Below, piece by piece: positions 1 through 64,000 of a stretch of 64,000 nt of DNA. The notes beneath the pieces were generated by a model. It did no database searches. It was not told the origin of the DNA and was given only the letters and a program-made list of their open reading frames with translations. A program made the translations under genes and the position numbers. The number at the start of each line of letters is the position of its first letter. Positions within the stretch are counted from its first letter, which is position 1. Source of the DNA: a bacterium. Lineage in GTDB: Bacteria; UBP15; UBA6099; JAJRTR01. Location: NCBI GenBank assembly GCA_024278215.1, contig JAJRTR010000174.1, positions 1 to 64,000 on the forward strand, read 5' to 3'.

Positions 1-1275
1 AAAAATATCACCGTCAGCGAATACAGTGGCTTTATCAATGACTTTCGCGGTGACGGAACCGCGAGTCATGACCAGTGCTTTCTCCTGGCCGACGATGCCC
101 TGACTCACAGTGAGCTTGCCGCCGCACTCGATGGTCGCCATCTCGATGCAGCCACCGACCTGGATGTCGCCCATTGCTTTAACCGAGAATCCGGAGATGA
201 TGTTGCCCCGGATATGTACGGTGCCGGTGAAATTGATGTTGCCCGTCGAGAAATCCACATCGCCGGGTATTTCGAGAACATTGATAATGTTGACCTTGTT
301 ATTCTGCAACTTGGGTTGGCCGTCACATGCCGCGACAACAAGGAATGGGTCGTTCTTATCAGGTTGGGTGTTGAGTCCGCCGGGCATTGTTACGTCCTTG
401 CCCTGTCTCGGCGTTATCTCTTCGCCATAGACAGTCATACCGGGCACACCCTGTTTTGCCGGGATTTTCCTCGCGACGGGGTCGCCTTTTTTCACGGTCT
501 GGAAGAGGTTGAGTTCTTTAAAGTCCACCTCGCCTTCTTCCGTAATTGAAGGCTTAGGCTTACCGGCATCTGTGTCGAAGAAGTATTCAATCATACCGTC
601 CTCACCGTCAGCCGGTTTCGAGCCTACCGCGATAACGATCGCTTCATTATAAATCTCGTCGCGGATCATTTTTTCAATAATATCTTTTTTTATGCCTGTT
701 TTCATGCCACCGTTTGCAAGGTATTTCATTACATAATCCGGGTCGACAGGGTCGCCACCGAAAGGCGGCGAAAGCGTCATAGTCGCCTCGGTACTGTCTT
801 TCGATACAATGATCTCGAATGAGCCGTCCCGTTTTTCGCCTACCGGGATAAAATCTCGGTAGCGGAACGAAGTCAACATGCTTTCGATCTTATCGAGATC
901 GAGGAAAAAACTCTCCGCGCCGAGTTTCTTTACGGCCTCCATAACGTCCTTCATCTCAGCTTTTCTGCCTTTGCCCATAGGCGGCTCGATCTTGAGCAGG
1001 ACTTCGTCTTCCAGGTCGTTAAGTTTTGCGAGAACCTTGCCGTCCACAGGTTCAGGCTGTGGAGGTGCAATAACAACAGGCGAAGTCGTGCCCTGTGCGA
1101 AAGCATTGTCGACGGCGTCCTGATCCACCTTGTCGATACTCTTGCGGGCAATAATATCCTCAACAAGAGGTTTTGCCTTTTCTTTAATTGCAATTATCTC
1201 TTTTGACAGGGTCATGTGGACACCGGTCGGCAGATATTCGATTTTAAACTTACCATCAAGCGGGTTGGATGACAT
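1..1275 (-). CDS. FapA / DUF342 family protein (3' end cut by window edge)
   Basis: The reverse strand from an ATG at 1275 stays open to base 1, giving 425 visible codons, so the C-terminus is missing. The protein begins MSSNPLDGKFKIEYL, has an alpha/beta N-terminal part, and then the glycine-rich repetitive stretch typical of DUF342/FapA (for example GTVHIRGNIISGFSVKAMGD and GGCIEMATIECGGKLTVSQG), which forms a right-handed beta-helix. Family members are linked to polar flagellar assembly and cell-surface functions, but their biochemical role is poorly defined. The start is supported by AGGAG seven bases upstream. It is divergent from the GGDEF-like gene that follows. Family assignment is secure; a flagellar role is not shown, because no flagellar gene is in the window. 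Confidence 0.9.
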   Translation of the reverse strand, partial: MSSNPLDGKFKIEYLPTGVHMTLSKEIIAIKEKAKPLVEDIIARKSIDKVDQDAVDNAFAQGTTSPVVIAPPQPEPVDGKVLAKLNDLEDEVLLKIEPPMGKGRKAEMKDVMEAVKKLGAESFFLDLDKIESMLTSFRYRDFIPVGEKRDGSFEIIVSKDSTEATMTLSPPFGGDPVDPDYVMKYLANGGMKTGIKKDIIEKMIRDEIYNEAIVIAVGSKPADGEDGMIEYFFDTDAGKPKPSITEEGEVDFKELNLFQTVKKGDPVARKIPAKQGVPGMTVYGEEITPRQGKDVTMPGGLNTQPDKNDPFLVVAACDGQPKLQNNKVNIINVLEIPGDVDFSTGNINFTGTVHIRGNIISGFSVKAMGDIQVGGCIEMATIECGGKLTVSQGIVGQEKALVMTRGSVTAKVIDKATVFADGDIF

Positions 1276-1413
1276 GGAAAGCTCCTGGAATTATTCAGAT
1301 GAATATGGTCTCAATTCAACTCTGGGTTGACACACTGTATTCAATGTTTAATATTAAAGCAATCGAATAGCACTGTCAACCAAACCCGAATCAACGGGGC
1401 GGAAATATCACCT

Positions 1414-2508
1414 GTGGAAAAGCGCATAAACAAAAAGGAGTTGATATACACCTTTTTCAGAGCCCTGCTGGGGTTCATATATATGCAGTTGGTTTTTTTC
1501 GGTTATATCGGCAATGTATCCACACGCTTCGAGACTGCGTTGATGGTGATGTCGGCAACGCTGCTGTTGATTTTCGTATCTCTGCTGATGCCGGACACCT
1601 CGAAGGCGGGCAGATGGTCGCTGTTCGTCATAGATGTGCTGCTTGTGGGATTCGGGTTCTTCTTTCTCGGCGGAATAAACGGGTACTTCGTTATTCTGCT
1701 GCCGTTGCTCGCAGTATCGGCAGGGCCGAGATTCGGGACAAATACTTCGCTTGCGCTCGCCGTGGTAATCGGGCTCATTCTTGTAGTTATGGGCTACATA
1801 GCATCAGGCGGCGATGCCGGTTGGGCGCCGTTATACAGGGCCGGATTCTGGGCCGTCGTCACTTTCCTCGGATGGTTGCTGCATCTGCATCTTACCGGCG
1901 CGACCCAGGAGCAGAAGTACAGGATAATGTACCTCGACATTTCGCAGGAAAACGAGAAGAATATGGAAAGGATAGCGACTCTCGAAAAGAAAATGCAGTC
2001 GCATACGATTGTCGATCCTGTGACGGGCCTGAAGAATTTCAGGTATTTCAGAGCGAGAATCGAAGAGGAGATAGCACGCGCCAGAAGGCATAAATATGAT
2101 TTCAGCCTCTGCCATATAGAAATCGAACGCAAGAAGGAGTTCCTTGAGTTGTATTCCGAAGAAGACTGGCGGCGGCTCGTGGCTCGTGTGGCGGAAAAGA
2201 TGCGCGACCTTGTACGCGACACAGACCTGCTCGGCAGATACAGTGACAACCAGTTCCTTGCGCTTTTCCCACAGGCGAACTCGCGGCAGTCGTTGATCCC
2301 GACAATGAGGATAAAAAAAACTATTGAAGAGGCCGAACTGCCACCGGACAAACGGTTCACACTGCAACTCGGATTCGGAATATCGTGTTTTCCGGATGAC
2401 GTCGAGGAAGTCGGCGGACTGCTGAGCCTGGCCTCGGCCGCACTCAAAAAGTCGAAGGAAAGAGGCGCCGGAAAAGTTACTCTGGCCGTTTCTCTATTCA
2501 GAAAATGA
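1414..2508 (+). CDS. Membrane protein with degenerate GGDEF domain
   Basis: About 364 residues from a GTG start at 1414; an in-frame ATG lies at 1327, but the extra residues look non-coding (MTHCIQCLILKQSNS). The N-terminal half has five to six hydrophobic segments (for example LMVMSATLLLIFVSLLM and SLALAVVIGLILVVMGYIAS). A short coiled coil follows, then a GGDEF-fold domain beginning VDPVTGLKNFRYFRARIEEE. The signature GG[DE]EF loop reads RYSDNQF, and the usual metal-binding D-x-D near the domain start reads IEIERKKEF. Diguanylate cyclase activity is therefore unlikely; a c-di-GMP receptor or purely structural role is possible. The stop is 17 bases before the DUF2723 gene, so the two are probably co-transcribed. 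Confidence 0.8.
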   Translation: MEKRINKKELIYTFFRALLGFIYMQLVFFGYIGNVSTRFETALMVMSATLLLIFVSLLMPDTSKAGRWSLFVIDVLLVGFGFFFLGGINGYFVILLPLLAVSAGPRFGTNTSLALAVVIGLILVVMGYIASGGDAGWAPLYRAGFWAVVTFLGWLLHLHLTGATQEQKYRIMYLDISQENEKNMERIATLEKKMQSHTIVDPVTGLKNFRYFRARIEEEIARARRHKYDFSLCHIEIERKKEFLELYSEEDWRRLVARVAEKMRDLVRDTDLLGRYSDNQFLALFPQANSRQSLIPTMRIKKTIEEAELPPDKRFTLQLGFGISCFPDDVEEVGGLLSLASAALKKSKERGAGKVTLAVSLFRK

Positions 2509-2525
2509 ACGAACAACGGTGATTG

Positions 2526-5231
2526 ATGAGATTAAAACTCTCCAGATTTGACATAGCGGCATCGACAACAATATTCCTTTTTTTCTGGGCCGTATACCTT
2601 TATACACTTGCGCCGGGGATACTTTTCGAGGATACGGGCGAGTTCGCGCTCAGCCTCTTTTCTCTGGGTGTTTCGCATCCACCGGGATATCCTCTGTACA
2701 CGTTGCTGGGCCCGCTTTTCAATTTCCTGCCGTTTGCATCACCCGCTTTCTGCGCCAACATAATTTCCGCGTTCCTCGGAGCGCTCGGCATAAGTGTGCT
2801 CTACTTCGCGTGCCGCAGCTTCGGCTTCTCGAGCACCGCCGCCGCGCCCGCCGCTGTCGCGTGCGGTGTTTCCCTTACTATCTGGTCACAGTCGATTATC
2901 AGCGAAGTATATTCACTGAAACTTCTGCTCGATGCCCTGATGCTGTATGCGATAGGCAGAATGGCGGCGGGCCGAACACGATGGATAGCGGCGGGCGGGC
3001 TTATCGCGGCTCTTACCGCTGCAAACCACTATACAAGCCTTGTCGCTTTTCTGCCTGTATGGCTGCTTTTCGCCGTAACGACGGCAAAGACAAAAGCCGT
3101 AAGGATCATCGGCACGATGGCAACTGCCGCGCTTGCGCTCGTCTCGTTGACAATCCTGTATGCGAGTATCCCCCTGCGCGCCGCCGCCGGCCCGGCATTC
3201 AACTGGCAGAATCCCGCTACCGTGCAGACGTTTTTCAAACACATCGAAAGAACCCAGTATGAGCATTGGGAACAACAGCTCAGTTTCCATCTGCCGACAG
3301 TGCTAAAATATGTTGCCGGTTTTTTTAATCACCTGCCGATGGAATTCAATGTCATTCTTCTATTTATAGCGATATTCGGATTTGCGCTACTGCTGTCCTC
3401 GCGTCTGCGCGAGTCTGCCGCTTTGTTGTGGCTGTTTCTCGTTCAGAGTGTGGGAGTGATGCTGATAGTCAGGTTCCACTACAACGAACTCGGACTTTCC
3501 GTTGTCAGGGTGTTTTATATCGGCGCATATATAGCCGTCGCGATTATGATAGCAGCGGGCATCGACGGCATTATAAACAGGCTCGATGCGTTTCGCACAA
3601 AAACACCGGGCGTTATAGTTTCGATCGCGGCGCTTGTAGCCGCTGTAGCGCCGCTGCATGGAAATTTCATCGCGAACAATATCAGCAAAGACAACAGGAC
3701 ATCCGTGTTTGCGCGGGACATCCTGCGGTTCCTGCCCCGCGACGCTGTGCTTTATCTGAAAGGATCACATTTCACGATTCCAATCATGTACACGATGGAT
3801 ACCGGCAATCTCAGGAGCGACATCCTGCAGATCGATATGACGGGCAACCTGTTGCAGGAAACAATAAAAGATATTTATGGAAAGAATTACAACCAGAGAG
3901 AAATTGAAGCTGTAATAGATGAAGTTTACAGGAAATTCGAGAATAAGCGGATTCAGGCTTTCACGACACCGAGGTTGTTTGAAGGTCTCCCCGCAGATTT
4001 CAAGCTGCGGGGGCCTTTCTATTACCTTGCGGACGAGCCATCGTGCAATTTCGTGGGTTGGAATTCAGACGCTTATGGATATAAGCCCGGCGGCGACAAG
4101 AACAGAGACTACGAAACAAGGCAACTCGGGGCGTTTTTCCAGGCCCGTAAAGCAGAGTGCGACTTTATGAACGGCGACCATAAAAGCGCGTTCGACGAAC
4201 TTGATAAAGCGGTTGCTTCGATGCCCGGATCGGCAAACACCATGTTGTTTGCAGGGCAACTTGCAGACAGATATGGATTCAGGAATATCGCGGCTATGTA
4301 TTACAACAAGGCTCTCGCACTTGATCCGACATTCACAGACGCTCTGCTGCAACTCGGGCAGATGATGATCGAAGTGCAGGGCAGGGAAACACCGGAAAAC
4401 AGGAATTTCGTATCTGCCGAAGAATACTTCAAAAAGGCGCTCGCTGTTTCGCCAGGCAATGTGCAGGCGAGACTCGCCCTCGCCAACATCGCGGTGCAAA
4501 ACCGTGACTTCGCTACTGCCGAGGATTACTACAAAAAACTACTCGAAGAATTTCCGGAGAATATCCTGATATATAACAATCTCGCAAATTTATACATAAA
4601 GACAAGGCGTATAAACGAAGCCTCAAAACTCTATGAAACAGCTCTGGCTTACGATCCGGATTCCGCTCTTACAAACCTTAATTACGGTAGTTTCCTTATA
4701 GATACGGGACGCACGGACAGAGCATTTGAATTGCTGCGCAAGCACATCGCCATAATGCCGCAATCCAGCTATGGTCACTACAATCTCGGCCTTGCATTTC
4801 ATAAAATCGGTGACTATAATAACTCGGTTATCCACTACCGCAAGGCGGTGGAAATCGAGCCGAAACTGGCTCAGGCTTGGACAAATCTTATAAGCGTGCT
4901 GCTTGAGATGGACAACCTGCGTGAAGCTGCGGCGACAGCTGACAAATCGCCCGAACCAGCGCTTCACTGGCAGGGAATCGTCAAACAACTGGTTTCCGCC
5001 GACATGTCCGACAGGGCTCTCAATTTGTTGAAAACGAGCCACGGACCGGTTGAAGCATGGGCAGCGTTTATTATACTTAATATACAAAAAGGGCGGATTA
5101 ACGAGGCGGGCGCAGCAATAAATGCCATGGAACCGTTGTACGGAGACAACCACGCTGATCTTCTCAAGGAGCTGAAGGACAAGCTTGCAGAAGCACGTTC
5201 GGCCCTGGAACCTGTAGGAGGAAGCAAGTAA
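2526..5231 (+). CDS. DUF2723 membrane protein fused to TPR repeats
   Basis: About 901 residues from ATG 2526; a TTG directly before it is an alternative start. The N-terminal ~380 residues are a polytopic DUF2723 domain, with the diagnostic EDTGEFALSLFSLGVSHPPG-type motif after the first membrane segment and about ten further hydrophobic helices. DUF2723 resembles lipid-linked-sugar glycosyltransferases of the GT-C fold; the acidic residues in EDTGE fit the catalytic position of that fold. A soluble domain (~400-540) follows, then at least seven TPR units from ~545 to 880, such as IYNNLANLYIKTRRINEASK and AQAWTNLISVLLEMDNLREA. The substrate is unknown; surface glycan or protein glycosylation is an inference. 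It is closely followed by fmdB. Confidence 0.85.
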   Translation: MRLKLSRFDIAASTTIFLFFWAVYLYTLAPGILFEDTGEFALSLFSLGVSHPPGYPLYTLLGPLFNFLPFASPAFCANIISAFLGALGISVLYFACRSFGFSSTAAAPAAVACGVSLTIWSQSIISEVYSLKLLLDALMLYAIGRMAAGRTRWIAAGGLIAALTAANHYTSLVAFLPVWLLFAVTTAKTKAVRIIGTMATAALALVSLTILYASIPLRAAAGPAFNWQNPATVQTFFKHIERTQYEHWEQQLSFHLPTVLKYVAGFFNHLPMEFNVILLFIAIFGFALLLSSRLRESAALLWLFLVQSVGVMLIVRFHYNELGLSVVRVFYIGAYIAVAIMIAAGIDGIINRLDAFRTKTPGVIVSIAALVAAVAPLHGNFIANNISKDNRTSVFARDILRFLPRDAVLYLKGSHFTIPIMYTMDTGNLRSDILQIDMTGNLLQETIKDIYGKNYNQREIEAVIDEVYRKFENKRIQAFTTPRLFEGLPADFKLRGPFYYLADEPSCNFVGWNSDAYGYKPGGDKNRDYETRQLGAFFQARKAECDFMNGDHKSAFDELDKAVASMPGSANTMLFAGQLADRYGFRNIAAMYYNKALALDPTFTDALLQLGQMMIEVQGRETPENRNFVSAEEYFKKALAVSPGNVQARLALANIAVQNRDFATAEDYYKKLLEEFPENILIYNNLANLYIKTRRINEASKLYETALAYDPDSALTNLNYGSFLIDTGRTDRAFELLRKHIAIMPQSSYGHYNLGLAFHKIGDYNNSVIHYRKAVEIEPKLAQAWTNLISVLLEMDNLREAAATADKSPEPALHWQGIVKQLVSADMSDRALNLLKTSHGPVEAWAAFIILNIQKGRINEAGAAINAMEPLYGDNHADLLKELKDKLAEARSALEPVGGSK

Positions 5232-5232
5232 G

Positions 5233-5535
5233 ATGCCGGTATATGAATATCAATGTCATGAATGCAACAAGCATTTCGAGTATGAGCATGGAGTAAACGA
5301 TCCACATCCCGAAAAATGTGAGGAATGCGGCGGCGAACTAAAAAAGGTTTTTACGCCTGTGGGAATTGTTTTTAAGGGTTCCGGATTTTACATAAACGAC
5401 AGCCGGAAGAAAGAAAACGGAACAGTGCCTGCGCCGCCTAAGGAATGTGCAAATGTGCCGAAAGAATCACCGGCGCACGCCTGCGCGAGTTGCGGTGGAA
5501 GCAGCAAGTGCCCGAGCACCGATAGTAAGAGTTGA
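5233..5535 (+). CDS. FmdB-family zinc-ribbon protein
   Basis: A 100-residue protein starting one base after the stop of the preceding gene. It has the FmdB/CxxC_CxxC_SSSS pattern: MPVYEYQCHECNKHFEY, then EKCEECGGELKKVF, giving two CxxC knuckles that should bind one zinc, followed by GSGFYIND, which is also typical. The C-terminal tail carries extra cysteines (CASCGGSSKC) and is low complexity. The family was named for a putative regulator of formamidase in Methylophilus, but most members have no tested role. The assignment to the family is firm, the function is not. Confidence 0.88.
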   Translation: MPVYEYQCHECNKHFEYEHGVNDPHPEKCEECGGELKKVFTPVGIVFKGSGFYINDSRKKENGTVPAPPKECANVPKESPAHACASCGGSSKCPSTDSKS

Positions 5536-5897
5536 CAGAAGCAGAGTGCTGATCTTTCATTCTTTTTTACGACTCGTGAAAACATGCATGGAACATATTT
5601 AGTGGAAGGCACAGAAAGAGTGTATGGCGCGGTCAACGTACCGCGCCTCAATTTGTGCATGTAAAACCGTTTTCGCGAGAAATATGCTCAGGCGGGGTAC
5701 GGTGACTACGCCATACACGCAATACGACAATATAAAGTTGACACGACACTATCCTGCAAGTGAAGTTTAACAATATGTGGGTGTGCCGCTACTGATAGCA
5801 GTTTTAGATAATGAACTTGTGCGTTTTTTGTTTTTCTTCAGACTCTTTCTGTAAAAAACACGCGGGTTCAAAACCAATTATTGCGTGGCCTCAATTA
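5536..5897. other. Intergenic stretch with hairpin and dispersed repeat
   Basis: No convincing gene. A stem GGCGCGGT / ACCGCGCC lies at about 5626-5648 and could end transcription after fmdB, though only a weak T tract follows. At 5677-5750 there is a copy of a dispersed repeat that also occurs inverted at 12922-12996. An in-frame extension of dprA to 5811 exists but reads as cysteine-rich non-family sequence. Confidence 0.6.
5677..5750 (+). repeat. Dispersed repeat, family F, copy 1
   Basis: It shares GAGAAATATG-TCAGGC at its left end, GGTACGGTG in the middle and GACACGACACT at its right end with the inverse complement of 12922-12996. The middle is more diverged than the ends. It lies between fmdB and dprA and has no coding capacity. 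Confidence 0.7.
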
Positions 5898-7028
5898 ATG
5901 GACAAAAACAAGTCCGACGAAAAAAAGGGTGAAGAACGAAAATACTGGATAGCGCTCAACCAGGCAAAGGGCATGACCGCCGAATTGTTTTACCACCTTG
6001 TAGAGCGGTTCGGGTCGCCCGCGGAAGCTTGGAGCGCGTCCGACAGGGAAATAAAAAAAGTTTTTTTCGGGAAATCAAAATATGTTTATGAATCCATAAT
6101 TGAATTGAGAAAAAGCGGGGAGGATGGAACCCGTGAAACAGAGCGGGCAAAGGAACTGGGAGCGGGAATCATAACATTGCTCGACGATGATTACCCGGCG
6201 ATGCTGCGGGAGATTCCAAAACCGCCGCCGCCACCGGTTCTTTACTACAAAGGAACATTATCTAAACAGGATGACGAATGGTCGGTAGCTATCGTCGGCA
6301 CGCGCAGATGCACCGGCTACGGAAGCGCGGTTGCATTCGACCTGGCCCGAAATTTGTGCAACAGAGGATATACGATAGTCAGCGGAATGGCGGCAGGAAT
6401 AGACACTGCGGCACACAAGGGAGCGCTGAAGGCAGGCGGCAGAACAGTTGCGGTTTTCGGAACAAGCATAGACAAGGTATTTCCTGCAAACAACTTAAAA
6501 CTTGCAAAAAAGATAAAAGAAAATGGATTAGTATTGTCGGAGTTCCCGGTGGGCGCTTTTGGCGACAAGTTGAACTTTCCGAGGCGAAACCGAATAATAA
6601 GTGGAATGTCGAAGGGGATAATAGTAGTGGAGGCGGGGATAAAAAGCGGAGCGCTGATCACGGCGGAACTGGCGGTGGAGCAGGGAAAAGAAGTGCTGGC
6701 GATTCCGGGTGATATACATACGTCCGTATCCAGGGGGCCGCACTGGCTGATAAAACATGGTGCATATCTTGTCGAAAGTGCTGATGATGTGTTGGAAATA
6801 CTGGGATGTCCGAAGGGGCAGGTGGAGCTTGGCTTCGAGGAGGACATCCAGGACGGCAATCAGAAAAAAGCTTATGAGATAGTGAGCAGGGCACCTGCCG
6901 GGTTCGACGAGATATGCGCGGCGTTGGACGCCCCGGTCTCGGAAGTGACAGCAGGCCTGATGATGCTCCAGATGAAGGGGCTGATTCGCGAGTTGCCTGG
7001 AAAAATTTATGTTGCAGTGTCAAAATAA
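5898..7028 (+). CDS. dprA: DNA processing protein DprA
   Basis: About 376 residues starting MDKNKSDEKKGEERKYW. An N-terminal helical (SAM-like) part is followed by the Rossmann-like DprA core: VAIVGTRRCTGYG, SGMAAGIDTAAHKGAL, FPRRNRIISGMSKG and EAGIKSGALITAELAVEQGK are the family signatures for the ssDNA/RecA-loading fold. The C-terminal ~60 residues look like the winged-helix domain seen in many DprAs. DprA protects incoming single-stranded DNA and loads RecA during transformation. The ATG at 5898 lacks a clear Shine-Dalgarno; an upstream ATG at 5811 would add 29 unlikely residues. It directly precedes topA, a very common gene order. Confidence 0.95.
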   Translation: MDKNKSDEKKGEERKYWIALNQAKGMTAELFYHLVERFGSPAEAWSASDREIKKVFFGKSKYVYESIIELRKSGEDGTRETERAKELGAGIITLLDDDYPAMLREIPKPPPPPVLYYKGTLSKQDDEWSVAIVGTRRCTGYGSAVAFDLARNLCNRGYTIVSGMAAGIDTAAHKGALKAGGRTVAVFGTSIDKVFPANNLKLAKKIKENGLVLSEFPVGAFGDKLNFPRRNRIISGMSKGIIVVEAGIKSGALITAELAVEQGKEVLAIPGDIHTSVSRGPHWLIKHGAYLVESADDVLEILGCPKGQVELGFEEDIQDGNQKKAYEIVSRAPAGFDEICAALDAPVSEVTAGLMMLQMKGLIRELPGKIYVAVSK

Positions 7029-7069
7029 ATGCAGTTTTACAAATTCAGATTGTTTGGAGCGCGTGTTGT

Positions 7070-9325
7070 ATGAGTGATAAAAAGAAAATGATTATTGTCG
7101 AATCAAAAGCCAAGACCAAATCCATAGGGAAAATAGTTGGTCCGGGTTACAAGGTTATGCACTGTCTGGGCCACATATACGATCTGCCCGCAAAAGAACT
7201 GGGCATTGATGTGGACAAAAATTTCAAGCCGATTTACAAAGCGGTGCCAGGAAAAAGCAAGCTGATTAAACAACTGAAAGATGCCGCAAAAGATGTCGAC
7301 GAGATCATACTCGCTACCGACCCCGACCGAGAAGGTGAATCGATTGCATGGCATCTCGAACGACTTTTTCCGAACAAGAAAACATACAGAATGACGTTCA
7401 ACGAGATCACTTCCAAAGCAATAAAAGAAGCGCTGAACAACATTAAAGAGATAGATATGCGGCTGGTCGACGCGCAACAGGCTCGAAGGGTGCTTGATAG
7501 GCTTGTCGGCTACAAGATCAGTCCTCTGCTGTGGCGCAATCTCAACAACAGCCACCTGAGCGCGGGACGTGTGCAGTCTGTCGCGTTAAGAATGGTCTGC
7601 GAGCGAGAACGGGAGGTCGAAAAATTCGTCGCCCGCGAATACTGGACCATAACTGGCATTTTCGACAGAACTGTCGAAGGCAAAGAAACAATCGAATCCG
7701 AGTATACAGGCATCGACGGCGAAGCACTCGACATCCCCAACGAGACAAATGCAAATGAACTCAAAGACATCCTCGAAAAATGCACTTATGTCGTAAAAGA
7801 TGTGCATAAGAAGAAGGAACGCAGAAGGCCATACGCGCCATTCATCACAAGCTCACTGCAGCAGGAGGCAGCCGGCAAACTAAGATTCAGTGCCTCCAAA
7901 ACAATGTCCATCGCGCAGCAGCTCTATGAAGGTATCGAACTGGGCAGTGCCGGCGTCGTCGGGCTCATTACCTACATGAGAACAGACTCCGTGCGCATTT
8001 CGGACGACGCGAAGGTTGAAGCCAAAGAATATATTGCGCGGAAGTTCGGCAAGGAATATGTTCCGGAAAAACCCCATGTTTTCAAATCCAAAAAAGGCGC
8101 GCAGGACGCTCATGAAGCCATAAGGCCCACATCGGTACTCAACGAACCCAAAGAAATCCAGGGCTATCTTTCTAAAGACCAGCACAAACTCTATAAGCTG
8201 ATATGGGCAAGATTCGTAGCAAGCCAGATGGAGACCGCACTCGTCGCCGTCACCCGCATTGATATCGCAGGCGACGACAAGTACATGTTCCGAACATCAG
8301 GCTCTGTGATCCAGTTCGACGGCTATCTCCGCGTCTACAACTTCAAAGCAAAAGAAAACGGAAAAAATAAAAAACCCGAATTACCCGACATCGGCAAAGG
8401 CGAAGACATGATCCTCACGGGCGTTACGCCGATCCAGCATTTCACCAAACCGCCCCCCCGGTATTCGGAAGCTTCGCTCGTGCGCGAGCTCGAAGAACGC
8501 GGCATTGGACGGCCCAGCACTTATGTTCCAACTATCGAAACTCTCAAGAAGCGCGATTATGTCAGACTCGAAAAACGCGCCTTCAAACCCACAAAATGGG
8601 GATTTATCGTCAATGATCTGCTCGGTCGTAATTTCGACGAAATAGTAGACTATGAATTCACCGCCCGCATGGAAAATGATCTCGACCGTGTGGAGGCCGG
8701 CGACATCCAATGGCAGAGTATTGTCGACAGCTTCTACGGCCCGTTCGCCGAGAAACTCAAGAAAGCGTCGAAGACTATGAAATATGAGGAAAAAACTGAC
8801 GAGAAATGTGAGAAATGTAAAGCTGACATGCTCGTCAAAACCGGAAAATACGGTCTTTTCCTTGGTTGCAGCAATTATCCGGACTGCACATTTACAAAAC
8901 CTTACGGCGATACCGGCTCAGGCTCTCCACATGAGAAGAAACCACCTGTTCCCACCGGCGAAATGTGCGATAAATGCGGCAAGGAAATGGTGATACGCAC
9001 CGGGCGCTACGGTATGTTCATGGCCTGCTCCGGCTATCCGAAATGCAAAAATAAAAAGCCTTACATCGGCGACATCGATTGCCCGAATGAAAAGTGCGAC
9101 GGTAAACTTGTCATACGCCGCACGAAAAAGGGAAGAATGTTCTACGGATGCTCAAAATATCCCGACTGCGATTTCGTTTCCTGGCAGGCACCCATACAGG
9201 GCGAAAAATGCCCGGTTTGCGGATCGTTCATGAAGAGAGCCAAGCATGAAGGCGAAAATGTTAAAATGTGTGCGAGGGAATCATGCGGCAAGGTTATCTC
9301 ATATGACGATGACGGCGACGAATAG
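7070..9325 (+). CDS. topA: DNA topoisomerase I
   Basis: A 751-residue type IA topoisomerase. The Toprim domain opens the protein (IIVESKAKTKSIGKIVG) and contains the metal-binding DPDREGESIAWHL. The catalytic tyrosine lies in GLITYMRTDSVRIS, and HEAIRPT is also present. The C-terminus has four cysteine-rich zinc-ribbon units, including CEKCKADMLVKTGKYGLFLG and CDKCGKEMVIRTGRYGMFMA; the last unit (CPVCGSFMKRAKH) is shorter. It relaxes negatively supercoiled DNA. The start at 7070 is supported by homology (MSDKKKMIIVESKAK) and GGAG 10 bases upstream. It follows dprA by 41 bases, so the two are probably one operon. Confidence 0.97.
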   Translation: MSDKKKMIIVESKAKTKSIGKIVGPGYKVMHCLGHIYDLPAKELGIDVDKNFKPIYKAVPGKSKLIKQLKDAAKDVDEIILATDPDREGESIAWHLERLFPNKKTYRMTFNEITSKAIKEALNNIKEIDMRLVDAQQARRVLDRLVGYKISPLLWRNLNNSHLSAGRVQSVALRMVCEREREVEKFVAREYWTITGIFDRTVEGKETIESEYTGIDGEALDIPNETNANELKDILEKCTYVVKDVHKKKERRRPYAPFITSSLQQEAAGKLRFSASKTMSIAQQLYEGIELGSAGVVGLITYMRTDSVRISDDAKVEAKEYIARKFGKEYVPEKPHVFKSKKGAQDAHEAIRPTSVLNEPKEIQGYLSKDQHKLYKLIWARFVASQMETALVAVTRIDIAGDDKYMFRTSGSVIQFDGYLRVYNFKAKENGKNKKPELPDIGKGEDMILTGVTPIQHFTKPPPRYSEASLVRELEERGIGRPSTYVPTIETLKKRDYVRLEKRAFKPTKWGFIVNDLLGRNFDEIVDYEFTARMENDLDRVEAGDIQWQSIVDSFYGPFAEKLKKASKTMKYEEKTDEKCEKCKADMLVKTGKYGLFLGCSNYPDCTFTKPYGDTGSGSPHEKKPPVPTGEMCDKCGKEMVIRTGRYGMFMACSGYPKCKNKKPYIGDIDCPNEKCDGKLVIRRTKKGRMFYGCSKYPDCDFVSWQAPIQGEKCPVCGSFMKRAKHEGENVKMCARESCGKVISYDDDGDE

Positions 9326-9422
9326 CAAATAACATCGTCATATCAATAATACAATTAGTCGTTCACAGAGAATTTTACTGTGATAACATGATGATGATGC
9401 GTGCAGGAATGATACTAATCAC

Positions 9423-9491
9423 ACCGCCACGCAGTAGAATAGGCATTCTCCCCGATTTTTGGCCCGCATTGGTGAAATATGCGGGCTAATT
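9423..9491 (+). repeat. Shortened copy of repeat family B with terminal hairpin
   Basis: The segment starts CCGCCACGCAGTAGAATAGG, matching the right half of the 13251-13462 element, and runs straight into CCGATTTTTGGCCCGCATTG, matching that element's left end inverted. It looks like an internally deleted copy. It closes with the hairpin GCCCGCAT-N-ATATGCGGGC at 9462-9486, placed between convergent topA and the response regulator, where it could act as a bidirectional terminator. Otherwise 9326-9601 holds nothing recognisable. Confidence 0.7.
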
Positions 9492-9601
9492 ACAATACCG
9501 TTAAGTTAAGGGCACAGATACAACGAATATCTTGATAAATACTGGCTATTTTGTGCATTATTGAGTCCTAACTGAACAGTATTGGAGCTAATTATCCTTG
9601 A

Positions 9602-10234
9602 TCAAACGACAAGATTATTGTTTATCGCGAACCGAATGATATCCACGTTTTTTCTAAGGCCCAGCTTTTCCATCATTCTTTTTTTGTGGGTTGCAACCGT
9701 TCCGGTACTCAGATTCAGTTCCTCTGCGATCTTCTTCTGTTTCATCCCTGTCGCGAGCTTTTTAAGTATCTGTAGTTCGCGGTCCGACAGATTTGACAGG
9801 TGTCCCCGTTTTCTCTGCCGATAGAGTTTGAGAGCGGTTTTTTCCGATATCGAAGGTTGTATATACATACCGCCGCGCGCGATTTTCATCACAATACCCG
9901 GCAGTTCGTTGGGCGAACTGTCTTTGAGTACATATCCGCTTGCGCCCGCTTTCATAACTCTTTCCGCATACTCTTCATCGTCGTGCATTGTTAGTATCAG
10001 TATCTTTAAATCAGGAAACACAGGGATCGCCTGTTTCGTCACATCGAGCCCGTCCATATCCGGCATGTCAAGATCAAGCACCAGAACATCGACAAACTCT
10101 TTTCGCAGGAGTTCAAGTGTTTCCCTGCCGTTGCCGGCCATCCAGACAACCTTAAGGTCCTTATGAGATTCTAAAATCCGGCGCACTCCTTCCCGCACTA
10201 TATCGTGATCATCCGCTATACCTACACATATCAT
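9602..10234 (-). CDS. NarL/FixJ-type response regulator
   Basis: About 210 residues. The start MICVGIADDHDIVREG at 10234 has GAGGCGG upstream with good spacing; an in-frame ATG at 10288 adds an unlikely basic leader. The N-terminal receiver contains the phosphorylation aspartate in VLVLDLDMPDMDG, the conserved T/S in ILILTMHDDEEY and the lysine in GYVLKDSSP. The C-terminus is a LuxR-type helix-turn-helix (LSDRELQILKKLATGMKQKK). It lies downstream of the hybrid kinase at 10497-12707 on the same strand, 262 bases apart, and is its likely partner. The genes it controls cannot be told from the sequence. Confidence 0.93.
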   Translation of the reverse strand: MICVGIADDHDIVREGVRRILESHKDLKVVWMAGNGRETLELLRKEFVDVLVLDLDMPDMDGLDVTKQAIPVFPDLKILILTMHDDEEYAERVMKAGASGYVLKDSSPNELPGIVMKIARGGMYIQPSISEKTALKLYRQRKRGHLSNLSDRELQILKKLATGMKQKKIAEELNLSTGTVATHKKRMMEKLGLRKNVDIIRFAINNNLVV

Positions 10235-10288
10235 AATTGAACCGCCTCGTCTGTTCTTTGTGGTTTGTAACCGTTTGCGGGATTGCAA

Positions 10289-10312
10289 AATGAATTCCCG
10301 TTTTCACGGGAA
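10289..10312. repeat. Short palindrome between kinase and regulator
   Basis: GAATTCCCGTTTTCACGGGAAT forms a compact inverted repeat. It resembles short extragenic palindromes found in many bacteria. It is followed by a second copy of ATTCCCG near 10380. No coding capacity was seen in 10235-10496. Confidence 0.55.
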
Positions 10313-10461
10313 TGACATCCCGGAGGGCTTTCAATCGCAAGAAAGGTGGGAATCGCTATTATCAGTGATGAAACACGTCATTCCCGATAAAGCGGTAATT
10401 CATATTAACCCGGCAATCGTTATGTTCAGACCGTTTTGGCACATCATCCTGTGAACAGTTT

Positions 10462-10488
10462 AGCCCGCATTGGTGAAATATGCGGGCT
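10462..10488. repeat. Hairpin repeat AGCCCGCAT...ATGCGGGCT
   Basis: A solo copy of the hairpin that forms the tip of repeat family B (also at 9462, 13255, 26887 and 45049). It sits nine bases after the stop of the kinase gene, within the kinase-regulator transcription unit. There is no T tract on the minus strand, so it is more likely an mRNA-stabilising stem than a terminator. Confidence 0.65.
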
Positions 10489-10496
10489 ATCGGAAT

Positions 10497-12707
10497 TTAT
10501 TGCCTCAAAGGAACAGTCAGTATAATAACCGTGCCCTTCCCCACTTCCGATACAAACTCAAGCGAACCGCCGCAAAGAAGAGCCCGCTCCTTCATACCCA
10601 GCAGCCCGAGCCCGTGAATGTTCTCTTTCTTTTTCAAAGAAAAACCGCTGCCGTTGTCTCCGATTATCAATACTATATTATCGTCCTTTTTTCTCATATT
10701 TATATTGATAATGTCCGCGCCGGAATGCTTGCCCGCGTTTGTAAGAGCCTCCTGCGCCACTCTATAAATACATATAGAGGATTCCGGTGATATTTCGTTG
10801 GCCTCAATCGAGGTTAATGATGATTGCACCTCGAACAGTTCGCGTTCTTTGTATTCATTCATAAGGTTCTGCAATGCTGTTGTCAACCCAAGATCGTCCA
10901 GAAGCATCGGGCGAAGACCTTTGCAAATTCTTCTCACCTCGGATGTGGCGCACAGCACCTTTTCATGAAGAATGTCAAGGGATTGAACAGTCGGCTTCTC
11001 CTGGATTTTTATCCAGCCTATTTCGAGCGAAAGACCGACCAGCGCCTTTCCTATCTGGTCGTGCAGTTCCCTTGACAGCCGGGCACGTTCATTTTCCTGC
11101 ATCGTGATAATTTTCTGTGAAAGCGCCCTTAGCTGCTGCTCGCTTTCGCGCAACGCTTCCTCCGCCTGCCTGCGCTCGGTGATGTCCTCTCCGGAGCTAA
11201 GTGTGCCTGCGAGTTTGCCGACACCATCTTTCAATAACGCATTATGCCATGCGATTATACGTTCCTCGCCGGATTTTGTAATCACCGTATTTTCGACATA
11301 CTCGACAAGTTCAATCTCGCCGGATATAAGTTGTTGAAATACCGATGCCACTTCTTTTCGCCTGTTTTGCGGCACAAAATTCTCGATCCAGTTTTTACCC
11401 AGTATCTCATGTTTCCGGCAGCCGAGAATCTCGCAGCCTTTCCTGTTGATCAGCTTCACTATGCCGTCCGCATTGAGTGCGACGAACATTACGCCCGCTA
11501 TATTGAGGTAGTTCTGCGCTGTGTCCCTCTGTTCCCTTATTTCTTTTTCGTCTCTTATGCGCTCGGTGATATCCTCGTACGTTATAAACTGTTTGCTGCC
11601 GTCCGGCGTTACCGACCTGAATAAAACATCCTTGATTTCATGATTTTTACACGTTACCTGAAATTCCCTCAGCCGCACCTCTCCGGGTTTCGTTTTCCGG
11701 AGGTCTTCCTTCCAGACCTCGATCACTTCTTTTCTGTATGGTTCGTCAGGGAAAGCCTGCCTGAACCATTCCCTGCCGTCCGGAATATCATCAAGGGTAT
11801 AACCAAAAACATCGGTAAAGACAGGGTTTAAATAATCATATTTTCCTGAAGCGCCTATTATGGAAATCGGAAAAGGGGATAATTCCGCGAGGCTCCTGAA
11901 GCGTTCTTCGCTCTCGCGGAGTTTTTTCTGTGCGGCTCTCTCCTTCGTCTGGTCGCGAAAGACCAGAACCACACCCGTGATATTGCCCTTCGCGTCACGT
12001 ATAGGCGCTCCGCTGTCGGCAATGGGGATATCATCTCCATTGCGCCGGACAAGTGATGTATGGTTGGCAAGCCCCACCACAACACCCTCCCGCACGACAC
12101 GGCGTACAGGGTTTTCGACAGGCAGAAGTGTGTCCTCATTTATGATTTTAAAAACTTCTTCAAGAGGCCTTCCGGCTGCCTCATCCATCTGCCAGCCGGT
12201 CAGTGATTCGGCTTCGGCATTAAGTATTCGTATTTTCCCCTCATGGTCTGTGGTAATCACTGCGTCACCGATGCTCATCAGGGTGACCCGGAACCGTTCT
12301 TCACTTTCCTGCAACATATTTTCAGCAACTTTTCTTGAGAAACACTTCCTGATGACGGCAACGATTCCACCGACATCCACCGGCTTGTTTTCATAAGAGA
12401 TAAGACCTTCTTTACCCACTAAAGATACTGCGTCTTTCAGCGTTGCACTCTCCGCTATTATGATCCCCTTAATATCCTGATTGACAGCTCTCAGTTCCGA
12501 GAGCAATTCATCTCCCGTCCTGTCGGGAAGGCTCGAATCAATTATCGCAATATCAAAGTTTTTCTTTTTGCAAACGTCCAGCGCATCACCGGCATTAATT
12601 GCGGTCAGGGTAAAAAAACCTTCAGCTTCCATGCTGTTTCGCAGTGACTCTACAAAATCTCTGTTGTTGTCAATAATAAGTATCCTTGCTTGTTTCTTGA
12701 TATCCAT
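10497..12707 (-). CDS. Hybrid sensor: receiver, three PAS domains, HisKA_3 kinase
   Basis: About 736 residues starting MDIKKQARILIIDNNRDF at 12707 (GGTGAG upstream). Order of domains: receiver (~8-120, aspartate in FDIAIIDSSLPDRTGDE), PAS (~140-250), PAS (~265-390), PAS (~395-520), HisKA_3 dimerisation/phosphoacceptor helix with LSRELHDQIGKALVGLSLEI (~545-600), and a HATPase with GDNGSGF and IHGLGLLGMKERA (~640-735). This kinase class partners NarL-type regulators, which fits the regulator gene downstream. No transmembrane segment is visible, so it probably senses a cytoplasmic signal. The receiver at the N-terminus rather than the C-terminus is less usual. Confidence 0.93.
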   Translation of the reverse strand: MDIKKQARILIIDNNRDFVESLRNSMEAEGFFTLTAINAGDALDVCKKKNFDIAIIDSSLPDRTGDELLSELRAVNQDIKGIIIAESATLKDAVSLVGKEGLISYENKPVDVGGIVAVIRKCFSRKVAENMLQESEERFRVTLMSIGDAVITTDHEGKIRILNAEAESLTGWQMDEAAGRPLEEVFKIINEDTLLPVENPVRRVVREGVVVGLANHTSLVRRNGDDIPIADSGAPIRDAKGNITGVVLVFRDQTKERAAQKKLRESEERFRSLAELSPFPISIIGASGKYDYLNPVFTDVFGYTLDDIPDGREWFRQAFPDEPYRKEVIEVWKEDLRKTKPGEVRLREFQVTCKNHEIKDVLFRSVTPDGSKQFITYEDITERIRDEKEIREQRDTAQNYLNIAGVMFVALNADGIVKLINRKGCEILGCRKHEILGKNWIENFVPQNRRKEVASVFQQLISGEIELVEYVENTVITKSGEERIIAWHNALLKDGVGKLAGTLSSGEDITERRQAEEALRESEQQLRALSQKIITMQENERARLSRELHDQIGKALVGLSLEIGWIKIQEKPTVQSLDILHEKVLCATSEVRRICKGLRPMLLDDLGLTTALQNLMNEYKERELFEVQSSLTSIEANEISPESSICIYRVAQEALTNAGKHSGADIININMRKKDDNIVLIIGDNGSGFSLKKKENIHGLGLLGMKERALLCGGSLEFVSEVGKGTVIILTVPLRQ

Positions 12708-12835
12708 TGTCTCACCATTCCGTTCATTATCGGTTATTAACCGAATTGATAGTGCATTTTTTTCATTCTTATTACGCACCGTCTGCTGGGCGACCGGTCA
12801 TGATAAATACTGCCTGATCTGTATCGATTCTTTTA

Positions 12836-12867
12836 TTTCCTAACCCGGCAAAGCCGGAACTGAAAAT
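12836..12867 (-). repeat. Fragment of repeat family D
   Basis: The inverse complement contains TTCCGGCTTTGCCGGGTTAG, which matches the right end of the elements at 38028-38220 and 52250-52485. The core CCGGC-AAA-GCCGG is a small hairpin. It lies upstream of the kinase gene. Confidence 0.65.
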
Positions 12868-12921
12868 TTTACCCCGGAATTCTTAACCATTCTGAAGGTA
12901 GAGCTTCACTTGAAAGCTACT

Positions 12922-12996
12922 AGTGTCGTGTCACACTTGTAAATGCGCAAGGTGTGTTGGGCGGGTGCACCGTACCTCTGCCTGATCATATTTCTC
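12922..12996 (-). repeat. Dispersed repeat, family F, copy 2
   Basis: Inverted relative to 5677-5750 and sharing the same end and centre blocks (AGTGTCGTGTCA, CACCGTACC, GCCTGA-CATATTTCTC). The 12708-13516 interval otherwise contains no gene and is made of repeat fragments of several families. Confidence 0.7.
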
Positions 12997-13114
12997 TTAA
13001 AGGAATCCGGATATGGTAATCAAGCCCTGCACAAATACCAACATATTTTTGTGTCGGCTCAGAGTCTCTAAGAAATATATATATGTAACACTTTGTCCGG
13101 CTTAAGTGAAATCA

Positions 13115-13142
13115 TGGAATCCCCGGGACATGACCGGAATTC
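13115..13142. repeat. Half copy of palindromic repeat family E
   Basis: CCCCGGGACATGACCGGAATT matches one arm of the near-palindromes at 38266-38326 and 47433-47483. The second arm is absent here. Confidence 0.6.
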
Positions 13143-13250
13143 TGACAAAATATTCAAAAATACACAAGTTTGGATACAATACTGCTTGCTTTAGAGCACG
13201 AAGCGCTTTGGAGTGCGTTGATTCATCACCGCCTCGCCATTCCACCGGGA

Positions 13251-13462
13251 ATTAACCCGTATATTTCACCAATGCGGGCCAAAAATCGGGAGAATGCCTG
13301 TAATACAAGGTGCGGCAAGTGAGTGGTGAGGGAGCAGCCGGCCAGCCAGCCTCTTGCACAAAATGCAGGTATGTGACCGATCCCGAATCGCCGCCGCAAC
13401 GCAGTAGAATAGGCGTTATTGCGATTTTCTGGATTTCTTTGTGAGAAATCCGGGCTAATTTA
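13251..13462 (-). repeat. MITE-like repeat family B, full copy
   Basis: About 212 bp with long imperfect terminal inverted repeats of about 45 bp: the left end ATTAACCCGTATATTTCACC pairs with the right end CGGATTT...CGGGCTAATT. The interior matches 26703-26915 in the opposite orientation (CTTGCCGCACCTTGTATTA and GCGGCGGC...CGGGATC are recognisable). It encodes no protein that can be supported and no transposase is nearby. It lies upstream of nothing but downstream of gmhA. Confidence 0.78.
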
Positions 13463-13516
13463 GCAGCAATGAGTTTAGATAAGAACACAAATGCGAAACC
13501 AGAACTGAAAAAAGAA

Positions 13517-14113
13517 TCAGTCTTCAGTTAATTCGACTTCGATAAGGTCGCAGACAACATGGATTATGAAGCTGTGAGTTTCCTGAATGCGGGGTGTATG
13601 GGTGGAATCTGCATCGAGGAGAATGTCGGCAAGCCCGGCCATTCTGCCGCCGCCTCTGCCTGTGAGCGCTATTGTTTTCATTCTTTTTGCCCGGGCTGCC
13701 TGTAATGCTTTTATTACATTCGGAGAATTGCCGCTTGTGGAAATTCCAAGGAGAACATCCTGTTTGTTACCGTGTGCGATGACTTGCCGTTCGAAAACAT
13801 AATCGAAGCCGTAGTCGTTTGCGACACTCGTTAATATCGAAGTATCTGTGGTAAGAGCGATTGCGGGCCATGCGTCGCGCTCGCGGAGGAACCTGCCGAC
13901 TATTTCGGCTGCCATGTGTTGTGAATCGGCAGCGCTGCCGCCGTTGCCGCACAGGAGAAGTTTGCCGCCGCCGCTTATGCTCGATGCGATCATTGCCGCT
14001 GCCGCCGCTATTTCACCCGCGAGCCGCCCCGCGGTTTCTTCGAGCGCTCTCGCGGATTCGACGGTTGCGTCATTTATTATTTCGATTGCTTTTTTCGTGT
14101 CCATTCCTGTCAC
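13517..14113 (-). CDS. gmhA: GmhA-like SIS-domain phosphosugar isomerase
   Basis: About 198 residues with one SIS domain. The family signatures GNGGSAADSQHMAAE, ALTTDTSILTSVANDYGFD, GISTSGNSPNVI and TPRIQETHSFIIHVVCDLIE match GmhA, which isomerises sedoheptulose 7-phosphate to glycero-manno-heptose 7-phosphate for LPS heptose. The stop of the upstream phosphoribosyltransferase overlaps a GTG start (GTGA); an ATG three codons later is an alternative. It is the last gene of the mre operon. Other heptose genes are not in view, so DiaA-like or other SIS roles cannot be excluded. Confidence 0.88.
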   Translation of the reverse strand: MTGMDTKKAIEIINDATVESARALEETAGRLAGEIAAAAAMIASSISGGGKLLLCGNGGSAADSQHMAAEIVGRFLRERDAWPAIALTTDTSILTSVANDYGFDYVFERQVIAHGNKQDVLLGISTSGNSPNVIKALQAARAKRMKTIALTGRGGGRMAGLADILLDADSTHTPRIQETHSFIIHVVCDLIEVELTED

Positions 14114-15138
14114 AGAACCCGCTTGAGATTATCGGTGTTCGATCTGCCGGGAATGCGTCCCCTTTTGGCAATCGGTTTCCCGTTGACCTCTTTGATATCC
14201 ATGGTCATGTCTATCGGCGCGGCACATGAAATGTAGCTTCCGACACCGAAAACCTCGGCGCCGTATAATTTAAGTTCTCGAATCCTGTCGGGATGAAGTC
14301 CGCCGGAAACAACAATTTTTACCTTATTGAATCCCGCCAGATCAAGTCTTTTGCGGACTTCGTCTACAAGCTGCGGACTCACCCCGCCACGCTCCGATGG
14401 GGTGTCGAGCCGCACACCCGCAAGTTTATCCTTCAGCGCTTCCGCCACACGAAGCGACTCTTCCGCTTCATCTTTGAATGTGTCCACGAGTATGATTCTC
14501 GGCACGGATTCATCCACATATTTGTCGAAAGCTTTCGATATCGCGACAGTATCGCCGGCAATAATTATCGCAGCGTGGGGGATGGTGCCGGTGGGCATGG
14601 CACCCGCGAGCAGAGCGCCGATGACACAACTGCAACCGTCTACACCGCCGATCATTGCTGCCCTCTCCATCGCGGGGGCTACCGCCGGGTGTATGTGGCG
14701 CGCTCCGAAGCATATTACCTGCGAATCGCCTCCGGCCTCCTTGCATTCCGATGCCGCCGTAGCCCAGGCTGTCGACGATGCCGCCATGCCGAGCAGTGCG
14801 GTTTCGTATATTCCGAAGTTACCGTAGGGGCCGATAATCTGCATCAGAGTCGCACCCTTTTCAAACCGCGCGCCGTCCGGCAGGGAATAGAACTCGACTT
14901 CTCTGCCCGCGAGCAGCCTCCTGACTTCCTCGCCGCCGCAAAATATACCGCTTTTGCGGCAGAAAACCTCGGTGACTACCGGCGTGTCGTCGAGACCTAA
15001 ATGTTTCAGGATTTTTTTTGCTCGCAGAAAGTATACGTCGGATGTAGCGCCCGACAATATTTCTTCATGTGTGGCCGAGAAAAATCTTTTATCGTCTGAT
15101 ATGTCAAGATTTTTTATATCATCAGTTGATTCCAGCAT
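14110..15138 (-). CDS. Nicotinate phosphoribosyltransferase (archaeal/type-2-like)
   Basis: About 342 residues from MLESTDDIKNLDI at 15138, which has GGGGA at good spacing; an ATG five codons upstream (15153) lacks one. The sequence matches the nicotinate phosphoribosyltransferase/quinolinate PRTase-like fold, with CFGARHIHPAVAPAMERAA, GTIPHAAII, ILVDTFKDEAEE and ...VVSGGLHPDRIRELKLYGAEVFGVGS as conserved blocks. It makes nicotinate mononucleotide from nicotinate and PRPP in NAD salvage. The gene overlaps gmhA by 4 bases. Confidence 0.88.
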   Translation of the reverse strand: MLESTDDIKNLDISDDKRFFSATHEEILSGATSDVYFLRAKKILKHLGLDDTPVVTEVFCRKSGIFCGGEEVRRLLAGREVEFYSLPDGARFEKGATLMQIIGPYGNFGIYETALLGMAASSTAWATAASECKEAGGDSQVICFGARHIHPAVAPAMERAAMIGGVDGCSCVIGALLAGAMPTGTIPHAAIIIAGDTVAISKAFDKYVDESVPRIILVDTFKDEAEESLRVAEALKDKLAGVRLDTPSERGGVSPQLVDEVRKRLDLAGFNKVKIVVSGGLHPDRIRELKLYGAEVFGVGSYISCAAPIDMTMDIKEVNGKPIAKRGRIPGRSNTDNLKRVL

Positions 15139-15202
15139 AAAGGAAATCCCCATAAAAAAGCTGTTGTAAAGTTGATACGCCGGGCAACAGCCCCGCATTT
15201 GG

Positions 15203-15439
15203 TCAGAAGAATCTCGGGATCAGGATTGCGCTGAGGAATGAAGTCGCGAGGAAACCCCATGCAAGGTAAGTGATCCATTTTTCAATCAAGCCCTCGATGC
15301 CTTTCGAGCCGCTGCCGCGAAAAACTTCGCTTCCTCCGCCGAGCGCTCCAAGACCTTCGCTTTTTGATTCCTGGATCAGTATTGCACCGACAAAAACGAT
15401 AGTGATGAAGAAATGAACTACAAAAAATAATGTTCGCAT
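15203..15439 (-). CDS. secG: SecG subunit of the protein translocase
   Basis: A 78-residue protein with two membrane segments: TLFFVVHFFITIVFVGAILI and TYLAWGFLATSFLSAILIP. Between them lies the SecG-typical loop IQESKSEGLGALGGGSEVFR. SecG assists SecYEG-mediated export. It is 14 bases downstream of mrdA. The usual neighbour tpiA is replaced here by a nicotinate phosphoribosyltransferase gene. Confidence 0.93.
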   Translation of the reverse strand: MRTLFFVVHFFITIVFVGAILIQESKSEGLGALGGGSEVFRGSGSKGIEGLIEKWITYLAWGFLATSFLSAILIPRFF

Positions 15440-15453
15440 ACAAAGACTCCTGC

Positions 15454-17145
15454 CTAATTATATTCAGGATCCGCAGATTTTACAGACACCTGTTTGTCAT
15501 CAAAATACCCCATATCGAGCGTTTTGCGCAGCACCTCGAGGGCAAGCGGAAGCGCGTCCGATGAGCCGTGCCCGCCGTTCTCGACAAAAACCACGAAAGA
15601 AAAGACCGGGTCTTCATACGGTACGAAACCGACGTACCATGCGTGATCCGTCCTGGGCGGGTCCTCGGCTGTGCCGGTCTTGCCTGCGGACGCGTAAGGG
15701 AAGCGTAACATGCGCACCGAGGTGCCTTCCACAACCGCGCCGCGCATTCCCGATCTTACCAGGTCGATTGTCTTCTTGCTGATCTCCAGTTTTTTCGGCA
15801 ACCTGTACCCGCTTTCGACAATGTGTGGTGTCACAACGCTTCCATGTGTCGCGAATACATTCGCCATAACCAGCGCTTGCAGGGGCGACACCTGTATGAA
15901 GCCCTGGCCGATACTGTAGTTTACAGTGTCGCCGTCGTACCAGATATCGCCCCGGAAATTCTTTTTCCATTCCGGGTCCGGCAACAGGCCGATAGATTCG
16001 CCGGGCAAGTCGATTCCGGTCTTGTGTCCAAGCCCCAATATTTTAGCATACTTCTTTATGTTTGTAACCCCCAGCTTGTAGCCCATCGTATAAAAGAACA
16101 CATCGCAGGAATGCGCTATAGCGTCCTCGATCGCTATATTCCCATGGCCGGCCTTTTTCCAGCACTTGAAAGTGCGTCTGCCGAGCCGGAACCAGCCCGG
16201 ACAGAAAACAGTGTCTTTCTCCCCGATCACGCCCTCTTCGAGCGCGGCGGTGGCGACAACCATTTTAAATACCGAACCGAGAGGCACTGCGATACTCATT
16301 GCCCTGTTGATCAGCGGGTGCATCGGATCGTTCTGAAGTCTGCGCCATGTTTCTATGTCGAATCCGCCGACTGCTGTATTATTGTCGAACGAAGGATATG
16401 TCGCCATTGCATAGACAGCGCCCGTGTGTGGATTCATAAACACGACGGCGCCGGGCTTACCCCTGTCGCGCAGCGCCTGGTATGCGGCGTTCTGTATTCT
16501 CATGTCGATCGTTGTTTTCAGAGTGCCGGCGCCCGTCGGCGGTTTCATGCCGGGACTTGTGAGGAACCGGCCGTGCGAGTCCACATGAAGGAGTTTCCGG
16601 CCCCACGCGCCGGTGATTCTCATTTCATATTCTTTCTCGAGTCCGCTTTTACCGATCCTCGCGCCGGGTTTGTAACCGTGGGGTCTCATTACTCTCAGTT
16701 CCTTTTTGCTGATCTCGCCGACATATCCCGTTATCTGTGAAACGCTTTCTCCGGCAGGATAGTACCGCCTGGGAACAGCCTCGATATAGCTGTCCTTGGT
16801 TACGCCCTTTTCGGCAATAGCAGATGCGCGTTTAAAATCAATTTCTGTATCCTCCCACCTGCCGTTTGTCAGTATCCTGACCTGCCTGAATTTCGGGGTA
16901 TCTACCGCAAGGTATTCGCCGTTCCTGTCTACAATCGACGCCCTGACAGGGCCGAGGGGAATAGACCTGGAGCTGTTGCGTTCGGCCAGAGCGTCATATT
17001 TTTTATGATCCGTTGTCTGCAACCGCACCATATCTACAAATACCGCAGCAAAAAACAATGTAAAAACCAGCAACAGGATATTCAGTCTTGTGCTGCCTGC
17101 CCTGCGCGCCCGTACATCCACCAGTGTCCTGAGAGTCTCACGCAT
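15454..17145 (-). CDS. mrdA: Penicillin-binding protein 2 (elongasome transpeptidase)
   Basis: 563 residues. One N-terminal membrane anchor (NILLLVFTLFFAAVFVDMV) precedes the PBP dimerisation domain (SIVDRNGEYLAVDTPKFR) and the transpeptidase domain. The active-site motifs are PLGSVFKM (SxxK), HSCDVFFY in the SxN position and AGKTGTAED (KTG). It crosslinks lateral-wall peptidoglycan with RodA and MreBCD. It follows mreD by 107 bases on the same strand. No rodA is in the window. Confidence 0.95.
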   Translation of the reverse strand: MRETLRTLVDVRARRAGSTRLNILLLVFTLFFAAVFVDMVRLQTTDHKKYDALAERNSSRSIPLGPVRASIVDRNGEYLAVDTPKFRQVRILTNGRWEDTEIDFKRASAIAEKGVTKDSYIEAVPRRYYPAGESVSQITGYVGEISKKELRVMRPHGYKPGARIGKSGLEKEYEMRITGAWGRKLLHVDSHGRFLTSPGMKPPTGAGTLKTTIDMRIQNAAYQALRDRGKPGAVVFMNPHTGAVYAMATYPSFDNNTAVGGFDIETWRRLQNDPMHPLINRAMSIAVPLGSVFKMVVATAALEEGVIGEKDTVFCPGWFRLGRRTFKCWKKAGHGNIAIEDAIAHSCDVFFYTMGYKLGVTNIKKYAKILGLGHKTGIDLPGESIGLLPDPEWKKNFRGDIWYDGDTVNYSIGQGFIQVSPLQALVMANVFATHGSVVTPHIVESGYRLPKKLEISKKTIDLVRSGMRGAVVEGTSVRMLRFPYASAGKTGTAEDPPRTDHAWYVGFVPYEDPVFSFVVFVENGGHGSSDALPLALEVLRKTLDMGYFDDKQVSVKSADPEYN

Positions 17146-17252
17146 TTTATGCTTTACTCTTTTTCATTCGCTTATGTGCGATACAGTATTACTGCCCCGG
17201 CCTGCATGACAAACCGGACATGAAACGTTTCGCCTCAAAATAAAATATCTTA

Positions 17253-17738
17253 TTACATTTTATACATAATCATTCGACCGCGTTCCCTGAAAATGATCAG
17301 GAATACAATAAATACCAGGAAATCCGCTGCGCTCCGGACCGCGAGGTAAGCGGCGATTGTGAAAACATTCGTCGGACTTCCGTTCAGAAGGTAGAAAAGA
17401 TAAATTTCGGCAAGCGCAAGCGGGATAAAGCATGAGATTTTGTGCATCGCGGAATCCTGTGTGTAGAACATTCTCCGCAACAGCCTCATAGCGAATACGA
17501 GCAAGACAAAGAGCAGTGTGTGGCACGGCACAGGTGCAACCGCGTCGAATATTATTCCGCCGGCTAGCGCAACGGCGAACGAACGCCAGTCCTGAACAAA
17601 ATATGCACACACGAGAACATATACAAGCACAAAATGTATATTATTTATCCAGGATAATGCCGCAGAGAAAGGGAACAGCTCCAATAATGAGAAGATGAGG
17701 AGCCATAGAATAATTACTGTCCAGTGTCTGTTTGCCAT
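17253..17738 (-). CDS. mreD: Rod-shape protein MreD
   Basis: 161 residues with about five membrane helices (for example TVIILWLLIFSLLELFPF and DFLVFIVFLIIF), the size and hydropathy of MreD. Its start lies inside the 3' end of mreC (25 base overlap), which argues for translational coupling. Sequence similarity in this family is weak; the call rests mainly on position and topology. Confidence 0.85.
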   Translation of the reverse strand: MANRHWTVIILWLLIFSLLELFPFSAALSWINNIHFVLVYVLVCAYFVQDWRSFAVALAGGIIFDAVAPVPCHTLLFVLLVFAMRLLRRMFYTQDSAMHKISCFIPLALAEIYLFYLLNGSPTNVFTIAAYLAVRSAADFLVFIVFLIIFRERGRMIMYKM

Positions 17739-18511
17739 TCGGGTTCCAGTAGCAGAATATAGGAAAGGTTGACGAGGTCGGCGGCTGGAGCGATCTCGAC
17801 GACAGGCGATAACTTCCTTTCATCGTGTATGACCTTACGAACCTTTCCGATGGGCAGTCCAACCGGATATTTGCCTCCGAGCCCTGATGTGACGACCATG
17901 TCCCCCTCTTTGATACTCACATAGGATGGCACCATTTTCATATTCAACCGACCGGTTCCGTCACCGTATATTATTCCATAGATTGGTGATTCACGCACAA
18001 CACCACTGACGGCAACTCCGTTGCCTGTTATAAGCCTTATGATCGAAGTCGATACGGTGACCTCGATTACCGTGCCGATGATTCCGTCGCCTGTGAGCGC
18101 TATATAATTTTTTCCCACACCTTCCGCTTTGCCTGCGTTCACCACAACTTCCCTGTTCCATGAACCCGGCGTTCTTCCCACCACCCTGCATCTTACGCTG
18201 TCCGTCGCGTTCGCGTATCCTTTCCCGGACAGGTCGCTTAAAAAAGCCAGCCGCCTGTTTGTCTCTTCCGCAAGTGCCAATTTGCGCAGCAATTCCGCCC
18301 TGTCGCCCTGCAACTCGATGACCTTCTTTTTTGCTTTTTCCGTGTCGCCATAGGGCAGAAATGTATTTTCGCCTATTTCTATCACTCTGCCGTTCACCTC
18401 GTACACAGCCATTTCGAACAGGCTCGAACGGCCGTTCCACCTGAAGAATGCGACGATGAAAAAAACGGCTGCAAACAATATTACAAATCTTAAACGTCCT
18501 GCGAGGAACAT
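17714..18511 (-). CDS. mreC: Rod-shape protein MreC
   Basis: 265 residues with one N-terminal membrane segment (FVILFAAVFFIVAFF), a coiled coil (~65-95, EKAKKKVIELQGDRAELLRK) and a C-terminal beta domain with GDGIIGTVIEV, STSIIRLITG and DMVVTSGLGGKYPVGLPIGK, which are typical of MreC. It links cytoplasmic MreB to periplasmic PBP2. AGG precedes the ATG by six bases. It lies 64 bases after mreB. Confidence 0.94.
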   Translation of the reverse strand: MFLAGRLRFVILFAAVFFIVAFFRWNGRSSLFEMAVYEVNGRVIEIGENTFLPYGDTEKAKKKVIELQGDRAELLRKLALAEETNRRLAFLSDLSGKGYANATDSVRCRVVGRTPGSWNREVVVNAGKAEGVGKNYIALTGDGIIGTVIEVTVSTSIIRLITGNGVAVSGVVRESPIYGIIYGDGTGRLNMKMVPSYVSIKEGDMVVTSGLGGKYPVGLPIGKVRKVIHDERKLSPVVEIAPAADLVNLSYILLLEPEWQTDTGQ

Positions 18512-18575
18512 AATATACCTGTATTAAATCAGATGCCTTAAATATGTGATGTAAAGACCTGAATGTCACCCGAAT

Positions 18576-19628
18576 TCACGCGTTGAACTGGCGGCTGTGG
18601 GACGAAGTTGTGAAGTCTCTGTATTTGCGTGAATTCATGATGATCTTCGCCGCACCGCGAATGCACGACATCTGCCCCTTTTTCGATTTGACGCATTTGA
18701 GGCCCGTGATATGCTCGACAAGTCTGGAAAAACCTTCAACCTGCGCGTTGCCGCCCGAGAGGAAAAGCCCGCTCTTTTTTATATCTTCCGACAAATCAGG
18801 CGGCACTTTTTCGAGAACCGACTTCATAGTGTTTACAATCTGGTTCAGCGGCGCTTCCATCATTTCCCTGATCTCCCAGTTGGCCACAAAAACAGCCCTC
18901 GGCAATCCGTCGACAACACTTTTCCCGTATATCTCGCGCGACTCGTCCCTGTCCGACGGATATGCGCTTCCCATAGAAATCTTCAACTGCTCCGCCGTAT
19001 GCGATCCGATAAGTATCTGGTGGTTCTTCCTGACTCCGTTGATAATCGCCTCGGTGAGGTCTTCGCCGCCCACCGGGTTGCAATGGGTGAGCATAAGGTC
19101 GCCGCCGATAAAAACAGCCGCCTGCGTTGTGCCGCCGCCCAGATAGAAAGCAACCGTTCCTTTTCCGTCGCCTATCGGGAGATTCATACCTATAGCCGCC
19201 GCTATCGGAGCTTCCACCAGCATCACTTCCCTGCCGCCCACCTGCACCGCTATGTCCTCGAACGCTTTCTTTTCGACATCCGTCGCGCCCGACGGCACTA
19301 CCATCGCGATGCGTGCGCCGAGCAGTGCTTTCCTATTGAACACCTGGTCGAGAAACCGCTTCAGCATTTCTTCCGCCAGATCGAAATTTTCTATCACACC
19401 GTGTTCGAGCGGCTGATGCACCTCCACATGCGGCGGGCACCTTCCGTACATCTTGTATGCTTCCCTGCCTACAGCCTGCACTTCGCCTTCCCTGTACGAC
19501 ACAGCCACGAAAGACGGTTCGTTGAGCACCATTTCCTGCGTTTTCTCATATATTTTTGTCCTGGTGGTTCCCATGTCAACGGCAAGGTCCAGCGAGAACA
19601 GTGTTTTTAAGGATTTAAGGAAATTCAT
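18576..19628 (-). CDS. mreB: Divergent MreB with altered ATPase-site residues
   Basis: 350 residues of the actin/MreB fold. Phosphate-1 region AVDMGTTRTKIY, adenosine region SGLFLSGGNAQVEGFSRLVE and the body GGEDLTEAIINGVRKNH are clear. Two conserved places differ from typical MreB: the catalytic glutamate segment LIEEPMAAAIG reads LVEAPIAAAIG, and VDIGGGTTE reads AFYLGGGTTQ. In E. coli, changes at these places impair ATP hydrolysis. The gene still sits in the normal mreBCD-mrdA order and overlaps maf by 4 bases. I therefore call it the rod-shape MreB, possibly with reduced or altered ATPase activity. The C-terminus ends in a basic tail (SHSRQFNA). Confidence 0.9.
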   Translation of the reverse strand: MNFLKSLKTLFSLDLAVDMGTTRTKIYEKTQEMVLNEPSFVAVSYREGEVQAVGREAYKMYGRCPPHVEVHQPLEHGVIENFDLAEEMLKRFLDQVFNRKALLGARIAMVVPSGATDVEKKAFEDIAVQVGGREVMLVEAPIAAAIGMNLPIGDGKGTVAFYLGGGTTQAAVFIGGDLMLTHCNPVGGEDLTEAIINGVRKNHQILIGSHTAEQLKISMGSAYPSDRDESREIYGKSVVDGLPRAVFVANWEIREMMEAPLNQIVNTMKSVLEKVPPDLSEDIKKSGLFLSGGNAQVEGFSRLVEHITGLKCVKSKKGQMSCIRGAAKIIMNSRKYRDFTTSSHSRQFNA

Positions 19629-20242
19629 TTCTTTTTCCAGAACTCCGCAATATTCATTGAATAAACTTCTTCGAGCGCCGCCGCAACCTGTGCAACCGGC
19701 AGACCGACTATGTTCGGATAGCAGCCTTCGACACGCCGCACAAATAGCGCCGCGCGTGATTGTATACCATAACCGCCCGCTTTGTCGAACGGTTCGCCGG
19801 TCGCTATGTATGCGTCTATCATTTCATTCGGGATGTCTTTGAATTCGACCTTTGTTGTCTCCACAAATTCGGTGCGCGGGCCACCGGGCACAGCAGCCAT
19901 AGCACATGCGGTGATTACTTCATGCACTCTTCCGCTGAGCAGTCTCAGCATACGCCTCGCGTCCTGCTCGTCCGCAGGTTTTCCGAATATCTCGCCGCCA
20001 AGGGCGACCACCGTGTCGGCACATAATATCACCGCGTCGGCTGCGGCATCGGCTGTTTTCAGCGCAGCGTCGAGTTTTATCGACGCCGCACAAGCGGCGA
20101 ATTCCACCGGAGCCAGTTCTTCAGGGTCAAGGTTCGACTCTTCTTCCTCACCGTCGAGTGATATAACATCGAAGCGGATTCCAACCTGTCGCAGCAAAGC
20201 CGCGCGTCTTGGGGAAGCGGACGCGAGTATAAGTTTTTTCAT
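19625..20242 (-). CDS. maf: Maf-family nucleotide pyrophosphatase
   Basis: 205 residues. LILASASPRRAALLRQVG at the start, ILCADTVVALGGEIFGKP and YIATGEPFDKAGGYGIQ are the Maf/YhdE signatures. Members hydrolyse dTTP/UTP or modified nucleotides and are often next to mreB. ATGA overlaps with sppA upstream and mreB downstream indicate a tightly coupled operon. Confidence 0.94.
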   Translation of the reverse strand: MKKLILASASPRRAALLRQVGIRFDVISLDGEEEESNLDPEELAPVEFAACAASIKLDAALKTADAAADAVILCADTVVALGGEIFGKPADEQDARRMLRLLSGRVHEVITACAMAAVPGGPRTEFVETTKVEFKDIPNEMIDAYIATGEPFDKAGGYGIQSRAALFVRRVEGCYPNIVGLPVAQVAAALEEVYSMNIAEFWKKK

Positions 20243-21222
20243 TGTTTCAGTAATGTTCCGTTCAAAAGGATGTTCTGTGATAACTTTCTGAGCGTGGCCT
20301 CGTATCCATCGGAGTAGGCCGCTCCGTCGAGTGATTCGAACAGCATGGAGAACGGATTTTCCTTCTGGAGATACTCCACCTGCGGTGATTCCCCGAGCCC
20401 TGCCTTCTCCGCGGCAAACAACACGGCATCCTGCAGGCCGCCGATATGGTCCACAAGATTCGCCCCGAGCGCCTGCTCGCCGGTCATCACCCGTCCGTCA
20501 GCGATTTTCCTCAATTCGTCGATGTCCATTCCACGGCCCTTCGCGACATCCGCTATGAACTGTTCGTGAATATTGCCCAGCATATCGTCGAACATTTTAC
20601 GCTCTTCCGGCGTCAGGTTCCTGTATGGCGATCCCATGTCCTTGTGTTCTCCGCTCGTCATTACAACCGCGTTTATGCCGAGTTTCTCCATGAGGTCTCC
20701 CCACTGCATATAGCTCATTATCACACCGATACTGCCGGTTAGTGTCGCGGGATTGCTGTAAATCACGTTACATGCGGACGCGACGTAATATCCGCCTGAT
20801 GCCGTTACATCGCCGAACGAAGCTACTACCAGCTTTTTTTCCTTATTTCGTATCCGCATTATCTCGTTGTATATTTCCTGCGAACCGGCCGCGCTGCCGC
20901 CCGGACTGTTGATGCGTATGACCAGCGCCTTTATCTTCTTGTTGCGCGACGCCTTTCTCAGAATTCGCACAATTGTATCCGAGCCGCTCGAAGCATTGCT
21001 CATGAAACCGCCCGCGCCCGACTGGCCGCTGTGGATCACTCCCGTGATGTAAAGCATACCGATCCTGTCGCTACCTGTTGAAGATGAAGAGAAAACACTT
21101 CTCATCGAGGAATCCGACGTGTTTCGCCTGCCCATCACCACTACAAGCCCTACCAGAATCATGAACATGAAAAACACAACTGTCACTATACCGCAACCTA
21201 TCAATATGTTCTTATTCTTCAT
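20239..21222 (-). CDS. sppA: Signal peptide peptidase SppA (36K type)
   Basis: About 327 residues from MKNKNILIGCGIVTVVFF at 21222, with AGGAG five bases upstream. One N-terminal membrane anchor is followed by an S49 serine protease domain. RINSPGGSAAGSQEIY and VTASGGYYVASACNVIYSNP carry the conserved substrate-binding and nucleophile regions, and GSIGVIMSYMQ follows. It degrades cleaved signal peptides in the membrane. Its length is that of the single-domain SppA. Confidence 0.93.
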   Translation of the reverse strand: MKNKNILIGCGIVTVVFFMFMILVGLVVVMGRRNTSDSSMRSVFSSSSTGSDRIGMLYITGVIHSGQSGAGGFMSNASSGSDTIVRILRKASRNKKIKALVIRINSPGGSAAGSQEIYNEIMRIRNKEKKLVVASFGDVTASGGYYVASACNVIYSNPATLTGSIGVIMSYMQWGDLMEKLGINAVVMTSGEHKDMGSPYRNLTPEERKMFDDMLGNIHEQFIADVAKGRGMDIDELRKIADGRVMTGEQALGANLVDHIGGLQDAVLFAAEKAGLGESPQVEYLQKENPFSMLFESLDGAAYSDGYEATLRKLSQNILLNGTLLKQ

Positions 21223-21233
21223 AACGACTCCTC

Positions 21234-22250
21234 TCACGCGTCTCTGATTATCTTTATTTCAGTGCCGCATTTACCGCATTTCGTATTGTCGAGCCCGCCG
21301 ACCTCCGTTGAATATCCTGTTCTGCGAATCAGCGCGTTGCCGCATTCCGGGCATAATGTTTTGGAAAACTCCGGGTCACCGGTGTTGCCCAGATAAACAT
21401 AATTCAGGTGTTCCGACGCTGCCGCGTGCGCCTCGACAAGCGTCTTGACAGGTGTCGGCGCAATGTTTAACCGACAGGCCGGGAAGTACCTCGAAAGATG
21501 CAGCGGGATATCTTTTGATAATGACGCGATCCATTCGGCCTGCTCCGCTATCCCGCGTATATCATCGTTTAACGTGGGGATCACAAGCAGCGTGACCTCG
21601 ACATGCACACCAGCCGCTACAGATTCCTCGATTGTTCTTTTTACCGGCCCGAGGCGTCCGTTGCAATATTTCCTGTAGAAATTGTCTTCAAAAGCTTTCA
21701 GGTCGACATTCATGGCGTCGACCGAGGGAAGCAACTCGGAGAGCGGCGCTTCATTGACAAAACCGTTTGTAACAAGAACCACCTTCTGCCCGTTCTCCCT
21801 CACGAGCGGAGCCGTGTCGCGAATAAACTCGAACCATATAAACGGCTCGTTATATGTAAACGCTATGCCGATATTATTACCGCCGCAATTCTTAACTTCT
21901 TCCGCGAGTGCGTGCGGCGTCACCTCTCGCGTCGACGGATCGCCCTGCGAAAGCAAATCATTCTGGCAGAACGCGCATCTGAAATTACAGCCTTTCCCAC
22001 CTATCGAAAGGATGTCTTTTCCGGGATTGAAATGATAGAGCGGTTTCTTCTCGATGGGATCGACGGCAATGGAAACATAACGACCGTAATTTGTCGCAAT
22101 AAGCCTGCCTCCGATGTTTTTCCTCGACCTGCATATTCCGGTTTTGCCTTCCGCAATCCCGCATTCATGAGGGCAGAGTCCGCAAGCGATCTTCGCGCCG
22201 TCACGCACTGTATAATATGCCGCTTCAGGTTGCTCGACCGACATCCGCAT
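21234..22250 (-). CDS. amrS: AmmeMemoRadiSam-system radical SAM enzyme
   Basis: About 338 residues. An N-terminal zinc-binding part (IACGLCPHECGIAEGKTGIC) precedes the radical SAM motif GCNFRCAFCQN (CxxxCxxC for the 4Fe-4S cluster). The rest matches the AmmeMemoRadiSam radical SAM protein (GIAFTYNEPFIWFEF, MNVDLKAFEDNFYRKYCNG, PLHLSRYFPAC). The C-terminus adds a zinc ribbon (LCPECGNALIRR and TKCGKCGTEIK). The partners AMMECR1 and Memo are not in the window. The ATG overlaps the stop of the remB-like gene (TGATG). Its substrate is unknown. Confidence 0.9.
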   Translation of the reverse strand: MRMSVEQPEAAYYTVRDGAKIACGLCPHECGIAEGKTGICRSRKNIGGRLIATNYGRYVSIAVDPIEKKPLYHFNPGKDILSIGGKGCNFRCAFCQNDLLSQGDPSTREVTPHALAEEVKNCGGNNIGIAFTYNEPFIWFEFIRDTAPLVRENGQKVVLVTNGFVNEAPLSELLPSVDAMNVDLKAFEDNFYRKYCNGRLGPVKRTIEESVAAGVHVEVTLLVIPTLNDDIRGIAEQAEWIASLSKDIPLHLSRYFPACRLNIAPTPVKTLVEAHAAASEHLNYVYLGNTGDPEFSKTLCPECGNALIRRTGYSTEVGGLDNTKCGKCGTEIKIIRDA

Positions 22251-22600
22251 CAATCCTTTTCCTTCTGCGCCTCGCCGGTTTCAGCAATTGGCTTTTTAAC
22301 CAGTTTCCTTTTCGACTGCGTCGCATATATATCTTCTTTCCTTATCCCCAGCAGTTCTTCCCTGTCCGAATTCGATCTCGCCTTAAGCGTGTTCGATGAA
22401 ATTCTGGTTATATAAGCCTCGCTGTCTGTCAGAACGAGCGAAGTCCACTTGCCCTCGGATATGTCGTTGACTTTTTTTCCGTTAACCAGTTCGTTGAAAA
22501 ACTTTTTACCCTTTGTATCTTTTTTCAAAGAGGCGATTGAAAAAACGCCGATCACTTCATCGTGTTTAAGCATCACGTTGTTGCCTATATGCAGATACAA
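22250..22600 (-). CDS. RemB/YaaB-like DUF370 protein
   Basis: 116 residues. The first ~85 match DUF370 regulators: MYLHIGNNVMLKHDEVIGVF, SLVLTDSEAYITRISSNTLKAR. In Bacillus, YaaB/RemB and RemA act in biofilm-matrix gene control. The C-terminal 30 residues are a charged tail. It heads the mre operon, and 220 bases with no gene separate it from the PAS gene upstream. Confidence 0.82.
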   Translation of the reverse strand: MYLHIGNNVMLKHDEVIGVFSIASLKKDTKGKKFFNELVNGKKVNDISEGKWTSLVLTDSEAYITRISSNTLKARSNSDREELLGIRKEDIYATQSKRKLVKKPIAETGEAQKEKD

Positions 22601-22819
22601 GCCGTACCCCCATGAATTTTTTCACATTACATATCCGTCAAAATCGCCGTAACAGAATTCCCCTTCAAGGATGGAACGGGAAGAACCATTGAACCACGAT
22701 CCATTCAGGTTGCAAATCCCATAATCAACATATTATAGTTCCACAATACAGTTTTGTCCGATGCTTGGAATAATTGGCTCTGTTGCTGAAAACGCAAATA
22801 TTTCACGAAGCAACCGCAT

Positions 22820-23311
22820 TCAGGATTTCGTGATTTCTCTGAAAACAAAAAGCGCCCCCTGTTTCGCGCCGGATTCATCCTTGATTATTGCGCCTCTGCC
22901 CCACACGGGCCTCTTCCTGCCATCTGCCGCCAGCAGAACACTGTTGTCCTTGAAAATCACAATTGCGCCTTTATTTATTACACCCGCCGCAAGTTCGTCG
23001 TGCTGCTCGCCGGTCCCGGAATCGACTATGTTCAACACATCCTCCAACGACATCCCGGAAGTTGCCCGCTCGCTCTGTCCGGTGAGCACTTCAGCGACGG
23101 GATTCATCGAAACAACTCTGCCGTCCATGTCTGTCGTGACAATTCCAAGACCTACCCTTGAAAGGGCCGCTGTAATACGTTTTTCCTTTTCAGCACTTTC
23201 GACCGTTTCAACCCGGCCTGCCGCGCCGCCGCTTTTCAAGTTCTCTATCTCCTGTTCGAGAAGAAACACCCTGTCCGACAGCTCCTGATATGTTGGTTTT
23301 TCGAATCGCAT
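22820..23311 (-). CDS. Stand-alone PAS-domain protein
   Basis: About 163 residues from MRFEKPTYQELSDRVFLLEQ (GGCGG upstream). A coiled coil (~10-35) leads into one PAS domain (~50-160) with ITAALSRVGLGIVTTDMDGR, VVSMNPVAEVLTGQSERAT and ALFVFREITKS. No kinase or other output domain is attached. It might dimerise with one of the kinases in the region or bind a ligand; the sequence does not say which. Confidence 0.85.
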   Translation of the reverse strand: MRFEKPTYQELSDRVFLLEQEIENLKSGGAAGRVETVESAEKEKRITAALSRVGLGIVTTDMDGRVVSMNPVAEVLTGQSERATSGMSLEDVLNIVDSGTGEQHDELAAGVINKGAIVIFKDNSVLLAADGRKRPVWGRGAIIKDESGAKQGALFVFREITKS

Positions 23312-23459
23312 TGCCAACCGCCTTTCCAAATGAATTTACTAAAGAACCGCTTGCAAGCAGTCCTGAGAATATACAAGAAGCCTGCTTCCCTGAAACATAC
23401 TTTGAAATGCACATGTCAGCCCGATTATGTATTCTACAACGAAAAGTTACATTAAGAAA

Positions 23460-23490
23460 GTGACAATACTTCACCAAATGCTGGTATAAT
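23460..23490 (+). promoter_or_regulatory. Possible sigma-70 promoter for the RND gene
   Basis: A perfect TATAAT at 23485-23490 lies 36 bases before the RND start. The best -35 is GTGACA at 23460-23465, with a 19-base spacer that is longer than ideal. GGAG follows about eight bases before the ATG. Confidence 0.5.
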
Positions 23491-23525
23491 ATATTGAGAT
23501 TTCACTTTTACTTGGAGTATATGCC

Positions 23526-26500
23526 ATGGTAGCGATAGATTTTTTTCTGCGCAAACGCATTTTCAGTTTCATACTCATGGGACTTGTAATAGTAATCGGC
23601 TATACATCCGTTACCAGACTACATGTCGAAACCCTGCCGGAAGTCAACGCGCCTGTGATCTTTGCCGCCCTGCCGCTGCCCGGCGGCGCGCCCGAGGAGG
23701 TCGAGATGCTGGTGACGAACCCGGTCGAGGAAAGACTCGCCGAGATCGAGGGCATCTCAAAGATAACATCTTCATCCTGGCAGAATGTTTCCATTATTAT
23801 CTGTTTCTTCGACCGTTCGGTGGACCCCGGGGAGAAATATAAAGAATTCCGCAGTGCTATCCAGCAGGTGAAATCGAAATTGCCGTCGGAAGTCCTGGAC
23901 CCGATTATCGAAGAGATAAGTTTCGAGAATCTCCCGATGATGTTCGTGGGTTTTGCGGACGAAGAGAAAACGCAATACGAGCTGAGCCGCGACGCGGTGA
24001 AGCTGAAAAAAGAACTATCTGCCCTGTCGGGCGTAAAAAAAGTGGTAATGAAAGGCGCGACGGATAAGCGCATCGAAGTGCTCGTGCGACCCGAAAGCCT
24101 CAAGAAGTTCGGCGCGGCCCCGATGGCGGATGTTATAGATAAATTCAACGAGATCAACACCAATATGCCCGGCGGCAAACTCAATCTGATGGGTACGGAA
24201 TATGTCGTCAGGACAATAGGCAAATTCAGCGGAGTAAATGACCTGAAGAAGATGGTGCTCGGTGTGCATGATGGCGAATCCGTCACGCTGGGAAAGCTCG
24301 CGGACGTACATGAGAATTACCCCGAACCGGAAACGATCGTGCATCTGGACGGTAAGCGCGGCGTGGCGCTCGGAATCATGAAGAAACGCGGTTTCGGGAC
24401 TATAGACGTTGCCGAAAGAGTAAAGGAAGTCCTGAAGAACTATCCTGATGTGGTGATTATGTCCGACTCCTCTGAGTTCATCGAGCACCAGATGGGCGAC
24501 CTGCGGACACACGCGCTCTGGGGCGCATGTCTCGTCATGCTGATTCTTTTTCTGTCGCTCGGGTTCAAAGTTGCCTCTATAGTAACTTTCGCGCTGCCCA
24601 TGTCGTTTTTTATGACATTCATGGCAATGAATTTCAAGGGAATGACAATAAATATGGTCACGCTTTTCTCGCTGCTGCTTGCACTGGGAATGATGGTAGA
24701 CAACTCGATAGTGGTGTGCGAAAACATAGTGCGGCACCGCTCGCTGGGCGCGAGTCCGCGAACGGCGGCGCTCGAGGGCGCGGGCGAAGTAAGCTGGCCG
24801 ATATTTTCATCTACAGCAGCTATCGTTTCGGCTTTTCTGCCTATGGCGTTCTTTCTCGGCGGCCCCATCGGTGAATTCACAAGGCCGATCCCCATCGTAG
24901 TCACCTTCGCGCTCGTGTCGTCTCTGTTCGTCGCCAATTTTTTCAACCCGATACTGTGCGAAACATTCCTGAAAAACGTAAAACATACGTCCGGTGGCCC
25001 CGGCAGCGGCACGATAGCCCAGCGCACATACAGGCGCGTCATGGAATGGAGCATCGATCACGGCGGCATAGTAGTTTCCGCCGCGCTGCTGCTTCTTGTC
25101 GGCGCTGTTTTGATAATGGCGCTGAAAATCGTAGGGCTACAGCTTTTCCCGCAGCTCGACACCGCAAAGTTTTATATCGACCTGCGAACACCGGCCGGCA
25201 CAAAGCTTGAAGATACACAAAGGGAAGTTCGAAAGATCGAAAAACTGTTCGACAATTCCAAATATGTCTCCCACTATATCGCCAATATCGGCACATCGGG
25301 CATGCGCGTCGAGATCGATGACACAGTGGATTTCGGCTCGAATATCGCCCGTTTCATCGTGGACCTCGAGCCCGCGTCAAAAGTCAACCGTGGAAACAAG
25401 GAAACGATCCATCACTTCAGGGAAGAAATACCGAAGTTGCTGAAAAAGGACACGAAAATCAATTTCATAGAAAAAATGCTCGGACCGCCCGTTGGCAAGC
25501 CGATAAATGTGCAGGTTTCGGGTCCGGAGTTCAAACAGCTCGGAGTTGTCAGGACGGCTATAAACAAGTTTTTGATGAATGAAAAAGGAGTTATCGACCT
25601 CGAGGATGATTTCCCGCAGAAAGTACCGCAGATTGTGCTGGAAGCGAACCAGGCGAATCTGGGCAGGCTCGGTATGACTACCCATGAAATAGGCGGTTTC
25701 ATTTTTCTCGCGCTCACCGGATACAAGATCGGAGACATGGTGATCGACGACGAAAAACATGACGTTTTTCTGAAAATTAAACAGGAAGGCGGCGGGATGG
25801 CCTCGATTCAGAACTCCGATTTTACCATGCCCGACGGCGAAAAAGTCAAGTTCTCCGACCTGCTGTCCTACAAAATAACAAGCGGCCTGTCGGCAGTCGA
25901 ACACCACAACGACAAACGCACAGTGAAAATCGAGGCGGGTGTGGCCGCCGGTTATGAAGCTGAACCTGTAATAACAAGGCTCAAGAAGGCAGTACCTGGA
26001 ATTCTTGAAAAGTTAAAAAAAGGGGATCCGTCAATAGGGAATGTCGAGGTTTCCTACGAAGGAGAAACGATGCTGCTCGGAGAAGCTTTCCAGGACCTGC
26101 TGACAGCTGTTCTCGTTTCCATCGCGCTCATATACCTGATACTGCTGCTCGAGTTCAGGTCGACTTTTCAGCCGCTGATAATTCTCGTATGTATCCCTTA
26201 TGCGCTGGTGGGCGTAATACTCGGGCTACTGATCATGGGCTACTCTTTCAGCATACTCGCGGGCATCGGACTGCTGTGCCTGATAGGTATTGTTGTTAAT
26301 AATGGGATAATATTTATCGACTACGCGAACCTGCTCCAGGAGCGTGGCAGGAGCCGCAGGGAAGCCTGTCTCGAAGCGTGCGCGACGCGCCTGCGACCGA
26401 TCATCCTCACCAAGGCCACCGTCATCCTCGGCATCATGCCGCTGGCGCTGGCCTCGGCTTCGAAAACCCAGTTCTGGAAACCGCTCTGCTGGGCGATTAT

Positions 26501-26633
26501 ATGGGGACTTCTTATTGCGACGACCCTCACGCTCATTATCATTCCCGTCGTATATTACATCACGGAAGGCTGGCGCAAACATTATTACGAAAAAAGGCCC
26601 GTCGATGAGCCGGTCATTGAGACTAAGGCATAG
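23526..26633 (+). CDS. RND-family efflux transporter (AcrB/HAE1-like)
   Basis: 1,035 residues with the full RND plan: a first helix (KRIFSFILMGLVIVIGYTSV), a large periplasmic loop starting LPEVNAPVIFAALPLPGGAP, helices 2-6 with the proton-relay LGMMVDNSIVVCENI, a second loop, and helices 8-12 with GIVVNNGIIFIDYANLLQER. These transporters use proton flow to expel compounds across the envelope together with a membrane-fusion protein and an outer-membrane channel. Neither partner lies next to it. The substrate is unknown. Confidence 0.94.
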   Translation: MVAIDFFLRKRIFSFILMGLVIVIGYTSVTRLHVETLPEVNAPVIFAALPLPGGAPEEVEMLVTNPVEERLAEIEGISKITSSSWQNVSIIICFFDRSVDPGEKYKEFRSAIQQVKSKLPSEVLDPIIEEISFENLPMMFVGFADEEKTQYELSRDAVKLKKELSALSGVKKVVMKGATDKRIEVLVRPESLKKFGAAPMADVIDKFNEINTNMPGGKLNLMGTEYVVRTIGKFSGVNDLKKMVLGVHDGESVTLGKLADVHENYPEPETIVHLDGKRGVALGIMKKRGFGTIDVAERVKEVLKNYPDVVIMSDSSEFIEHQMGDLRTHALWGACLVMLILFLSLGFKVASIVTFALPMSFFMTFMAMNFKGMTINMVTLFSLLLALGMMVDNSIVVCENIVRHRSLGASPRTAALEGAGEVSWPIFSSTAAIVSAFLPMAFFLGGPIGEFTRPIPIVVTFALVSSLFVANFFNPILCETFLKNVKHTSGGPGSGTIAQRTYRRVMEWSIDHGGIVVSAALLLLVGAVLIMALKIVGLQLFPQLDTAKFYIDLRTPAGTKLEDTQREVRKIEKLFDNSKYVSHYIANIGTSGMRVEIDDTVDFGSNIARFIVDLEPASKVNRGNKETIHHFREEIPKLLKKDTKINFIEKMLGPPVGKPINVQVSGPEFKQLGVVRTAINKFLMNEKGVIDLEDDFPQKVPQIVLEANQANLGRLGMTTHEIGGFIFLALTGYKIGDMVIDDEKHDVFLKIKQEGGGMASIQNSDFTMPDGEKVKFSDLLSYKITSGLSAVEHHNDKRTVKIEAGVAAGYEAEPVITRLKKAVPGILEKLKKGDPSIGNVEVSYEGETMLLGEAFQDLLTAVLVSIALIYLILLLEFRSTFQPLIILVCIPYALVGVILGLLIMGYSFSILAGIGLLCLIGIVVNNGIIFIDYANLLQERGRSRREACLEACATRLRPIILTKATVILGIMPLALASASKTQFWKPLCWAIIWGLLIATTLTLIIIPVVYYITEGWRKHYYEKRPVDEPVIETKA

Positions 26634-26702
26634 ATATTTAGAAATACTTGTGCGAATTCGTTCATTCCCTGAGGATTTTGTGGACATGATCCGAACTTGT
26701 CT

Positions 26703-26915
26703 TTAGCCTGGATTTATAGAAGAAGAAATCCGGAAAATCGTCCCGGACACCTATTCTACGCCCGCTGCGGCGGCGGCTCGGGATCTGTCGCATACCGGCA
26801 TTTTGCGAAAGAGTCCGTTGCGGCACCGGCTCCCTCACCTTTCACTTGCCGCACCTTGTATTATAAGTTGTTCTTTGGATATTTGAACCCGCGTTTGTGA
26901 AATATACGGGTTATA
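26703..26915 (+). repeat. MITE-like repeat family B, full copy
   Basis: About 213 bp, inverse of 13251-13462. Ends AGCCTGGATTT and ...GTGAAATATACGGGTTATAAT are imperfect inverted repeats. The last bases, TTATAA, form the leucine codon and stop of the glycosyltransferase gene on the other strand. The same interior words occur in both copies, including CTTGCCGCACCTTGTATTA. Confidence 0.78.
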
Positions 26916-28239
26916 ATGGCATACCATTGTTACTTGATATGCCTAGTGTTTCGAGGAAAATGTGCTTCTGCGTCTCGATGCTGAATGACTCCGGCATCTC
27001 ACTTTCGATATTGCCGGAAGCACAGGATTCTATGAAAGACGATACCGCCACAGGCCGGTTGCTGTTTGCACTCTCGATATCGACATTGAAAAACTGCGGT
27101 ATACCGGATGAAATATTCCAGACTTCGCTTCCCGGCGGCGAGGCTGAAAGTACGGGTTTGCGAGCCCATATATAGTCGAAAAGTTTGCTTGGTATAGCGG
27201 CGTTCGAGACCGACAAAAGAAGCAGTCCGTCGACATCGCTTATGATTTTCAGCATCTCGCTTTTTGCGACCGGTTTCCTTCTGTTGATTGACCATCCGCA
27301 TTTTTTCGCCGATTTTTCGTAATGTCTGATTTCTTTCATATCTGATTCCAGCAGGCCGCCCATGAGTATGATTTTCGCTTTGACTCCTGCATCTGCGGCA
27401 CATGCTAAAAGTGGTTCGAGGAGCAGCGACGGCCTGCGCCTGTTGCTCGATCCCATGAATCTGCCTGCGTGCAAAAGAGTTATCGAATCCTTTTTCCGGT
27501 CTATATTGTCAACTTCTACCGGCGGCGAATCTTCAGGATAACAGTTTGTCAAAACTTCGATCTTTTTTTCCGCCGCAGGGAATCTTTTCGCGAGCATTTT
27601 TTTCCATGTCCCGGAAGTTACGAAAATATGGTGGGCCGATGTCACAATATTCGCTTCGAGCGCGGCTTCGCGCATCCGCTTTTGTCCGGGTTTCCGGAGT
27701 GAAGGTTTCAGTGGTTCGTCGAGCCAGCCGTCGCGCAGGTCGACAACGAGTTTCGCACCTGCGCGGGAGGCGATTGTCCGGGCGGCGACATGTGCCGATT
27801 CGGGCGGACTCGACGAGATCACCCAGTCTGCTCCGCGCGCATGCTGGATTACATTCTTATCCGCCGCCGCATGCCGCGCCCACACGGCACCGGGATCGGG
27901 GTTGTATATCTGATACGACGCATTTCTCGCCGCGGCGTATAACATGCTCTTAAGTAAACCGCCGTTCGTGTTGCGCCCCGATGAATCCGGCGAACTGCTT
28001 CCCGCGCCGGACACTGCCACAAACGGGTCTCCGACCGTAATCTCGAATCCCCATTCTGTCTTTGCGACCGAATCATTGCCGCTACCACAACTGGCGACGA
28101 CAACAACTTCGACACCGGCTTCGGAAAGCCAGCGAATGAATCTGCCGCACCTGTAATTGCCGACGTGTCCGTCCCTGTTCATGAACGGCGCTATCATCAC
28201 CGCTTTTCCGAATGTGTTCCGGGTTGTATTCGCTGTCAT
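26911..28239 (-). CDS. GT-B-fold glycosyltransferase (GT4-like)
   Basis: 442 residues. The N-terminal Rossmann domain (VMIAPFMNRDGHVGNYRCGR, ADWVISSSPPESAHVAART) and the linker LRDGWLDEP are typical of WfgS/WfeV-like GT4 enzymes; the C-terminal domain has ITLLHAGRFMGS and IPSKLFDYIWARKPVLSASP, whose K-x-F-x-Y/E segment contacts the sugar nucleotide. It probably adds a sugar to a surface polysaccharide. It stands alone. Its stop codon lies in the end of the repeat at 26703-26915. Confidence 0.87.
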   Translation of the reverse strand: MTANTTRNTFGKAVMIAPFMNRDGHVGNYRCGRFIRWLSEAGVEVVVVASCGSGNDSVAKTEWGFEITVGDPFVAVSGAGSSSPDSSGRNTNGGLLKSMLYAAARNASYQIYNPDPGAVWARHAAADKNVIQHARGADWVISSSPPESAHVAARTIASRAGAKLVVDLRDGWLDEPLKPSLRKPGQKRMREAALEANIVTSAHHIFVTSGTWKKMLAKRFPAAEKKIEVLTNCYPEDSPPVEVDNIDRKKDSITLLHAGRFMGSSNRRRPSLLLEPLLACAADAGVKAKIILMGGLLESDMKEIRHYEKSAKKCGWSINRRKPVAKSEMLKIISDVDGLLLLSVSNAAIPSKLFDYIWARKPVLSASPPGSEVWNISSGIPQFFNVDIESANSNRPVAVSSFIESCASGNIESEMPESFSIETQKHIFLETLGISSNNGMPL

Positions 28240-28336
28240 ATTTCCTTATCCGGTCGAGACCGATTCTTTATTATAGTTTTAATAAGATCACGATATCGGG
28301 CCTTGTTTTGACGAATCGAAAAACATTACTGTACCG

Positions 28337-28407
28337 AGCCGATTGCAAAATTCTGATTCGGCTGCGGTCGGCTGCTATTGTCCATAGCTGCGTTGTCGGC
28401 ACAAATT
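28337..28407 (+). repeat. Truncated copy of MITE family C
   Basis: GAGCCGATTGCAAAATT is followed by CGGCTGCGGTCGGCTGC and TTGTCGGCACAAA, matching the left half of 43903-44084. The right half and right terminal repeat are missing. The rest of 28240-28492 holds no gene. Confidence 0.72.
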
Positions 28408-28492
28408 ACCATTTAGACTCAACACGGACTTTTTACGCCGGAATCAAATGTACAAGTTCGCAATGAAAGTCAGCACTTAAGTCCGGGGTATT

Positions 28493-28867
28493 TCATTTCT
28501 TCAACACTGCGCTTGATATCGTTTTATACATCATATCTATATTGAGTGGTTTATGAAGGATGTCAAATACGCCCTCTGCTTTTATTTCCTTGATGATATT
28601 TTCTTCTTTGCCCAGGGCCGTCATCAATATTATCGGTGTCTCAAATGTTATCTTCCTCAGTTCTCTTATGGTTTTAATACCACTCATAGGACGCATAAGA
28701 TAATCCACAATTATCAGACAGTATCGGTTTCTTTTCACTGCTTCGACAGCTTCATAGCCGCTGTTGACGGTTTGAACATTATAGCCATCGAGTTCCAGCA
28801 TATCTTTCAAAGCCTCGCAAATATCGACATCGTCGTCGACAATCAGAATTGACTCTGCGGATGTCAT
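28493..28867 (-). CDS. CheY-like single-domain response regulator
   Basis: 124 residues from MTSAESILIVDDDVDICEAL at 28867 (AGGA eight bases upstream; an in-frame GTG at 28882 overlaps the kinase stop). The phosphoacceptor aspartate is in LIIVDYLMRPMSG, with ILMTALGKEEN and ILHKPLNIDM completing the active site. It has no output domain. It is directly downstream of the PAS/GAF kinase and should be its target. Confidence 0.92.
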   Translation of the reverse strand: MTSAESILIVDDDVDICEALKDMLELDGYNVQTVNSGYEAVEAVKRNRYCLIIVDYLMRPMSGIKTIRELRKITFETPIILMTALGKEENIIKEIKAEGVFDILHKPLNIDMMYKTISSAVLKK

Positions 28868-28878
28868 ATCATTCGTCC

Positions 28879-31041
28879 TCACTTCTCGACGGGCAGTTTT
28901 ATTGTTATATCAGTGCCTTCTCCCCTGCGAGACACTGCCTTTACAGTTCCTCCGTGCTGTTCGACAATCATGCCGACAATAGTTAATCCGAATCCTATTC
29001 CGTATGTTTTCGTAGTAAACAAAGGCTCAAAGACTTTCTCCTCGGTATTCTCCGGCAGGCCACCGCCCGTATCCGATATTGTAACAAGTGCGTACTTCGC
29101 GCCTCCCGAATCCACAGTCGATACAGTCAACGTCAATTTGCCTGCAACCTCCATCGCCTGCAACGCATTCTTAATAATATTATTTATTGCAATTTCCATC
29201 TGTTTGCGGTCAAGTTCAACGAAAAGGTCATCTTCGGGAAACCGCTTCACGATCTCTATGCTTTCGGGTATCTGCGCGGATTCGATTGTACTCTCGATAA
29301 AGCCGGAAATCTCAATAGATTTGAATACAGGGCTTTCCCTCCTCGTCAGCTTCATAATGCTTTCAATGATGTCAGCCATGCGATCGACCTGGAAAACTAT
29401 CTTATCCAGATGCCTCAGTTGTTTATCTCCAATGTCCTTAACGGTTCGTTTCAGGAAATGCGCGGAAAGGGAGATCACGCCGAGAGGATTGCGTATCTCG
29501 TGCGCAAGGCTGCCTGAGAACTTGCCGAGGATAGCCAGCCGCTCGGACGCGATAAGTTTTTCCTGGGCTTTCTCGAGTTCTTCGGTTCTCTTCTCCACGA
29601 GTTCCTCGAGTTGATCTCTATACAGGTTAAGCTCTCGCTCAGCTCTTTTCTTCTCTGTTATGTCCCTTATGACAGTGATAATCTGTGTAATCTTATTATC
29701 GTTATATACAGGTATCTTTCTCGTTTCTGTTATTATTTCGTCGTTCCCAACAACATTACATTCCTCGCTTGTCAGCACCTCTCCGGTTCTAAAAACGCGA
29801 AGGTATTCTTCCTTAATGTTCTCCGTCAGAAAAGAATATATTTCGAAAATATTCTTCCCGACAATTTCCGTCTCGAGCCCGAGTTCCAGATTCCATTGTT
29901 TTATCGAGTTGTTGATAATAACAATATTGAAGTTTCTGTCAATTACATGAATAGCATCGCTCATGGAATTGATAGCGCTTCTGTACCTGGCTTCAGAATC
30001 GTTAGCAGCCCGCAGAGCTCTTTTTCGCTCGTTCTGGACAAGGATTTTTGCTACCTGATCCGCGATTTCACCGGCGAAGGAAATCTCGTCCGATGTCCAT
30101 TTGCGTCTTTCGCCGACATGCTCGAAACTGACAACACCCATCACCCGGCCACGCAACCTTATTGCCGCATCGAGTACGGACTCTACCCTGTGGCGCTTGA
30201 AATAAGTGTTCTTGAACTCGAATGTGCGCGGGTCGCTGTTTGCGTCTTGTGCGTCGACAGCTCTTTCAAGCATTATCGCTTTGAAGTATTCGGGATACTC
30301 CTTTGCCATGAATACTTCGCCCTCGGAAAATCTCTTTGTCGAGCAGTCATATATACAAACGCCGGTCAGTCGTTCTTCCTCTTCATCAAAAAGCCACGCG
30401 CCGCTTTTTTGCACGTCGAGCGTCTCGCCCGCTATCTTCGTAATCGTCTCCAGAGCTTTCTTCATGTCGGCTTCAATAACGGATTCGGCTGAAAGTATAT
30501 CAATTATCGCAGCGTGGAATTTGCGTATTCGCAAGTCTCTTCTTTCGTTATAATCATCCGTATTCCTTCGCTCCGTGACATCAAGAAAAAAACCGGTATT
30601 GTATTCGATTCCATCAATTATGATATTTCCCATGTCGATATCAGTGAAAAAAACTTCACCATTTTTTCTGATACATGGAACATCGGACGCCAATCGCACC
30701 TTTCCCTCTGCCTGGTCTTTAAACAGAGACAATACATAGTCGACATCCTTTTCAGGATGAATATCTCTCACATCAAGGCGCAGCAGCTCTTCCGCCGTGT
30801 ATCCGAACATTTCGCAAGCGGCTTTGTTGGCATAATAGAACTGCCTGTTCGCGACATCCGCAACGAGAATTGCTTCGACGGCGCTGTCTAATATCGTCTT
30901 GTATCTCTCGGCCTCCACACGCAGAGCCTGATTCTGTATATGTAGTTCATCTGTTGAATCCGAATGATTATCGGATATTTCAGGTTTCGACAGGAGAACG
31001 TTTTGGCTTTCGGTACCGTCGATACTTTTGTGTTCACTCAT
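28879..31041 (-). CDS. PAS-GAF-PAS sensor histidine kinase
   Basis: 720 residues without membrane helices. PAS (~40-160, TILDSAVEAILVADVANRQF), GAF (~170-330, including VMGVVSFEHVGERRKW), PAS (~340-460), a coiled coil (~462-500), HisKA with GSLAHEIRNPLGVISLS (~505-570) and HATPase with IKNALQAMEV, ISDTGGGLPENTEEKVFEPL and GIGFGLTIVGMIVEQHGG (~600-718). It is a cytoplasmic kinase that pairs with the receiver protein encoded just downstream. 31042-31319 upstream contains nothing recognisable. Confidence 0.93.
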   Translation of the reverse strand: MSEHKSIDGTESQNVLLSKPEISDNHSDSTDELHIQNQALRVEAERYKTILDSAVEAILVADVANRQFYYANKAACEMFGYTAEELLRLDVRDIHPEKDVDYVLSLFKDQAEGKVRLASDVPCIRKNGEVFFTDIDMGNIIIDGIEYNTGFFLDVTERRNTDDYNERRDLRIRKFHAAIIDILSAESVIEADMKKALETITKIAGETLDVQKSGAWLFDEEEERLTGVCIYDCSTKRFSEGEVFMAKEYPEYFKAIMLERAVDAQDANSDPRTFEFKNTYFKRHRVESVLDAAIRLRGRVMGVVSFEHVGERRKWTSDEISFAGEIADQVAKILVQNERKRALRAANDSEARYRSAINSMSDAIHVIDRNFNIVIINNSIKQWNLELGLETEIVGKNIFEIYSFLTENIKEEYLRVFRTGEVLTSEECNVVGNDEIITETRKIPVYNDNKITQIITVIRDITEKKRAERELNLYRDQLEELVEKRTEELEKAQEKLIASERLAILGKFSGSLAHEIRNPLGVISLSAHFLKRTVKDIGDKQLRHLDKIVFQVDRMADIIESIMKLTRRESPVFKSIEISGFIESTIESAQIPESIEIVKRFPEDDLFVELDRKQMEIAINNIIKNALQAMEVAGKLTLTVSTVDSGGAKYALVTISDTGGGLPENTEEKVFEPLFTTKTYGIGFGLTIVGMIVEQHGGTVKAVSRRGEGTDITIKLPVEK

Positions 31042-31319
31042 ATCAATACCAATCGAATATTATTCAAGCGAAAAAATAAATTATATAGTATTATCTATCT
31101 TCGTATTATACACGTTTTTCAATATCCTACCGGAATATGTGCGCAAATAATTGAAAGCGCCGCAGGATTGGGAGAGTCCAATTCATTCACTATGGGCACA
31201 ACAACAAATATATAGAGTTGCCGAGATACGCAAGAAACATACGATCTGTATTTTGTTAAGGAGGGCTCAACTTCGCTACAAAAATCATCACAAAATCACC
31301 CTGAAAGGCCTGTTCACTA

Positions 31320-32451
31320 TCATTTAACTACGCTGGCGCCTGTACCTTTTTCGGCGGTCTTGAACTTTAGAAACGACCATATAAAATCGTCCAGGTCGCC
31401 GTCCATCACCGCCTGTGTGTTTCCTGTTTTGTAGTCGGTCCGCAGGTCTTTGACCATGTTGTAAGGATGAAATACGTAGCTGCGGATCTGACTGCCCCAG
31501 GCAATCTCTTTGAGCTCGCCCTGTATTTCGTTGACCTTCTCTTCCTTGAGCTGGCGCATGTGCGCGGCGAGCCTGGCTCTGAGGATACGCATGGCGACAT
31601 CTTTGTTCTTGTGCTGCGAGCGTTCATTCTGGCATTGCACAACAATCCCTGTGGGTATATGTGTGATCCTGACGGCGGAGTCGGTCTTGTTGACATGCTG
31701 ACCGCCTGCGCCGCTTGCACGGTATGTGTCTATCTTCAGTTCATCCGCGTTTATTTCCAGGTTGTCATCACCTTCAATCTCCGGGATGACATCGACAGCG
31801 GCGAAAGACGTGTGTCGTCTTTTGTTCGCGTCGAACGGTGATATTCTCACAAGCCGGTGTATCCCTTTTTCGGCGCTTAGAAAACCGTAGGCGTTATGTC
31901 CGTTCACTTCGACCACTACACTTTTAATACCGGCCTCTTCTCCCGGTGTCGTGTCGATTATCGACGTCTTGAAATTCTTCGATTCCATCCAGCGAAGATA
32001 CATGCGCAGAAGCATTTCCGTCCAGTCCTGCGCCTCTGTGCCGCCCGCGCCGGCATGTATGGAAAAAATCGCGTTGCTGGAGTCGTACTCGCCGGAAAGA
32101 AGGGTCGAGAGTTCGAAACTCTTGAATTCTTTCATTATAGCCTTGAAATCGTTTTCAATATCCTTAACGGTTTCATCATCATCTTCTTCGAGCGCCATTT
32201 CCAATAATTCACAGGAATCCTTAACTTTTGTGGAAAGCGATTGCCACGAATCGAGTTTTTCTTTAAGCCTGTTTCTCTTTTCGATCAGTTTCTGGGCGCT
32301 TTCGGGGTCGTCCCAGAACCCACTGGCTGACATTTCCGTCTCGTAGGCATCTATTTCCTTGCTCAGTTCATCGACGTTAAAGATACCCCCTCATGGCGTC
32401 GACGCGGGCCTCGAGTTCTTTGAGGTCCTCCACCACTGTTGTTTCAATCAT
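31320..32451 (-). CDS. prfB: Peptide chain release factor 2, programmed +1 frameshift
   Basis: About 376 residues in two frames. Frame 0 starts at 32451 (GGAGG upstream) and encodes MIETTVVEDLKELEARVDAM followed by RGYL and an in-frame stop; shifting +1 at CTT continues NVDELSKEIDAYETEMSASG into the main body. The SPF anticodon-like tripeptide (RISPFDANKRRH) that reads UAA/UGA and the GGQ peptidyl-release motif (SGAGGQHVNKTDSAVRI) are intact. RF2 ends translation at UGA and UAA, and the frameshift normally lets RF2 level control its own synthesis. Here the in-frame stop is TAA, see the separate site entry. Confidence 0.94.
32376..32391 (-). promoter_or_regulatory. prfB +1 frameshift signal with UAA stop
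   Basis: Read on the minus strand the site is AGGGGGTATCTTTAAC: an internal Shine-Dalgarno AGGGGG, then TAT, the slippery CTT T, and TAA. The spacing is the canonical one. The stop seen in the known sites of this kind is TGA; here it is TAA. Confidence 0.88.
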
Positions 32452-33247
32452 AGTTCCGCCTCCATTATCTCCATGCGGTTGTGCTGTGTCTGACAAATTC
32501 TATATGTATTTGTTGAACATGTCATCATTTTTGATTATTTTGATTTTAAGTAGCAGAGTCGACAAAAAACACTTATACTGTTGTCAGGTAGCCTTGTATC
32601 GTGCGTATTAAATGGAATATGCCTACCTATACTATATAGTATAATTACCTATCGCAAGGAATATCATTTGCAGGTTTCAGCAATTATGTCAGGTGATTGA
32701 TATGTAAAATGTCGTGAAGATGGATGATGATGAGTTCGTTGCTGAAGGCAGACTGTAATATAAAAGATACAGGACAGCAAAGAATAGCGGTTGAATAATC
32801 GCGATATCAAAAAGCATGATTAAAGTTAAAAACCAAGAAAAAGCGGAGATAAACAGCAATATTTTGTAATACATGCAGCCTGAATCACAGCACGAGTCAA
32901 ACAGTATGAAATGAGAATAGCGAAAATGCAAGGCGGACTTGACTTTGAATAAACGATTTGATATAAATTTGTGGGCTGAAAAAATGAAAATCGGGCTATA
33001 TTAAGTTGACAAAGTATTTGACAAGAGGTATATTACATTAACTAAAAAGCAGTGATGGGTAAGACTGTGGCAGGAATACAGTTGCAGAAGCATCTTCACG
33101 GAAGCAGGCTAAGTCATTCCAACAGCAAGCCGACAGGAGAACGATCGTGTTGAAAGCTGCGCACCGGCATTTTGATGCTCGGTTTTGCGCATTAATGGCA
33201 GATGGCTCGAAAGAAGAACAAATATAAAGTAAAGGGAGGTGAATAAA
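32452..33247. other. Long intergenic region between prfB and dsrD
   Basis: AT-rich, with divergent transcription units on either side. It holds the dsr promoter at 33006-33034 and a leader of about 205 bases with a strong hairpin at 33158-33191 (TGCGCACCGGCAT pairing with ATGC-CGGT-TGCGCA). A minus-strand reading frame at 32689-32931 has two hydrophobic stretches but no good start, so it is not called. Confidence 0.6.
33006..33034 (+). promoter_or_regulatory. Sigma-70-type promoter of the dsr operon
   Basis: TTGACA at 33006-33011, a 17-base spacer and TATATT at 33029-33034. This is near consensus. Transcription would start near 33041, leaving a leader of roughly 205 nucleotides before dsrD. 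Confidence 0.7.
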
Positions 33248-33499
33248 GTGAACGAGGATATTAAGAAGGCAATATTCGGGTTTTATGAAAAGAAAAGAAA
33301 GACGAAGACACGATTTCCGATGAAAGATATTGTGACATACCTGAAGGATTTCAACAGGAGGGAAGTAAAAACAACGTTGATGGAGATGGCCAACGCTGGA
33401 GATCTTAAAGTGTGGTCGAGTGGAAGCAGCTCATATTATATGATGCCTGAGGATTTCGAGAAACTGATTAAAGCCGGCGCCGAGGAAATGGAAGAATAG
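33248..33499 (+). CDS. dsrD: DsrD, small winged-helix partner of sulfite reductase
   Basis: 83 residues from a GTG at 33248, preceded by a very strong GGGAGG; an in-frame GTG at 33239 lies inside that Shine-Dalgarno and is unlikely. FNRREVKTTLMEMANAGDLK and VWSSGSSSYYM match the DsrD motif REVKK-L...L-YWSSGSTTMY. DsrD is known as an activator of DsrAB in sulfate reducers and is absent from sulfur oxidisers, so it argues for the reductive direction. It lies before dsrA, not after dsrB as is usual, with 210 bases between them. Confidence 0.9.
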   Translation: MNEDIKKAIFGFYEKKRKTKTRFPMKDIVTYLKDFNRREVKTTLMEMANAGDLKVWSSGSSSYYMMPEDFEKLIKAGAEEMEE

Positions 33500-33709
33500 G
33501 TTCCGGGTCAGAATCAAGTGATTTCTCAAGCGGCATGGATGTGGAATAAAGAAGATCAGGAAAATGTAGGTCGCCGAAGTGCGTTCGGGGCGGGTGAAGC
33601 AAGTGGAAAACGATTCCGCAAGCGGTTGAGAGGTACAGGAACGAAAAAGGCGATCTTTAGAAATACAGAATAATTCGGAAAAGATAGAAAAAAAACGGAG
33701 GTGAATCTT

Positions 33710-34927
33710 TTGGCCGAAGAAAGCAAAACACCATTGCTTGACGAGCTGGAAAAAGGTCCGTGGCCGAGCTTCGTAACAGACATTAAGATGGCTGCGAAGA
33801 GAAAACCGGAAACAATGGATCTTCTGAATCAGCTTGAACTGTCCTATGAAGAGAAAATAGGACACTGGAAACACGGCGGTATCGTAGGAGTCATGGGATA
33901 TGGCGGAGGAGTCATCGGAAGGTATTCCGACAGGCCCGACCTGTTCCCCGGTGTGAAGGATTTCCACACACTGCGAGTAAACATGCCGACCGGGTGGTTT
34001 TATACCACCAAAGCGCTCAGGACGATTTGTGATATCTGGGACAAACGAGGAAGCGGAATGACAAACTTCCACGGTTCCACAGGCGACATCATTCTCCTGG
34101 GAACAGACACAGATCAACTGCAGCCTTTATTCGACGATCTGTCGGAAGCGGGATTCGATCTCGGCGGTTCCGGCTCGGACCTCAGGACACCGAGCGCATG
34201 TTGCGGCCCGGCCAGGTGTGAGTGGGCATGTTTCGACAATCTTCAGATGTGTTACGACATGACCATGGAATACCAGATGGAACTGCACAGGCCGATGTGG
34301 CCCTACAAGTTCAAATTCAAATTCTCCGGCTGCCCCAATGATTGTGTTGCCGCTGTCGCACGCGCCGACATGTCCTTTATCGGCACCTGGAGAGACGACA
34401 TCCAGGTCAACGACGACGAGATCGCCGCATATGCTGAAGGCGGACTCGACATTCAGGCCGATGTCGCCGACAATTGCCCGACAAAGTGCATCAGCTACGA
34501 TGCGTCGAGCAAAAAGATCAAGATCGACAACAGCAACTGTGTAAGGTGCATGCACTGCATCAACGTTATGCCCAAAGCGCTCAAACCCGGCAAAGAACGC
34601 GGTTGCACACTGATGGCCGGCGCGAAGGCCCCGATCCTTATGGGTGCCCGCCTTTCGTCAGTTATCGTTCCATTCGTACCAAAAGAAAAACTCGAACCGC
34701 CCTACGAATGGTTCAAAGATTTTATCGACAGGCTCTGGGAATGGTGGGACGAAAATGGAAAGTTCCGCGAAAGATTCGGAGAACTGCTCGACAGAGTAGG
34801 AATGAGGGTTTTCCTGAAAGCTATGGACATGGAACCCATTCCGCAGATGATCGAGGCGCCGAGAACAAATCCGTTCGTGTTCTGGTGGCCTGAAGATGTT
34901 GAAACTTCTGGAAAGGAGGCAAAATAA
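33710..34927 (+). CDS. dsrA: Dissimilatory sulfite reductase alpha subunit
   Basis: 405 residues. TTG at 33710 is chosen over GTG 33701 because CGGAGG sits at proper distance and because the product then starts [20 protein letters not shown], as in other DsrA. Conserved parts include [20 protein letters not shown], the siroheme/4Fe-4S cysteines in [12 protein letters not shown] and [13 protein letters not shown], and an inserted ferredoxin domain ([16 protein letters not shown]). With DsrB it forms the alpha2beta2 enzyme that reduces sulfite and delivers sulfur to DsrC. The stop overlaps the dsrB ATG by one base. Confidence 0.97.
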
Positions 34928-36012
34928 TGCCGGCAAAAACTGACATTGGTCCTCCGTATTTTAAAGATTTTCTACCCAAAGTCATACTGGACAACTATGG
35001 CAAATGGGACTATCACGAAATCGTGAAACCCGGCGTGCTAATGCACGTGGGCGAGAGTGGAGACAAACTCTGGAGTGTGCGTGTAGGCGGCGCCAGATTG
35101 ATCTGCACAGACCGTGTTCGCGAATACTGCGACATCGCAGACGAATTCTGCGACGGCCATTTCCGGTTCACGAGCCGTCACAATGTTGAATTCCTCGTTG
35201 CCGACGAAGCGAAGCTCGAACCCCTGATTAAAGTTCTCACCGATAAGGGATACCCCATCGGTGGAACGGGCAACGGAATCACCAGCATCGTCCACACGCA
35301 GGGATGGGTTCACTGCCACACTCCCGCGACCGACGCCTCCGGCCCGGTCAAGGCCGTCATGGACGAACTTATCGACTACTTCACAGGCGTAAAGACACTG
35401 CCCGCGCAGTTGCGCATCGCCCTGGCCTGCTGCCTGAACATGTGCGGTGCCGTACACTGCTCTGATATCGCCATTCTCGGTATCCACAGGAAACCGCCGA
35501 AACCCGATGTCAACAAACTGCCTAAGGTCTGCGAAGTTCCTTCGACAATCTCATCGTGCCCGACTTATGCCATAAAACCCAAGAAACTCGAAGACGGCAC
35601 AAAATCGATCGAGATCAATGATGAAAGGTGCATGTACTGCGGCAACTGCTACACGATGTGCCCGGCAATGCCGCTGGCAGACCCCGAAGCCGATGGAATC
35701 GCTATCTGGGTAGGCGGCAAAGTATCAAATGCACGCTCAGGCCCGAAATTCTCGAAACTCGCCATACCGTTTCTGCCCAACAACCCGCCCAGGTGGCCGG
35801 AAGTTGTCGACGCTATCAAGAATATCGTCGAGTTATATGCCGCAGACGCACGCAAGTATGAAAGGGTAGGCGATTGGATCGAAAGAATCGGCTGGGAAAC
35901 CTTCTTCGACAAAACAGGCATTCCCTTCACCGATATGCACATCGACGATTTCGACGGTGGCGCGCCGCCCCCGCATATCGCTTTCAGAACAACGGCCCAG
36001 TTCCGGTTCTGA
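34927..36012 (+). CDS. dsrB: Dissimilatory sulfite reductase beta subunit
   Basis: 361 residues. [35 protein letters not shown] and the catalytic siroheme/4Fe-4S cysteines in [20 protein letters not shown] are DsrB signatures; the ferredoxin domain reads [18 protein letters not shown]. The beta subunit carries the catalytically active siroheme. The ATG is directly behind AGGAGG. Both subunits are full length, so the enzyme should be active. Confidence 0.97.
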
Positions 36013-36037
36013 TGATTGCCGGGAGGCAAATTGTATT

Positions 36038-37462
36038 GTGAATACACCGCGAGTACTCATAGCAGGCCTCCGCGGAGGCTCCGGGAAGACTCTCTGCAGC
36101 ACGGGTTGCGTTGCAGCCCTTGCGCGCCGTGGTCTTTGCGTGCAGCCATATAAAAAGGGGCCGGATTACATCGACGCCGCATGGCTTGGCCGCGCGGCGG
36201 GACGCCCCTGCTACAATCTTGATACCTTTATGACAGGCGAGGACCGTATATCACGGTCCTTCGCCTCAAGGGTGTCGGACGCGGATATTGCTCTCATCGA
36301 GGGTAACCGCGGCTTGTTCGACGGCATGGATACCGACGGCAGCCACAGCACCGCGAAGCTCGCCGCATTACTCGAATCCCCCGTTGTTATCACGGTCGAC
36401 TGCACCAAGAGCACACGCACTGTCGCGGCCTTTGTTAAAGGCTGCATCGATTTTGATCCCGATATAAACATCGCCGGCATCATCCTTAATCGCGTTGCGG
36501 GCATAAGGCACCAGAAAGTAGTTACTTCTTCTATCGAGAAGTACTGCGGCGTTCCCGTCCTCGGCGCTATACCAAAACTGAAGTTCCTCCCGTTTCCGGA
36601 GCGTCATATGGGCCTCGTTCCCCCGCAGGAACACAGCCTGCTCGAGGACGCAATAAACCAAACAGCCGACGTTATCGAACAATGTGTCGATCTCGACGTG
36701 CTGATTGATATCGCAAACCGGGCTGCACCTCTGCCTGCATGGGTTCAGGGGCACATATTAACGGAAAGCAGCCGGACTGCCGCGCCTGTTATAGGTGTAG
36801 TTCGTGATTCTGCATTCCAGTTCTACTACCCCGAGAATATCGAAGAGCTGGCCGCTCGTGGTGCGCGCATTGTGGAAACCAGTCCGTTGAAAGAAGAACG
36901 GCTTCCCGAAGTGGACGCACTATACATCGGCGGTGGATTCCCCGAGACTCATGCGCGGCAACTCGCGTCCAATGCAGGCTACAGGCGTTCAGTCAGGGAT
37001 GCGGTCGAAGATGGTCTTCCTGTTTATGCGGAATGCGGCGGCGCAATGTTTCTTGGAAAAGAAATTGTCGTCGACGGTACAGCATACCCGATGGCAGGTG
37101 TTTTCAGGGCGACTTTTGGAATGGATAAAAAACCCCAACGGCACGGTTACACAATACTCGAAACTCAGAAACGCAACCCGTTCTTCAAAATGGGCACTGT
37201 ATTTCGTGGTCACGAATTTCATTATTCGAAGATAATCGGGTGGGACGGCAATGAACCGCCGATGGCATTCCGTGTCAAAAGGGGATATGGTATGAACGGC
37301 AGACACGATGGTTTGTGCTACATGAACACTGTCGCTCTATACACCCATGTACATGCACTCGGCGTAGATGAATGGGCAGAATTCTTTGTGAATTCCGCAA
37401 AGAACTCTGCTGCCGGAAGGATGATGGACAATCGAACAGTCCATGCCGCAAAGAGCAGTTGA
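36038..37462 (+). CDS. dsrN: DsrN, siroheme amidase of the CbiA/CobB type
   Basis: 474 residues from GTG 36038 (GGGAGG about 11 bases upstream). The N-terminal P-loop ATPase half has GLRGGSGKTLCSTGCVAAL, GPDYIDAAWLGRAAGRPCYN and the nucleotide-loop IEGNRGLFDGMD; the C-terminal glutamine amidotransferase half has ALYIGGGFPETHARQLASN and VYAECGGAMFLGKE, with the cysteine as nucleophile. Enzymes like this amidate cobyrinic acid; the homologue next to dsrAB is thought to amidate siroheme to the siroamide found in DsrAB. The position between dsrB and dsrC supports that role over cobalamin synthesis. Confidence 0.9.
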   Translation: MNTPRVLIAGLRGGSGKTLCSTGCVAALARRGLCVQPYKKGPDYIDAAWLGRAAGRPCYNLDTFMTGEDRISRSFASRVSDADIALIEGNRGLFDGMDTDGSHSTAKLAALLESPVVITVDCTKSTRTVAAFVKGCIDFDPDINIAGIILNRVAGIRHQKVVTSSIEKYCGVPVLGAIPKLKFLPFPERHMGLVPPQEHSLLEDAINQTADVIEQCVDLDVLIDIANRAAPLPAWVQGHILTESSRTAAPVIGVVRDSAFQFYYPENIEELAARGARIVETSPLKEERLPEVDALYIGGGFPETHARQLASNAGYRRSVRDAVEDGLPVYAECGGAMFLGKEIVVDGTAYPMAGVFRATFGMDKKPQRHGYTILETQKRNPFFKMGTVFRGHEFHYSKIIGWDGNEPPMAFRVKRGYGMNGRHDGLCYMNTVALYTHVHALGVDEWAEFFVNSAKNSAAGRMMDNRTVHAAKSS

Positions 37463-37553
37463 CGAGATAATGAAATTTGAAATATGTGTTATACTAAATC
37501 GTAGCGGAAGTTATGATTTTCGCACGTAAAATCTTTCAAGGGAGTACAGAATA

Positions 37554-37871
37554 ATGGCAACATTAAATCTTGGTGGAAAAGAAGTAGAAATTGACGAAGA
37601 TGGCTTCATCCAGGACCCTGAAGTATGGGACGAAGATGTAGCAATAGACCTTGCCGCCACTGAAGGCGTCGACGAATTGGGCGAAGACCATTGGAAACTT
37701 GTCCACTATCTGCGAGATTATTACCTGAAATTCGGGATCGCCCCGATGATTCGCAAACTCTGCAAAGAGACAGGATTCGATCTCAAGTATGTTTACGAGA
37801 TGTTCCCGTCCGGACCGGCCAAAGGTGCCTGCAAAGTAGCAGGACTGCCCAAACCCACAGGATGCGTCTGA
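37554..37871 (+). CDS. dsrC: DsrC sulfur carrier protein
   Basis: 105 residues. The C-terminal arm is complete: GPAKGACKVAGLPKPTGCV holds the two conserved cysteines 11 positions apart (CKVAGLPKPTGC), which form the trisulfide with DsrAB product sulfur. The DsrC/TusE core (FIQDPEVWDEDVAIDLAATE, HWKLVHYLRDYYLKFGIAPM) is intact. DsrK is expected to reduce the trisulfide. GGGAG precedes the ATG. A terminator follows at 37966. Confidence 0.97.
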   Translation: MATLNLGGKEVEIDEDGFIQDPEVWDEDVAIDLAATEGVDELGEDHWKLVHYLRDYYLKFGIAPMIRKLCKETGFDLKYVYEMFPSGPAKGACKVAGLPKPTGCV

Positions 37872-37965
37872 TTTTCAGGTATTCGCTGTAATTACGCAAT
37901 TCTAAAGAGTCCTGTAAATGGGACGTATTTAATATTTGATTATTATTAAATCTTTTTGTGTTGAT

Positions 37966-37998
37966 AAAATGGTCACAATGTGTGGCCATTTTTATTTT
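37966..37998 (+). terminator. Rho-independent terminator after dsrC
   Basis: AAAATGGTCAC pairs with GTGGCCATTTT around an AATGT loop, and a T-rich tail (TTTATTTTG) follows. It ends the dsrDABNC transcript. Only one G-T pair interrupts the stem. Confidence 0.8.
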
Positions 37999-38027
37999 GA
38001 CCTGTAATCAATCATCTGCATTCGTTG

Positions 38028-38220
38028 CTATCTTACGACTGAAATGCTACGCAGGATGGTAAAGAGATGCTGAAAAGAGATCGCTGAAAGCTGGAACTTC
38101 CAGTTACAGGCGTTTCCAAGGTAGACCTTTGGAATGATGAAACTCTGTGTGCCGTGCTCAAACCGCATTTGTTTGGGCACGAAAATGAGGCCTGTTTGGT
38201 TTCGGCTTTGCCGGTTAGGG
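38028..38220 (+). repeat. Repeat family D, copy 1
   Basis: Begins CTATCTTACGACTGAAATGC and ends GGCTTTGCCGGTTAGGG. The same ends and the hairpin-containing block CGTGCTCAAACCGCATTTGT are in 52250-52485. The middle differs in length and sequence between copies. It is downstream of the dsrC terminator and is non-coding. Confidence 0.78.
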
Positions 38221-38265
38221 GATTCTTTGTAGTGCTTAACTTATGCGAATTCAGATATTTTGTAT

Positions 38266-38326
38266 GAATTTCGGGGACATGACTGGAATGCGCCCTTTAA
38301 TTCCGGATTGTGTCCCCAGGAAATTC
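38266..38326. repeat. Palindromic repeat family E
   Basis: A 61-bp near-palindrome: GAATTTCGGGGACATGACTG pairs with the right arm ending TGTCCCCAGGAAATTC. The centre contains TTTAATTCCGG. Its inverse matches 47433-47483. Confidence 0.72.
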
Positions 38327-38350
38327 AGCGCATGTTTCAAAAACGCACAG

Positions 38351-38539
38351 TCATAAGAGCCGATTGCAAAATTATGTTCGAAGCGAGGTCGAGCGAAATT
38401 GTTCAGAGCAAGGCTGAGGTGTAAAATCCTCGCAGGCGTACTTGTAGAGTACATCGAGGAAGATTTTGCGCCGACAACGCAGCTATAGACAATAACAGCC
38501 GACCGCAGCAGAATCATAATTTTGCAATCAGCTCTTATG
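38351..38539. repeat. MITE-like repeat family C, full copy
   Basis: 189 bp with 24-base terminal inverted repeats (one mismatch): CATAAGAGCCGATTGCAAAA at the left, the complement TTTTGCAATCAGCTCTTATG at the right. The interior, including GCCGACAACGCAGCTAT, matches 43903-44084 inverted. No transposase gene for it is in the window. Confidence 0.82.
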
Positions 38540-38635
38540 TAGTGTTTAAACATGTTAAAAATACTGAATGCCGAATATTTGATGCTGTTCCATGCTGGTG
38601 TTATAATTCCCGTGAATTCATGAGGAAAATCTTTT

Positions 38636-40438
38636 ATGAGTGCAATTTCATTAATGATAATCATTCTCGGAACGTCAGATGTGAATAAATGGCGAAGAGC
38701 GAATAATCTCAAAGATTTTAAAACAGTTTGTCCCATTGCAACCTTTGTGAATTATTGCTTTATAGCTTTCGCAGCAGCGGCTTCACTTTTGTGTTCCTCA
38801 TCATACGCGGAAACAGGATATGCGCCGGAAACACTGAGATCTCCGGATAATTTCGCCGACTATATTGTCATTGCGTCACCGGATTTTGCGGATGCGCTCA
38901 GGCCGCTGATGGACCACAGGACATCAGGTGGACAGGTGGTTTTGCTCGCGACAACCGACAGGCTGGCAGATGAGTTCGGCATATATGGAACGGGGCCGGA
39001 GCACATCGCGGCATTTGTAAGGTATGCATATTTCCAGTGGCGTCCGCCCGCACCGCGCTATCTGCTTCTCGCGGGTGACGCTTCACCAACAGGCGCAACA
39101 CACACGACCGGGCTCGATATTCCAACAAATATTCTGTATTCACGTTATCCCGTCGTTCCAGAACAGAGCAAAACTATTGCGAGCGACTCGGCCTACGGAG
39201 ACATGGACGGCGACGGCGCTCCTGAAATAGCTGTCGGCAGAATACCTGCGGACTCGCCAGAGGAACTCGGCAATATTGTCGAAAAGATCATATCTTATGA
39301 GACCTGGCCGCCAGCCGGACTATGGAAACGACGCCTCACGTTTATCATGAGCCGGGGCGATTCCGGCGCAGTCGATAAAGTTGTCGAAAAGATGTACAGA
39401 ACTATTATTCGCGACAATATCTCCCCTGCTATCGACGTGAATATGACTTGCACGAATCCTGAAACGCCTTATTTTTATCCACTTCCGCAATTCAACAAAA
39501 AAGTTATCGAAAGATACAACGACGGTTCACTGATGATGCTCTACATCGGACACGGCTTCACAGGGGATTTCGGGAAAGTCGGTCGGCAGGGGCAGGAATA
39601 CCCGATAATGCGGATAGAAGATGTTCCGCTTCTGAATGCGGCAGGCAGGTTGCCGTTCATGGTTATTAGCGCGTGTCTTACCGGCAACATCGATGCGACA
39701 GGCACAGACAGCATATCAAAAGTGTTGTTGAAAAAAAACGGCGGCCCGGTCGGTGTGATTTCCGCTTCCGCTGTTTCACAGCCATACTCCAACACCATCT
39801 TTAATATGGCTATATTCAGAAGTGTGTTCCAGGAAAGTGTGCCGACGCTCGGTATGGCACTTGTACGCGCCCAGCACGAATTGCTTTACGGAGAAAATTC
39901 CGAAGAGCGAAACATCATTGAAAAATTCGCCATAGAAAAATTCGGCGGATCAATATATACAAAAGCAGAAATGCTCGCACACAACAGGGAAACAGTCTTC
40001 ATGTACAACCTGCTGGGCGACCCCGCGACGAAGATTCAATTGCCGCCAGGCGACATCGCGATAAGCGCGCCGGAAACGGCAACCGCCGGCGATTCAATTG
40101 ATGTCTCGGGCACCACAGCGCGTATCAAAAGCGGCGAAGCGCACGTCGAACTCGCCTGTCTCCCGACCGATATTATTTATCCTGTAAAAAACATCGACGG
40201 ACTTGAAGGCGAAACACTTGAAAAAACAATAAAAAATAATTATCGAAACGCAAACAATAAATCGGCATTGGAAAAAGTCGTCGGGATCAGCGATGGTAAA
40301 TTCGAGGTTAACATACGGATTCCGGACTTTTTGCCGGGAAATATCTATTACATAAAAGTAATGGCAGTCGGCGCTGATGGGCTCGACGCTCTCGGTGCAC
40401 AACCGATAAAGATAAAAGCAAACATCAAAACCGAATGA
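38636..40438 (+). CDS. Secreted cysteine protease, gingipain family C25
   Basis: 600 residues. The first ~45 are followed by a hydrophobic segment (YCFIAFAAAASLLCSSSYAE) that looks like an export signal. The C25 domain shows DYIVIASPDFADALRPLMDH, YLLLAGDAS, DMDGDGAPEIAVGRIPADSP, the catalytic histidine in MLYIGHGFTGDFG and the catalytic cysteine in FMVISACLTGNID. A C-terminal beta-sandwich (~470-600) follows. Gingipains cut after Arg or Lys; the specificity here is not predictable. GAGGA nine bases upstream supports ATG 38636, even though it leaves an unusually long pre-signal region. Confidence 0.87.
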   Translation: MSAISLMIIILGTSDVNKWRRANNLKDFKTVCPIATFVNYCFIAFAAAASLLCSSSYAETGYAPETLRSPDNFADYIVIASPDFADALRPLMDHRTSGGQVVLLATTDRLADEFGIYGTGPEHIAAFVRYAYFQWRPPAPRYLLLAGDASPTGATHTTGLDIPTNILYSRYPVVPEQSKTIASDSAYGDMDGDGAPEIAVGRIPADSPEELGNIVEKIISYETWPPAGLWKRRLTFIMSRGDSGAVDKVVEKMYRTIIRDNISPAIDVNMTCTNPETPYFYPLPQFNKKVIERYNDGSLMMLYIGHGFTGDFGKVGRQGQEYPIMRIEDVPLLNAAGRLPFMVISACLTGNIDATGTDSISKVLLKKNGGPVGVISASAVSQPYSNTIFNMAIFRSVFQESVPTLGMALVRAQHELLYGENSEERNIIEKFAIEKFGGSIYTKAEMLAHNRETVFMYNLLGDPATKIQLPPGDIAISAPETATAGDSIDVSGTTARIKSGEAHVELACLPTDIIYPVKNIDGLEGETLEKTIKNNYRNANNKSALEKVVGISDGKFEVNIRIPDFLPGNIYYIKVMAVGADGLDALGAQPIKIKANIKTE

Positions 40439-40451
40439 GAGGTTACAGGGA

Positions 40452-40661
40452 ATGGGAAAAATAGTTGGATGCGTATGTTTTTCGGCGGAAACCGCAAAGA
40501 ATGTCGAGGAAGACTTGCTTGGTAAAAAGATCACAAAGTGGATGCAGGATAATCCCTTTGCACAGCTTGAAGGTAGAGAAGTTGTTCAGAGCGACAACTA
40601 CATTAGTGTTCTTTTCCTCTATTCCGGACAGGCGGGCGCTGTGAATCCTCTGGACATATGA
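40452..40661 (+). CDS. Small hypothetical protein
   Basis: 69 residues (MGKIVGCVCFSAETAKNVEE...), 13 bases after the C25 protease gene and so probably in the same transcript. GAGAGG and AGGG lie upstream. No known domain was recognised. It begins with a short hydrophobic strand containing two cysteines and ends in a hydrophobic segment (YISVLFLYSGQAGAVN). Confidence 0.55.
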   Translation: MGKIVGCVCFSAETAKNVEEDLLGKKITKWMQDNPFAQLEGREVVQSDNYISVLFLYSGQAGAVNPLDI

Positions 40662-40789
40662 TTTTGAGTCTCTATCCTGATTACTGTATCCATGTTTGAT
40701 GTATAAACAATTACGGTATCCGTTTACAGCGGGTGATTGTCAAGCGGAGTTGAATTTTTCGCTTCCCATATATAATCCGCTATACTTTG

Positions 40790-40927
40790 TTTCGTGTGTA
40801 AAAAGTCACGGATGACATTTGTCAACAGCCAATAAGCTACATTAGCGAACTCGCAAAGAGCTTTTTTGTGCATTTCCGCCAACTTTGAAAACAACGGCTG
40901 CATTGGGAATGACTAATTATACGTGAA
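40790..40927. repeat. Diverged copy of MITE family A
   Basis: Left end TTCGTGTGTAAAAAGTCA and right end TGACTAATTATACGTGAA are an imperfect inverted repeat of the type that is perfect at 41136-41275. Interior words such as TTTGTCAACA and AACTTTGAAAACAACGGCTG correspond to that copy. It lies downstream of the small gene at 40942-41124 on the minus strand. Confidence 0.62.
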
Positions 40928-40941
40928 TCAATAATTCGGGG

Positions 40942-41124
40942 TCATTCTTCCTCTATATCCACGTACATTTGCGTATTGTCCATTTCTTCAAACTCTTTTA
41001 TTTTCCCTTCTTTCGACAAGCGTGCTGCACGTATCCAATCATCATTGGCAGCGGTTGAACCAGGATTTATAATAATTTCACCGTCTTTGCCTCGTTCAAT
41101 TTTCTTAATTGGTTTATAAACCAT
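40942..41124 (-). CDS. Small hypothetical protein flanked by two inverted-repeat elements
   Basis: 60 residues: MVYKPIKKIERGKDGEIIIN... followed by a charged C-terminus ending DNTQMYVDIEEE. AGGA seven bases upstream supports the ATG at 41124. The early part could be a short beta-rich DNA-binding fold as in AbrB-type antitoxins, but no toxin gene is next to it and I do not recognise the family. A consensus sigma-70 promoter lies at 41375-41402, with the MITE at 41136-41275 inserted into the leader. Confidence 0.5.
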   Translation of the reverse strand: MVYKPIKKIERGKDGEIIINPGSTAANDDWIRAARLSKEGKIKEFEEMDNTQMYVDIEEE

Positions 41125-41135
41125 ATCAAAATCCT

Positions 41136-41275
41136 GATTCGTGTGTAATAAGTCGAAGATAACAATTGTCAACAAACAATGATCGACTATAACGAACGTG
41201 CGTTCAGCATTTTAAAGCATCATGACTGACTTTGGCAAAACATTGTTTTTGAAAATGACTTATTACACACGAATC
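41136..41275. repeat. MITE family A with perfect 19-bp terminal inverted repeats
   Basis: 140 bp bounded by GATTCGTGTGTAATAAGTC and its exact complement. The interior is AT-rich and non-coding. Its position between a consensus promoter and the Shine-Dalgarno of the 60-residue gene suggests insertion into a leader. Confidence 0.83.
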
Positions 41276-41374
41276 AAGCCTCCTCGAAATCTTCTGAAGC
41301 TTGTTTTGGTTCCCCGTGAAATGGAGAATGAGGGGATACGTTTTTTGTGATGTTCAGCCCATCGGCCTGGTTCG

Positions 41375-41402
41375 ATTATACGCCTTGCGGTCGTGGTGTC
41401 AA
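41375..41402 (-). promoter_or_regulatory. Consensus sigma-70 promoter, minus strand
   Basis: On the minus strand TTGACA, 16 bases, TATAAT. Both hexamers are perfect. It fires toward the MITE and the small gene at 40942-41124. Just upstream, 41412-41464 contains a perfect 10-base inverted repeat CGGCTGAAAA / TTTTCAGCCG. Confidence 0.72.
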
Positions 41403-41562
41403 GGGTCTGCGATGAACGGCTGAAAAAATTTTGCTGCGCAATATCCCTCCGGCCCCACGGGTTTTCAGCCGCCTTTGACTGTCCGGCCCGCTGCGGCCTC
41501 GACGCTGCCCGCACAAAACGAACAGACAACAACTATGTGTACATTGGGGAATGGCGGACCCC

Positions 41563-42780
41563 TCAACTTTCGATCATTTCCATAAAACCCTGCAAGCGTG
41601 TCAGGAGTTGCCCCTCGGAGTAATTGCGGCTGTCGACACAGTCCACATCGAGGTTTATCATCGGCACCCCGATCTTCGCAAGGTCCGATTTGATGATCTC
41701 ACGCACACCGCAGTTCTGGCGGCATCCCCAGTGCGAAGGATTAACAGCACCGTCGATTGCATAGTCTTCGCATAACTTCTTCAATATATCTATCCTGTGC
41801 CCGACTTTTCCGTTCAGCGGGTGTGAGATCAATCGTATGGCAAGCGCCTCGAGCGGCCTGTCCTCGTCCATATCATCCCAGTAGATGTAGTTAAGTTCAT
41901 CAATTACAATCTTCGCGTTGTAGTTTTCCTGCAGGTAGTCGATGAGTTTTGTCTTATACTGAATGCGGTTCTGGACCCAGAGGAGCCGGATGTCTTCCTT
42001 CGGCAGGTCGGCGCAACCGTTTTTCAAGTGCTGCTTCGCTTCGTCGAGGAAAACCTGTGCGACTTCGACACCTTCCTTTGTTCCCAGCAGCAGCGCGAAT
42101 ATTATCTGAAAATTCTTCAGAGTGTCGCTTGTTATCGGTGCGGGCTTTTGCGTGCAAAGTTCATACAATTCACGAATTATCCGTGTCGCTTCATTCGAGT
42201 AGCGAATCGACTCCTTCATTCTGTCCGGGTCGTATTTTTTGCCTGAAAATTCTGTGATATAATCGATCATACCTCGAAATTGCTTAACGAGATAATCGGT
42301 TTTTTCCCTTGTGACGGGAGGATAGGGTATGTCGATGACAAAAGTTTCGAGCCCGATATTTTCGCCGAGATTCAGAATAGTTTTCAGTCCGCCGTCGCAG
42401 GGTGCCGTTGCGCCTATGAGGAGTTCCGGCCTGCCGATAAAACTGTCGAGCGCGGCGCCGACAAGGGCTCTGTGATATGCGCAGCCATCGGGTGAATATC
42501 CGAACCGCTCGGCTTTCCGGAGAAACTCCGGTGCCTGGCCTGTGCCCGCGAGCATCGCGCCGATATACTCGACATAGACCGCGCCCACATCCATAGCCTG
42601 GAATATCTCGAACGGCATGAACACGCCGGTCCACGCGCTCGCATATTTTTTGTCGAAAAGCTTCCGGCCAATCCTGGCTGTTTCATAGACAAGTAATCGG
42701 CGGGCGGTTTTCTTATCTTTCAGTTTCTTTTCAAGCGCGTCGACTACACTGTCGAAGTAAATTTCAATTGGTGTTGTCAC
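41563..42780 (-). CDS. 2-hydroxyacyl-CoA dehydratase-family subunit (HgdB-like)
   Basis: 405 residues from GTG 42780, overlapping the upstream subunit gene by 17 bases. VFMPFEIFQAMDVGAVYVEY, GATAPCDGGLKTILNLGENI, WGCRQNCGVREIIKSDL and INLDVDCVDSRNYSEGQLLT are the family blocks; the cysteines should hold a 4Fe-4S cluster. The N-terminal motif usually has a cysteine before F-P-x-E (C-x-x-x-P-x-E), here it is V-F-M-P-F-E. Such pairs dehydrate 2-hydroxyacyl-CoA or reduce benzoyl-CoA after activation by an ATPase. The substrate is unknown. Confidence 0.85.
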   Translation of the reverse strand: MTTPIEIYFDSVVDALEKKLKDKKTARRLLVYETARIGRKLFDKKYASAWTGVFMPFEIFQAMDVGAVYVEYIGAMLAGTGQAPEFLRKAERFGYSPDGCAYHRALVGAALDSFIGRPELLIGATAPCDGGLKTILNLGENIGLETFVIDIPYPPVTREKTDYLVKQFRGMIDYITEFSGKKYDPDRMKESIRYSNEATRIIRELYELCTQKPAPITSDTLKNFQIIFALLLGTKEGVEVAQVFLDEAKQHLKNGCADLPKEDIRLLWVQNRIQYKTKLIDYLQENYNAKIVIDELNYIYWDDMDEDRPLEALAIRLISHPLNGKVGHRIDILKKLCEDYAIDGAVNPSHWGCRQNCGVREIIKSDLAKIGVPMINLDVDCVDSRNYSEGQLLTRLQGFMEMIES

Positions 42781-43882
42781 GTGGTATCGTCCCCCTGGTT
42801 TCTTTCAGCATCTCGATAAATGCCTGCACCCGTGTCGCTGCCTGGCCGGCACCTTGCGAATAGTCGCTTTCGAGAAACAGCGCCTTCACGTTCATTTCGT
42901 CGAGCGCCGTCCTGAGGCGCGGCACATCGTACAGGTGCGTGTCGCAGAATTTCAATGTGTAGACTATCACCCCGTCGGGGTCCTGATGCGCGACAAGTTC
43001 TTTAACTACATCCACAGCAGTTTTCGATGCGGCCATACGCGAGCAAGGTGATTTCGTCAGATATGCTCTCGCCAGTGATCTGCAAAACGGTTTGTCCGGT
43101 CTGGGCTCCGGAATATTCCAGAAACGGCGGCCCGGGCATACCTCGTCCATCATAACGTGCCCGCCATATTTCTCGACAAGTCGCAGGAAACCGGGGTCGT
43201 CCATCATATTGCCGTAAAGCAACAATCTTGGTCCGACGGGAAACTCCCTGTACTTTATTATCGACTCCTCCTCGTCGAGGAGTTTCAGCGCGAGCGGCGC
43301 GGGCATACGCAGAACCTGCAGCATGACTTCCATCACATAGGAACCTTTCACCTTCGGCGGTTGTCTGCGCCGCGCACCGTCATAACCTCTGAGCCGCGCA
43401 CGCAAATACCTGTACAGATCCATCGCGTCAAGTAATTTTTTATCGTCTATTTCTTTTTTGAATGTCGTCTCTATCCAATTTTTAAGTTCGTCGATTTCAC
43501 CTGCGAATCTCTCGATATGTTCATCACCATCTTTCTTGGGTACCTGAAGCAGGAAAACCGGTATGCCGGGCTTTCTGCTTCTGACAATTTCGTATAGACG
43601 CCTCTGTGCGTCGCAGCCGTTTGTCAGGACGAGCGCGTCGAGGAAATCGAGCGTGCCCGATTCGAACTCATCCACCAACGACTTGATGAACGGGCAAATA
43701 TTTGTGTGCATCAGAGAATCACCCAACGATGTGGGGCCGTGTGCGCCTGAAATTCTCACAGGTGTCAGTTCCGCTGCCTCGAATATTTCGAGCGGTGTGT
43801 ATGTGCAGAACCAGCCTACTGCCGGTCTGCCGTAAGATTTTATCTTCTTCATTTCTTTTTCAGTAAATTGTGTTCCGGCCAT
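42764..43882 (-). CDS. 2-hydroxyacyl-CoA dehydratase-family subunit (HgdA/FldB-like)
   Basis: 372 residues from MAGTQFTEKEMKKIKSYGRP at 43882 with GAGGA five bases upstream. VGWFCTYTPLEIFEAAELTP carries the expected first cysteine; LVLTNGCDAQRRLYEI, LKFCDTHLYDVPRLRTALDE and ALFLESDYSQGAGQAATRVQ complete the family pattern for a 4Fe-4S subunit. With the following gene it should form a heterodimer. The activator ATPase (HgdC/BadF type) that such enzymes need is not next to them. A copy of MITE C lies directly upstream, where a promoter would be expected. Confidence 0.87.
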   Translation of the reverse strand: MAGTQFTEKEMKKIKSYGRPAVGWFCTYTPLEIFEAAELTPVRISGAHGPTSLGDSLMHTNICPFIKSLVDEFESGTLDFLDALVLTNGCDAQRRLYEIVRSRKPGIPVFLLQVPKKDGDEHIERFAGEIDELKNWIETTFKKEIDDKKLLDAMDLYRYLRARLRGYDGARRRQPPKVKGSYVMEVMLQVLRMPAPLALKLLDEEESIIKYREFPVGPRLLLYGNMMDDPGFLRLVEKYGGHVMMDEVCPGRRFWNIPEPRPDKPFCRSLARAYLTKSPCSRMAASKTAVDVVKELVAHQDPDGVIVYTLKFCDTHLYDVPRLRTALDEMNVKALFLESDYSQGAGQAATRVQAFIEMLKETRGTIPRDNTN

Positions 43883-43902
43883 CTTGTCCTCGCTTCCTAT
43901 AG

Positions 43903-44084
43903 AGAGCCAATTGCAAAATTTCGATTCGGCTGCGGTCGGCTGCAATTGTCCATAGCCGCGTTGTCGGCACAAAATCATCCTCAACGTACTCGGCGAGTTC
44001 GCCTGCGGGGGATTTTGCACCTCCGCCTTGCTTCTGAAAAATTTCGTTCGGCCTCGCTACGAACATAATTTTGCAATTGGCTCT
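43903..44084. repeat. MITE-like repeat family C, full copy
   Basis: 182 bp bounded by AGAGCCAATTGCAAAATT and its exact complement. The interior, including CGGCTGCGGTCGGCTGC, is shared with 28337-28407 and, inverted, with 38351-38539. It occupies the whole space between two genes. Confidence 0.85.
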
Positions 44085-44123
44085 AAAGTATTTTCTGCAT
44101 ATTATAGCAACTCCGAGTGAAAT

Positions 44124-45005
44124 TTACTTTGCGTGCCTGCTCTTATCCCTGCTGACATCCGTGACCAGCATTGCCGCGAAAATAAGAATTCCGCCGGCGG
44201 CGATGCGCACAGTAATTATTTCACCAAGATAGATACAGGCGACTACAGCGGCGAAAACCGGCTCTGTTGCATATATCATCGCAGCCTTGACCTCGCTGAT
44301 ATATTTCTGGTATTGCGCCTGCACCGTGAGCACATAAGCGCTCCCGAAAACTGCGCAGAATATGATGCTGCGCCACACAGCTGGGTTTTCAGGCACCGAT
44401 ATGTTGCCGTTGACGACAAGACCGGCGGCACAGGATACGACGCCAACCGTCAGCAACTGTACAATCGAAAACAGCGCCGCGTCGATATGATTTATCATTC
44501 GTCCCACCATCAGGATGTGCGCCGCAAATGTGAACGCGCATAACAACGCCCACAAATCGCCCCGGTTTACTGAATATCCATCTTTGAGTGTGAGCAGTCC
44601 GAGGCCGATGAAGGCCGCAATTATCGAAAGTATCTGAATGAGGCCCGGCAGCTTCCTGTCGATAAAAGCAACATATATGGGAACTATAACAACGCATAAA
44701 CCTGTGATGAATGCCGCGTTGGAGGCAGTCGTATATTTTATTCCGATTGTCTGAAAGATAAATGATATGCCGAGCACATAACCGATTATTACACCCTTTT
44801 TGATGATCTCAAGGTTAATATCGGAAAAGCGCCGAAAAAATATAACGAACAGAATCAGCACTGCAATAAAAAACCTGAAAGCAATGAAAGAAAAGGCATC
44901 AATAGTCTCTAATGATTCCTTGATTAAGACGAATGTTACGCCCCAGAAGAATACTCCGATCAGAAGGAGTATTGTCGGAGCGCATTGGTTTTTCGGTTTA
45001 TTCAT
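44124..45005 (-). CDS. EamA/DMT-family transporter
   Basis: 293 residues with ten hydrophobic helices in two EamA halves (LLLIGVFFWGVTFVLIKESL at the start, MIYATEPVFAAVVACIYLGE in the second half). Both halves have the family's helix pattern. Members export amino acids or other metabolites. The substrate is unknown. Confidence 0.88.
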   Translation of the reverse strand: MNKPKNQCAPTILLLIGVFFWGVTFVLIKESLETIDAFSFIAFRFFIAVLILFVIFFRRFSDINLEIIKKGVIIGYVLGISFIFQTIGIKYTTASNAAFITGLCVVIVPIYVAFIDRKLPGLIQILSIIAAFIGLGLLTLKDGYSVNRGDLWALLCAFTFAAHILMVGRMINHIDAALFSIVQLLTVGVVSCAAGLVVNGNISVPENPAVWRSIIFCAVFGSAYVLTVQAQYQKYISEVKAAMIYATEPVFAAVVACIYLGEIITVRIAAGGILIFAAMLVTDVSRDKSRHAK

Positions 45006-45048
45006 ATTTTTAATAGCATCATCATCTGTGTTGATCGAGAAGAATTTC

Positions 45049-45075
45049 AGCCCGCATTGATGAGATATGCGGGCT
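45049..45075 (+). terminator. Hairpin repeat followed by TTTT
   Basis: AGCCCGCAT...ATATGCGGGCT is followed by TTTTCCCC on the plus strand. It belongs to the same hairpin family as 9462 and 10462. It lies between the GNAT gene and the EamA gene, both on the minus strand, so a terminator role there is uncertain. Confidence 0.5.
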
Positions 45076-45283
45076 TTTCCCCCTCGGCACAGGAAAGCTT
45101 TTCGTGAAGCTTTTCTTGATGAGATACTGGAAGAAATAGTCGTTTCGAGCCGTGGCCGTCGAAATCCGAGGGGGTATTAAACGAAAGATGATCAATTGGC
45201 CGGTACGTCCAAAGCCTGTTGGCCCAACGCTACGAATCGAGTACAAGTGCAACATATTGATTCTTAACTAAGCAGTATTGGGG

Positions 45284-45730
45284 CTAAATATCCTTCACCA
45301 GCGCTTCTTCATCGCAGTCTGGGAAATGTACGCATCGCACACATTCGAACCACACTTTTTTCGGCAGATCGTTCACGTCGACACGATAGAAGCCCAGCTT
45401 CTCGAAAAAACCCGCCTGAAACGTCAACGTAAATAATCGTGTTATGCCCAGTTTTTTCGCCTCGCGAGTAGCCTTCCCGACAAGCATCGTGCCGTATCCG
45501 TTTTTCGCATGTTTCGGATAGACAGCAAGTGATTTTACCTCCGCAAGGTTGTCCCAGCAGACATGCAGACTGCCGCACGCAACTATGCGGTCGTCTTTTT
45601 CTATTACGGAGAAGTCTCTGATGTTTTCGTATATCTCATTTAGCGAACGCGGCAACATTTCTTCTCGTTTCGCATAAAACATTACAAGCTTCTGTATGTC
45701 GGTGGCGTCTTTCATCTCGGCCTTGCGCAT
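45284..45730 (-). CDS. GNAT acetyltransferase, N-acetylglutamate synthase-like
   Basis: 148 residues from MRKAEMKDATDIQKLVMFYA at 45730. The acetyl-CoA fold is clear: VIEKDDRIVACGSLHVCWDN, EVKSLAVYPKHAKNGYGTML and the C-terminal FFEKLGFYRVDVNDLPKKVW with cysteines (CVRCVHFPDC) as in ArgA-type GNATs. The frame stays open upstream to 45919 with a strongly lysine/serine/alanine-rich, histone-H1-like stretch, but that part overlaps the preceding gene in another frame and may be an artefact. Start at 45730 has no good Shine-Dalgarno, so the longer form remains possible. Confidence 0.78.
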   Translation of the reverse strand: MRKAEMKDATDIQKLVMFYAKREEMLPRSLNEIYENIRDFSVIEKDDRIVACGSLHVCWDNLAEVKSLAVYPKHAKNGYGTMLVGKATREAKKLGITRLFTLTFQAGFFEKLGFYRVDVNDLPKKVWFECVRCVHFPDCDEEALVKDI

Positions 45731-45740
45731 TACTGCTTTA

Positions 45741-46769
45741 CTACTGTTCTTCACTTTTTTCTTCGTCGCTGCTTTCTTCGCCGTCTGTTTTCTCTTTGTG
45801 GATTTTGCCTTTACCGAGGAGGACTTTGATGAGCGTTTCCGAGAGTCCGGGTTGCTGCTTGCTTTCTCCGTTTTTGCTTTCTTCGCCGGTGTTGTCATTT
45901 TCTTTTTTATCTGTACCATTTTTTTCTATCTCCGGTTGCTGCGTTTTTGCAGGCGACTGTACGACTGGGGGTTTCGGACCCGCTATTTTAAACTCTTCGT
46001 CACTGTCTCCCCGCCTGAATCTATCAAGCCCCAGCGCCGCCGACGCATCAAACGGACTTCTCCCCACCCTGTTTTTCATTTCATATAAAGTGTATAGCGT
46101 GTCCGCACAAAAGTTAATAGTTCGGTTGATGACGTCCTGTGTCTGTCTTTCAATCTGCCGGTATGTCGCACCATCCCGATATGCCTTATAAATAACATCC
46201 GCCGTTTTTGACGAATGCTCGAGCTCCGAGCTGATACGTTTCGGAAACGAACTGATCAGCTTGCGCGTAACATAAAAATATCTGTAGCGACCGATGTTCT
46301 GCTCCGCGTCGTCCAGAAAGAAAATCCTGTTTGCGGAAATTCCGATAAAACGGAACGCTGATGATTGCGGCAACGGTTCGAGAAGGTCCGAGGCGGAGCG
46401 CACAAGTTTTCCGGCCTCGTAGGCAGTTGTCCTGTCGCCTGGCTTTCGTTCCATAAGAAACTGGACACGCTTATAGTTGAAGTAGAATCTTTCGATGCCG
46501 AGATTCCTGAGATAATCGACACTGAAATCGTCTTTCTGTTCAAGTGCTCTGTCGAACAGTTCTTTCTCGTCGGTCACGCCTTTCAGGAAGTCGCGCTTAT
46601 TCTCGTTCAGGAAATCTTTTAAAGCTGCCGGCAACAGAACGATGGTCTCCTCCGCAATCCGTTCATGCACCGGCAGAGTCCATGCAAAACAATCTGAAGC
46701 CTTAAAACATACAAACACCGCAAGGAAAAACAACAGTGCGCCAAGTCTGAAACACTTGCTTGTGCGCAA
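45741..46769 (-). CDS. Exported protein, zinc-dependent phospholipase C-like N-terminus
   Basis: 342 residues. A signal peptide (LGALLFFLAVFVCFKASDCF-A) is followed by WTLPVHERIAEETIVLLPAA, whose W...H start resembles bacterial zinc-dependent phospholipase C and S1/P1-type nucleases, although only the first histidine is clearly aligned. The region to ~250 is helical. The last ~90 residues are disordered and acidic (EKNGTDKKENDNTGEESKNG..., ending SDEEKSEEQ). The function is not established. Confidence 0.7.
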   Translation of the reverse strand: MRTSKCFRLGALLFFLAVFVCFKASDCFAWTLPVHERIAEETIVLLPAALKDFLNENKRDFLKGVTDEKELFDRALEQKDDFSVDYLRNLGIERFYFNYKRVQFLMERKPGDRTTAYEAGKLVRSASDLLEPLPQSSAFRFIGISANRIFFLDDAEQNIGRYRYFYVTRKLISSFPKRISSELEHSSKTADVIYKAYRDGATYRQIERQTQDVINRTINFCADTLYTLYEMKNRVGRSPFDASAALGLDRFRRGDSDEEFKIAGPKPPVVQSPAKTQQPEIEKNGTDKKENDNTGEESKNGESKQQPGLSETLIKVLLGKGKIHKEKTDGEESSDEEKSEEQ

Positions 46770-46827
46770 GTTGAAATCACCAGTTGAAATACTTGACGAA
46801 AAAACAGTTGTCGATGGAGAATGAGGT

Positions 46828-47130
46828 TCATTTTGACTTCAACTGCGCTTCCAGTTCGGCAATGCGCCGATTCGCGGCCTCAAGCTCGCGCTTGAGTCTG
46901 ATAATCTCCTTGACGCCTGCGAGATTCACACCATCCTCTCGGGTAAGCTTCCTTATTTCTCTCACATCGTCGAGATCGCGCAGGGAATAGAGTCTCTGCT
47001 GCGTATCGGTTCGCTTAGGCTGAATTAGTCCTTTGCGCTCATACATTCTGAGCGTCTGCGGGTGTGCTCCGAGCAGCTCGGATGCCACCGAAATCACATA
47101 AACAGCCTCTTCATACAAGTGGAGTTCCAT
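46828..47130 (-). CDS. HspR-like MerR-family regulator
   Basis: 100 residues. [20 protein letters not shown] and [20 protein letters not shown] form the MerR winged-helix typical of HspR, the repressor of heat-shock dnaK operons; [20 protein letters not shown] completes the domain and leads into a short coiled coil. No hsp operon or cbpA is adjacent. Target genes cannot be named from this window. Confidence 0.88.
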
Positions 47131-47160
47131 AAAATATCCTGAAAGTTATACTTAGAATAA

Positions 47161-47346
47161 TTATCCGGAAATGCTTTTCACAAACGGCACACCCCATCGG
47201 AATACCCATATCCAGATCAGCGCAATCAGCGCTATGCCGACAACAGACAGGGCGATCATCTTCCAGTCGTCGCCGCCCGACGCATCATCCGCGGGTATCT
47301 CATGCACCAGTCCGCACTTCTCACAAACCTTTTTTTCAATCATCAT
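47161..47346 (-). CDS. Small membrane protein with CxxC
   Basis: About 61 residues from MMIEKKVCEKCGLVHEIP at 47346 (GGAG ten bases upstream). A zinc-ribbon-like CEKCG near the start is followed by one or two membrane helices (MIALSVVGIALIALIWIWVF). An in-frame ATG six codons upstream is an alternative start. No family was recognised. Confidence 0.6.
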   Translation of the reverse strand: MMIEKKVCEKCGLVHEIPADDASGGDDWKMIALSVVGIALIALIWIWVFRWGVPFVKSISG

Positions 47347-47432
47347 GGTCTCCCGCTCCGCCATAACAGCATTGGACTCAAGCTTTTGTAAATAATATAC
47401 TGAATTTATGCGTTTTTGTAAATGGTAATTGT

Positions 47433-47483
47433 ATTTCCGGGAACATCCGGAATTAAATGGCAAATTCCGGTCATGTCCCAGAA
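47433..47483. repeat. Palindromic repeat family E
   Basis: ATTTCCGGGAACATCCGGAA and the right arm CCGGTCATGTCCCAGAA form an imperfect dyad with AATTAAATGGCAAATT at its centre. It is homologous to 38266-38326 in the inverse orientation. Confidence 0.72.
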
Positions 47484-47563
47484 GTTTACAGGTAATATTG
47501 AAAAACATATAAGATCAGATAATTTTACAATCGGCTCTCCTGATAGATATTTTACCAGTTTAC

Positions 47564-47591
47564 TTGACAAAAAGAGTAATACATTTAAAAT
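47564..47591 (+). promoter_or_regulatory. Promoter of rrf2 with flanking dyad
   Basis: TTGACA at 47564-47569, a 16-base spacer and TAAAAT at 47586-47591, ending 43 bases before the rrf2 start. TTTTACCAG (47550-47558) and CCAGTAAAA (47593-47601) form an interrupted dyad on both sides of the promoter, placed where an autoregulator such as an Rrf2 protein could bind. Confidence 0.6.
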
Positions 47592-47634
47592 ACCAGTAAA
47601 ACGATAAAGTTTATGATAGACATGGGTTTAGTCT

Positions 47635-48120
47635 ATGAAGATCAACACACGTGCAAGGTACGCGCTAAGACTCATGATTGACATGGCGCTGAATACGACT
47701 CCGGATAAACCTCTCAATCTCAAGGATATATCAGAGAGGCAGGGTATATCTAAAAGGTATCTAGGCCAGATTATCGTTTCACTCAGGAACAATTCACTTG
47801 TAAAGGGAATGCCGGGTAAGAGTGGCGGTTACATTCTGGCACGCAAACCCGAGGAAATAACTATCAGGAGAATATTTGAGGCTGCTCTAGGCCCGATAAA
47901 TATGGTCGATTGCGTTATGAATCCTGAAAGTTGCATCAAGTCGGATTATTGCGAATGCAGGCCTGTGTATGAGTTGATAAACAGCAGGGTAACGGAGTCG
48001 CTGAGTGAATTCACACTCGCGGACCTCGCGCTCGCGTCGAAAAATGCCGGGCACAGAGCGATTCAGGATGATGCACAGGTTGATTTCGGAATAGACCTGT
48101 GCAGTTCACCCGGCAAATAG
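47635..48120 (+). CDS. Rrf2-family Fe-S-type transcriptional regulator
   Basis: 161 residues. An N-terminal winged helix (INTRARYALRLMIDMALNTT, KYLGQII-like QGISKRYLGQIIVSLRNNSL, GKSGGYILARKPEEIT) is followed by cysteines at about positions 93, 100, 106 and 108 (VDCVMNPESCIKSDYCECRP), close to the C-x5-C-x5-C ligands of IscR-type Fe-S sensors. It lies directly upstream of dsrMK, with 103 bases between, and may regulate the dsr membrane complex or itself. The signal (Fe-S status, sulfide, redox) is an inference. Confidence 0.9.
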   Translation: MKINTRARYALRLMIDMALNTTPDKPLNLKDISERQGISKRYLGQIIVSLRNNSLVKGMPGKSGGYILARKPEEITIRRIFEAALGPINMVDCVMNPESCIKSDYCECRPVYELINSRVTESLSEFTLADLALASKNAGHRAIQDDAQVDFGIDLCSSPGK

Positions 48121-48223
48121 ACTGTAGGCGACATATTTATACTTTCATGCCGGTTTGTTCATGGAACCGGATCAGGTGAATTTTTAAATAAATGGAAAAA
48201 TCAAATTAAGACAGGAGGCTTTG

Positions 48224-49165
48224 ATGGGACCTATACTGCACCTATTGACCTACGTATGTATGATCGTTTTTGTTGTGGCGGTTGTGCATAAATTCAACGA
48301 GTACAACAAAATGCCGATGCATCTGCGATGGGAACTCTACCCGGTTGCCCACGAGGGGAAGAAGGCGAGCTATGGCGGTTCGTATTTTGAAGAAGTCGAC
48401 TGGTGGGAAAAAGAACGCACCGTAGACATGGGTACGGAAATGAAGCAGATGTCGCAGGAGATTTTATTTCTTGCCGCCGTGAAGGAACACAACCCGAAAC
48501 TGTGGCTTCGGACATTTCCGTTTCATTTCGGCATGTACAGCCTGATCGGTTTTCTTATGCTTCTTATAGCGGGGGCGCTGCTGGGTGTGGCCGGTGTCGA
48601 TATGAGCGGAGGCGGCTTCGGAACTGTGGTGGGCACACTGACAGCCATCGCAGGCTTTGCAGGCGCTGTGCTCGGCGCAATCGGTGCGCTCGGACTGATC
48701 GCGCGCAGGCTTTTCGACGAAGACCTCAAGGACTTCACAAAACCGTCGGATATTTTCAACCTTGTTTTCCTGCTGTCGGTTTTCCTGCTTATGGCGGCAA
48801 CAGGAGCGTCCGATCCCTATTTCACCGGACTTCGCGAATATGTTCAGAGTATTATCACTTTCAATATAAACTACGTTCCGTCGAACCCGGCTGCTGTCGG
48901 AGCGATCGCGCTGGCATCGCTTGTGGTCGCATACATTCCTCTCACGCACATGGCGCACTTTGTCGTTAAATATTTCACCTACCACAACATCCGATGGGAC
49001 GACAGGCCCAACGTGCCCGGTAAGGACCCGATGGGCGATCAGATTGCCGAAGTTCTTCAGTATGAAATAACATGGGCTGCGAGCCACATAAACCCAAACG
49101 GCACGAAGAAGACCTGGGCCGAAGCAGCCACGGAAAATCCAGAAGAGTTAAAGGAGAGCAAATAA
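48224..49165 (+). CDS. dsrM: DsrM, NarI-like heme b membrane subunit
   Basis: About 313 residues from ATG 48224 (AGGAGG upstream; a TTG precedes it). Five membrane helices are visible: LTYVCMIVFVVAVVHKF, FHFGMYSLIGFLMLLIAGAL, TAIAGFAGAVLGAIGALGLI, NLVFLLSVFLLMAATG and ASLVVAYIPLTHMAHFVVKY. Histidines in FHFGMY and HMAHFVVKYFTYH are likely heme ligands. It oxidises menaquinol and passes electrons to DsrK. The stop is one base before dsrK. Confidence 0.9.
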   Translation: MGPILHLLTYVCMIVFVVAVVHKFNEYNKMPMHLRWELYPVAHEGKKASYGGSYFEEVDWWEKERTVDMGTEMKQMSQEILFLAAVKEHNPKLWLRTFPFHFGMYSLIGFLMLLIAGALLGVAGVDMSGGGFGTVVGTLTAIAGFAGAVLGAIGALGLIARRLFDEDLKDFTKPSDIFNLVFLLSVFLLMAATGASDPYFTGLREYVQSIITFNINYVPSNPAAVGAIALASLVVAYIPLTHMAHFVVKYFTYHNIRWDDRPNVPGKDPMGDQIAEVLQYEITWAASHINPNGTKKTWAEAATENPEELKESK

Positions 49166-49166
49166 C

Positions 49167-50786
49167 ATGGCAAAACCCAAAGACACTAAACTTTCGCTGA
49201 ACGATTTTGGGAAACCATGTGACCGCCTTGCGCACATGAACCCTGAAAACCTGATGCCTATGTCCAGGCCGCTCGACTGCCGGGAGCCCGAGTGGAGTCC
49301 TCTCAAGGAGGAGACAAAAGAAAAGTACATGGCATCTCTCGACGACACTCTTGTGCTGAATATTCCCAGACCTCAGAGCAAACGAGAAGAGCAGGAACTT
49401 GTCAGAAAATTTCTTTCCGGTGTGGAAAAGTTGTTTCAGAAGAACAATAACTGGACGTTCCTCCAGCCGCTGGTTTCTACGGTCGAGCACTGTGCAAAAT
49501 GCCAGACATGCAGCGATTCGTGCCATATTTATGAATCGAGCGGAAAGCATGATATGTACCGGCCTACATACCGCTCGGAGATATTCAGGCGCATCTACCA
49601 GGATTACATTCATCCTTCGGGCAGGTACCACAAAACGTGGAAAAACGGTGGTGAGATAAAACTAAGCTGGCTGACGGTGGCCCGTCTGGGCGAACTCTCC
49701 TACAGGTGTAATATATGCCGGCGTTGCGCCCAGTCGTGTCCGATCGGCGCGGATAATTCCGTAGTGGCGCGTGAGATTCGCAAAGTTTTCAGTCAGGAAC
49801 TCGGCATCCATACCGTCGAACTGCACGACAACGGCTCGATGCTTCAGCTCAAGGTCGGCTATTCCACGGGAATGAATCCTGAGATCGTGAAAGACAATAT
49901 CGAGTTTATCGACGAAGACATGAGCGAAAAAACAGGTATGAAACTCGAGACGCCATGGGATAAGAAAGGTGCCGACATCCTGCTGATCCACAATGCGGGC
50001 GAGATAATGGCATGGCCTGAAAACATAGGCGCGTTCACGGCTATATTCCAGAGCGCAGGCCTCAACTGGACGATGTCCAGTGAAGCGCTCGGCTACGACA
50101 ACATCAACTACGGACTCTTCTACGACGACGTGCAGTTTGCGCGTGTAGTGATCAAGCATTTCCAGTGTGCGCAGAAGCTGGGTGTGAGGAAGATAGTTTT
50201 CGGCGAGTGTGGACACGCGACAAAGGCGGCGATGATTATCGCCGACCGCATTCTTACCGGCGACTTGAATATTCCGCGCGAAAGCTGCTTCCCGCTTTTG
50301 AAACAACTCGTCGAGGGCGGCTCTCTGAAGCTCGATCCTTCCAGCAATAACTTTCCGGTCACTCTGCACGATCCGTGCAATCTCGTCCGCCTGATGGGCA
50401 TCGTCCAGCCGCAGCGCGACGTTATAAAAAAGATTTGCCCGAAATTCCGCGAGATGACGCCCCACGGCGTGAACAACTACTGTTGTGGCGGCGGAAGCGG
50501 GTTCGCCATCCACTCGGGGCACAACTTCGAAGAGTGGCGTTTCAAGATTTCAGGACGCAAGAAACTTTCGCAGATTCTCAATGCCTTCAGCGACTGCATC
50601 GAGCCGGAAACAAAGAAGTATGTCTGCGCCCCATGCTCGAACTGCAAAGGCCAGATACGAGATATTCTCGGGCATTACAATCTCTGGAACGATGCGGGCA
50701 TCACTTATGGAGGGCTCGTCGAGCTTATCGTCAACGCTATGACGGATGTGAAGCCGAACTATATCGACTGGGACGAAATCATCTGA
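49167..50786 (+). CDS. dsrK: DsrK, HdrD-like catalytic subunit
   Basis: 539 residues. Two 4Fe-4S motifs (CAKCQTCSDSCHIYE; CNICRRCAQSCPIGAD) are followed by two CCG-type domains: LHDPCNLVRLMG with NNYCCGGGSGFAIHSGHNFE, and CAPCSNCKGQIRDIL. The catalytic CCG cluster of such subunits reduces disulfide or trisulfide bonds; in DsrK the substrate is DsrC trisulfide. No DsrJ, DsrO or DsrP gene follows, so the complex encoded here is the two-subunit DsrMK type, as in several Gram-positive and other reducers. Confidence 0.93.
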   Translation: MAKPKDTKLSLNDFGKPCDRLAHMNPENLMPMSRPLDCREPEWSPLKEETKEKYMASLDDTLVLNIPRPQSKREEQELVRKFLSGVEKLFQKNNNWTFLQPLVSTVEHCAKCQTCSDSCHIYESSGKHDMYRPTYRSEIFRRIYQDYIHPSGRYHKTWKNGGEIKLSWLTVARLGELSYRCNICRRCAQSCPIGADNSVVAREIRKVFSQELGIHTVELHDNGSMLQLKVGYSTGMNPEIVKDNIEFIDEDMSEKTGMKLETPWDKKGADILLIHNAGEIMAWPENIGAFTAIFQSAGLNWTMSSEALGYDNINYGLFYDDVQFARVVIKHFQCAQKLGVRKIVFGECGHATKAAMIIADRILTGDLNIPRESCFPLLKQLVEGGSLKLDPSSNNFPVTLHDPCNLVRLMGIVQPQRDVIKKICPKFREMTPHGVNNYCCGGGSGFAIHSGHNFEEWRFKISGRKKLSQILNAFSDCIEPETKKYVCAPCSNCKGQIRDILGHYNLWNDAGITYGGLVELIVNAMTDVKPNYIDWDEII

Positions 50787-50822
50787 ATCGGTCGATTGTA
50801 ATGTTATGTGAAGGAGAAGCAT

Positions 50823-52262
50823 GTGATTCCCGAGCAGGTCGACAACTGGATTCGCGAGGAGATTTTCGACCGTGTACCCGTCAGTATATGCGTGATTGAC
50901 AGGGACTTCGGAATAGTCAAAGCGAACGAATATTTCCGTCGCAAATTCGGCAGGATACGGGGCAGGCGTTGTTACGAGGCTTACAAGGGTAACGACGCCC
51001 CCTGCGACGACTGCCGGGCGATGAAAACATTCAGCGACGGCGAAGTGCGCGTAACTCAGGAACTGGGCATAGACCGCGACGGGAATCATATTCTATACGT
51101 TGTCAGGCTCGCGCCGCTCGTCGAGAAAGACGGCTCGATCCCCTATATCATCGAGATGGCCACGGATATTACCGAAGTTAAATTTCTCCAGAACCAGCTC
51201 CGCGAAAAACAGGAACGCTACCGGCTGCTGTTCGACGAAGTTCCATGTTACATAACGATACAGGACCGCGATTTCAAACTTCTCGAAACGAACCGGATGT
51301 TTAAAGATCATTTCGGAGACCACAAGGGAGAACACTGCTACGAAGTCTACAAACAACGCACAGAACAATGCTACCCCTGCCCCGTTGCGCAGACGTTCGA
51401 GGACGGGAAAGTTAATCGCAGTGAGATGGTGGTAACGTCTAAAGCAGGCGACACTATAAATGTTGTGTCGTACACAGCACCTATCAGGGACGCGGCCGGC
51501 GACATCATGGCCGTCATGGAAATGTCGACGGACATCACGCAGATACGGCAGTTGCAATCCCAGTTGACCAGTCTCGGCCTGCTCATCGGATCGATATCTC
51601 ATGGGATAAAGGGCCTGCTCATGGGGCTCGACGGCGGCATCTATGCGATGGAAACGGGTTTTGAAAAGAACGACCAGCAAAAAATCGCCAAGGGCTGGGA
51701 AATGGTGAAGCGCAATGTCGGTCGTGTGCGCAGCATGGTTCTCGACATCCTTTATTATGCGAAAGAGAGGGCATCTGTTCCTGAAACGATAGAAGCGCAC
51801 GTGCTTGCCGGGGAAGTCGCGGAGATCATGCGGCCCAAAGCTACTACATTCAATATCGTTTTCAACACCGACATTCATGATATCTCCGGAGATATGGAAG
51901 TCGACTACAAGGCGGTTCGCTCGATGCTCGTCAATATTATTGAAAATGCTTTCGAAGCTTGCAGAGTCGACAAGGAGAAAACCATACACAAAGTCGATTT
52001 CATTTTGCGTGAATCTGGCAATGATGTGGTTTTTGAAATAGTCGACGACGGTATCGGTATGGACAGGGACACAAGGAATAAGATATTCACATTGTTCTTT
52101 TCGACAAAAGGGACTTCGGGAACCGGACTTGGCCTCTTTATTTCCAATAAGATCGCGCGTGATCATGGAGGAAGCATCGAGGTCGAGTCGACACTCGGCA
52201 AAGGCTCAAAGTTCACAATAAGACTGCCGAGGGATATGCCCTCCGCAGTATCTTACGACTGA
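50823..52262 (+). CDS. Cysteine-motif PAS-PAS sensor histidine kinase
   Basis: 479 residues from GTG 50823, with GGAG six bases upstream; an in-frame GTG at 50808 is less likely. Two PAS domains (~10-130 and ~140-260) each contain RRCYEAYKGNDAPCDDC / EHCYEVYKQRTEQCYPCP, a CYE-x-YK...C-x-x-C pattern that recalls metal, Fe-S or redox sensing. HisKA has GSISHGIKGLLMGLDGGI and the HATPase has IENAFEACRV, EIVDDGIGMDRD and TSGTGLGLFISNKIARDHGG. It follows dsrK by 37 bases and is probably co-transcribed. Its final codons and stop belong to the repeat at 52250. Confidence 0.92.
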   Translation: MIPEQVDNWIREEIFDRVPVSICVIDRDFGIVKANEYFRRKFGRIRGRRCYEAYKGNDAPCDDCRAMKTFSDGEVRVTQELGIDRDGNHILYVVRLAPLVEKDGSIPYIIEMATDITEVKFLQNQLREKQERYRLLFDEVPCYITIQDRDFKLLETNRMFKDHFGDHKGEHCYEVYKQRTEQCYPCPVAQTFEDGKVNRSEMVVTSKAGDTINVVSYTAPIRDAAGDIMAVMEMSTDITQIRQLQSQLTSLGLLIGSISHGIKGLLMGLDGGIYAMETGFEKNDQQKIAKGWEMVKRNVGRVRSMVLDILYYAKERASVPETIEAHVLAGEVAEIMRPKATTFNIVFNTDIHDISGDMEVDYKAVRSMLVNIIENAFEACRVDKEKTIHKVDFILRESGNDVVFEIVDDGIGMDRDTRNKIFTLFFSTKGTSGTGLGLFISNKIARDHGGSIEVESTLGKGSKFTIRLPRDMPSAVSYD

Positions 52263-52485
52263 AATGCTACGCATGATGGTAAAGAAATGATGAAAAAGAG
52301 ATCGGTGAACGCGGAGCGTTCAGTCCCTGCGTTCCGGGTCGGAATCAGGATCGATGAAAAACCGGTGTGGACGAGTGTGAGTGTGATGACTGTGGGAATG
52401 ATGAAACCATGTGTGCCGTGCTCAAACCGCATTTGTTTGGGCACGAAAATGCGGCCTTTTTGTTCCGGCTTTGCCGGGTTAGGAA
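52250..52485 (+). repeat. Repeat family D, copy 2
   Basis: Starts TATCTTACGACTGAAATGCT and ends TTCCGGCTTTGCCGGGTTAG. It shares both ends and the block CGTGCTCAAACCGCATTTGT with 38028-38220. Its first bases encode the last residues and stop (TCT TAC GAC TGA) of the kinase. The interior has a hairpin CCGCATTT-N-AAATGCGG. Confidence 0.78.
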
Positions 52486-52521
52486 TACGGTAAATATACG
52501 GGTGAAAGATGGAGAAGTTCG

Positions 52522-52920
52522 ATGCAGGATAAGAAAAAGATTTTCATTATTGACGACGAGCCGGATACCGTTGACTTTCTGTCAATGATATTCGAGGATG
52601 GCGGTTTCGACGTTATTTCCGTTACTAATCCCGACAGGGCGGTCGAGATCATCGCTGCTGAGAATCCGGACCTGATAACGCTCGATATTGTCATGCCGCA
52701 CAAAACCGGCGCGAAAATATATAACGAACTACGCACTAAAATCGAATACGCGAATATCCCCGTTATTGTCATTTCCGGCGTTGAACCCGGAGATTACATC
52801 CACAACATATCCGTCAATGATTCGACTGAAAACTCGATAGCAGGCCCCTGCGCTTTCATTGAAAAACCCATCGATAAATCTTTTCTTTTGAACACTGTCC
52901 GCAAGCTGCTTTCCTGCTGA
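52522..52920 (+). CDS. CheY-like response regulator
   Basis: 132 residues. IFIIDDEPDTVDFLSMIF, the phosphoacceptor aspartate in LITLDIVMPHKTG, VIVISGVEPGDYI and the lysine in CAFIEKPIDKSF give a complete receiver. No output domain. It should be phosphorylated by the preceding kinase, from which it is separated by the repeat. Confidence 0.92.
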   Translation: MQDKKKIFIIDDEPDTVDFLSMIFEDGGFDVISVTNPDRAVEIIAAENPDLITLDIVMPHKTGAKIYNELRTKIEYANIPVIVISGVEPGDYIHNISVNDSTENSIAGPCAFIEKPIDKSFLLNTVRKLLSC

Positions 52921-53038
52921 AACCGGCCCCGACTTCGACACCTTTTCATGATATATGTGCCGCATCCACGCATTTAGGCTCTTGTCACTATTGATTCGAT
53001 TGTAAAAACGCGCCGCTATCGGTGTGTGCAGGATTGTT

Positions 53039-53617
53039 CTACATTGTGAACATGACAAGATTTGTCAGGTATGCGGGGATGATAAAAAGTATGAGGTAGA
53101 GTACTGCGGTGAATATGAAAGAGAAGAACAGTGCGAGTGTGGACGATATCCAGTCGACGTTGAACACTTCCCTTGTGCCGATGATAATGAGGATTATCGC
53201 GTAGGTGTGCGTAACGATGTTTATGTATGGCAGGAACTGGAAGAGCGAAAGGAAAAGTATAAATGCAAGAATTTTATATGCGCCTTCAAGGTTTCCGATG
53301 CCGCCGAAGAAATTGCTGATTCGGTACAGAAAAATGGATTGAGAATAGATGATGAGCAATAAAAGAAAAGGTATCATGCCGATGAATATTGCCGCGGCAA
53401 TTGTGACCGGCGGGATCGTCTGGAAACGCGGCGAGAAAAAATAGCCCTGGTTGTAGCTGATCAGAAAGTAGATTACGCAGCGTATGTAATATATCATCAG
53501 CGCGAAGTATGTGGCTCGCCGTATTCCTTCTGTTATGGACATGCCTCGGAAGAAGTTTATCGGGGTCAGCAATATATCTCTGGCTATTGTTATATATTCT
53601 ACGAACGATTCCCTCAT
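53039..53617 (-). CDS. YIP1-family membrane protein
   Basis: 192 residues with five hydrophobic helices (ATYFALMIYYIRCVIYFLIS, AAIFIGMIPFLLLLIIYSQS, ILAFILFLSLFQFLPYINIV, AIILIIIGTREVFNV, FFSFIFTAVLYLILFIIPAY), the arrangement of bacterial YIP1-domain proteins. Members have no clear enzymatic role. It is convergent with the preceding receiver gene. Confidence 0.78.
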   Translation of the reverse strand: MRESFVEYITIARDILLTPINFFRGMSITEGIRRATYFALMIYYIRCVIYFLISYNQGYFFSPRFQTIPPVTIAAAIFIGMIPFLLLLIIYSQSIFLYRISNFFGGIGNLEGAYKILAFILFLSLFQFLPYINIVTHTYAIILIIIGTREVFNVDWISSTLALFFSFIFTAVLYLILFIIPAYLTNLVMFTM

Positions 53618-53842
53618 CTACAGGGCCTTTCGATTTGTTTACATCCGCCGTATTTTATGAACCGCAAACTTAATAATAAGGTTATTTCAGTTTCGCTTCC
53701 ATAATTGATGCACACATTCTAATAGTTCATTTTATTCGTTTCCATCGTGCTGTACAAGTAAAACTCAAGGTTGCCGGTTATTTTTTTACATATAACGTGC
53801 AAAATGCTACAATCGAATAAAAGAAAACCGGGAGGAATCTAT

Positions 53843-54391
53843 ATGAAAGAATATACGCCTGAAGGTGGTTTGAGGATAATAAATTCGGGACCTGCCGTGG
53901 TGGTAACGTGCGGCCCGCTGGAAAAACCTAACGCTATAACGATTGCATGGAGCACAGTCGTCAGCCGTCAGCCGCCGCTTGTGGCTGTTTCGCTGGCGAC
54001 GACACATTATTCGACAGAAATTATAGAAAAAAGCGGTGATTTCATCATAAACGTGCCGTGCGCCGACCATCTCGATGAATTGATGTATTGCGGCAGGCAC
54101 AGCGGCAGGGACGGCGACAAGTTCGAACCGGCGGGGATCACGGCAGCACCTGGGGAGAAAGTCGCTACCGCATATATTAAAGAATTTCCGGCGCGCCTCG
54201 AATGTTCTTTGCATAAAGCGATAACGGTCGGCGACCACACGCTTTTTATCGGGGAAGTCAGGGGCGCGTTTGCCGAGGAGGAAGCCTTCAACGGCAGTTG
54301 GACGCTCGACGGTCGCGGGCGCACGCTACACCATCTGGGTGGCCCGAAATTCGGCATCCTGTCTGAAATGGTCACATATTCCGCGAAGTAG
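53843..54391 (+). CDS. Flavin reductase-like FMN-binding split-barrel protein
   Basis: About 182 residues from MKEYTPEGGLRIINSGPAVV at 53843 with GGAGG six bases upstream. NAITIAWSTVVSRQPPLVAV and FIINVPCADHLDELMYCGRH are typical of the flavin reductase-like family that binds FMN non-covalently; HTLFIGEVRGAFAEEE and LHHLGGPKFGIL complete it. It could act with a flavodoxin, a monooxygenase or as an NADH:FMN reductase. Its partner is unknown. Confidence 0.88.
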   Translation: MKEYTPEGGLRIINSGPAVVVTCGPLEKPNAITIAWSTVVSRQPPLVAVSLATTHYSTEIIEKSGDFIINVPCADHLDELMYCGRHSGRDGDKFEPAGITAAPGEKVATAYIKEFPARLECSLHKAITVGDHTLFIGEVRGAFAEEEAFNGSWTLDGRGRTLHHLGGPKFGILSEMVTYSAK

Positions 54392-54551
54392 TTTCAGGGA
54401 ATCTATGTCCATCATTAAACTGTTTTCTCATAGTTCCGAAGCTCTGCCCCTGAAAGTACGGAATGATCGCTTTGCATTCTAAGTTCTTTTCTTATTTGGA
54501 AATACACGTGCGATGATATGATAATGTTAAAAAATAAAACGATGTGAAAAT

Positions 54552-57500
54552 ATGCAAAAATCTAATTTGAAACATTTTGTTGTTGCAATTTTCATGATCT
54601 GTGCAATCTCTGTGCATGCATCGGCTTCCGCCGATTTTACGTCGAGTTGGACAAGTATCGAAACGAATGAAAGCACGTGCTCGGCGTGGGGCGATTATGA
54701 CGGGGACGGCGACCTGGACGTTGTAGTCGGCGACGCAAATACCGGCACTATGCTTTACAGCAACGCGGGCGGCGCGTCTTTCAGTATCGTGTGGCAGTCG
54801 GAGGACGCCGACCTTGTCGTCTCACTTGCCTGGGGCGATTACGACCGTGACGGCGACCTGGATATACTTGTCGGCAACAATCCCGGAAACAACAGGGTTT
54901 ACAGCAACAGCGGCGGCGGAGTTTTCACGCTCGCCTGGACTTCCAGCAGTGTCAGGAGAACAGTCAGGGCGGAGTGGGGAGATGCGGACGCCGACGGTGA
55001 CCTGGACTTTCTCGCGGGCGTCTACGATGAACCTGCAAGGGCTTTCAGGAACACGGGCGCGAGCCAATTTGAATTGATATGGAGTTCGCAGGAATCCGAT
55101 CCGACTACATGTATCGACTGGGCCGACGCCGATGCGGACGGCGACCTCGATTTTGTAAAAAGTGCGAACAGCGCCGTCGACCGGGTGTACCGGAATGAAG
55201 GCGGTTCGGCCTACACTCTTATGTGGTCTTCCGCAAGATCGGATAAGGCGTATTTCACCGAATGGAGCGATTACGACGGCGACGGCGACCTTGATTTCGC
55301 GGTCGCCAATTACGATGAAAAAGACCGTGTCTACAAAAACTCCGGCAACTGGTATTTCGATATGGTCTGGGCTTCGGCGACCGACTCTCCCTCAATCGGA
55401 CTGGCATGGGGCGACTACGACGGCGATGGTGACAGCGATTTGCTCTTCGGCAACTACGCTGCAAGCAATAATGTTGTTGCTTACGCCGGTTCCGATAATT
55501 TCACTGATTCATGGTCTTCGCCGGAAGCCGATTATACATACCAGGTGACATGGGCCGACTACGACGGCGACGGCGATCTCGACCACTTCGTTTCAAACAT
55601 CAGCAGCCAGTCAAACCGACTCTACAAGAATAATCTTTCCATATCCAATTCACCGCCTGCGGCCCCGGTGATTACCGGACAGCCGGACGGTCTGCCCGGA
55701 CTCATCACGCTTAGCTGGTCCGCCGCATCCGACGACATCACACCCGCTGTGGACCTCACTTACCAGGTGCGCGTGGGCACTTGCTCTGGGTGTGGCGGCA
55801 TAATATCGGGCGCTTTCGCGCCTCCTTTCGGCAATTCGCGACAGACGGAATTCCATAAACTTAATATCCAGGACGACGGTACGTATTACTGGTCAGTGGC
55901 CGCCGTCGATAGCGCTGGGTTCTCGACCTCGACATGGTATGTCGAGGACTCGTTCACAATATCTGCTCCGAGCGGAACTCCGTACCAGTCTATATGGACC
56001 GGTCCGTCGTCTGACCAGACAACAGCTATTGCGACCGCCGACTACGACGACGACGGTGACCTCGATTTTATTGCCGCCAATGACTCTGAAGTCAATACAG
56101 TGTACAGGTATAACGGTAACAATACTTTCACCGCCGTGTGGTCGTCTCCGGAAACAGACGCCACGAACGACGCGGCATGGGCCGACTACGACGGGGACGG
56201 CGACCTCGACCATGCTGTCGCCGACAACGGCGCGAACCGCGTCTACTCCAAAACGGACGATTACAACTTCAGCCTCGTCTGGTCATCGACGGAAACCTCC
56301 AACTCACTCGCGACAGCCTGGGGAGACTACGACCGCGACGGCGATCTCGATTTATTTGCGGGCAACGTCGGCGCGAACCATCTGTACAGAAACAATTCGG
56401 ACGACACATTTACTCTCGTCTGGACTTCGACAGAAACAGACACGACTTCGGGCGCGGTATGGCTCGACGCCGACGCCGACGGCGTTCCGGACATTTTCTG
56501 CGCCTCCGACGGCACTTCCGACAGGCTCTACTTGAACAACGGTGACGACACTTTCACTCTCGCATGGTCATCGACTCAGACAGACGCGACAAAAGACGCG
56601 GCGGCGGCGGATTATGACGGGGACGGACTCGTGGACATTTCCGCGCCTGCGGTCGGCGCGACACAAAACAGGCTCTACTCAAATAACGGCGACGGCACTT
56701 TCACTCTCGCATGGTCATCGACTCAGACAGATGAAACATATTCGTGCACATGGGGCGATTACGACGGTGACGGCGACTGGGACCTGCTTGCCGGCAACAG
56801 CGGCGTCAACAGGGTATACGCGGGCGACGGCGCGGGCGGCTTCACGCTCGAGTGGTCATCCGCTGAAGGCGAAGTCACTTACGCTGCCGCATGGGGCGAT
56901 GTGGACGGCGACGGCGACCTTGATATAATCTCCGGTAACAACACTTCGGCCAACAGGCTATATCTTTACACCTCCGATATCTCGAACCTCAACCCGGCCG
57001 CGCCCGTTTTAGTCGCCGGGAGCAACGCGACACTTTCCGGCGCTACCGTTTCCGTTACTTTCAACTGGAACGCTGCCGTCGACGACACGACCGCCCCTGT
57101 CTCGATGATGTACCATCTGCGTGCCGGCACATGTTCCGGTTGCGACGACATCGTTTCCGGAGCTTACGCTTCACCAGTTCCCAATGTCGGCGCGACAACT
57201 TCCATTTCCATCGTTTTCGATGCTACCGGCACATACTACTGGTCTGTTGCTGCCATCGACAACACTTCTCTAAGTGCGTCATCATGGAGTTCGGAGGATA
57301 GCTTCGAGATTATCGAGCCCACGGGAACACAAACGCCGTTCGAGTCGATATGGACCGGAACGGATATCAACCTGACTCGAGATGCCGCGTGGGGCGACTA
57401 CGACGGCGACGGCGATCTTGATTTCTTTGCAGCGAACTATACGCAGGGAAATTTCGTATACCGCAACGACGGCAGCGCTACTTTCAATAAAGTTTACGAA

Positions 57501-60500
57501 GACAACCTTTTCTCATATACAACATCCGGTGCGTGGGGTGACTACGACGGCGACGGCGATCTCGATTTGCTGTTCTCAAACTATAATGAAAGCAATTACG
57601 TTTTTAAAAACACGGGAAGTGACGATTTCGTGTCGGCATGGTCCACAACGCAGGCGAATTCAACAAACGACGCCGAGTGGGGCGATATGGACGGCGACGG
57701 CGATCTCGATTTCATCGCGGGCAATGACGGCCAGTCGATTTTAGTTTTCAGCAACAACGGATCGGGCGGTTTCACGTATGGCTGGGGCTCGACGGAAACG
57801 AATAATACGAGTTCTATTTCAGTGGTCGATTTCGATAAGGACGGTGACCTCGATTTCATCGCGGTGAACAACGGACAGTCCGATATTATCTACGATAACG
57901 GCGGAGGCGGCACTTTCAGCGTCGCCTGGACGTCTGCTGAAACAGACAGCGGCAGCGGCGGCGCGTGGGGTGACTATGACGGCGACGGCGACTACGACAT
58001 AGCCGTAGCCAACAACACGCAGTCGAATCGCGTTTACTCGAACGCCGGGGCCGCAAACTTCACATCGGTCTGGACATCCACGGAGGCGGATGCGTCGCAC
58101 ACTGCCGCGTGGGGCGACTACGACGGCGACGGCGATCTCGACCTGCTTTTCGGCAACTATTATACGACTTCCGACACCGACAGAGTCTACACCAACGCAG
58201 GCGGCGACAATTTCCCGCTGGGCTGGTCGGCGACAAATCAGGAATACACGCGCGCGGCGGCCTGGGGCGATTACGACGGCGACGGCGATCTCGATTTCAT
58301 CGCGGCCAACGAAGACGGCTCCGACAGGATTTACAGAAACAATCTTTCCATCTCCAACACCGCTCCGCCCGCTCCCACACTGACGTTAATTGACGACGGT
58401 GACCCGGGTACGGTCGTTTTTCAATGGGCTGCCACTTCCGATGACATCACCCCCGACAGCCTGCTTGCATTCCAGTTGCGCGTCGGCACGTGCACGGGCT
58501 GCGACGACATTATAAGCGGCGAATTCGCGCCTCCTTTTGTCAACATGGGCGCTACCGGCTCCTACCCGATGATACTCGGCAACGGCGATTATTACTGGTC
58601 CATTGCTTCTGTCGACACCACAGGTTTCTCTGTTTCCTCGTGGAGCACAGAAGACGACTTTCACCTCGAACATATACCGGCAGTCCCATTCGAGTCCACA
58701 TGGCAAAGCACCGAAAGCAACAGGACGGCGGCACTCGCATTGGGCGATTTCGACGGCGACAGCGACCTCGACCACATTGCTGCCGACTCCGATTCGATTC
58801 GCCTTTACCGCAACACAGGATCGTATTCTTTCACGCTCGCCTGGTCATCGTCGTCGATGACAAACAACATGGATGCCGCGTGGGGCGACTACGACGGCGA
58901 CGGCGATCTCGATTTCGCTGTTTCCACCGGCTCGGGCGGTTACGTGTCGGTCTATGAGCAGACAACTTACGCCGCCTTTTCATCCGTATGGGCTTCGTCT
59001 CAAACAGATAAAACATACAGTGTCGCGTGGGCCGACTGCGACGCGGACGGCGACCTCGACCTTCTAACCGCCAATCTCGCGGACGGCTCGACTGGTTCGA
59101 ACAACAGGGTATACCGTAACGAAGGCCGCGGCGACTTTGTCGTCAACTGGACATCTGCCGAGGCCGACATAACTTATGATGCCGCGTGGGGCGATTACGA
59201 TGGCGACGGCTACAGGGATATTGTCGCGGGAAACGACGGCGCGAACAGGATTTACCGAAATGTCGCATGTGACTACTTCACCATCGTGTGGACTTCCGTC
59301 GAAAGCGACAGGACGACCGGCGTCGCGTGGATGGACTACGACGGCGACGGCGACCTTGATTTCGCCGCGGGCAGCGCGGACGGCAACGACCGTGTTTATA
59401 ATAACGACGGCGCGGGCGGTTTCTCCGCCGTGTGGACTTCCACCGCCACATCGACGACTTCATCAGTCGCATGGGGCGACTACAACGCCGACGGCTACCC
59501 CGATCTCGCTTCAGTCAACAACAGTTCTATCGCCGATTCGGAACATGTTTACGGCAACAACGGCGACGATACCTTTTCGACAGCGTGGAACTCGCCTCTC
59601 GATGAGGAATCGCAGGACGTCGCATGGGGCGACATCGACGGCGACGGCGACCTCGACCTGCTCATAGCTTCCGGCGGCGACACATCGGCGGATGCGAATA
59701 TCCTGTATGTCAATTACGTCGAGCCGGCGAACAACGCACCTACTACTCCGTCCGTAACCGTGGTTCCAGACGGTTTCACCGGCTATGTCGACCTGCAATG
59801 GACTGCTTCAACTGATGATGTTACTCCGTCTGATGAAATCCGCTACATCGTCCGGGCCGGTACTTGCTCCGGTTGCAACGACATCATTTCCGGCCTCTAT
59901 TCGCCGCCTCTGACCAATGCCGGTACGGCAACTAGTTACAGGGTACATATCGCCGGTGCGGATACATATTACTGGCAGGTTAAGGCGATAGATATGGCAG
60001 GCTTCCGCGAATCAGGCTGGTCGAACGCCGATGATTTCGTCTTGACAGACCGTTTCTCATCCGCATGGACCGGAAGCGCATATTACAATATTGAAGATGT
60101 CGCGTGGGGCGACTACGACGGCGACGGCGACCTCGACATAGCTGCGGCGGTAAACGGTACGCCCAACCTTGTTATCGAAAACAGCGGTGGCGGCAGTTTT
60201 TCGACGGTTTGGTCTTCTTCCGAAAGCGATTACACACGCTCCGCCGCCTGGGGCGACGCGGACAACGACGGCGATCTCGATATTCTCGTGGGCAACACCG
60301 ATTCGGCTTCGGGCGGCGACCAGAACCGCGTCTATTCCAACAACGGCGACGGCACGTTTACTGTCACATGGTCCACCTTTGAAATGAACCGTACTTACGA
60401 TGCTGTGTTTACAGACTGCGACGCGGACGGCGACCTCGATATTGTCGCCGCTAATGAATATGAAAACATAATTTACACCAATAATGGCGGTAGTTCGTTC

Positions 60501-63500
60501 ACTTCAAGTTCATTGTCTTCACACCAGGAGCGGACACGGGCGCTATCTCCCGCCGACTTCGATGCCGACGGCGACTTCGACTTGCTCGAAGGCAACTACG
60601 GCGCGCCCAACAGGGTATTCAGAAACGACGGCTCGGGCAATTTCTCCGAACTGTGGGCCTCTTCCGGCAGTGAATATACCTCTGCTGTCGCATGGGCCGA
60701 CACAGACGGCGACGGCGACCTCGACGCTTTCTTCGGCAACAGTTACGTGGGTGCACTGAACTATATTAATGTTAATGACGGCGCGGGTTCGTTCTCCGCC
60801 TCATGGACATCGCGCGACGCCGACGAAACTTATGACGCCGCGTTCGGCGACACAGACGGCGACGGGGACCTCGACCTGATTACCGCCAACAGCGATTCTG
60901 ATTCCACCCGCGATAATTACAGGCTCATCCGCGTTTACTCGAATTCCGGCGGCAACTTGTTCGCGGCATCGGCAAACATGGGAGCCGGCGATTATGCCGT
61001 TGCTGTCGCGCTCGGCGACTATGACGGCGACGGCGACCTCGATATCCTCGAAGGTTCGAGCGACGGCGGCGACGACATGCCTGTTCGTGTGTATATGAAT
61101 AACATGGACCCGTCGAATGCCGCTCCATCCGCGCCGTCTGTTATCAAAACAGACAACCAGGTTCTCTCAGCCGCTACTTCTCCGATCTCCATAGCGTGGT
61201 CCGCACCGTCCGACGACATCACAGTCACCGCGCTCCTGTCATATCAGTTACGTATCGGCACATGCCCCGGCTGCAGCGATGTTATGTCGGGCGCTTTCGC
61301 GCCTCCCGGCGGCAATATCGGCGCGACGACTGCTGTCAATATCAACATGTCCGATTCTGGCACGTACTACTGGTCGGTCGCGGCGGTGGACAACACAGGC
61401 TTCGCGACAGGCGCATGGTCGGACGAGGAATTTTTCGCCGTTTCACTTCCCCTGTTCGATACAGGTTGGACGAGTCCCGAAGGTGGAACATGCAGGGATG
61501 CCGCGGCAGGTGACTTCGACGGCGACGGCGACCTCGATATTGCATCGAGCTTCGACGCGCAGAATATGGTTTATGAGAATAACGGCAGTGGCTCTTTCAG
61601 CGACGCATGGACATCCGCCGAGTCTGAAAACACGATGGAAGTCGCATGGGGCGACTACGACAACGACGGCGACCCGGACATACTTGTCGCCTCCGCAAAC
61701 GGGCCTGCGAGGATATATAAAAACACTGGCGGCACCTTCTCTACTGCATGGTCATCCATTATGAGCGTGCAGGGCGGCGGCGTCTCATGGGCCGACCTCG
61801 ACAACGATGGCGACCTCGACTTCGCCGCCTCGAGCTACGGCATAAACAATCTCGTCTACAGAAACGACGGCGGCGATTCTTTCACCCTTTCATGGCTTTC
61901 CAGCGACACAGACAACACAACTGACGTCGAATGCGCCGACTTCGACAATGACGGCGACAGCGACATTGCCGCTGCGAATGAGTCCGGACCTGTGAAGCTT
62001 TACGCAAACGACGGCGCGGGCAGTTTCATTGCTGTCTGGACATCCTCCGACACCGGCTACACAAGTGGGATTTCGACCGGAGATTACGACGGTGACGGCA
62101 ATTTGGATATGCTCACGGTGGCTGGTTCTTCATACTACAACAGAGTGTACCGGGGCGGTGGCGGCGGCACATTCACAGCCGTGTGGACCGCTGGAGAGGA
62201 CGGTCCGTTTTCCGGCGGCGCGTGGGGCGACTACGACGCGGACGGCGACCTCGATTTCTTCGTCTCCTACAGCGGCACAGACAGTCGTGGCAGCCACGTT
62301 TATCGCAATACAGGTAGTGATTCCTTCAACCTCGTGTGGGCGTCGCTGAATGATGACGCGTCGTACAGCGCCGCCTTCGGCGATTTCGACGGCGACGGCA
62401 ATATCGATCTGCTCTCGGCGAATACCGGCGTAAGAACATGGACGAATATGTCCACCGTATCGAACAGCGCGCCCGCGCAGCCGACTGTAACAGCCGTCGG
62501 CGATCAGGAATTCCACATCTCGGCCACTCCTGCCGTAACACTGTCATGGACCGCGCCCTCCGACGACTACACACCCTCGAATTCACTCACATACCAGGTG
62601 CGAGTCGGCACTTGTTCGGGATGTAGCGACATCGTCTCCGACACTTTCGTGCCGCCGTGGGGCAACGCCGGCCCTTCGACGTCATACACTTTCAACGCGA
62701 CCGCATCCGGCACTTATTACTGGAGTGTATCCGCCGTGGACACTTCGGGGTTCCTCGTGGGCGCGTCGAGCGCGGAGGATGTCTTCGATGTTTCATTTTC
62801 GATGCTCGGCACAAGGACACCGTTCGATTACTCGTGGTACGGCAGCGCGTCCGACTACAGCAGCGGCAGCGCCTGGGGCGACTACGACGCCGACGGCGAC
62901 CTCGACATCCTGATTTCAGACGCCGGCGCGTCCGCCGGCAACAGGATATACTCGAACGACGGCGGCAACACCTTCACGCTCGCGTGGACGGCGACTGAAT
63001 GGAACACAACGGAAGCCGCCGCCTGGGCTGACTACGACGGTGACGGCGACCTCGACGCTGTTTTCGTTTCAGGCGGTTCGGGCGAGCCGAATTATGTTTA
63101 CCGAAATGTTGGCGCGGGCGGCTTCGTAGTCGGTTGGACTTCGACGGAAACCGAGCCTTCGCAGGCCGTTGCCATCGGCGATTTCGACGGCGATGGCGAT
63201 CTTGATATCTTCGTCGGAAATAACAGCGCGTCTGTTCCTGACCGCGTTTATAAAAATGTTTCCACAGGTTTCACCACCGCCTGGACTTCGTCTTCATACT
63301 ACACGACGCGCGCCGTGGATATGGCAGACTACAACCTCGACGGTCGCCCCGACTTACTGCTCGGCAACAGCGGCTCTGCCATGGAACCGATTGTCATATA
63401 TTCGAACAAAGGCGGCGAGTGTTTCACCGAAGCCTGGACTTCGTCCGAGCAGGAATACACTTCCGCCGTCGAGTGGGGCGACTACGACGGCGACGGCGAC

Positions 63501-64000
63501 CTCGACATCGCCGCCGGCAACTGGATGGGCGACGAAACTATCAGGATATACGCCAACATCAGCGGTAATTACTCTTCCGTCTGGACCCGCTCCAGCGTCG
63601 ACAGAACCGTCGATGTCGCCTGGGGCGACTACGACGGCGATGGCGACCTCGATCTGCTCGCCGGCAACGCGGAAGTCAACTATAAATATAATCGCATCTT
63701 CACAAACGACGGCGGCGATTCTTTCTCTCTCTACTGGTCTTCTGCCGAAGACGAGAGTACCGGTGATGTCGACTGGGCGGATTACGACAACGACGGCGAC
63801 CTTGACTTCTTCGCTGCAAACAACGGTATCGACAGGGTTTATACGAACAACGACAACCCGTCGAACACCCCCCCGTCCGCGCCGGTCGTCAATGCTGTGC
63901 CGGACGGCTATACCGGTCGAATATCCTTCTCGTGGTCGGCGGCTTCGGACGACATAACAGGCGGCAGCGCACTTAACTACCAGGTGCGCATCGGCACATG
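54552..64000 (+). CDS. Giant secreted FG-GAP/VCBS multi-propeller protein (3' end cut)
   Basis: One open frame of at least 3,149 codons to the window edge. The start MQKSNLKHFVVAIFMICAIS at 54552 is a signal peptide, with likely cleavage after HASASA. The rest is repetitive: 49 FG-GAP/VCBS repeats of ~45 residues, each with a Ca-binding loop such as WGDYDGDGDLD and an N-R-V-Y-N-N-G-x-G-x-F strand, are arranged as seven groups of exactly seven, and each group is followed by a fibronectin-III-like domain with a CxxC. Seven repeats match a seven-bladed beta-propeller of integrin-alpha type. Surface adhesion, matrix or enzymatic scaffolding are possibilities; no catalytic domain is visible. No strong Shine-Dalgarno was seen. 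Confidence 0.93.
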   Translation, partial: MQKSNLKHFVVAIFMICAISVHASASADFTSSWTSIETNESTCSAWGDYDGDGDLDVVVGDANTGTMLYSNAGGASFSIVWQSEDADLVVSLAWGDYDRDGDLDILVGNNPGNNRVYSNSGGGVFTLAWTSSSVRRTVRAEWGDADADGDLDFLAGVYDEPARAFRNTGASQFELIWSSQESDPTTCIDWADADADGDLDFVKSANSAVDRVYRNEGGSAYTLMWSSARSDKAYFTEWSDYDGDGDLDFAVANYDEKDRVYKNSGNWYFDMVWASATDSPSIGLAWGDYDGDGDSDLLFGNYAASNNVVAYAGSDNFTDSWSSPEADYTYQVTWADYDGDGDLDHFVSNISSQSNRLYKNNLSISNSPPAAPVITGQPDGLPGLITLSWSAASDDITPAVDLTYQVRVGTCSGCGGIISGAFAPPFGNSRQTEFHKLNIQDDGTYYWSVAAVDSAGFSTSTWYVEDSFTISAPSGTPYQSIWTGPSSDQTTAIATADYDDDGDLDFIAANDSEVNTVYRYNGNNTFTAVWSSPETDATNDAAWADYDGDGDLDHAVADNGANRVYSKTDDYNFSLVWSSTETSNSLATAWGDYDRDGDLDLFAGNVGANHLYRNNSDDTFTLVWTSTETDTTSGAVWLDADADGVPDIFCASDGTSDRLYLNNGDDTFTLAWSSTQTDATKDAAAADYDGDGLVDISAPAVGATQNRLYSNNGDGTFTLAWSSTQTDETYSCTWGDYDGDGDWDLLAGNSGVNRVYAGDGAGGFTLEWSSAEGEVTYAAAWGDVDGDGDLDIISGNNTSANRLYLYTSDISNLNPAAPVLVAGSNATLSGATVSVTFNWNAAVDDTTAPVSMMYHLRAGTCSGCDDIVSGAYASPVPNVGATTSISIVFDATGTYYWSVAAIDNTSLSASSWSSEDSFEIIEPTGTQTPFESIWTGTDINLTRDAAWGDYDGDGDLDFFAANYTQGNFVYRNDGSATFNKVYEDNLFSYTTSGAWGDYDGDGDLDLLFSNYNESNYVFKNTGSDDFVSAWSTTQANSTNDAEWGDMDGDGDLDFIAGNDGQSILVFSNNGSGGFTYGWGSTETNNTSSISVVDFDKDGDLDFIAVNNGQSDIIYDNGGGGTFSVAWTSAETDSGSGGAWGDYDGDGDYDIAVANNTQSNRVYSNAGAANFTSVWTSTEADASHTAAWGDYDGDGDLDLLFGNYYTTSDTDRVYTNAGGDNFPLGWSATNQEYTRAAAWGDYDGDGDLDFIAANEDGSDRIYRNNLSISNTAPPAPTLTLIDDGDPGTVVFQWAATSDDITPDSLLAFQLRVGTCTGCDDIISGEFAPPFVNMGATGSYPMILGNGDYYWSIASVDTTGFSVSSWSTEDDFHLEHIPAVPFESTWQSTESNRTAALALGDFDGDSDLDHIAADSDSIRLYRNTGSYSFTLAWSSSSMTNNMDAAWGDYDGDGDLDFAVSTGSGGYVSVYEQTTYAAFSSVWASSQTDKTYSVAWADCDADGDLDLLTANLADGSTGSNNRVYRNEGRGDFVVNWTSAEADITYDAAWGDYDGDGYRDIVAGNDGANRIYRNVACDYFTIVWTSVESDRTTGVAWMDYDGDGDLDFAAGSADGNDRVYNNDGAGGFSAVWTSTATSTTSSVAWGDYNADGYPDLASVNNSSIADSEHVYGNNGDDTFSTAWNSPLDEESQDVAWGDIDGDGDLDLLIASGGDTSADANILYVNYVEPANNAPTTPSVTVVPDGFTGYVDLQWTASTDDVTPSDEIRYIVRAGTCSGCNDIISGLYSPPLTNAGTATSYRVHIAGADTYYWQVKAIDMAGFRESGWSNADDFVLTDRFSSAWTGSAYYNIEDVAWGDYDGDGDLDIAAAVNGTPNLVIENSGGGSFSTVWSSSESDYTRSAAWGDADNDGDLDILVGNTDSASGGDQNRVYSNNGDGTFTVTWSTFEMNRTYDAVFTDCDADGDLDIVAANEYENIIYTNNGGSSFTSSSLSSHQERTRALSPADFDADGDFDLLEGNYGAPNRVFRNDGSGNFSELWASSGSEYTSAVAWADTDGDGDLDAFFGNSYVGALNYINVNDGAGSFSASWTSRDADETYDAAFGDTDGDGDLDLITANSDSDSTRDNYRLIRVYSNSGGNLFAASANMGAGDYAVAVALGDYDGDGDLDILEGSSDGGDDMPVRVYMNNMDPSNAAPSAPSVIKTDNQVLSAATSPISIAWSAPSDDITVTALLSYQLRIGTCPGCSDVMSGAFAPPGGNIGATTAVNINMSDSGTYYWSVAAVDNTGFATGAWSDEEFFAVSLPLFDTGWTSPEGGTCRDAAAGDFDGDGDLDIASSFDAQNMVYENNGSGSFSDAWTSAESENTMEVAWGDYDNDGDPDILVASANGPARIYKNTGGTFSTAWSSIMSVQGGGVSWADLDNDGDLDFAASSYGINNLVYRNDGGDSFTLSWLSSDTDNTTDVECADFDNDGDSDIAAANESGPVKLYANDGAGSFIAVWTSSDTGYTSGISTGDYDGDGNLDMLTVAGSSYYNRVYRGGGGGTFTAVWTAGEDGPFSGGAWGDYDADGDLDFFVSYSGTDSRGSHVYRNTGSDSFNLVWASLNDDASYSAAFGDFDGDGNIDLLSANTGVRTWTNMSTVSNSAPAQPTVTAVGDQEFHISATPAVTLSWTAPSDDYTPSNSLTYQVRVGTCSGCSDIVSDTFVPPWGNAGPSTSYTFNATASGTYYWSVSAVDTSGFLVGASSAEDVFDVSFSMLGTRTPFDYSWYGSASDYSSGSAWGDYDADGDLDILISDAGASAGNRIYSNDGGNTFTLAWTATEWNTTEAAAWADYDGDGDLDAVFVSGGSGEPNYVYRNVGAGGFVVGWTSTETEPSQAVAIGDFDGDGDLDIFVGNNSASVPDRVYKNVSTGFTTAWTSSSYYTTRAVDMADYNLDGRPDLLLGNSGSAMEPIVIYSNKGGECFTEAWTSSEQEYTSAVEWGDYDGDGDLDIAAGNWMGDETIRIYANISGNYSSVWTRSSVDRTVDVAWGDYDGDGDLDLLAGNAEVNYKYNRIFTNDGGDSFSLYWSSAEDESTGDVDWADYDNDGDLDFFAANNGIDRVYTNNDNPSNTPPSAPVVNAVPDGYTGRISFSWSAASDDITGGSALNYQVRIGT
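54640..64000 (+). repeat. Higher-order repeat of ~1.37 kb, seven modules
   Basis: The fibronectin-III-like parts start near 55648, 56985, 58356, 59730, 61117, 62463 and 63864, so the module period is 1,337 to 1,401 bases (mean ~1,369). Inside each module the sequence GGCGACTACGACGGCGACGG and close variants recur about every 140 bases. Modules differ enough in sequence that they are old, not recent tandem copies. Confidence 0.9.

Follow-up and report, generated by a model that had tools for sequence, protein, structure and literature searches.

A giant exported-looking chain of eight predicted seven-bladed FG-GAP propellers in a dsr-bearing bacterium

The window analysed here, a stretch of 64,000 bases, is the first part (C151:1-64000) of a contig of 108,291 bases, one of 207 in a 4.55 Mb genome. 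At its right-hand end begins a giant gene on the plus strand, running from 54552 to 66059 (L021:552-12059) and encoding an acidic protein of 3,835 aa (407 kDa, pI 4.05, 12.9% Asp), in agreement with the size of over 300 kDa that a sequence-only reading of the window had predicted. The gene is cut by the window end, its inside part (54552..64000, plus strand) forming an open reading frame of 3,149 codons with no stop (54552-63998); the contig beyond the window (C151:64001-66059) supplies the remainder of linker 7, propeller 8, linker 8 and a C-terminal domain. The protein opens with a stretch read by eye as a signal peptide (MQKSNLKHFVVAIFMICAISVHASASA, 54552..54632, plus strand; hydropathy peak at residues 6-11), which is its only hydrophobic segment; beyond this signal region the top 19-residue hydropathy is 1.25, and no transmembrane segment was detected. 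Since dsrA lies in the same window (33737-34921), the organism is dsr-bearing, as had been noted, and no link between the dsr genes and the propeller gene was seen. The downstream neighbours of the propeller gene include a gene for a GFO/IDH/MocA-Zn-dehydrogenase fusion and one of the asparagine-synthase family, which are compatible with a surface polysaccharide locus without proving one.

Following the N-terminus, the protein alternates strictly between propellers of seven FG-GAP/Ca-loop repeats, as counted both by loops and by a blade HMM, and Ig/Fn3-like linkers, all on the plus strand. Propeller 1 (54636..55634) is followed by linker 1 (55635..55970, with the motif CSGC), propeller 2 (55971..56969) by linker 2 (56970..57326, CSGC), propeller 3 (57327..58343) by linker 3 (58344..58676, CTGC) and propeller 4 (58677..59714) by linker 4 (59715..60041, CSGC). 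The same order continues with propeller 5 (60042..61103) and linker 5 (61104..61442, CPGC), propeller 6 (61443..62447) and linker 6 (62448..62810, CSGC), and propeller 7 (62811..63851) with the first part of linker 7 (63852..64000, CSAC), the rest of which lies beyond the window. Successive modules start 449-467 residues apart, in keeping with the period of ~456 residues proposed earlier. Each repeat consists, in order, of an F-x-x-x-W strand, two strands that flank the Ca-loop and an R-V-Y-x-N strand.

The count of seven repeats in each of the seven modules visible in the window stands, with loops and blade HMM in agreement, although not by the route first given: the strict motif D-x-D-x-D-G-D-x-D occurs 41 times in the window and not 49, and admitting the usual substitutions (e.g., DADADGVPD, DYNADGYPD, DYDGDGLVD) brings the total to 49 loops, exactly seven per module. 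Over the whole gene, the blade HMM finds 56 blades, seven in each of eight modules, every one scoring at least 39.8 bits, so that the "at least seven" propellers of the sequence-only reading become eight modules. This HMM was trained on these same blades; the Pfam search is independent of them and places both families proposed for the repeats far above cut-off in residues 1-3149, PF13517 at 794.8 bits (cut-off 26.9) in 46 stretches and PF01839 at 272.8 bits (cut-off 22.1). From their agreement with the Ca-loop consensus, the loops are putative calcium-binding sites.

The linker behind each propeller comprises ~110 residues with the conserved elements N..P..P, W.A..DD.T, R.GTC.GC and G.YYWSV..D. 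It had been described as an Fn3-like closing domain; a beta-sandwich after every propeller is indeed indicated, but the linkers stay below the cut-off of Pfam fn3 (PF00041), with no match at E 10 in three linkers scanned and a sub-threshold E of 0.018 in 1 of 12 aligned linkers. The nearest sub-threshold Pfam model is Ig_Rha78A_N, the Ig domain of a rhamnosidase (9/12 members, best 8e-4), and the sole PDB profile match is a chitinase Fn3 domain at E 0.24. We therefore call the linker Ig/Fn3-like rather than Fn3, while its fold may still be of Fn3/Ig type. All eight linkers of the propeller-chain protein carry a Cys-x-x-Cys pair, whose putative disulphide probably stiffens the sandwich. The pair is missing in a relative from the same order (genome G002) and displaced in the paralogues; as the G002 relative lacks it, the family does not depend on the disulphide.

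We modelled module 3 together with linker 3 using AlphaFold2 and an alignment made of the remaining six modules in the window (mean pLDDT 79.8, pTM 0.74). The model places 28 strands across module residues 5-338, with pLDDT mostly 80-95, and after the repeats a separate six-strand sandwich of lower confidence (pLDDT about 45-70). Its top solved match is murine CRTAC1 (PDB 9etn; Z 36.1 over 370 residues, 2.9 A, 20% identity; Foldseek/VIA), ahead of aldos-2-ulose dehydratase (Z 34.5), LGI1 (34.5) and integrin alpha-IIb (32.4), and the sequence profile of the modules likewise matches CRTAC1 best (1.3e-16), with integrin alpha-5 at 4e-5. The strand count and the matches to closed seven-bladed rings (Z 32-36) agree with a ring of seven four-stranded blades, as predicted for module 3 only. 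If the integrin topology applies, the F-x-x-x-W strand that opens a module should be the one completing blade 7, a Velcro closure. A two-module AlphaFold2 model from a three-row alignment reached a pLDDT of 38.5, too low to show how adjacent beads are oriented. Taken together, the repeat counts, the strand number and the matches to CRTAC1 and integrin alpha-IIb uphold the bead chain of seven-bladed propellers that had been proposed, with the structure predicted for one module.

Following the contig downstream revealed, besides the eighth module, a C-terminal domain of 175 residues (residues 3661-3835; L021:11532-12056; C151:65532-66056) built from two related G-W-N-L blocks, for which profile searches returned no relatives in Pfam, NCBIfam or PDB. 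The domain recurs in ~20 places in this genome and closes 15 of the 18 large, mostly exported ORFs checked, ending 0-9 residues before the stop; the other 3 carry a copy near the N-terminus, behind a signal-like segment. By profile, each of the order's seven genomes has 7-24 copies, and 18 of ~110 more distant genomes give matches. It looks like a common terminal module of exported proteins; that it anchors them, as the sequence-only reading expected of the C-terminus, is our guess, against which the 3 N-terminal copies count. Elsewhere on the same contig, an exported-looking 1,476-aa ORF (C151:93457-97884; L169/L170) has the domain close to the N-terminus, preceded by a signal-like segment.

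The strict seven of this gene has to be set against other propeller arrays. We collected 187 propeller arrays from this genome, from 80 loci of many phyla found by module alignment and from further genomes; seven blades were detected in 160/187, a share that is not an unbiased survey since a seven-blade query favours arrays of at least seven, while 3 arrays held fourteen and most of the others, counted at the limit of detection, 6 or 8. Judged from detected repeats, this shows seven blades to be the rule of the whole propeller family and not peculiar to this gene; highly repetitive VCBS propellers, by contrast, are reported to differ in blade number (PMC9218822). What varies is the number of rings. 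Of the three main paralogues in the same genome, that on C201 counts six seven-repeat modules, that on C43 counts four, and that on C20 shows a module of seven and a second of at least six that is cut at a contig end. The six-propeller paralogue (L022:3934-14223, minus strand) is split by an in-frame TAG in its third linker domain, which reflects either an error in sequencing or a nonsense mutation of recent date. One protein of G002, from the same order as the present genome, has 2,073 aa and carries two propellers (50% identity to module 3) together with the G-W-N-L C-terminal domain, and a second has at least four propellers; no module match came from the order's five remaining genomes. Among 110 propeller-bearing ORFs in the sample, 82 have a single propeller and 12 have two, and only one exceeds eight, a 7,591-aa ORF from a Bacteroidia genome with 13 x 7 repeats (G060, C31:30.4-61.4 kb, L164/L165). 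This ORF ends in TAA and is followed in frame by a 2,743-aa ORF with four more propellers and a sorting-domain-like C-terminus. The eight-propeller chain is rare, not unique: an unusually long case of a known type.

Among the closest known systems are the bacterial integrin-type FG-GAP seven-bladed propellers of a 2011 study, some with two tandem sets of seven (PMC3192720). As here, each of the seven repeats in those propellers has a single DxDxDG loop, and the bacterial sequences of the study have no transmembrane helix; a cytoplasmic role was assumed there, whereas the present protein has a signal-like segment, eight sets, an Ig/Fn3-like sandwich after each and an unnamed C-terminal domain. 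The suggestion that the arrangement was undescribed thus fails for tandem seven-bladed propellers and holds for length, in that we found no paper on a giant FG-GAP chain this long in the open-access literature. CRTAC1 (cartilage acidic protein 1), the best match by both fold and sequence profile, has a single propeller in 9etn; its companion UnbV_ASPIC domain found no match in the residues scanned here, 1-3149 and 3617-3835. The integrin alpha head shares the FG-GAP seven-bladed propeller (Z about 32), but the present protein has no transmembrane segment, a Ca-loop in every blade and eight propellers instead of one. The Vibrio cholerae matrix adhesins Bap1 and RbmC are likewise exported and have FG-GAP/VCBS-type propellers; unlike the chain, each has one eight-bladed propeller with beta-prism domains. 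The Bacteroidia genome G060 (L164-L168), too, strings seven-repeat propellers into chains, of 13, 7, 4 and 3, in which linkers separate the propellers, but its modules are just 31-40% identical and several of its C-termini resemble, by eye, type IX secretion sorting domains. Distinctive here are the chain length, the in-register duplication of modules and the unnamed C-terminal domain.

How such a protein might work can be sketched from these features, and we lean towards an exported, acidic bead chain of closed seven-bladed integrin/CRTAC1-type propellers that binds glycans or matrix multivalently and is fixed by its C-terminus to the surface or matrix. The very acidic 3,835-aa protein would be exported via its signal-like N-terminus, and seven FG-GAP repeats at a time, spanning ~350 residues, would fold into a closed propeller of the integrin/CRTAC1 type. 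Each blade would bear one putative calcium loop, and the F-x-x-x-W strand at the N-terminus of a module would presumably close its ring. Behind every propeller would stand one Ig/Fn3-like sandwich, which a disulphide within the Cys-x-x-Cys pair probably stiffens, giving eight beads in a row that end in the 175-residue domain. Repeated along an extracellular chain of this length, the propellers may offer multivalent, calcium-stabilised binding of glycans or matrix polysaccharide, with the C-terminal domain perhaps holding the chain at the cell surface or in the matrix. Carbohydrate or protein binding is common among VCBS/FG-GAP propellers (PMC9218822), and those of Bap1/RbmC directly bind matrix polysaccharide (PMC10102183), although the eight-bladed Bap1 propeller can serve as a functional analogy only.

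Alternatively, the chain could be mainly a structural spacer or surface coat, an S-layer- or stalk-like fibre whose propellers supply length and stiffness and bind nothing specific. Its strict modularity and high acidity would suit such a fibre, and copy number that varies among paralogues and relatives (8, 6, 4, 2, 13) around a constant module is what would be expected if length matters. Propellers are, however, costly compared with plain Ig/Fn3 repeats, and 82 of the 110 ORFs carry a single one, for which a spacer role makes little sense; we consider this reading rather unlikely. Still more doubtful is a role as a substrate-binding scaffold for extracellular polysaccharide-degrading enzymes. 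The sub-threshold relatives of the linker, Ig_Rha78A_N of a rhamnosidase and the chitinase Fn3 domain (E 0.24), hint in this direction, as does the carbohydrate recognition typical of VCBS-like propellers (PMC9218822), but scans of residues 1-3149 and 3617-3835 found no catalytic domain, and glycoside hydrolases are absent from the four neighbouring downstream ORFs scanned. That the repeat number is an assembly artefact is highly improbable and already largely refuted: giant repetitive genes are prone to mis-assembly, and the C201 paralogue is interrupted by its in-frame TAG, but the modules are just 42-47% identical as protein and the blades ~39%, no DNA tandem repeats were detected and 3,835 codons run without frameshift or stop, so that short reads could hardly have collapsed or multiplied modules.

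The similarity among blades bears on how the chain grew. When modules are compared, blades that hold the same position resemble each other more closely (0.405) than after shuffling (0.393), none of 2000 within-module shuffles reaching the observed value, and the in-register comparison of modules is the best of seven rotations. Duplication of whole propellers fits both results, which are consistent with the earlier proposal that selection acts on the whole propeller as a unit, though part of the signal may reflect position-specific constraint. Recent blade-by-blade amplification inside a module was considered and rejected, blades within one module being no more alike (0.393) than random pairs (0.393). 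The module tree has weak support, with seven modules in one loosely supported group and module 5 elsewhere, so that the order of duplications cannot be read from it.

More broadly, and tentatively, chains of 4-13+ seven-bladed rings might form a recurrent class of giant extracellular bead-strings in poorly sampled phyla, grown by whole-propeller duplication and, in this order, displayed by an unnamed C-terminal surface domain that serves the whole secretome. This domain is the most open lead, and may mark a surface-display route for the secreted proteins of the order. The gene itself provides a clear natural case of a toroidal domain copied whole and in register, in which the blades are fixed at seven while the rings vary (8, 6, 4, 2, 13), and it makes testable why propellers stay seven-bladed and what a long chain of them binds.
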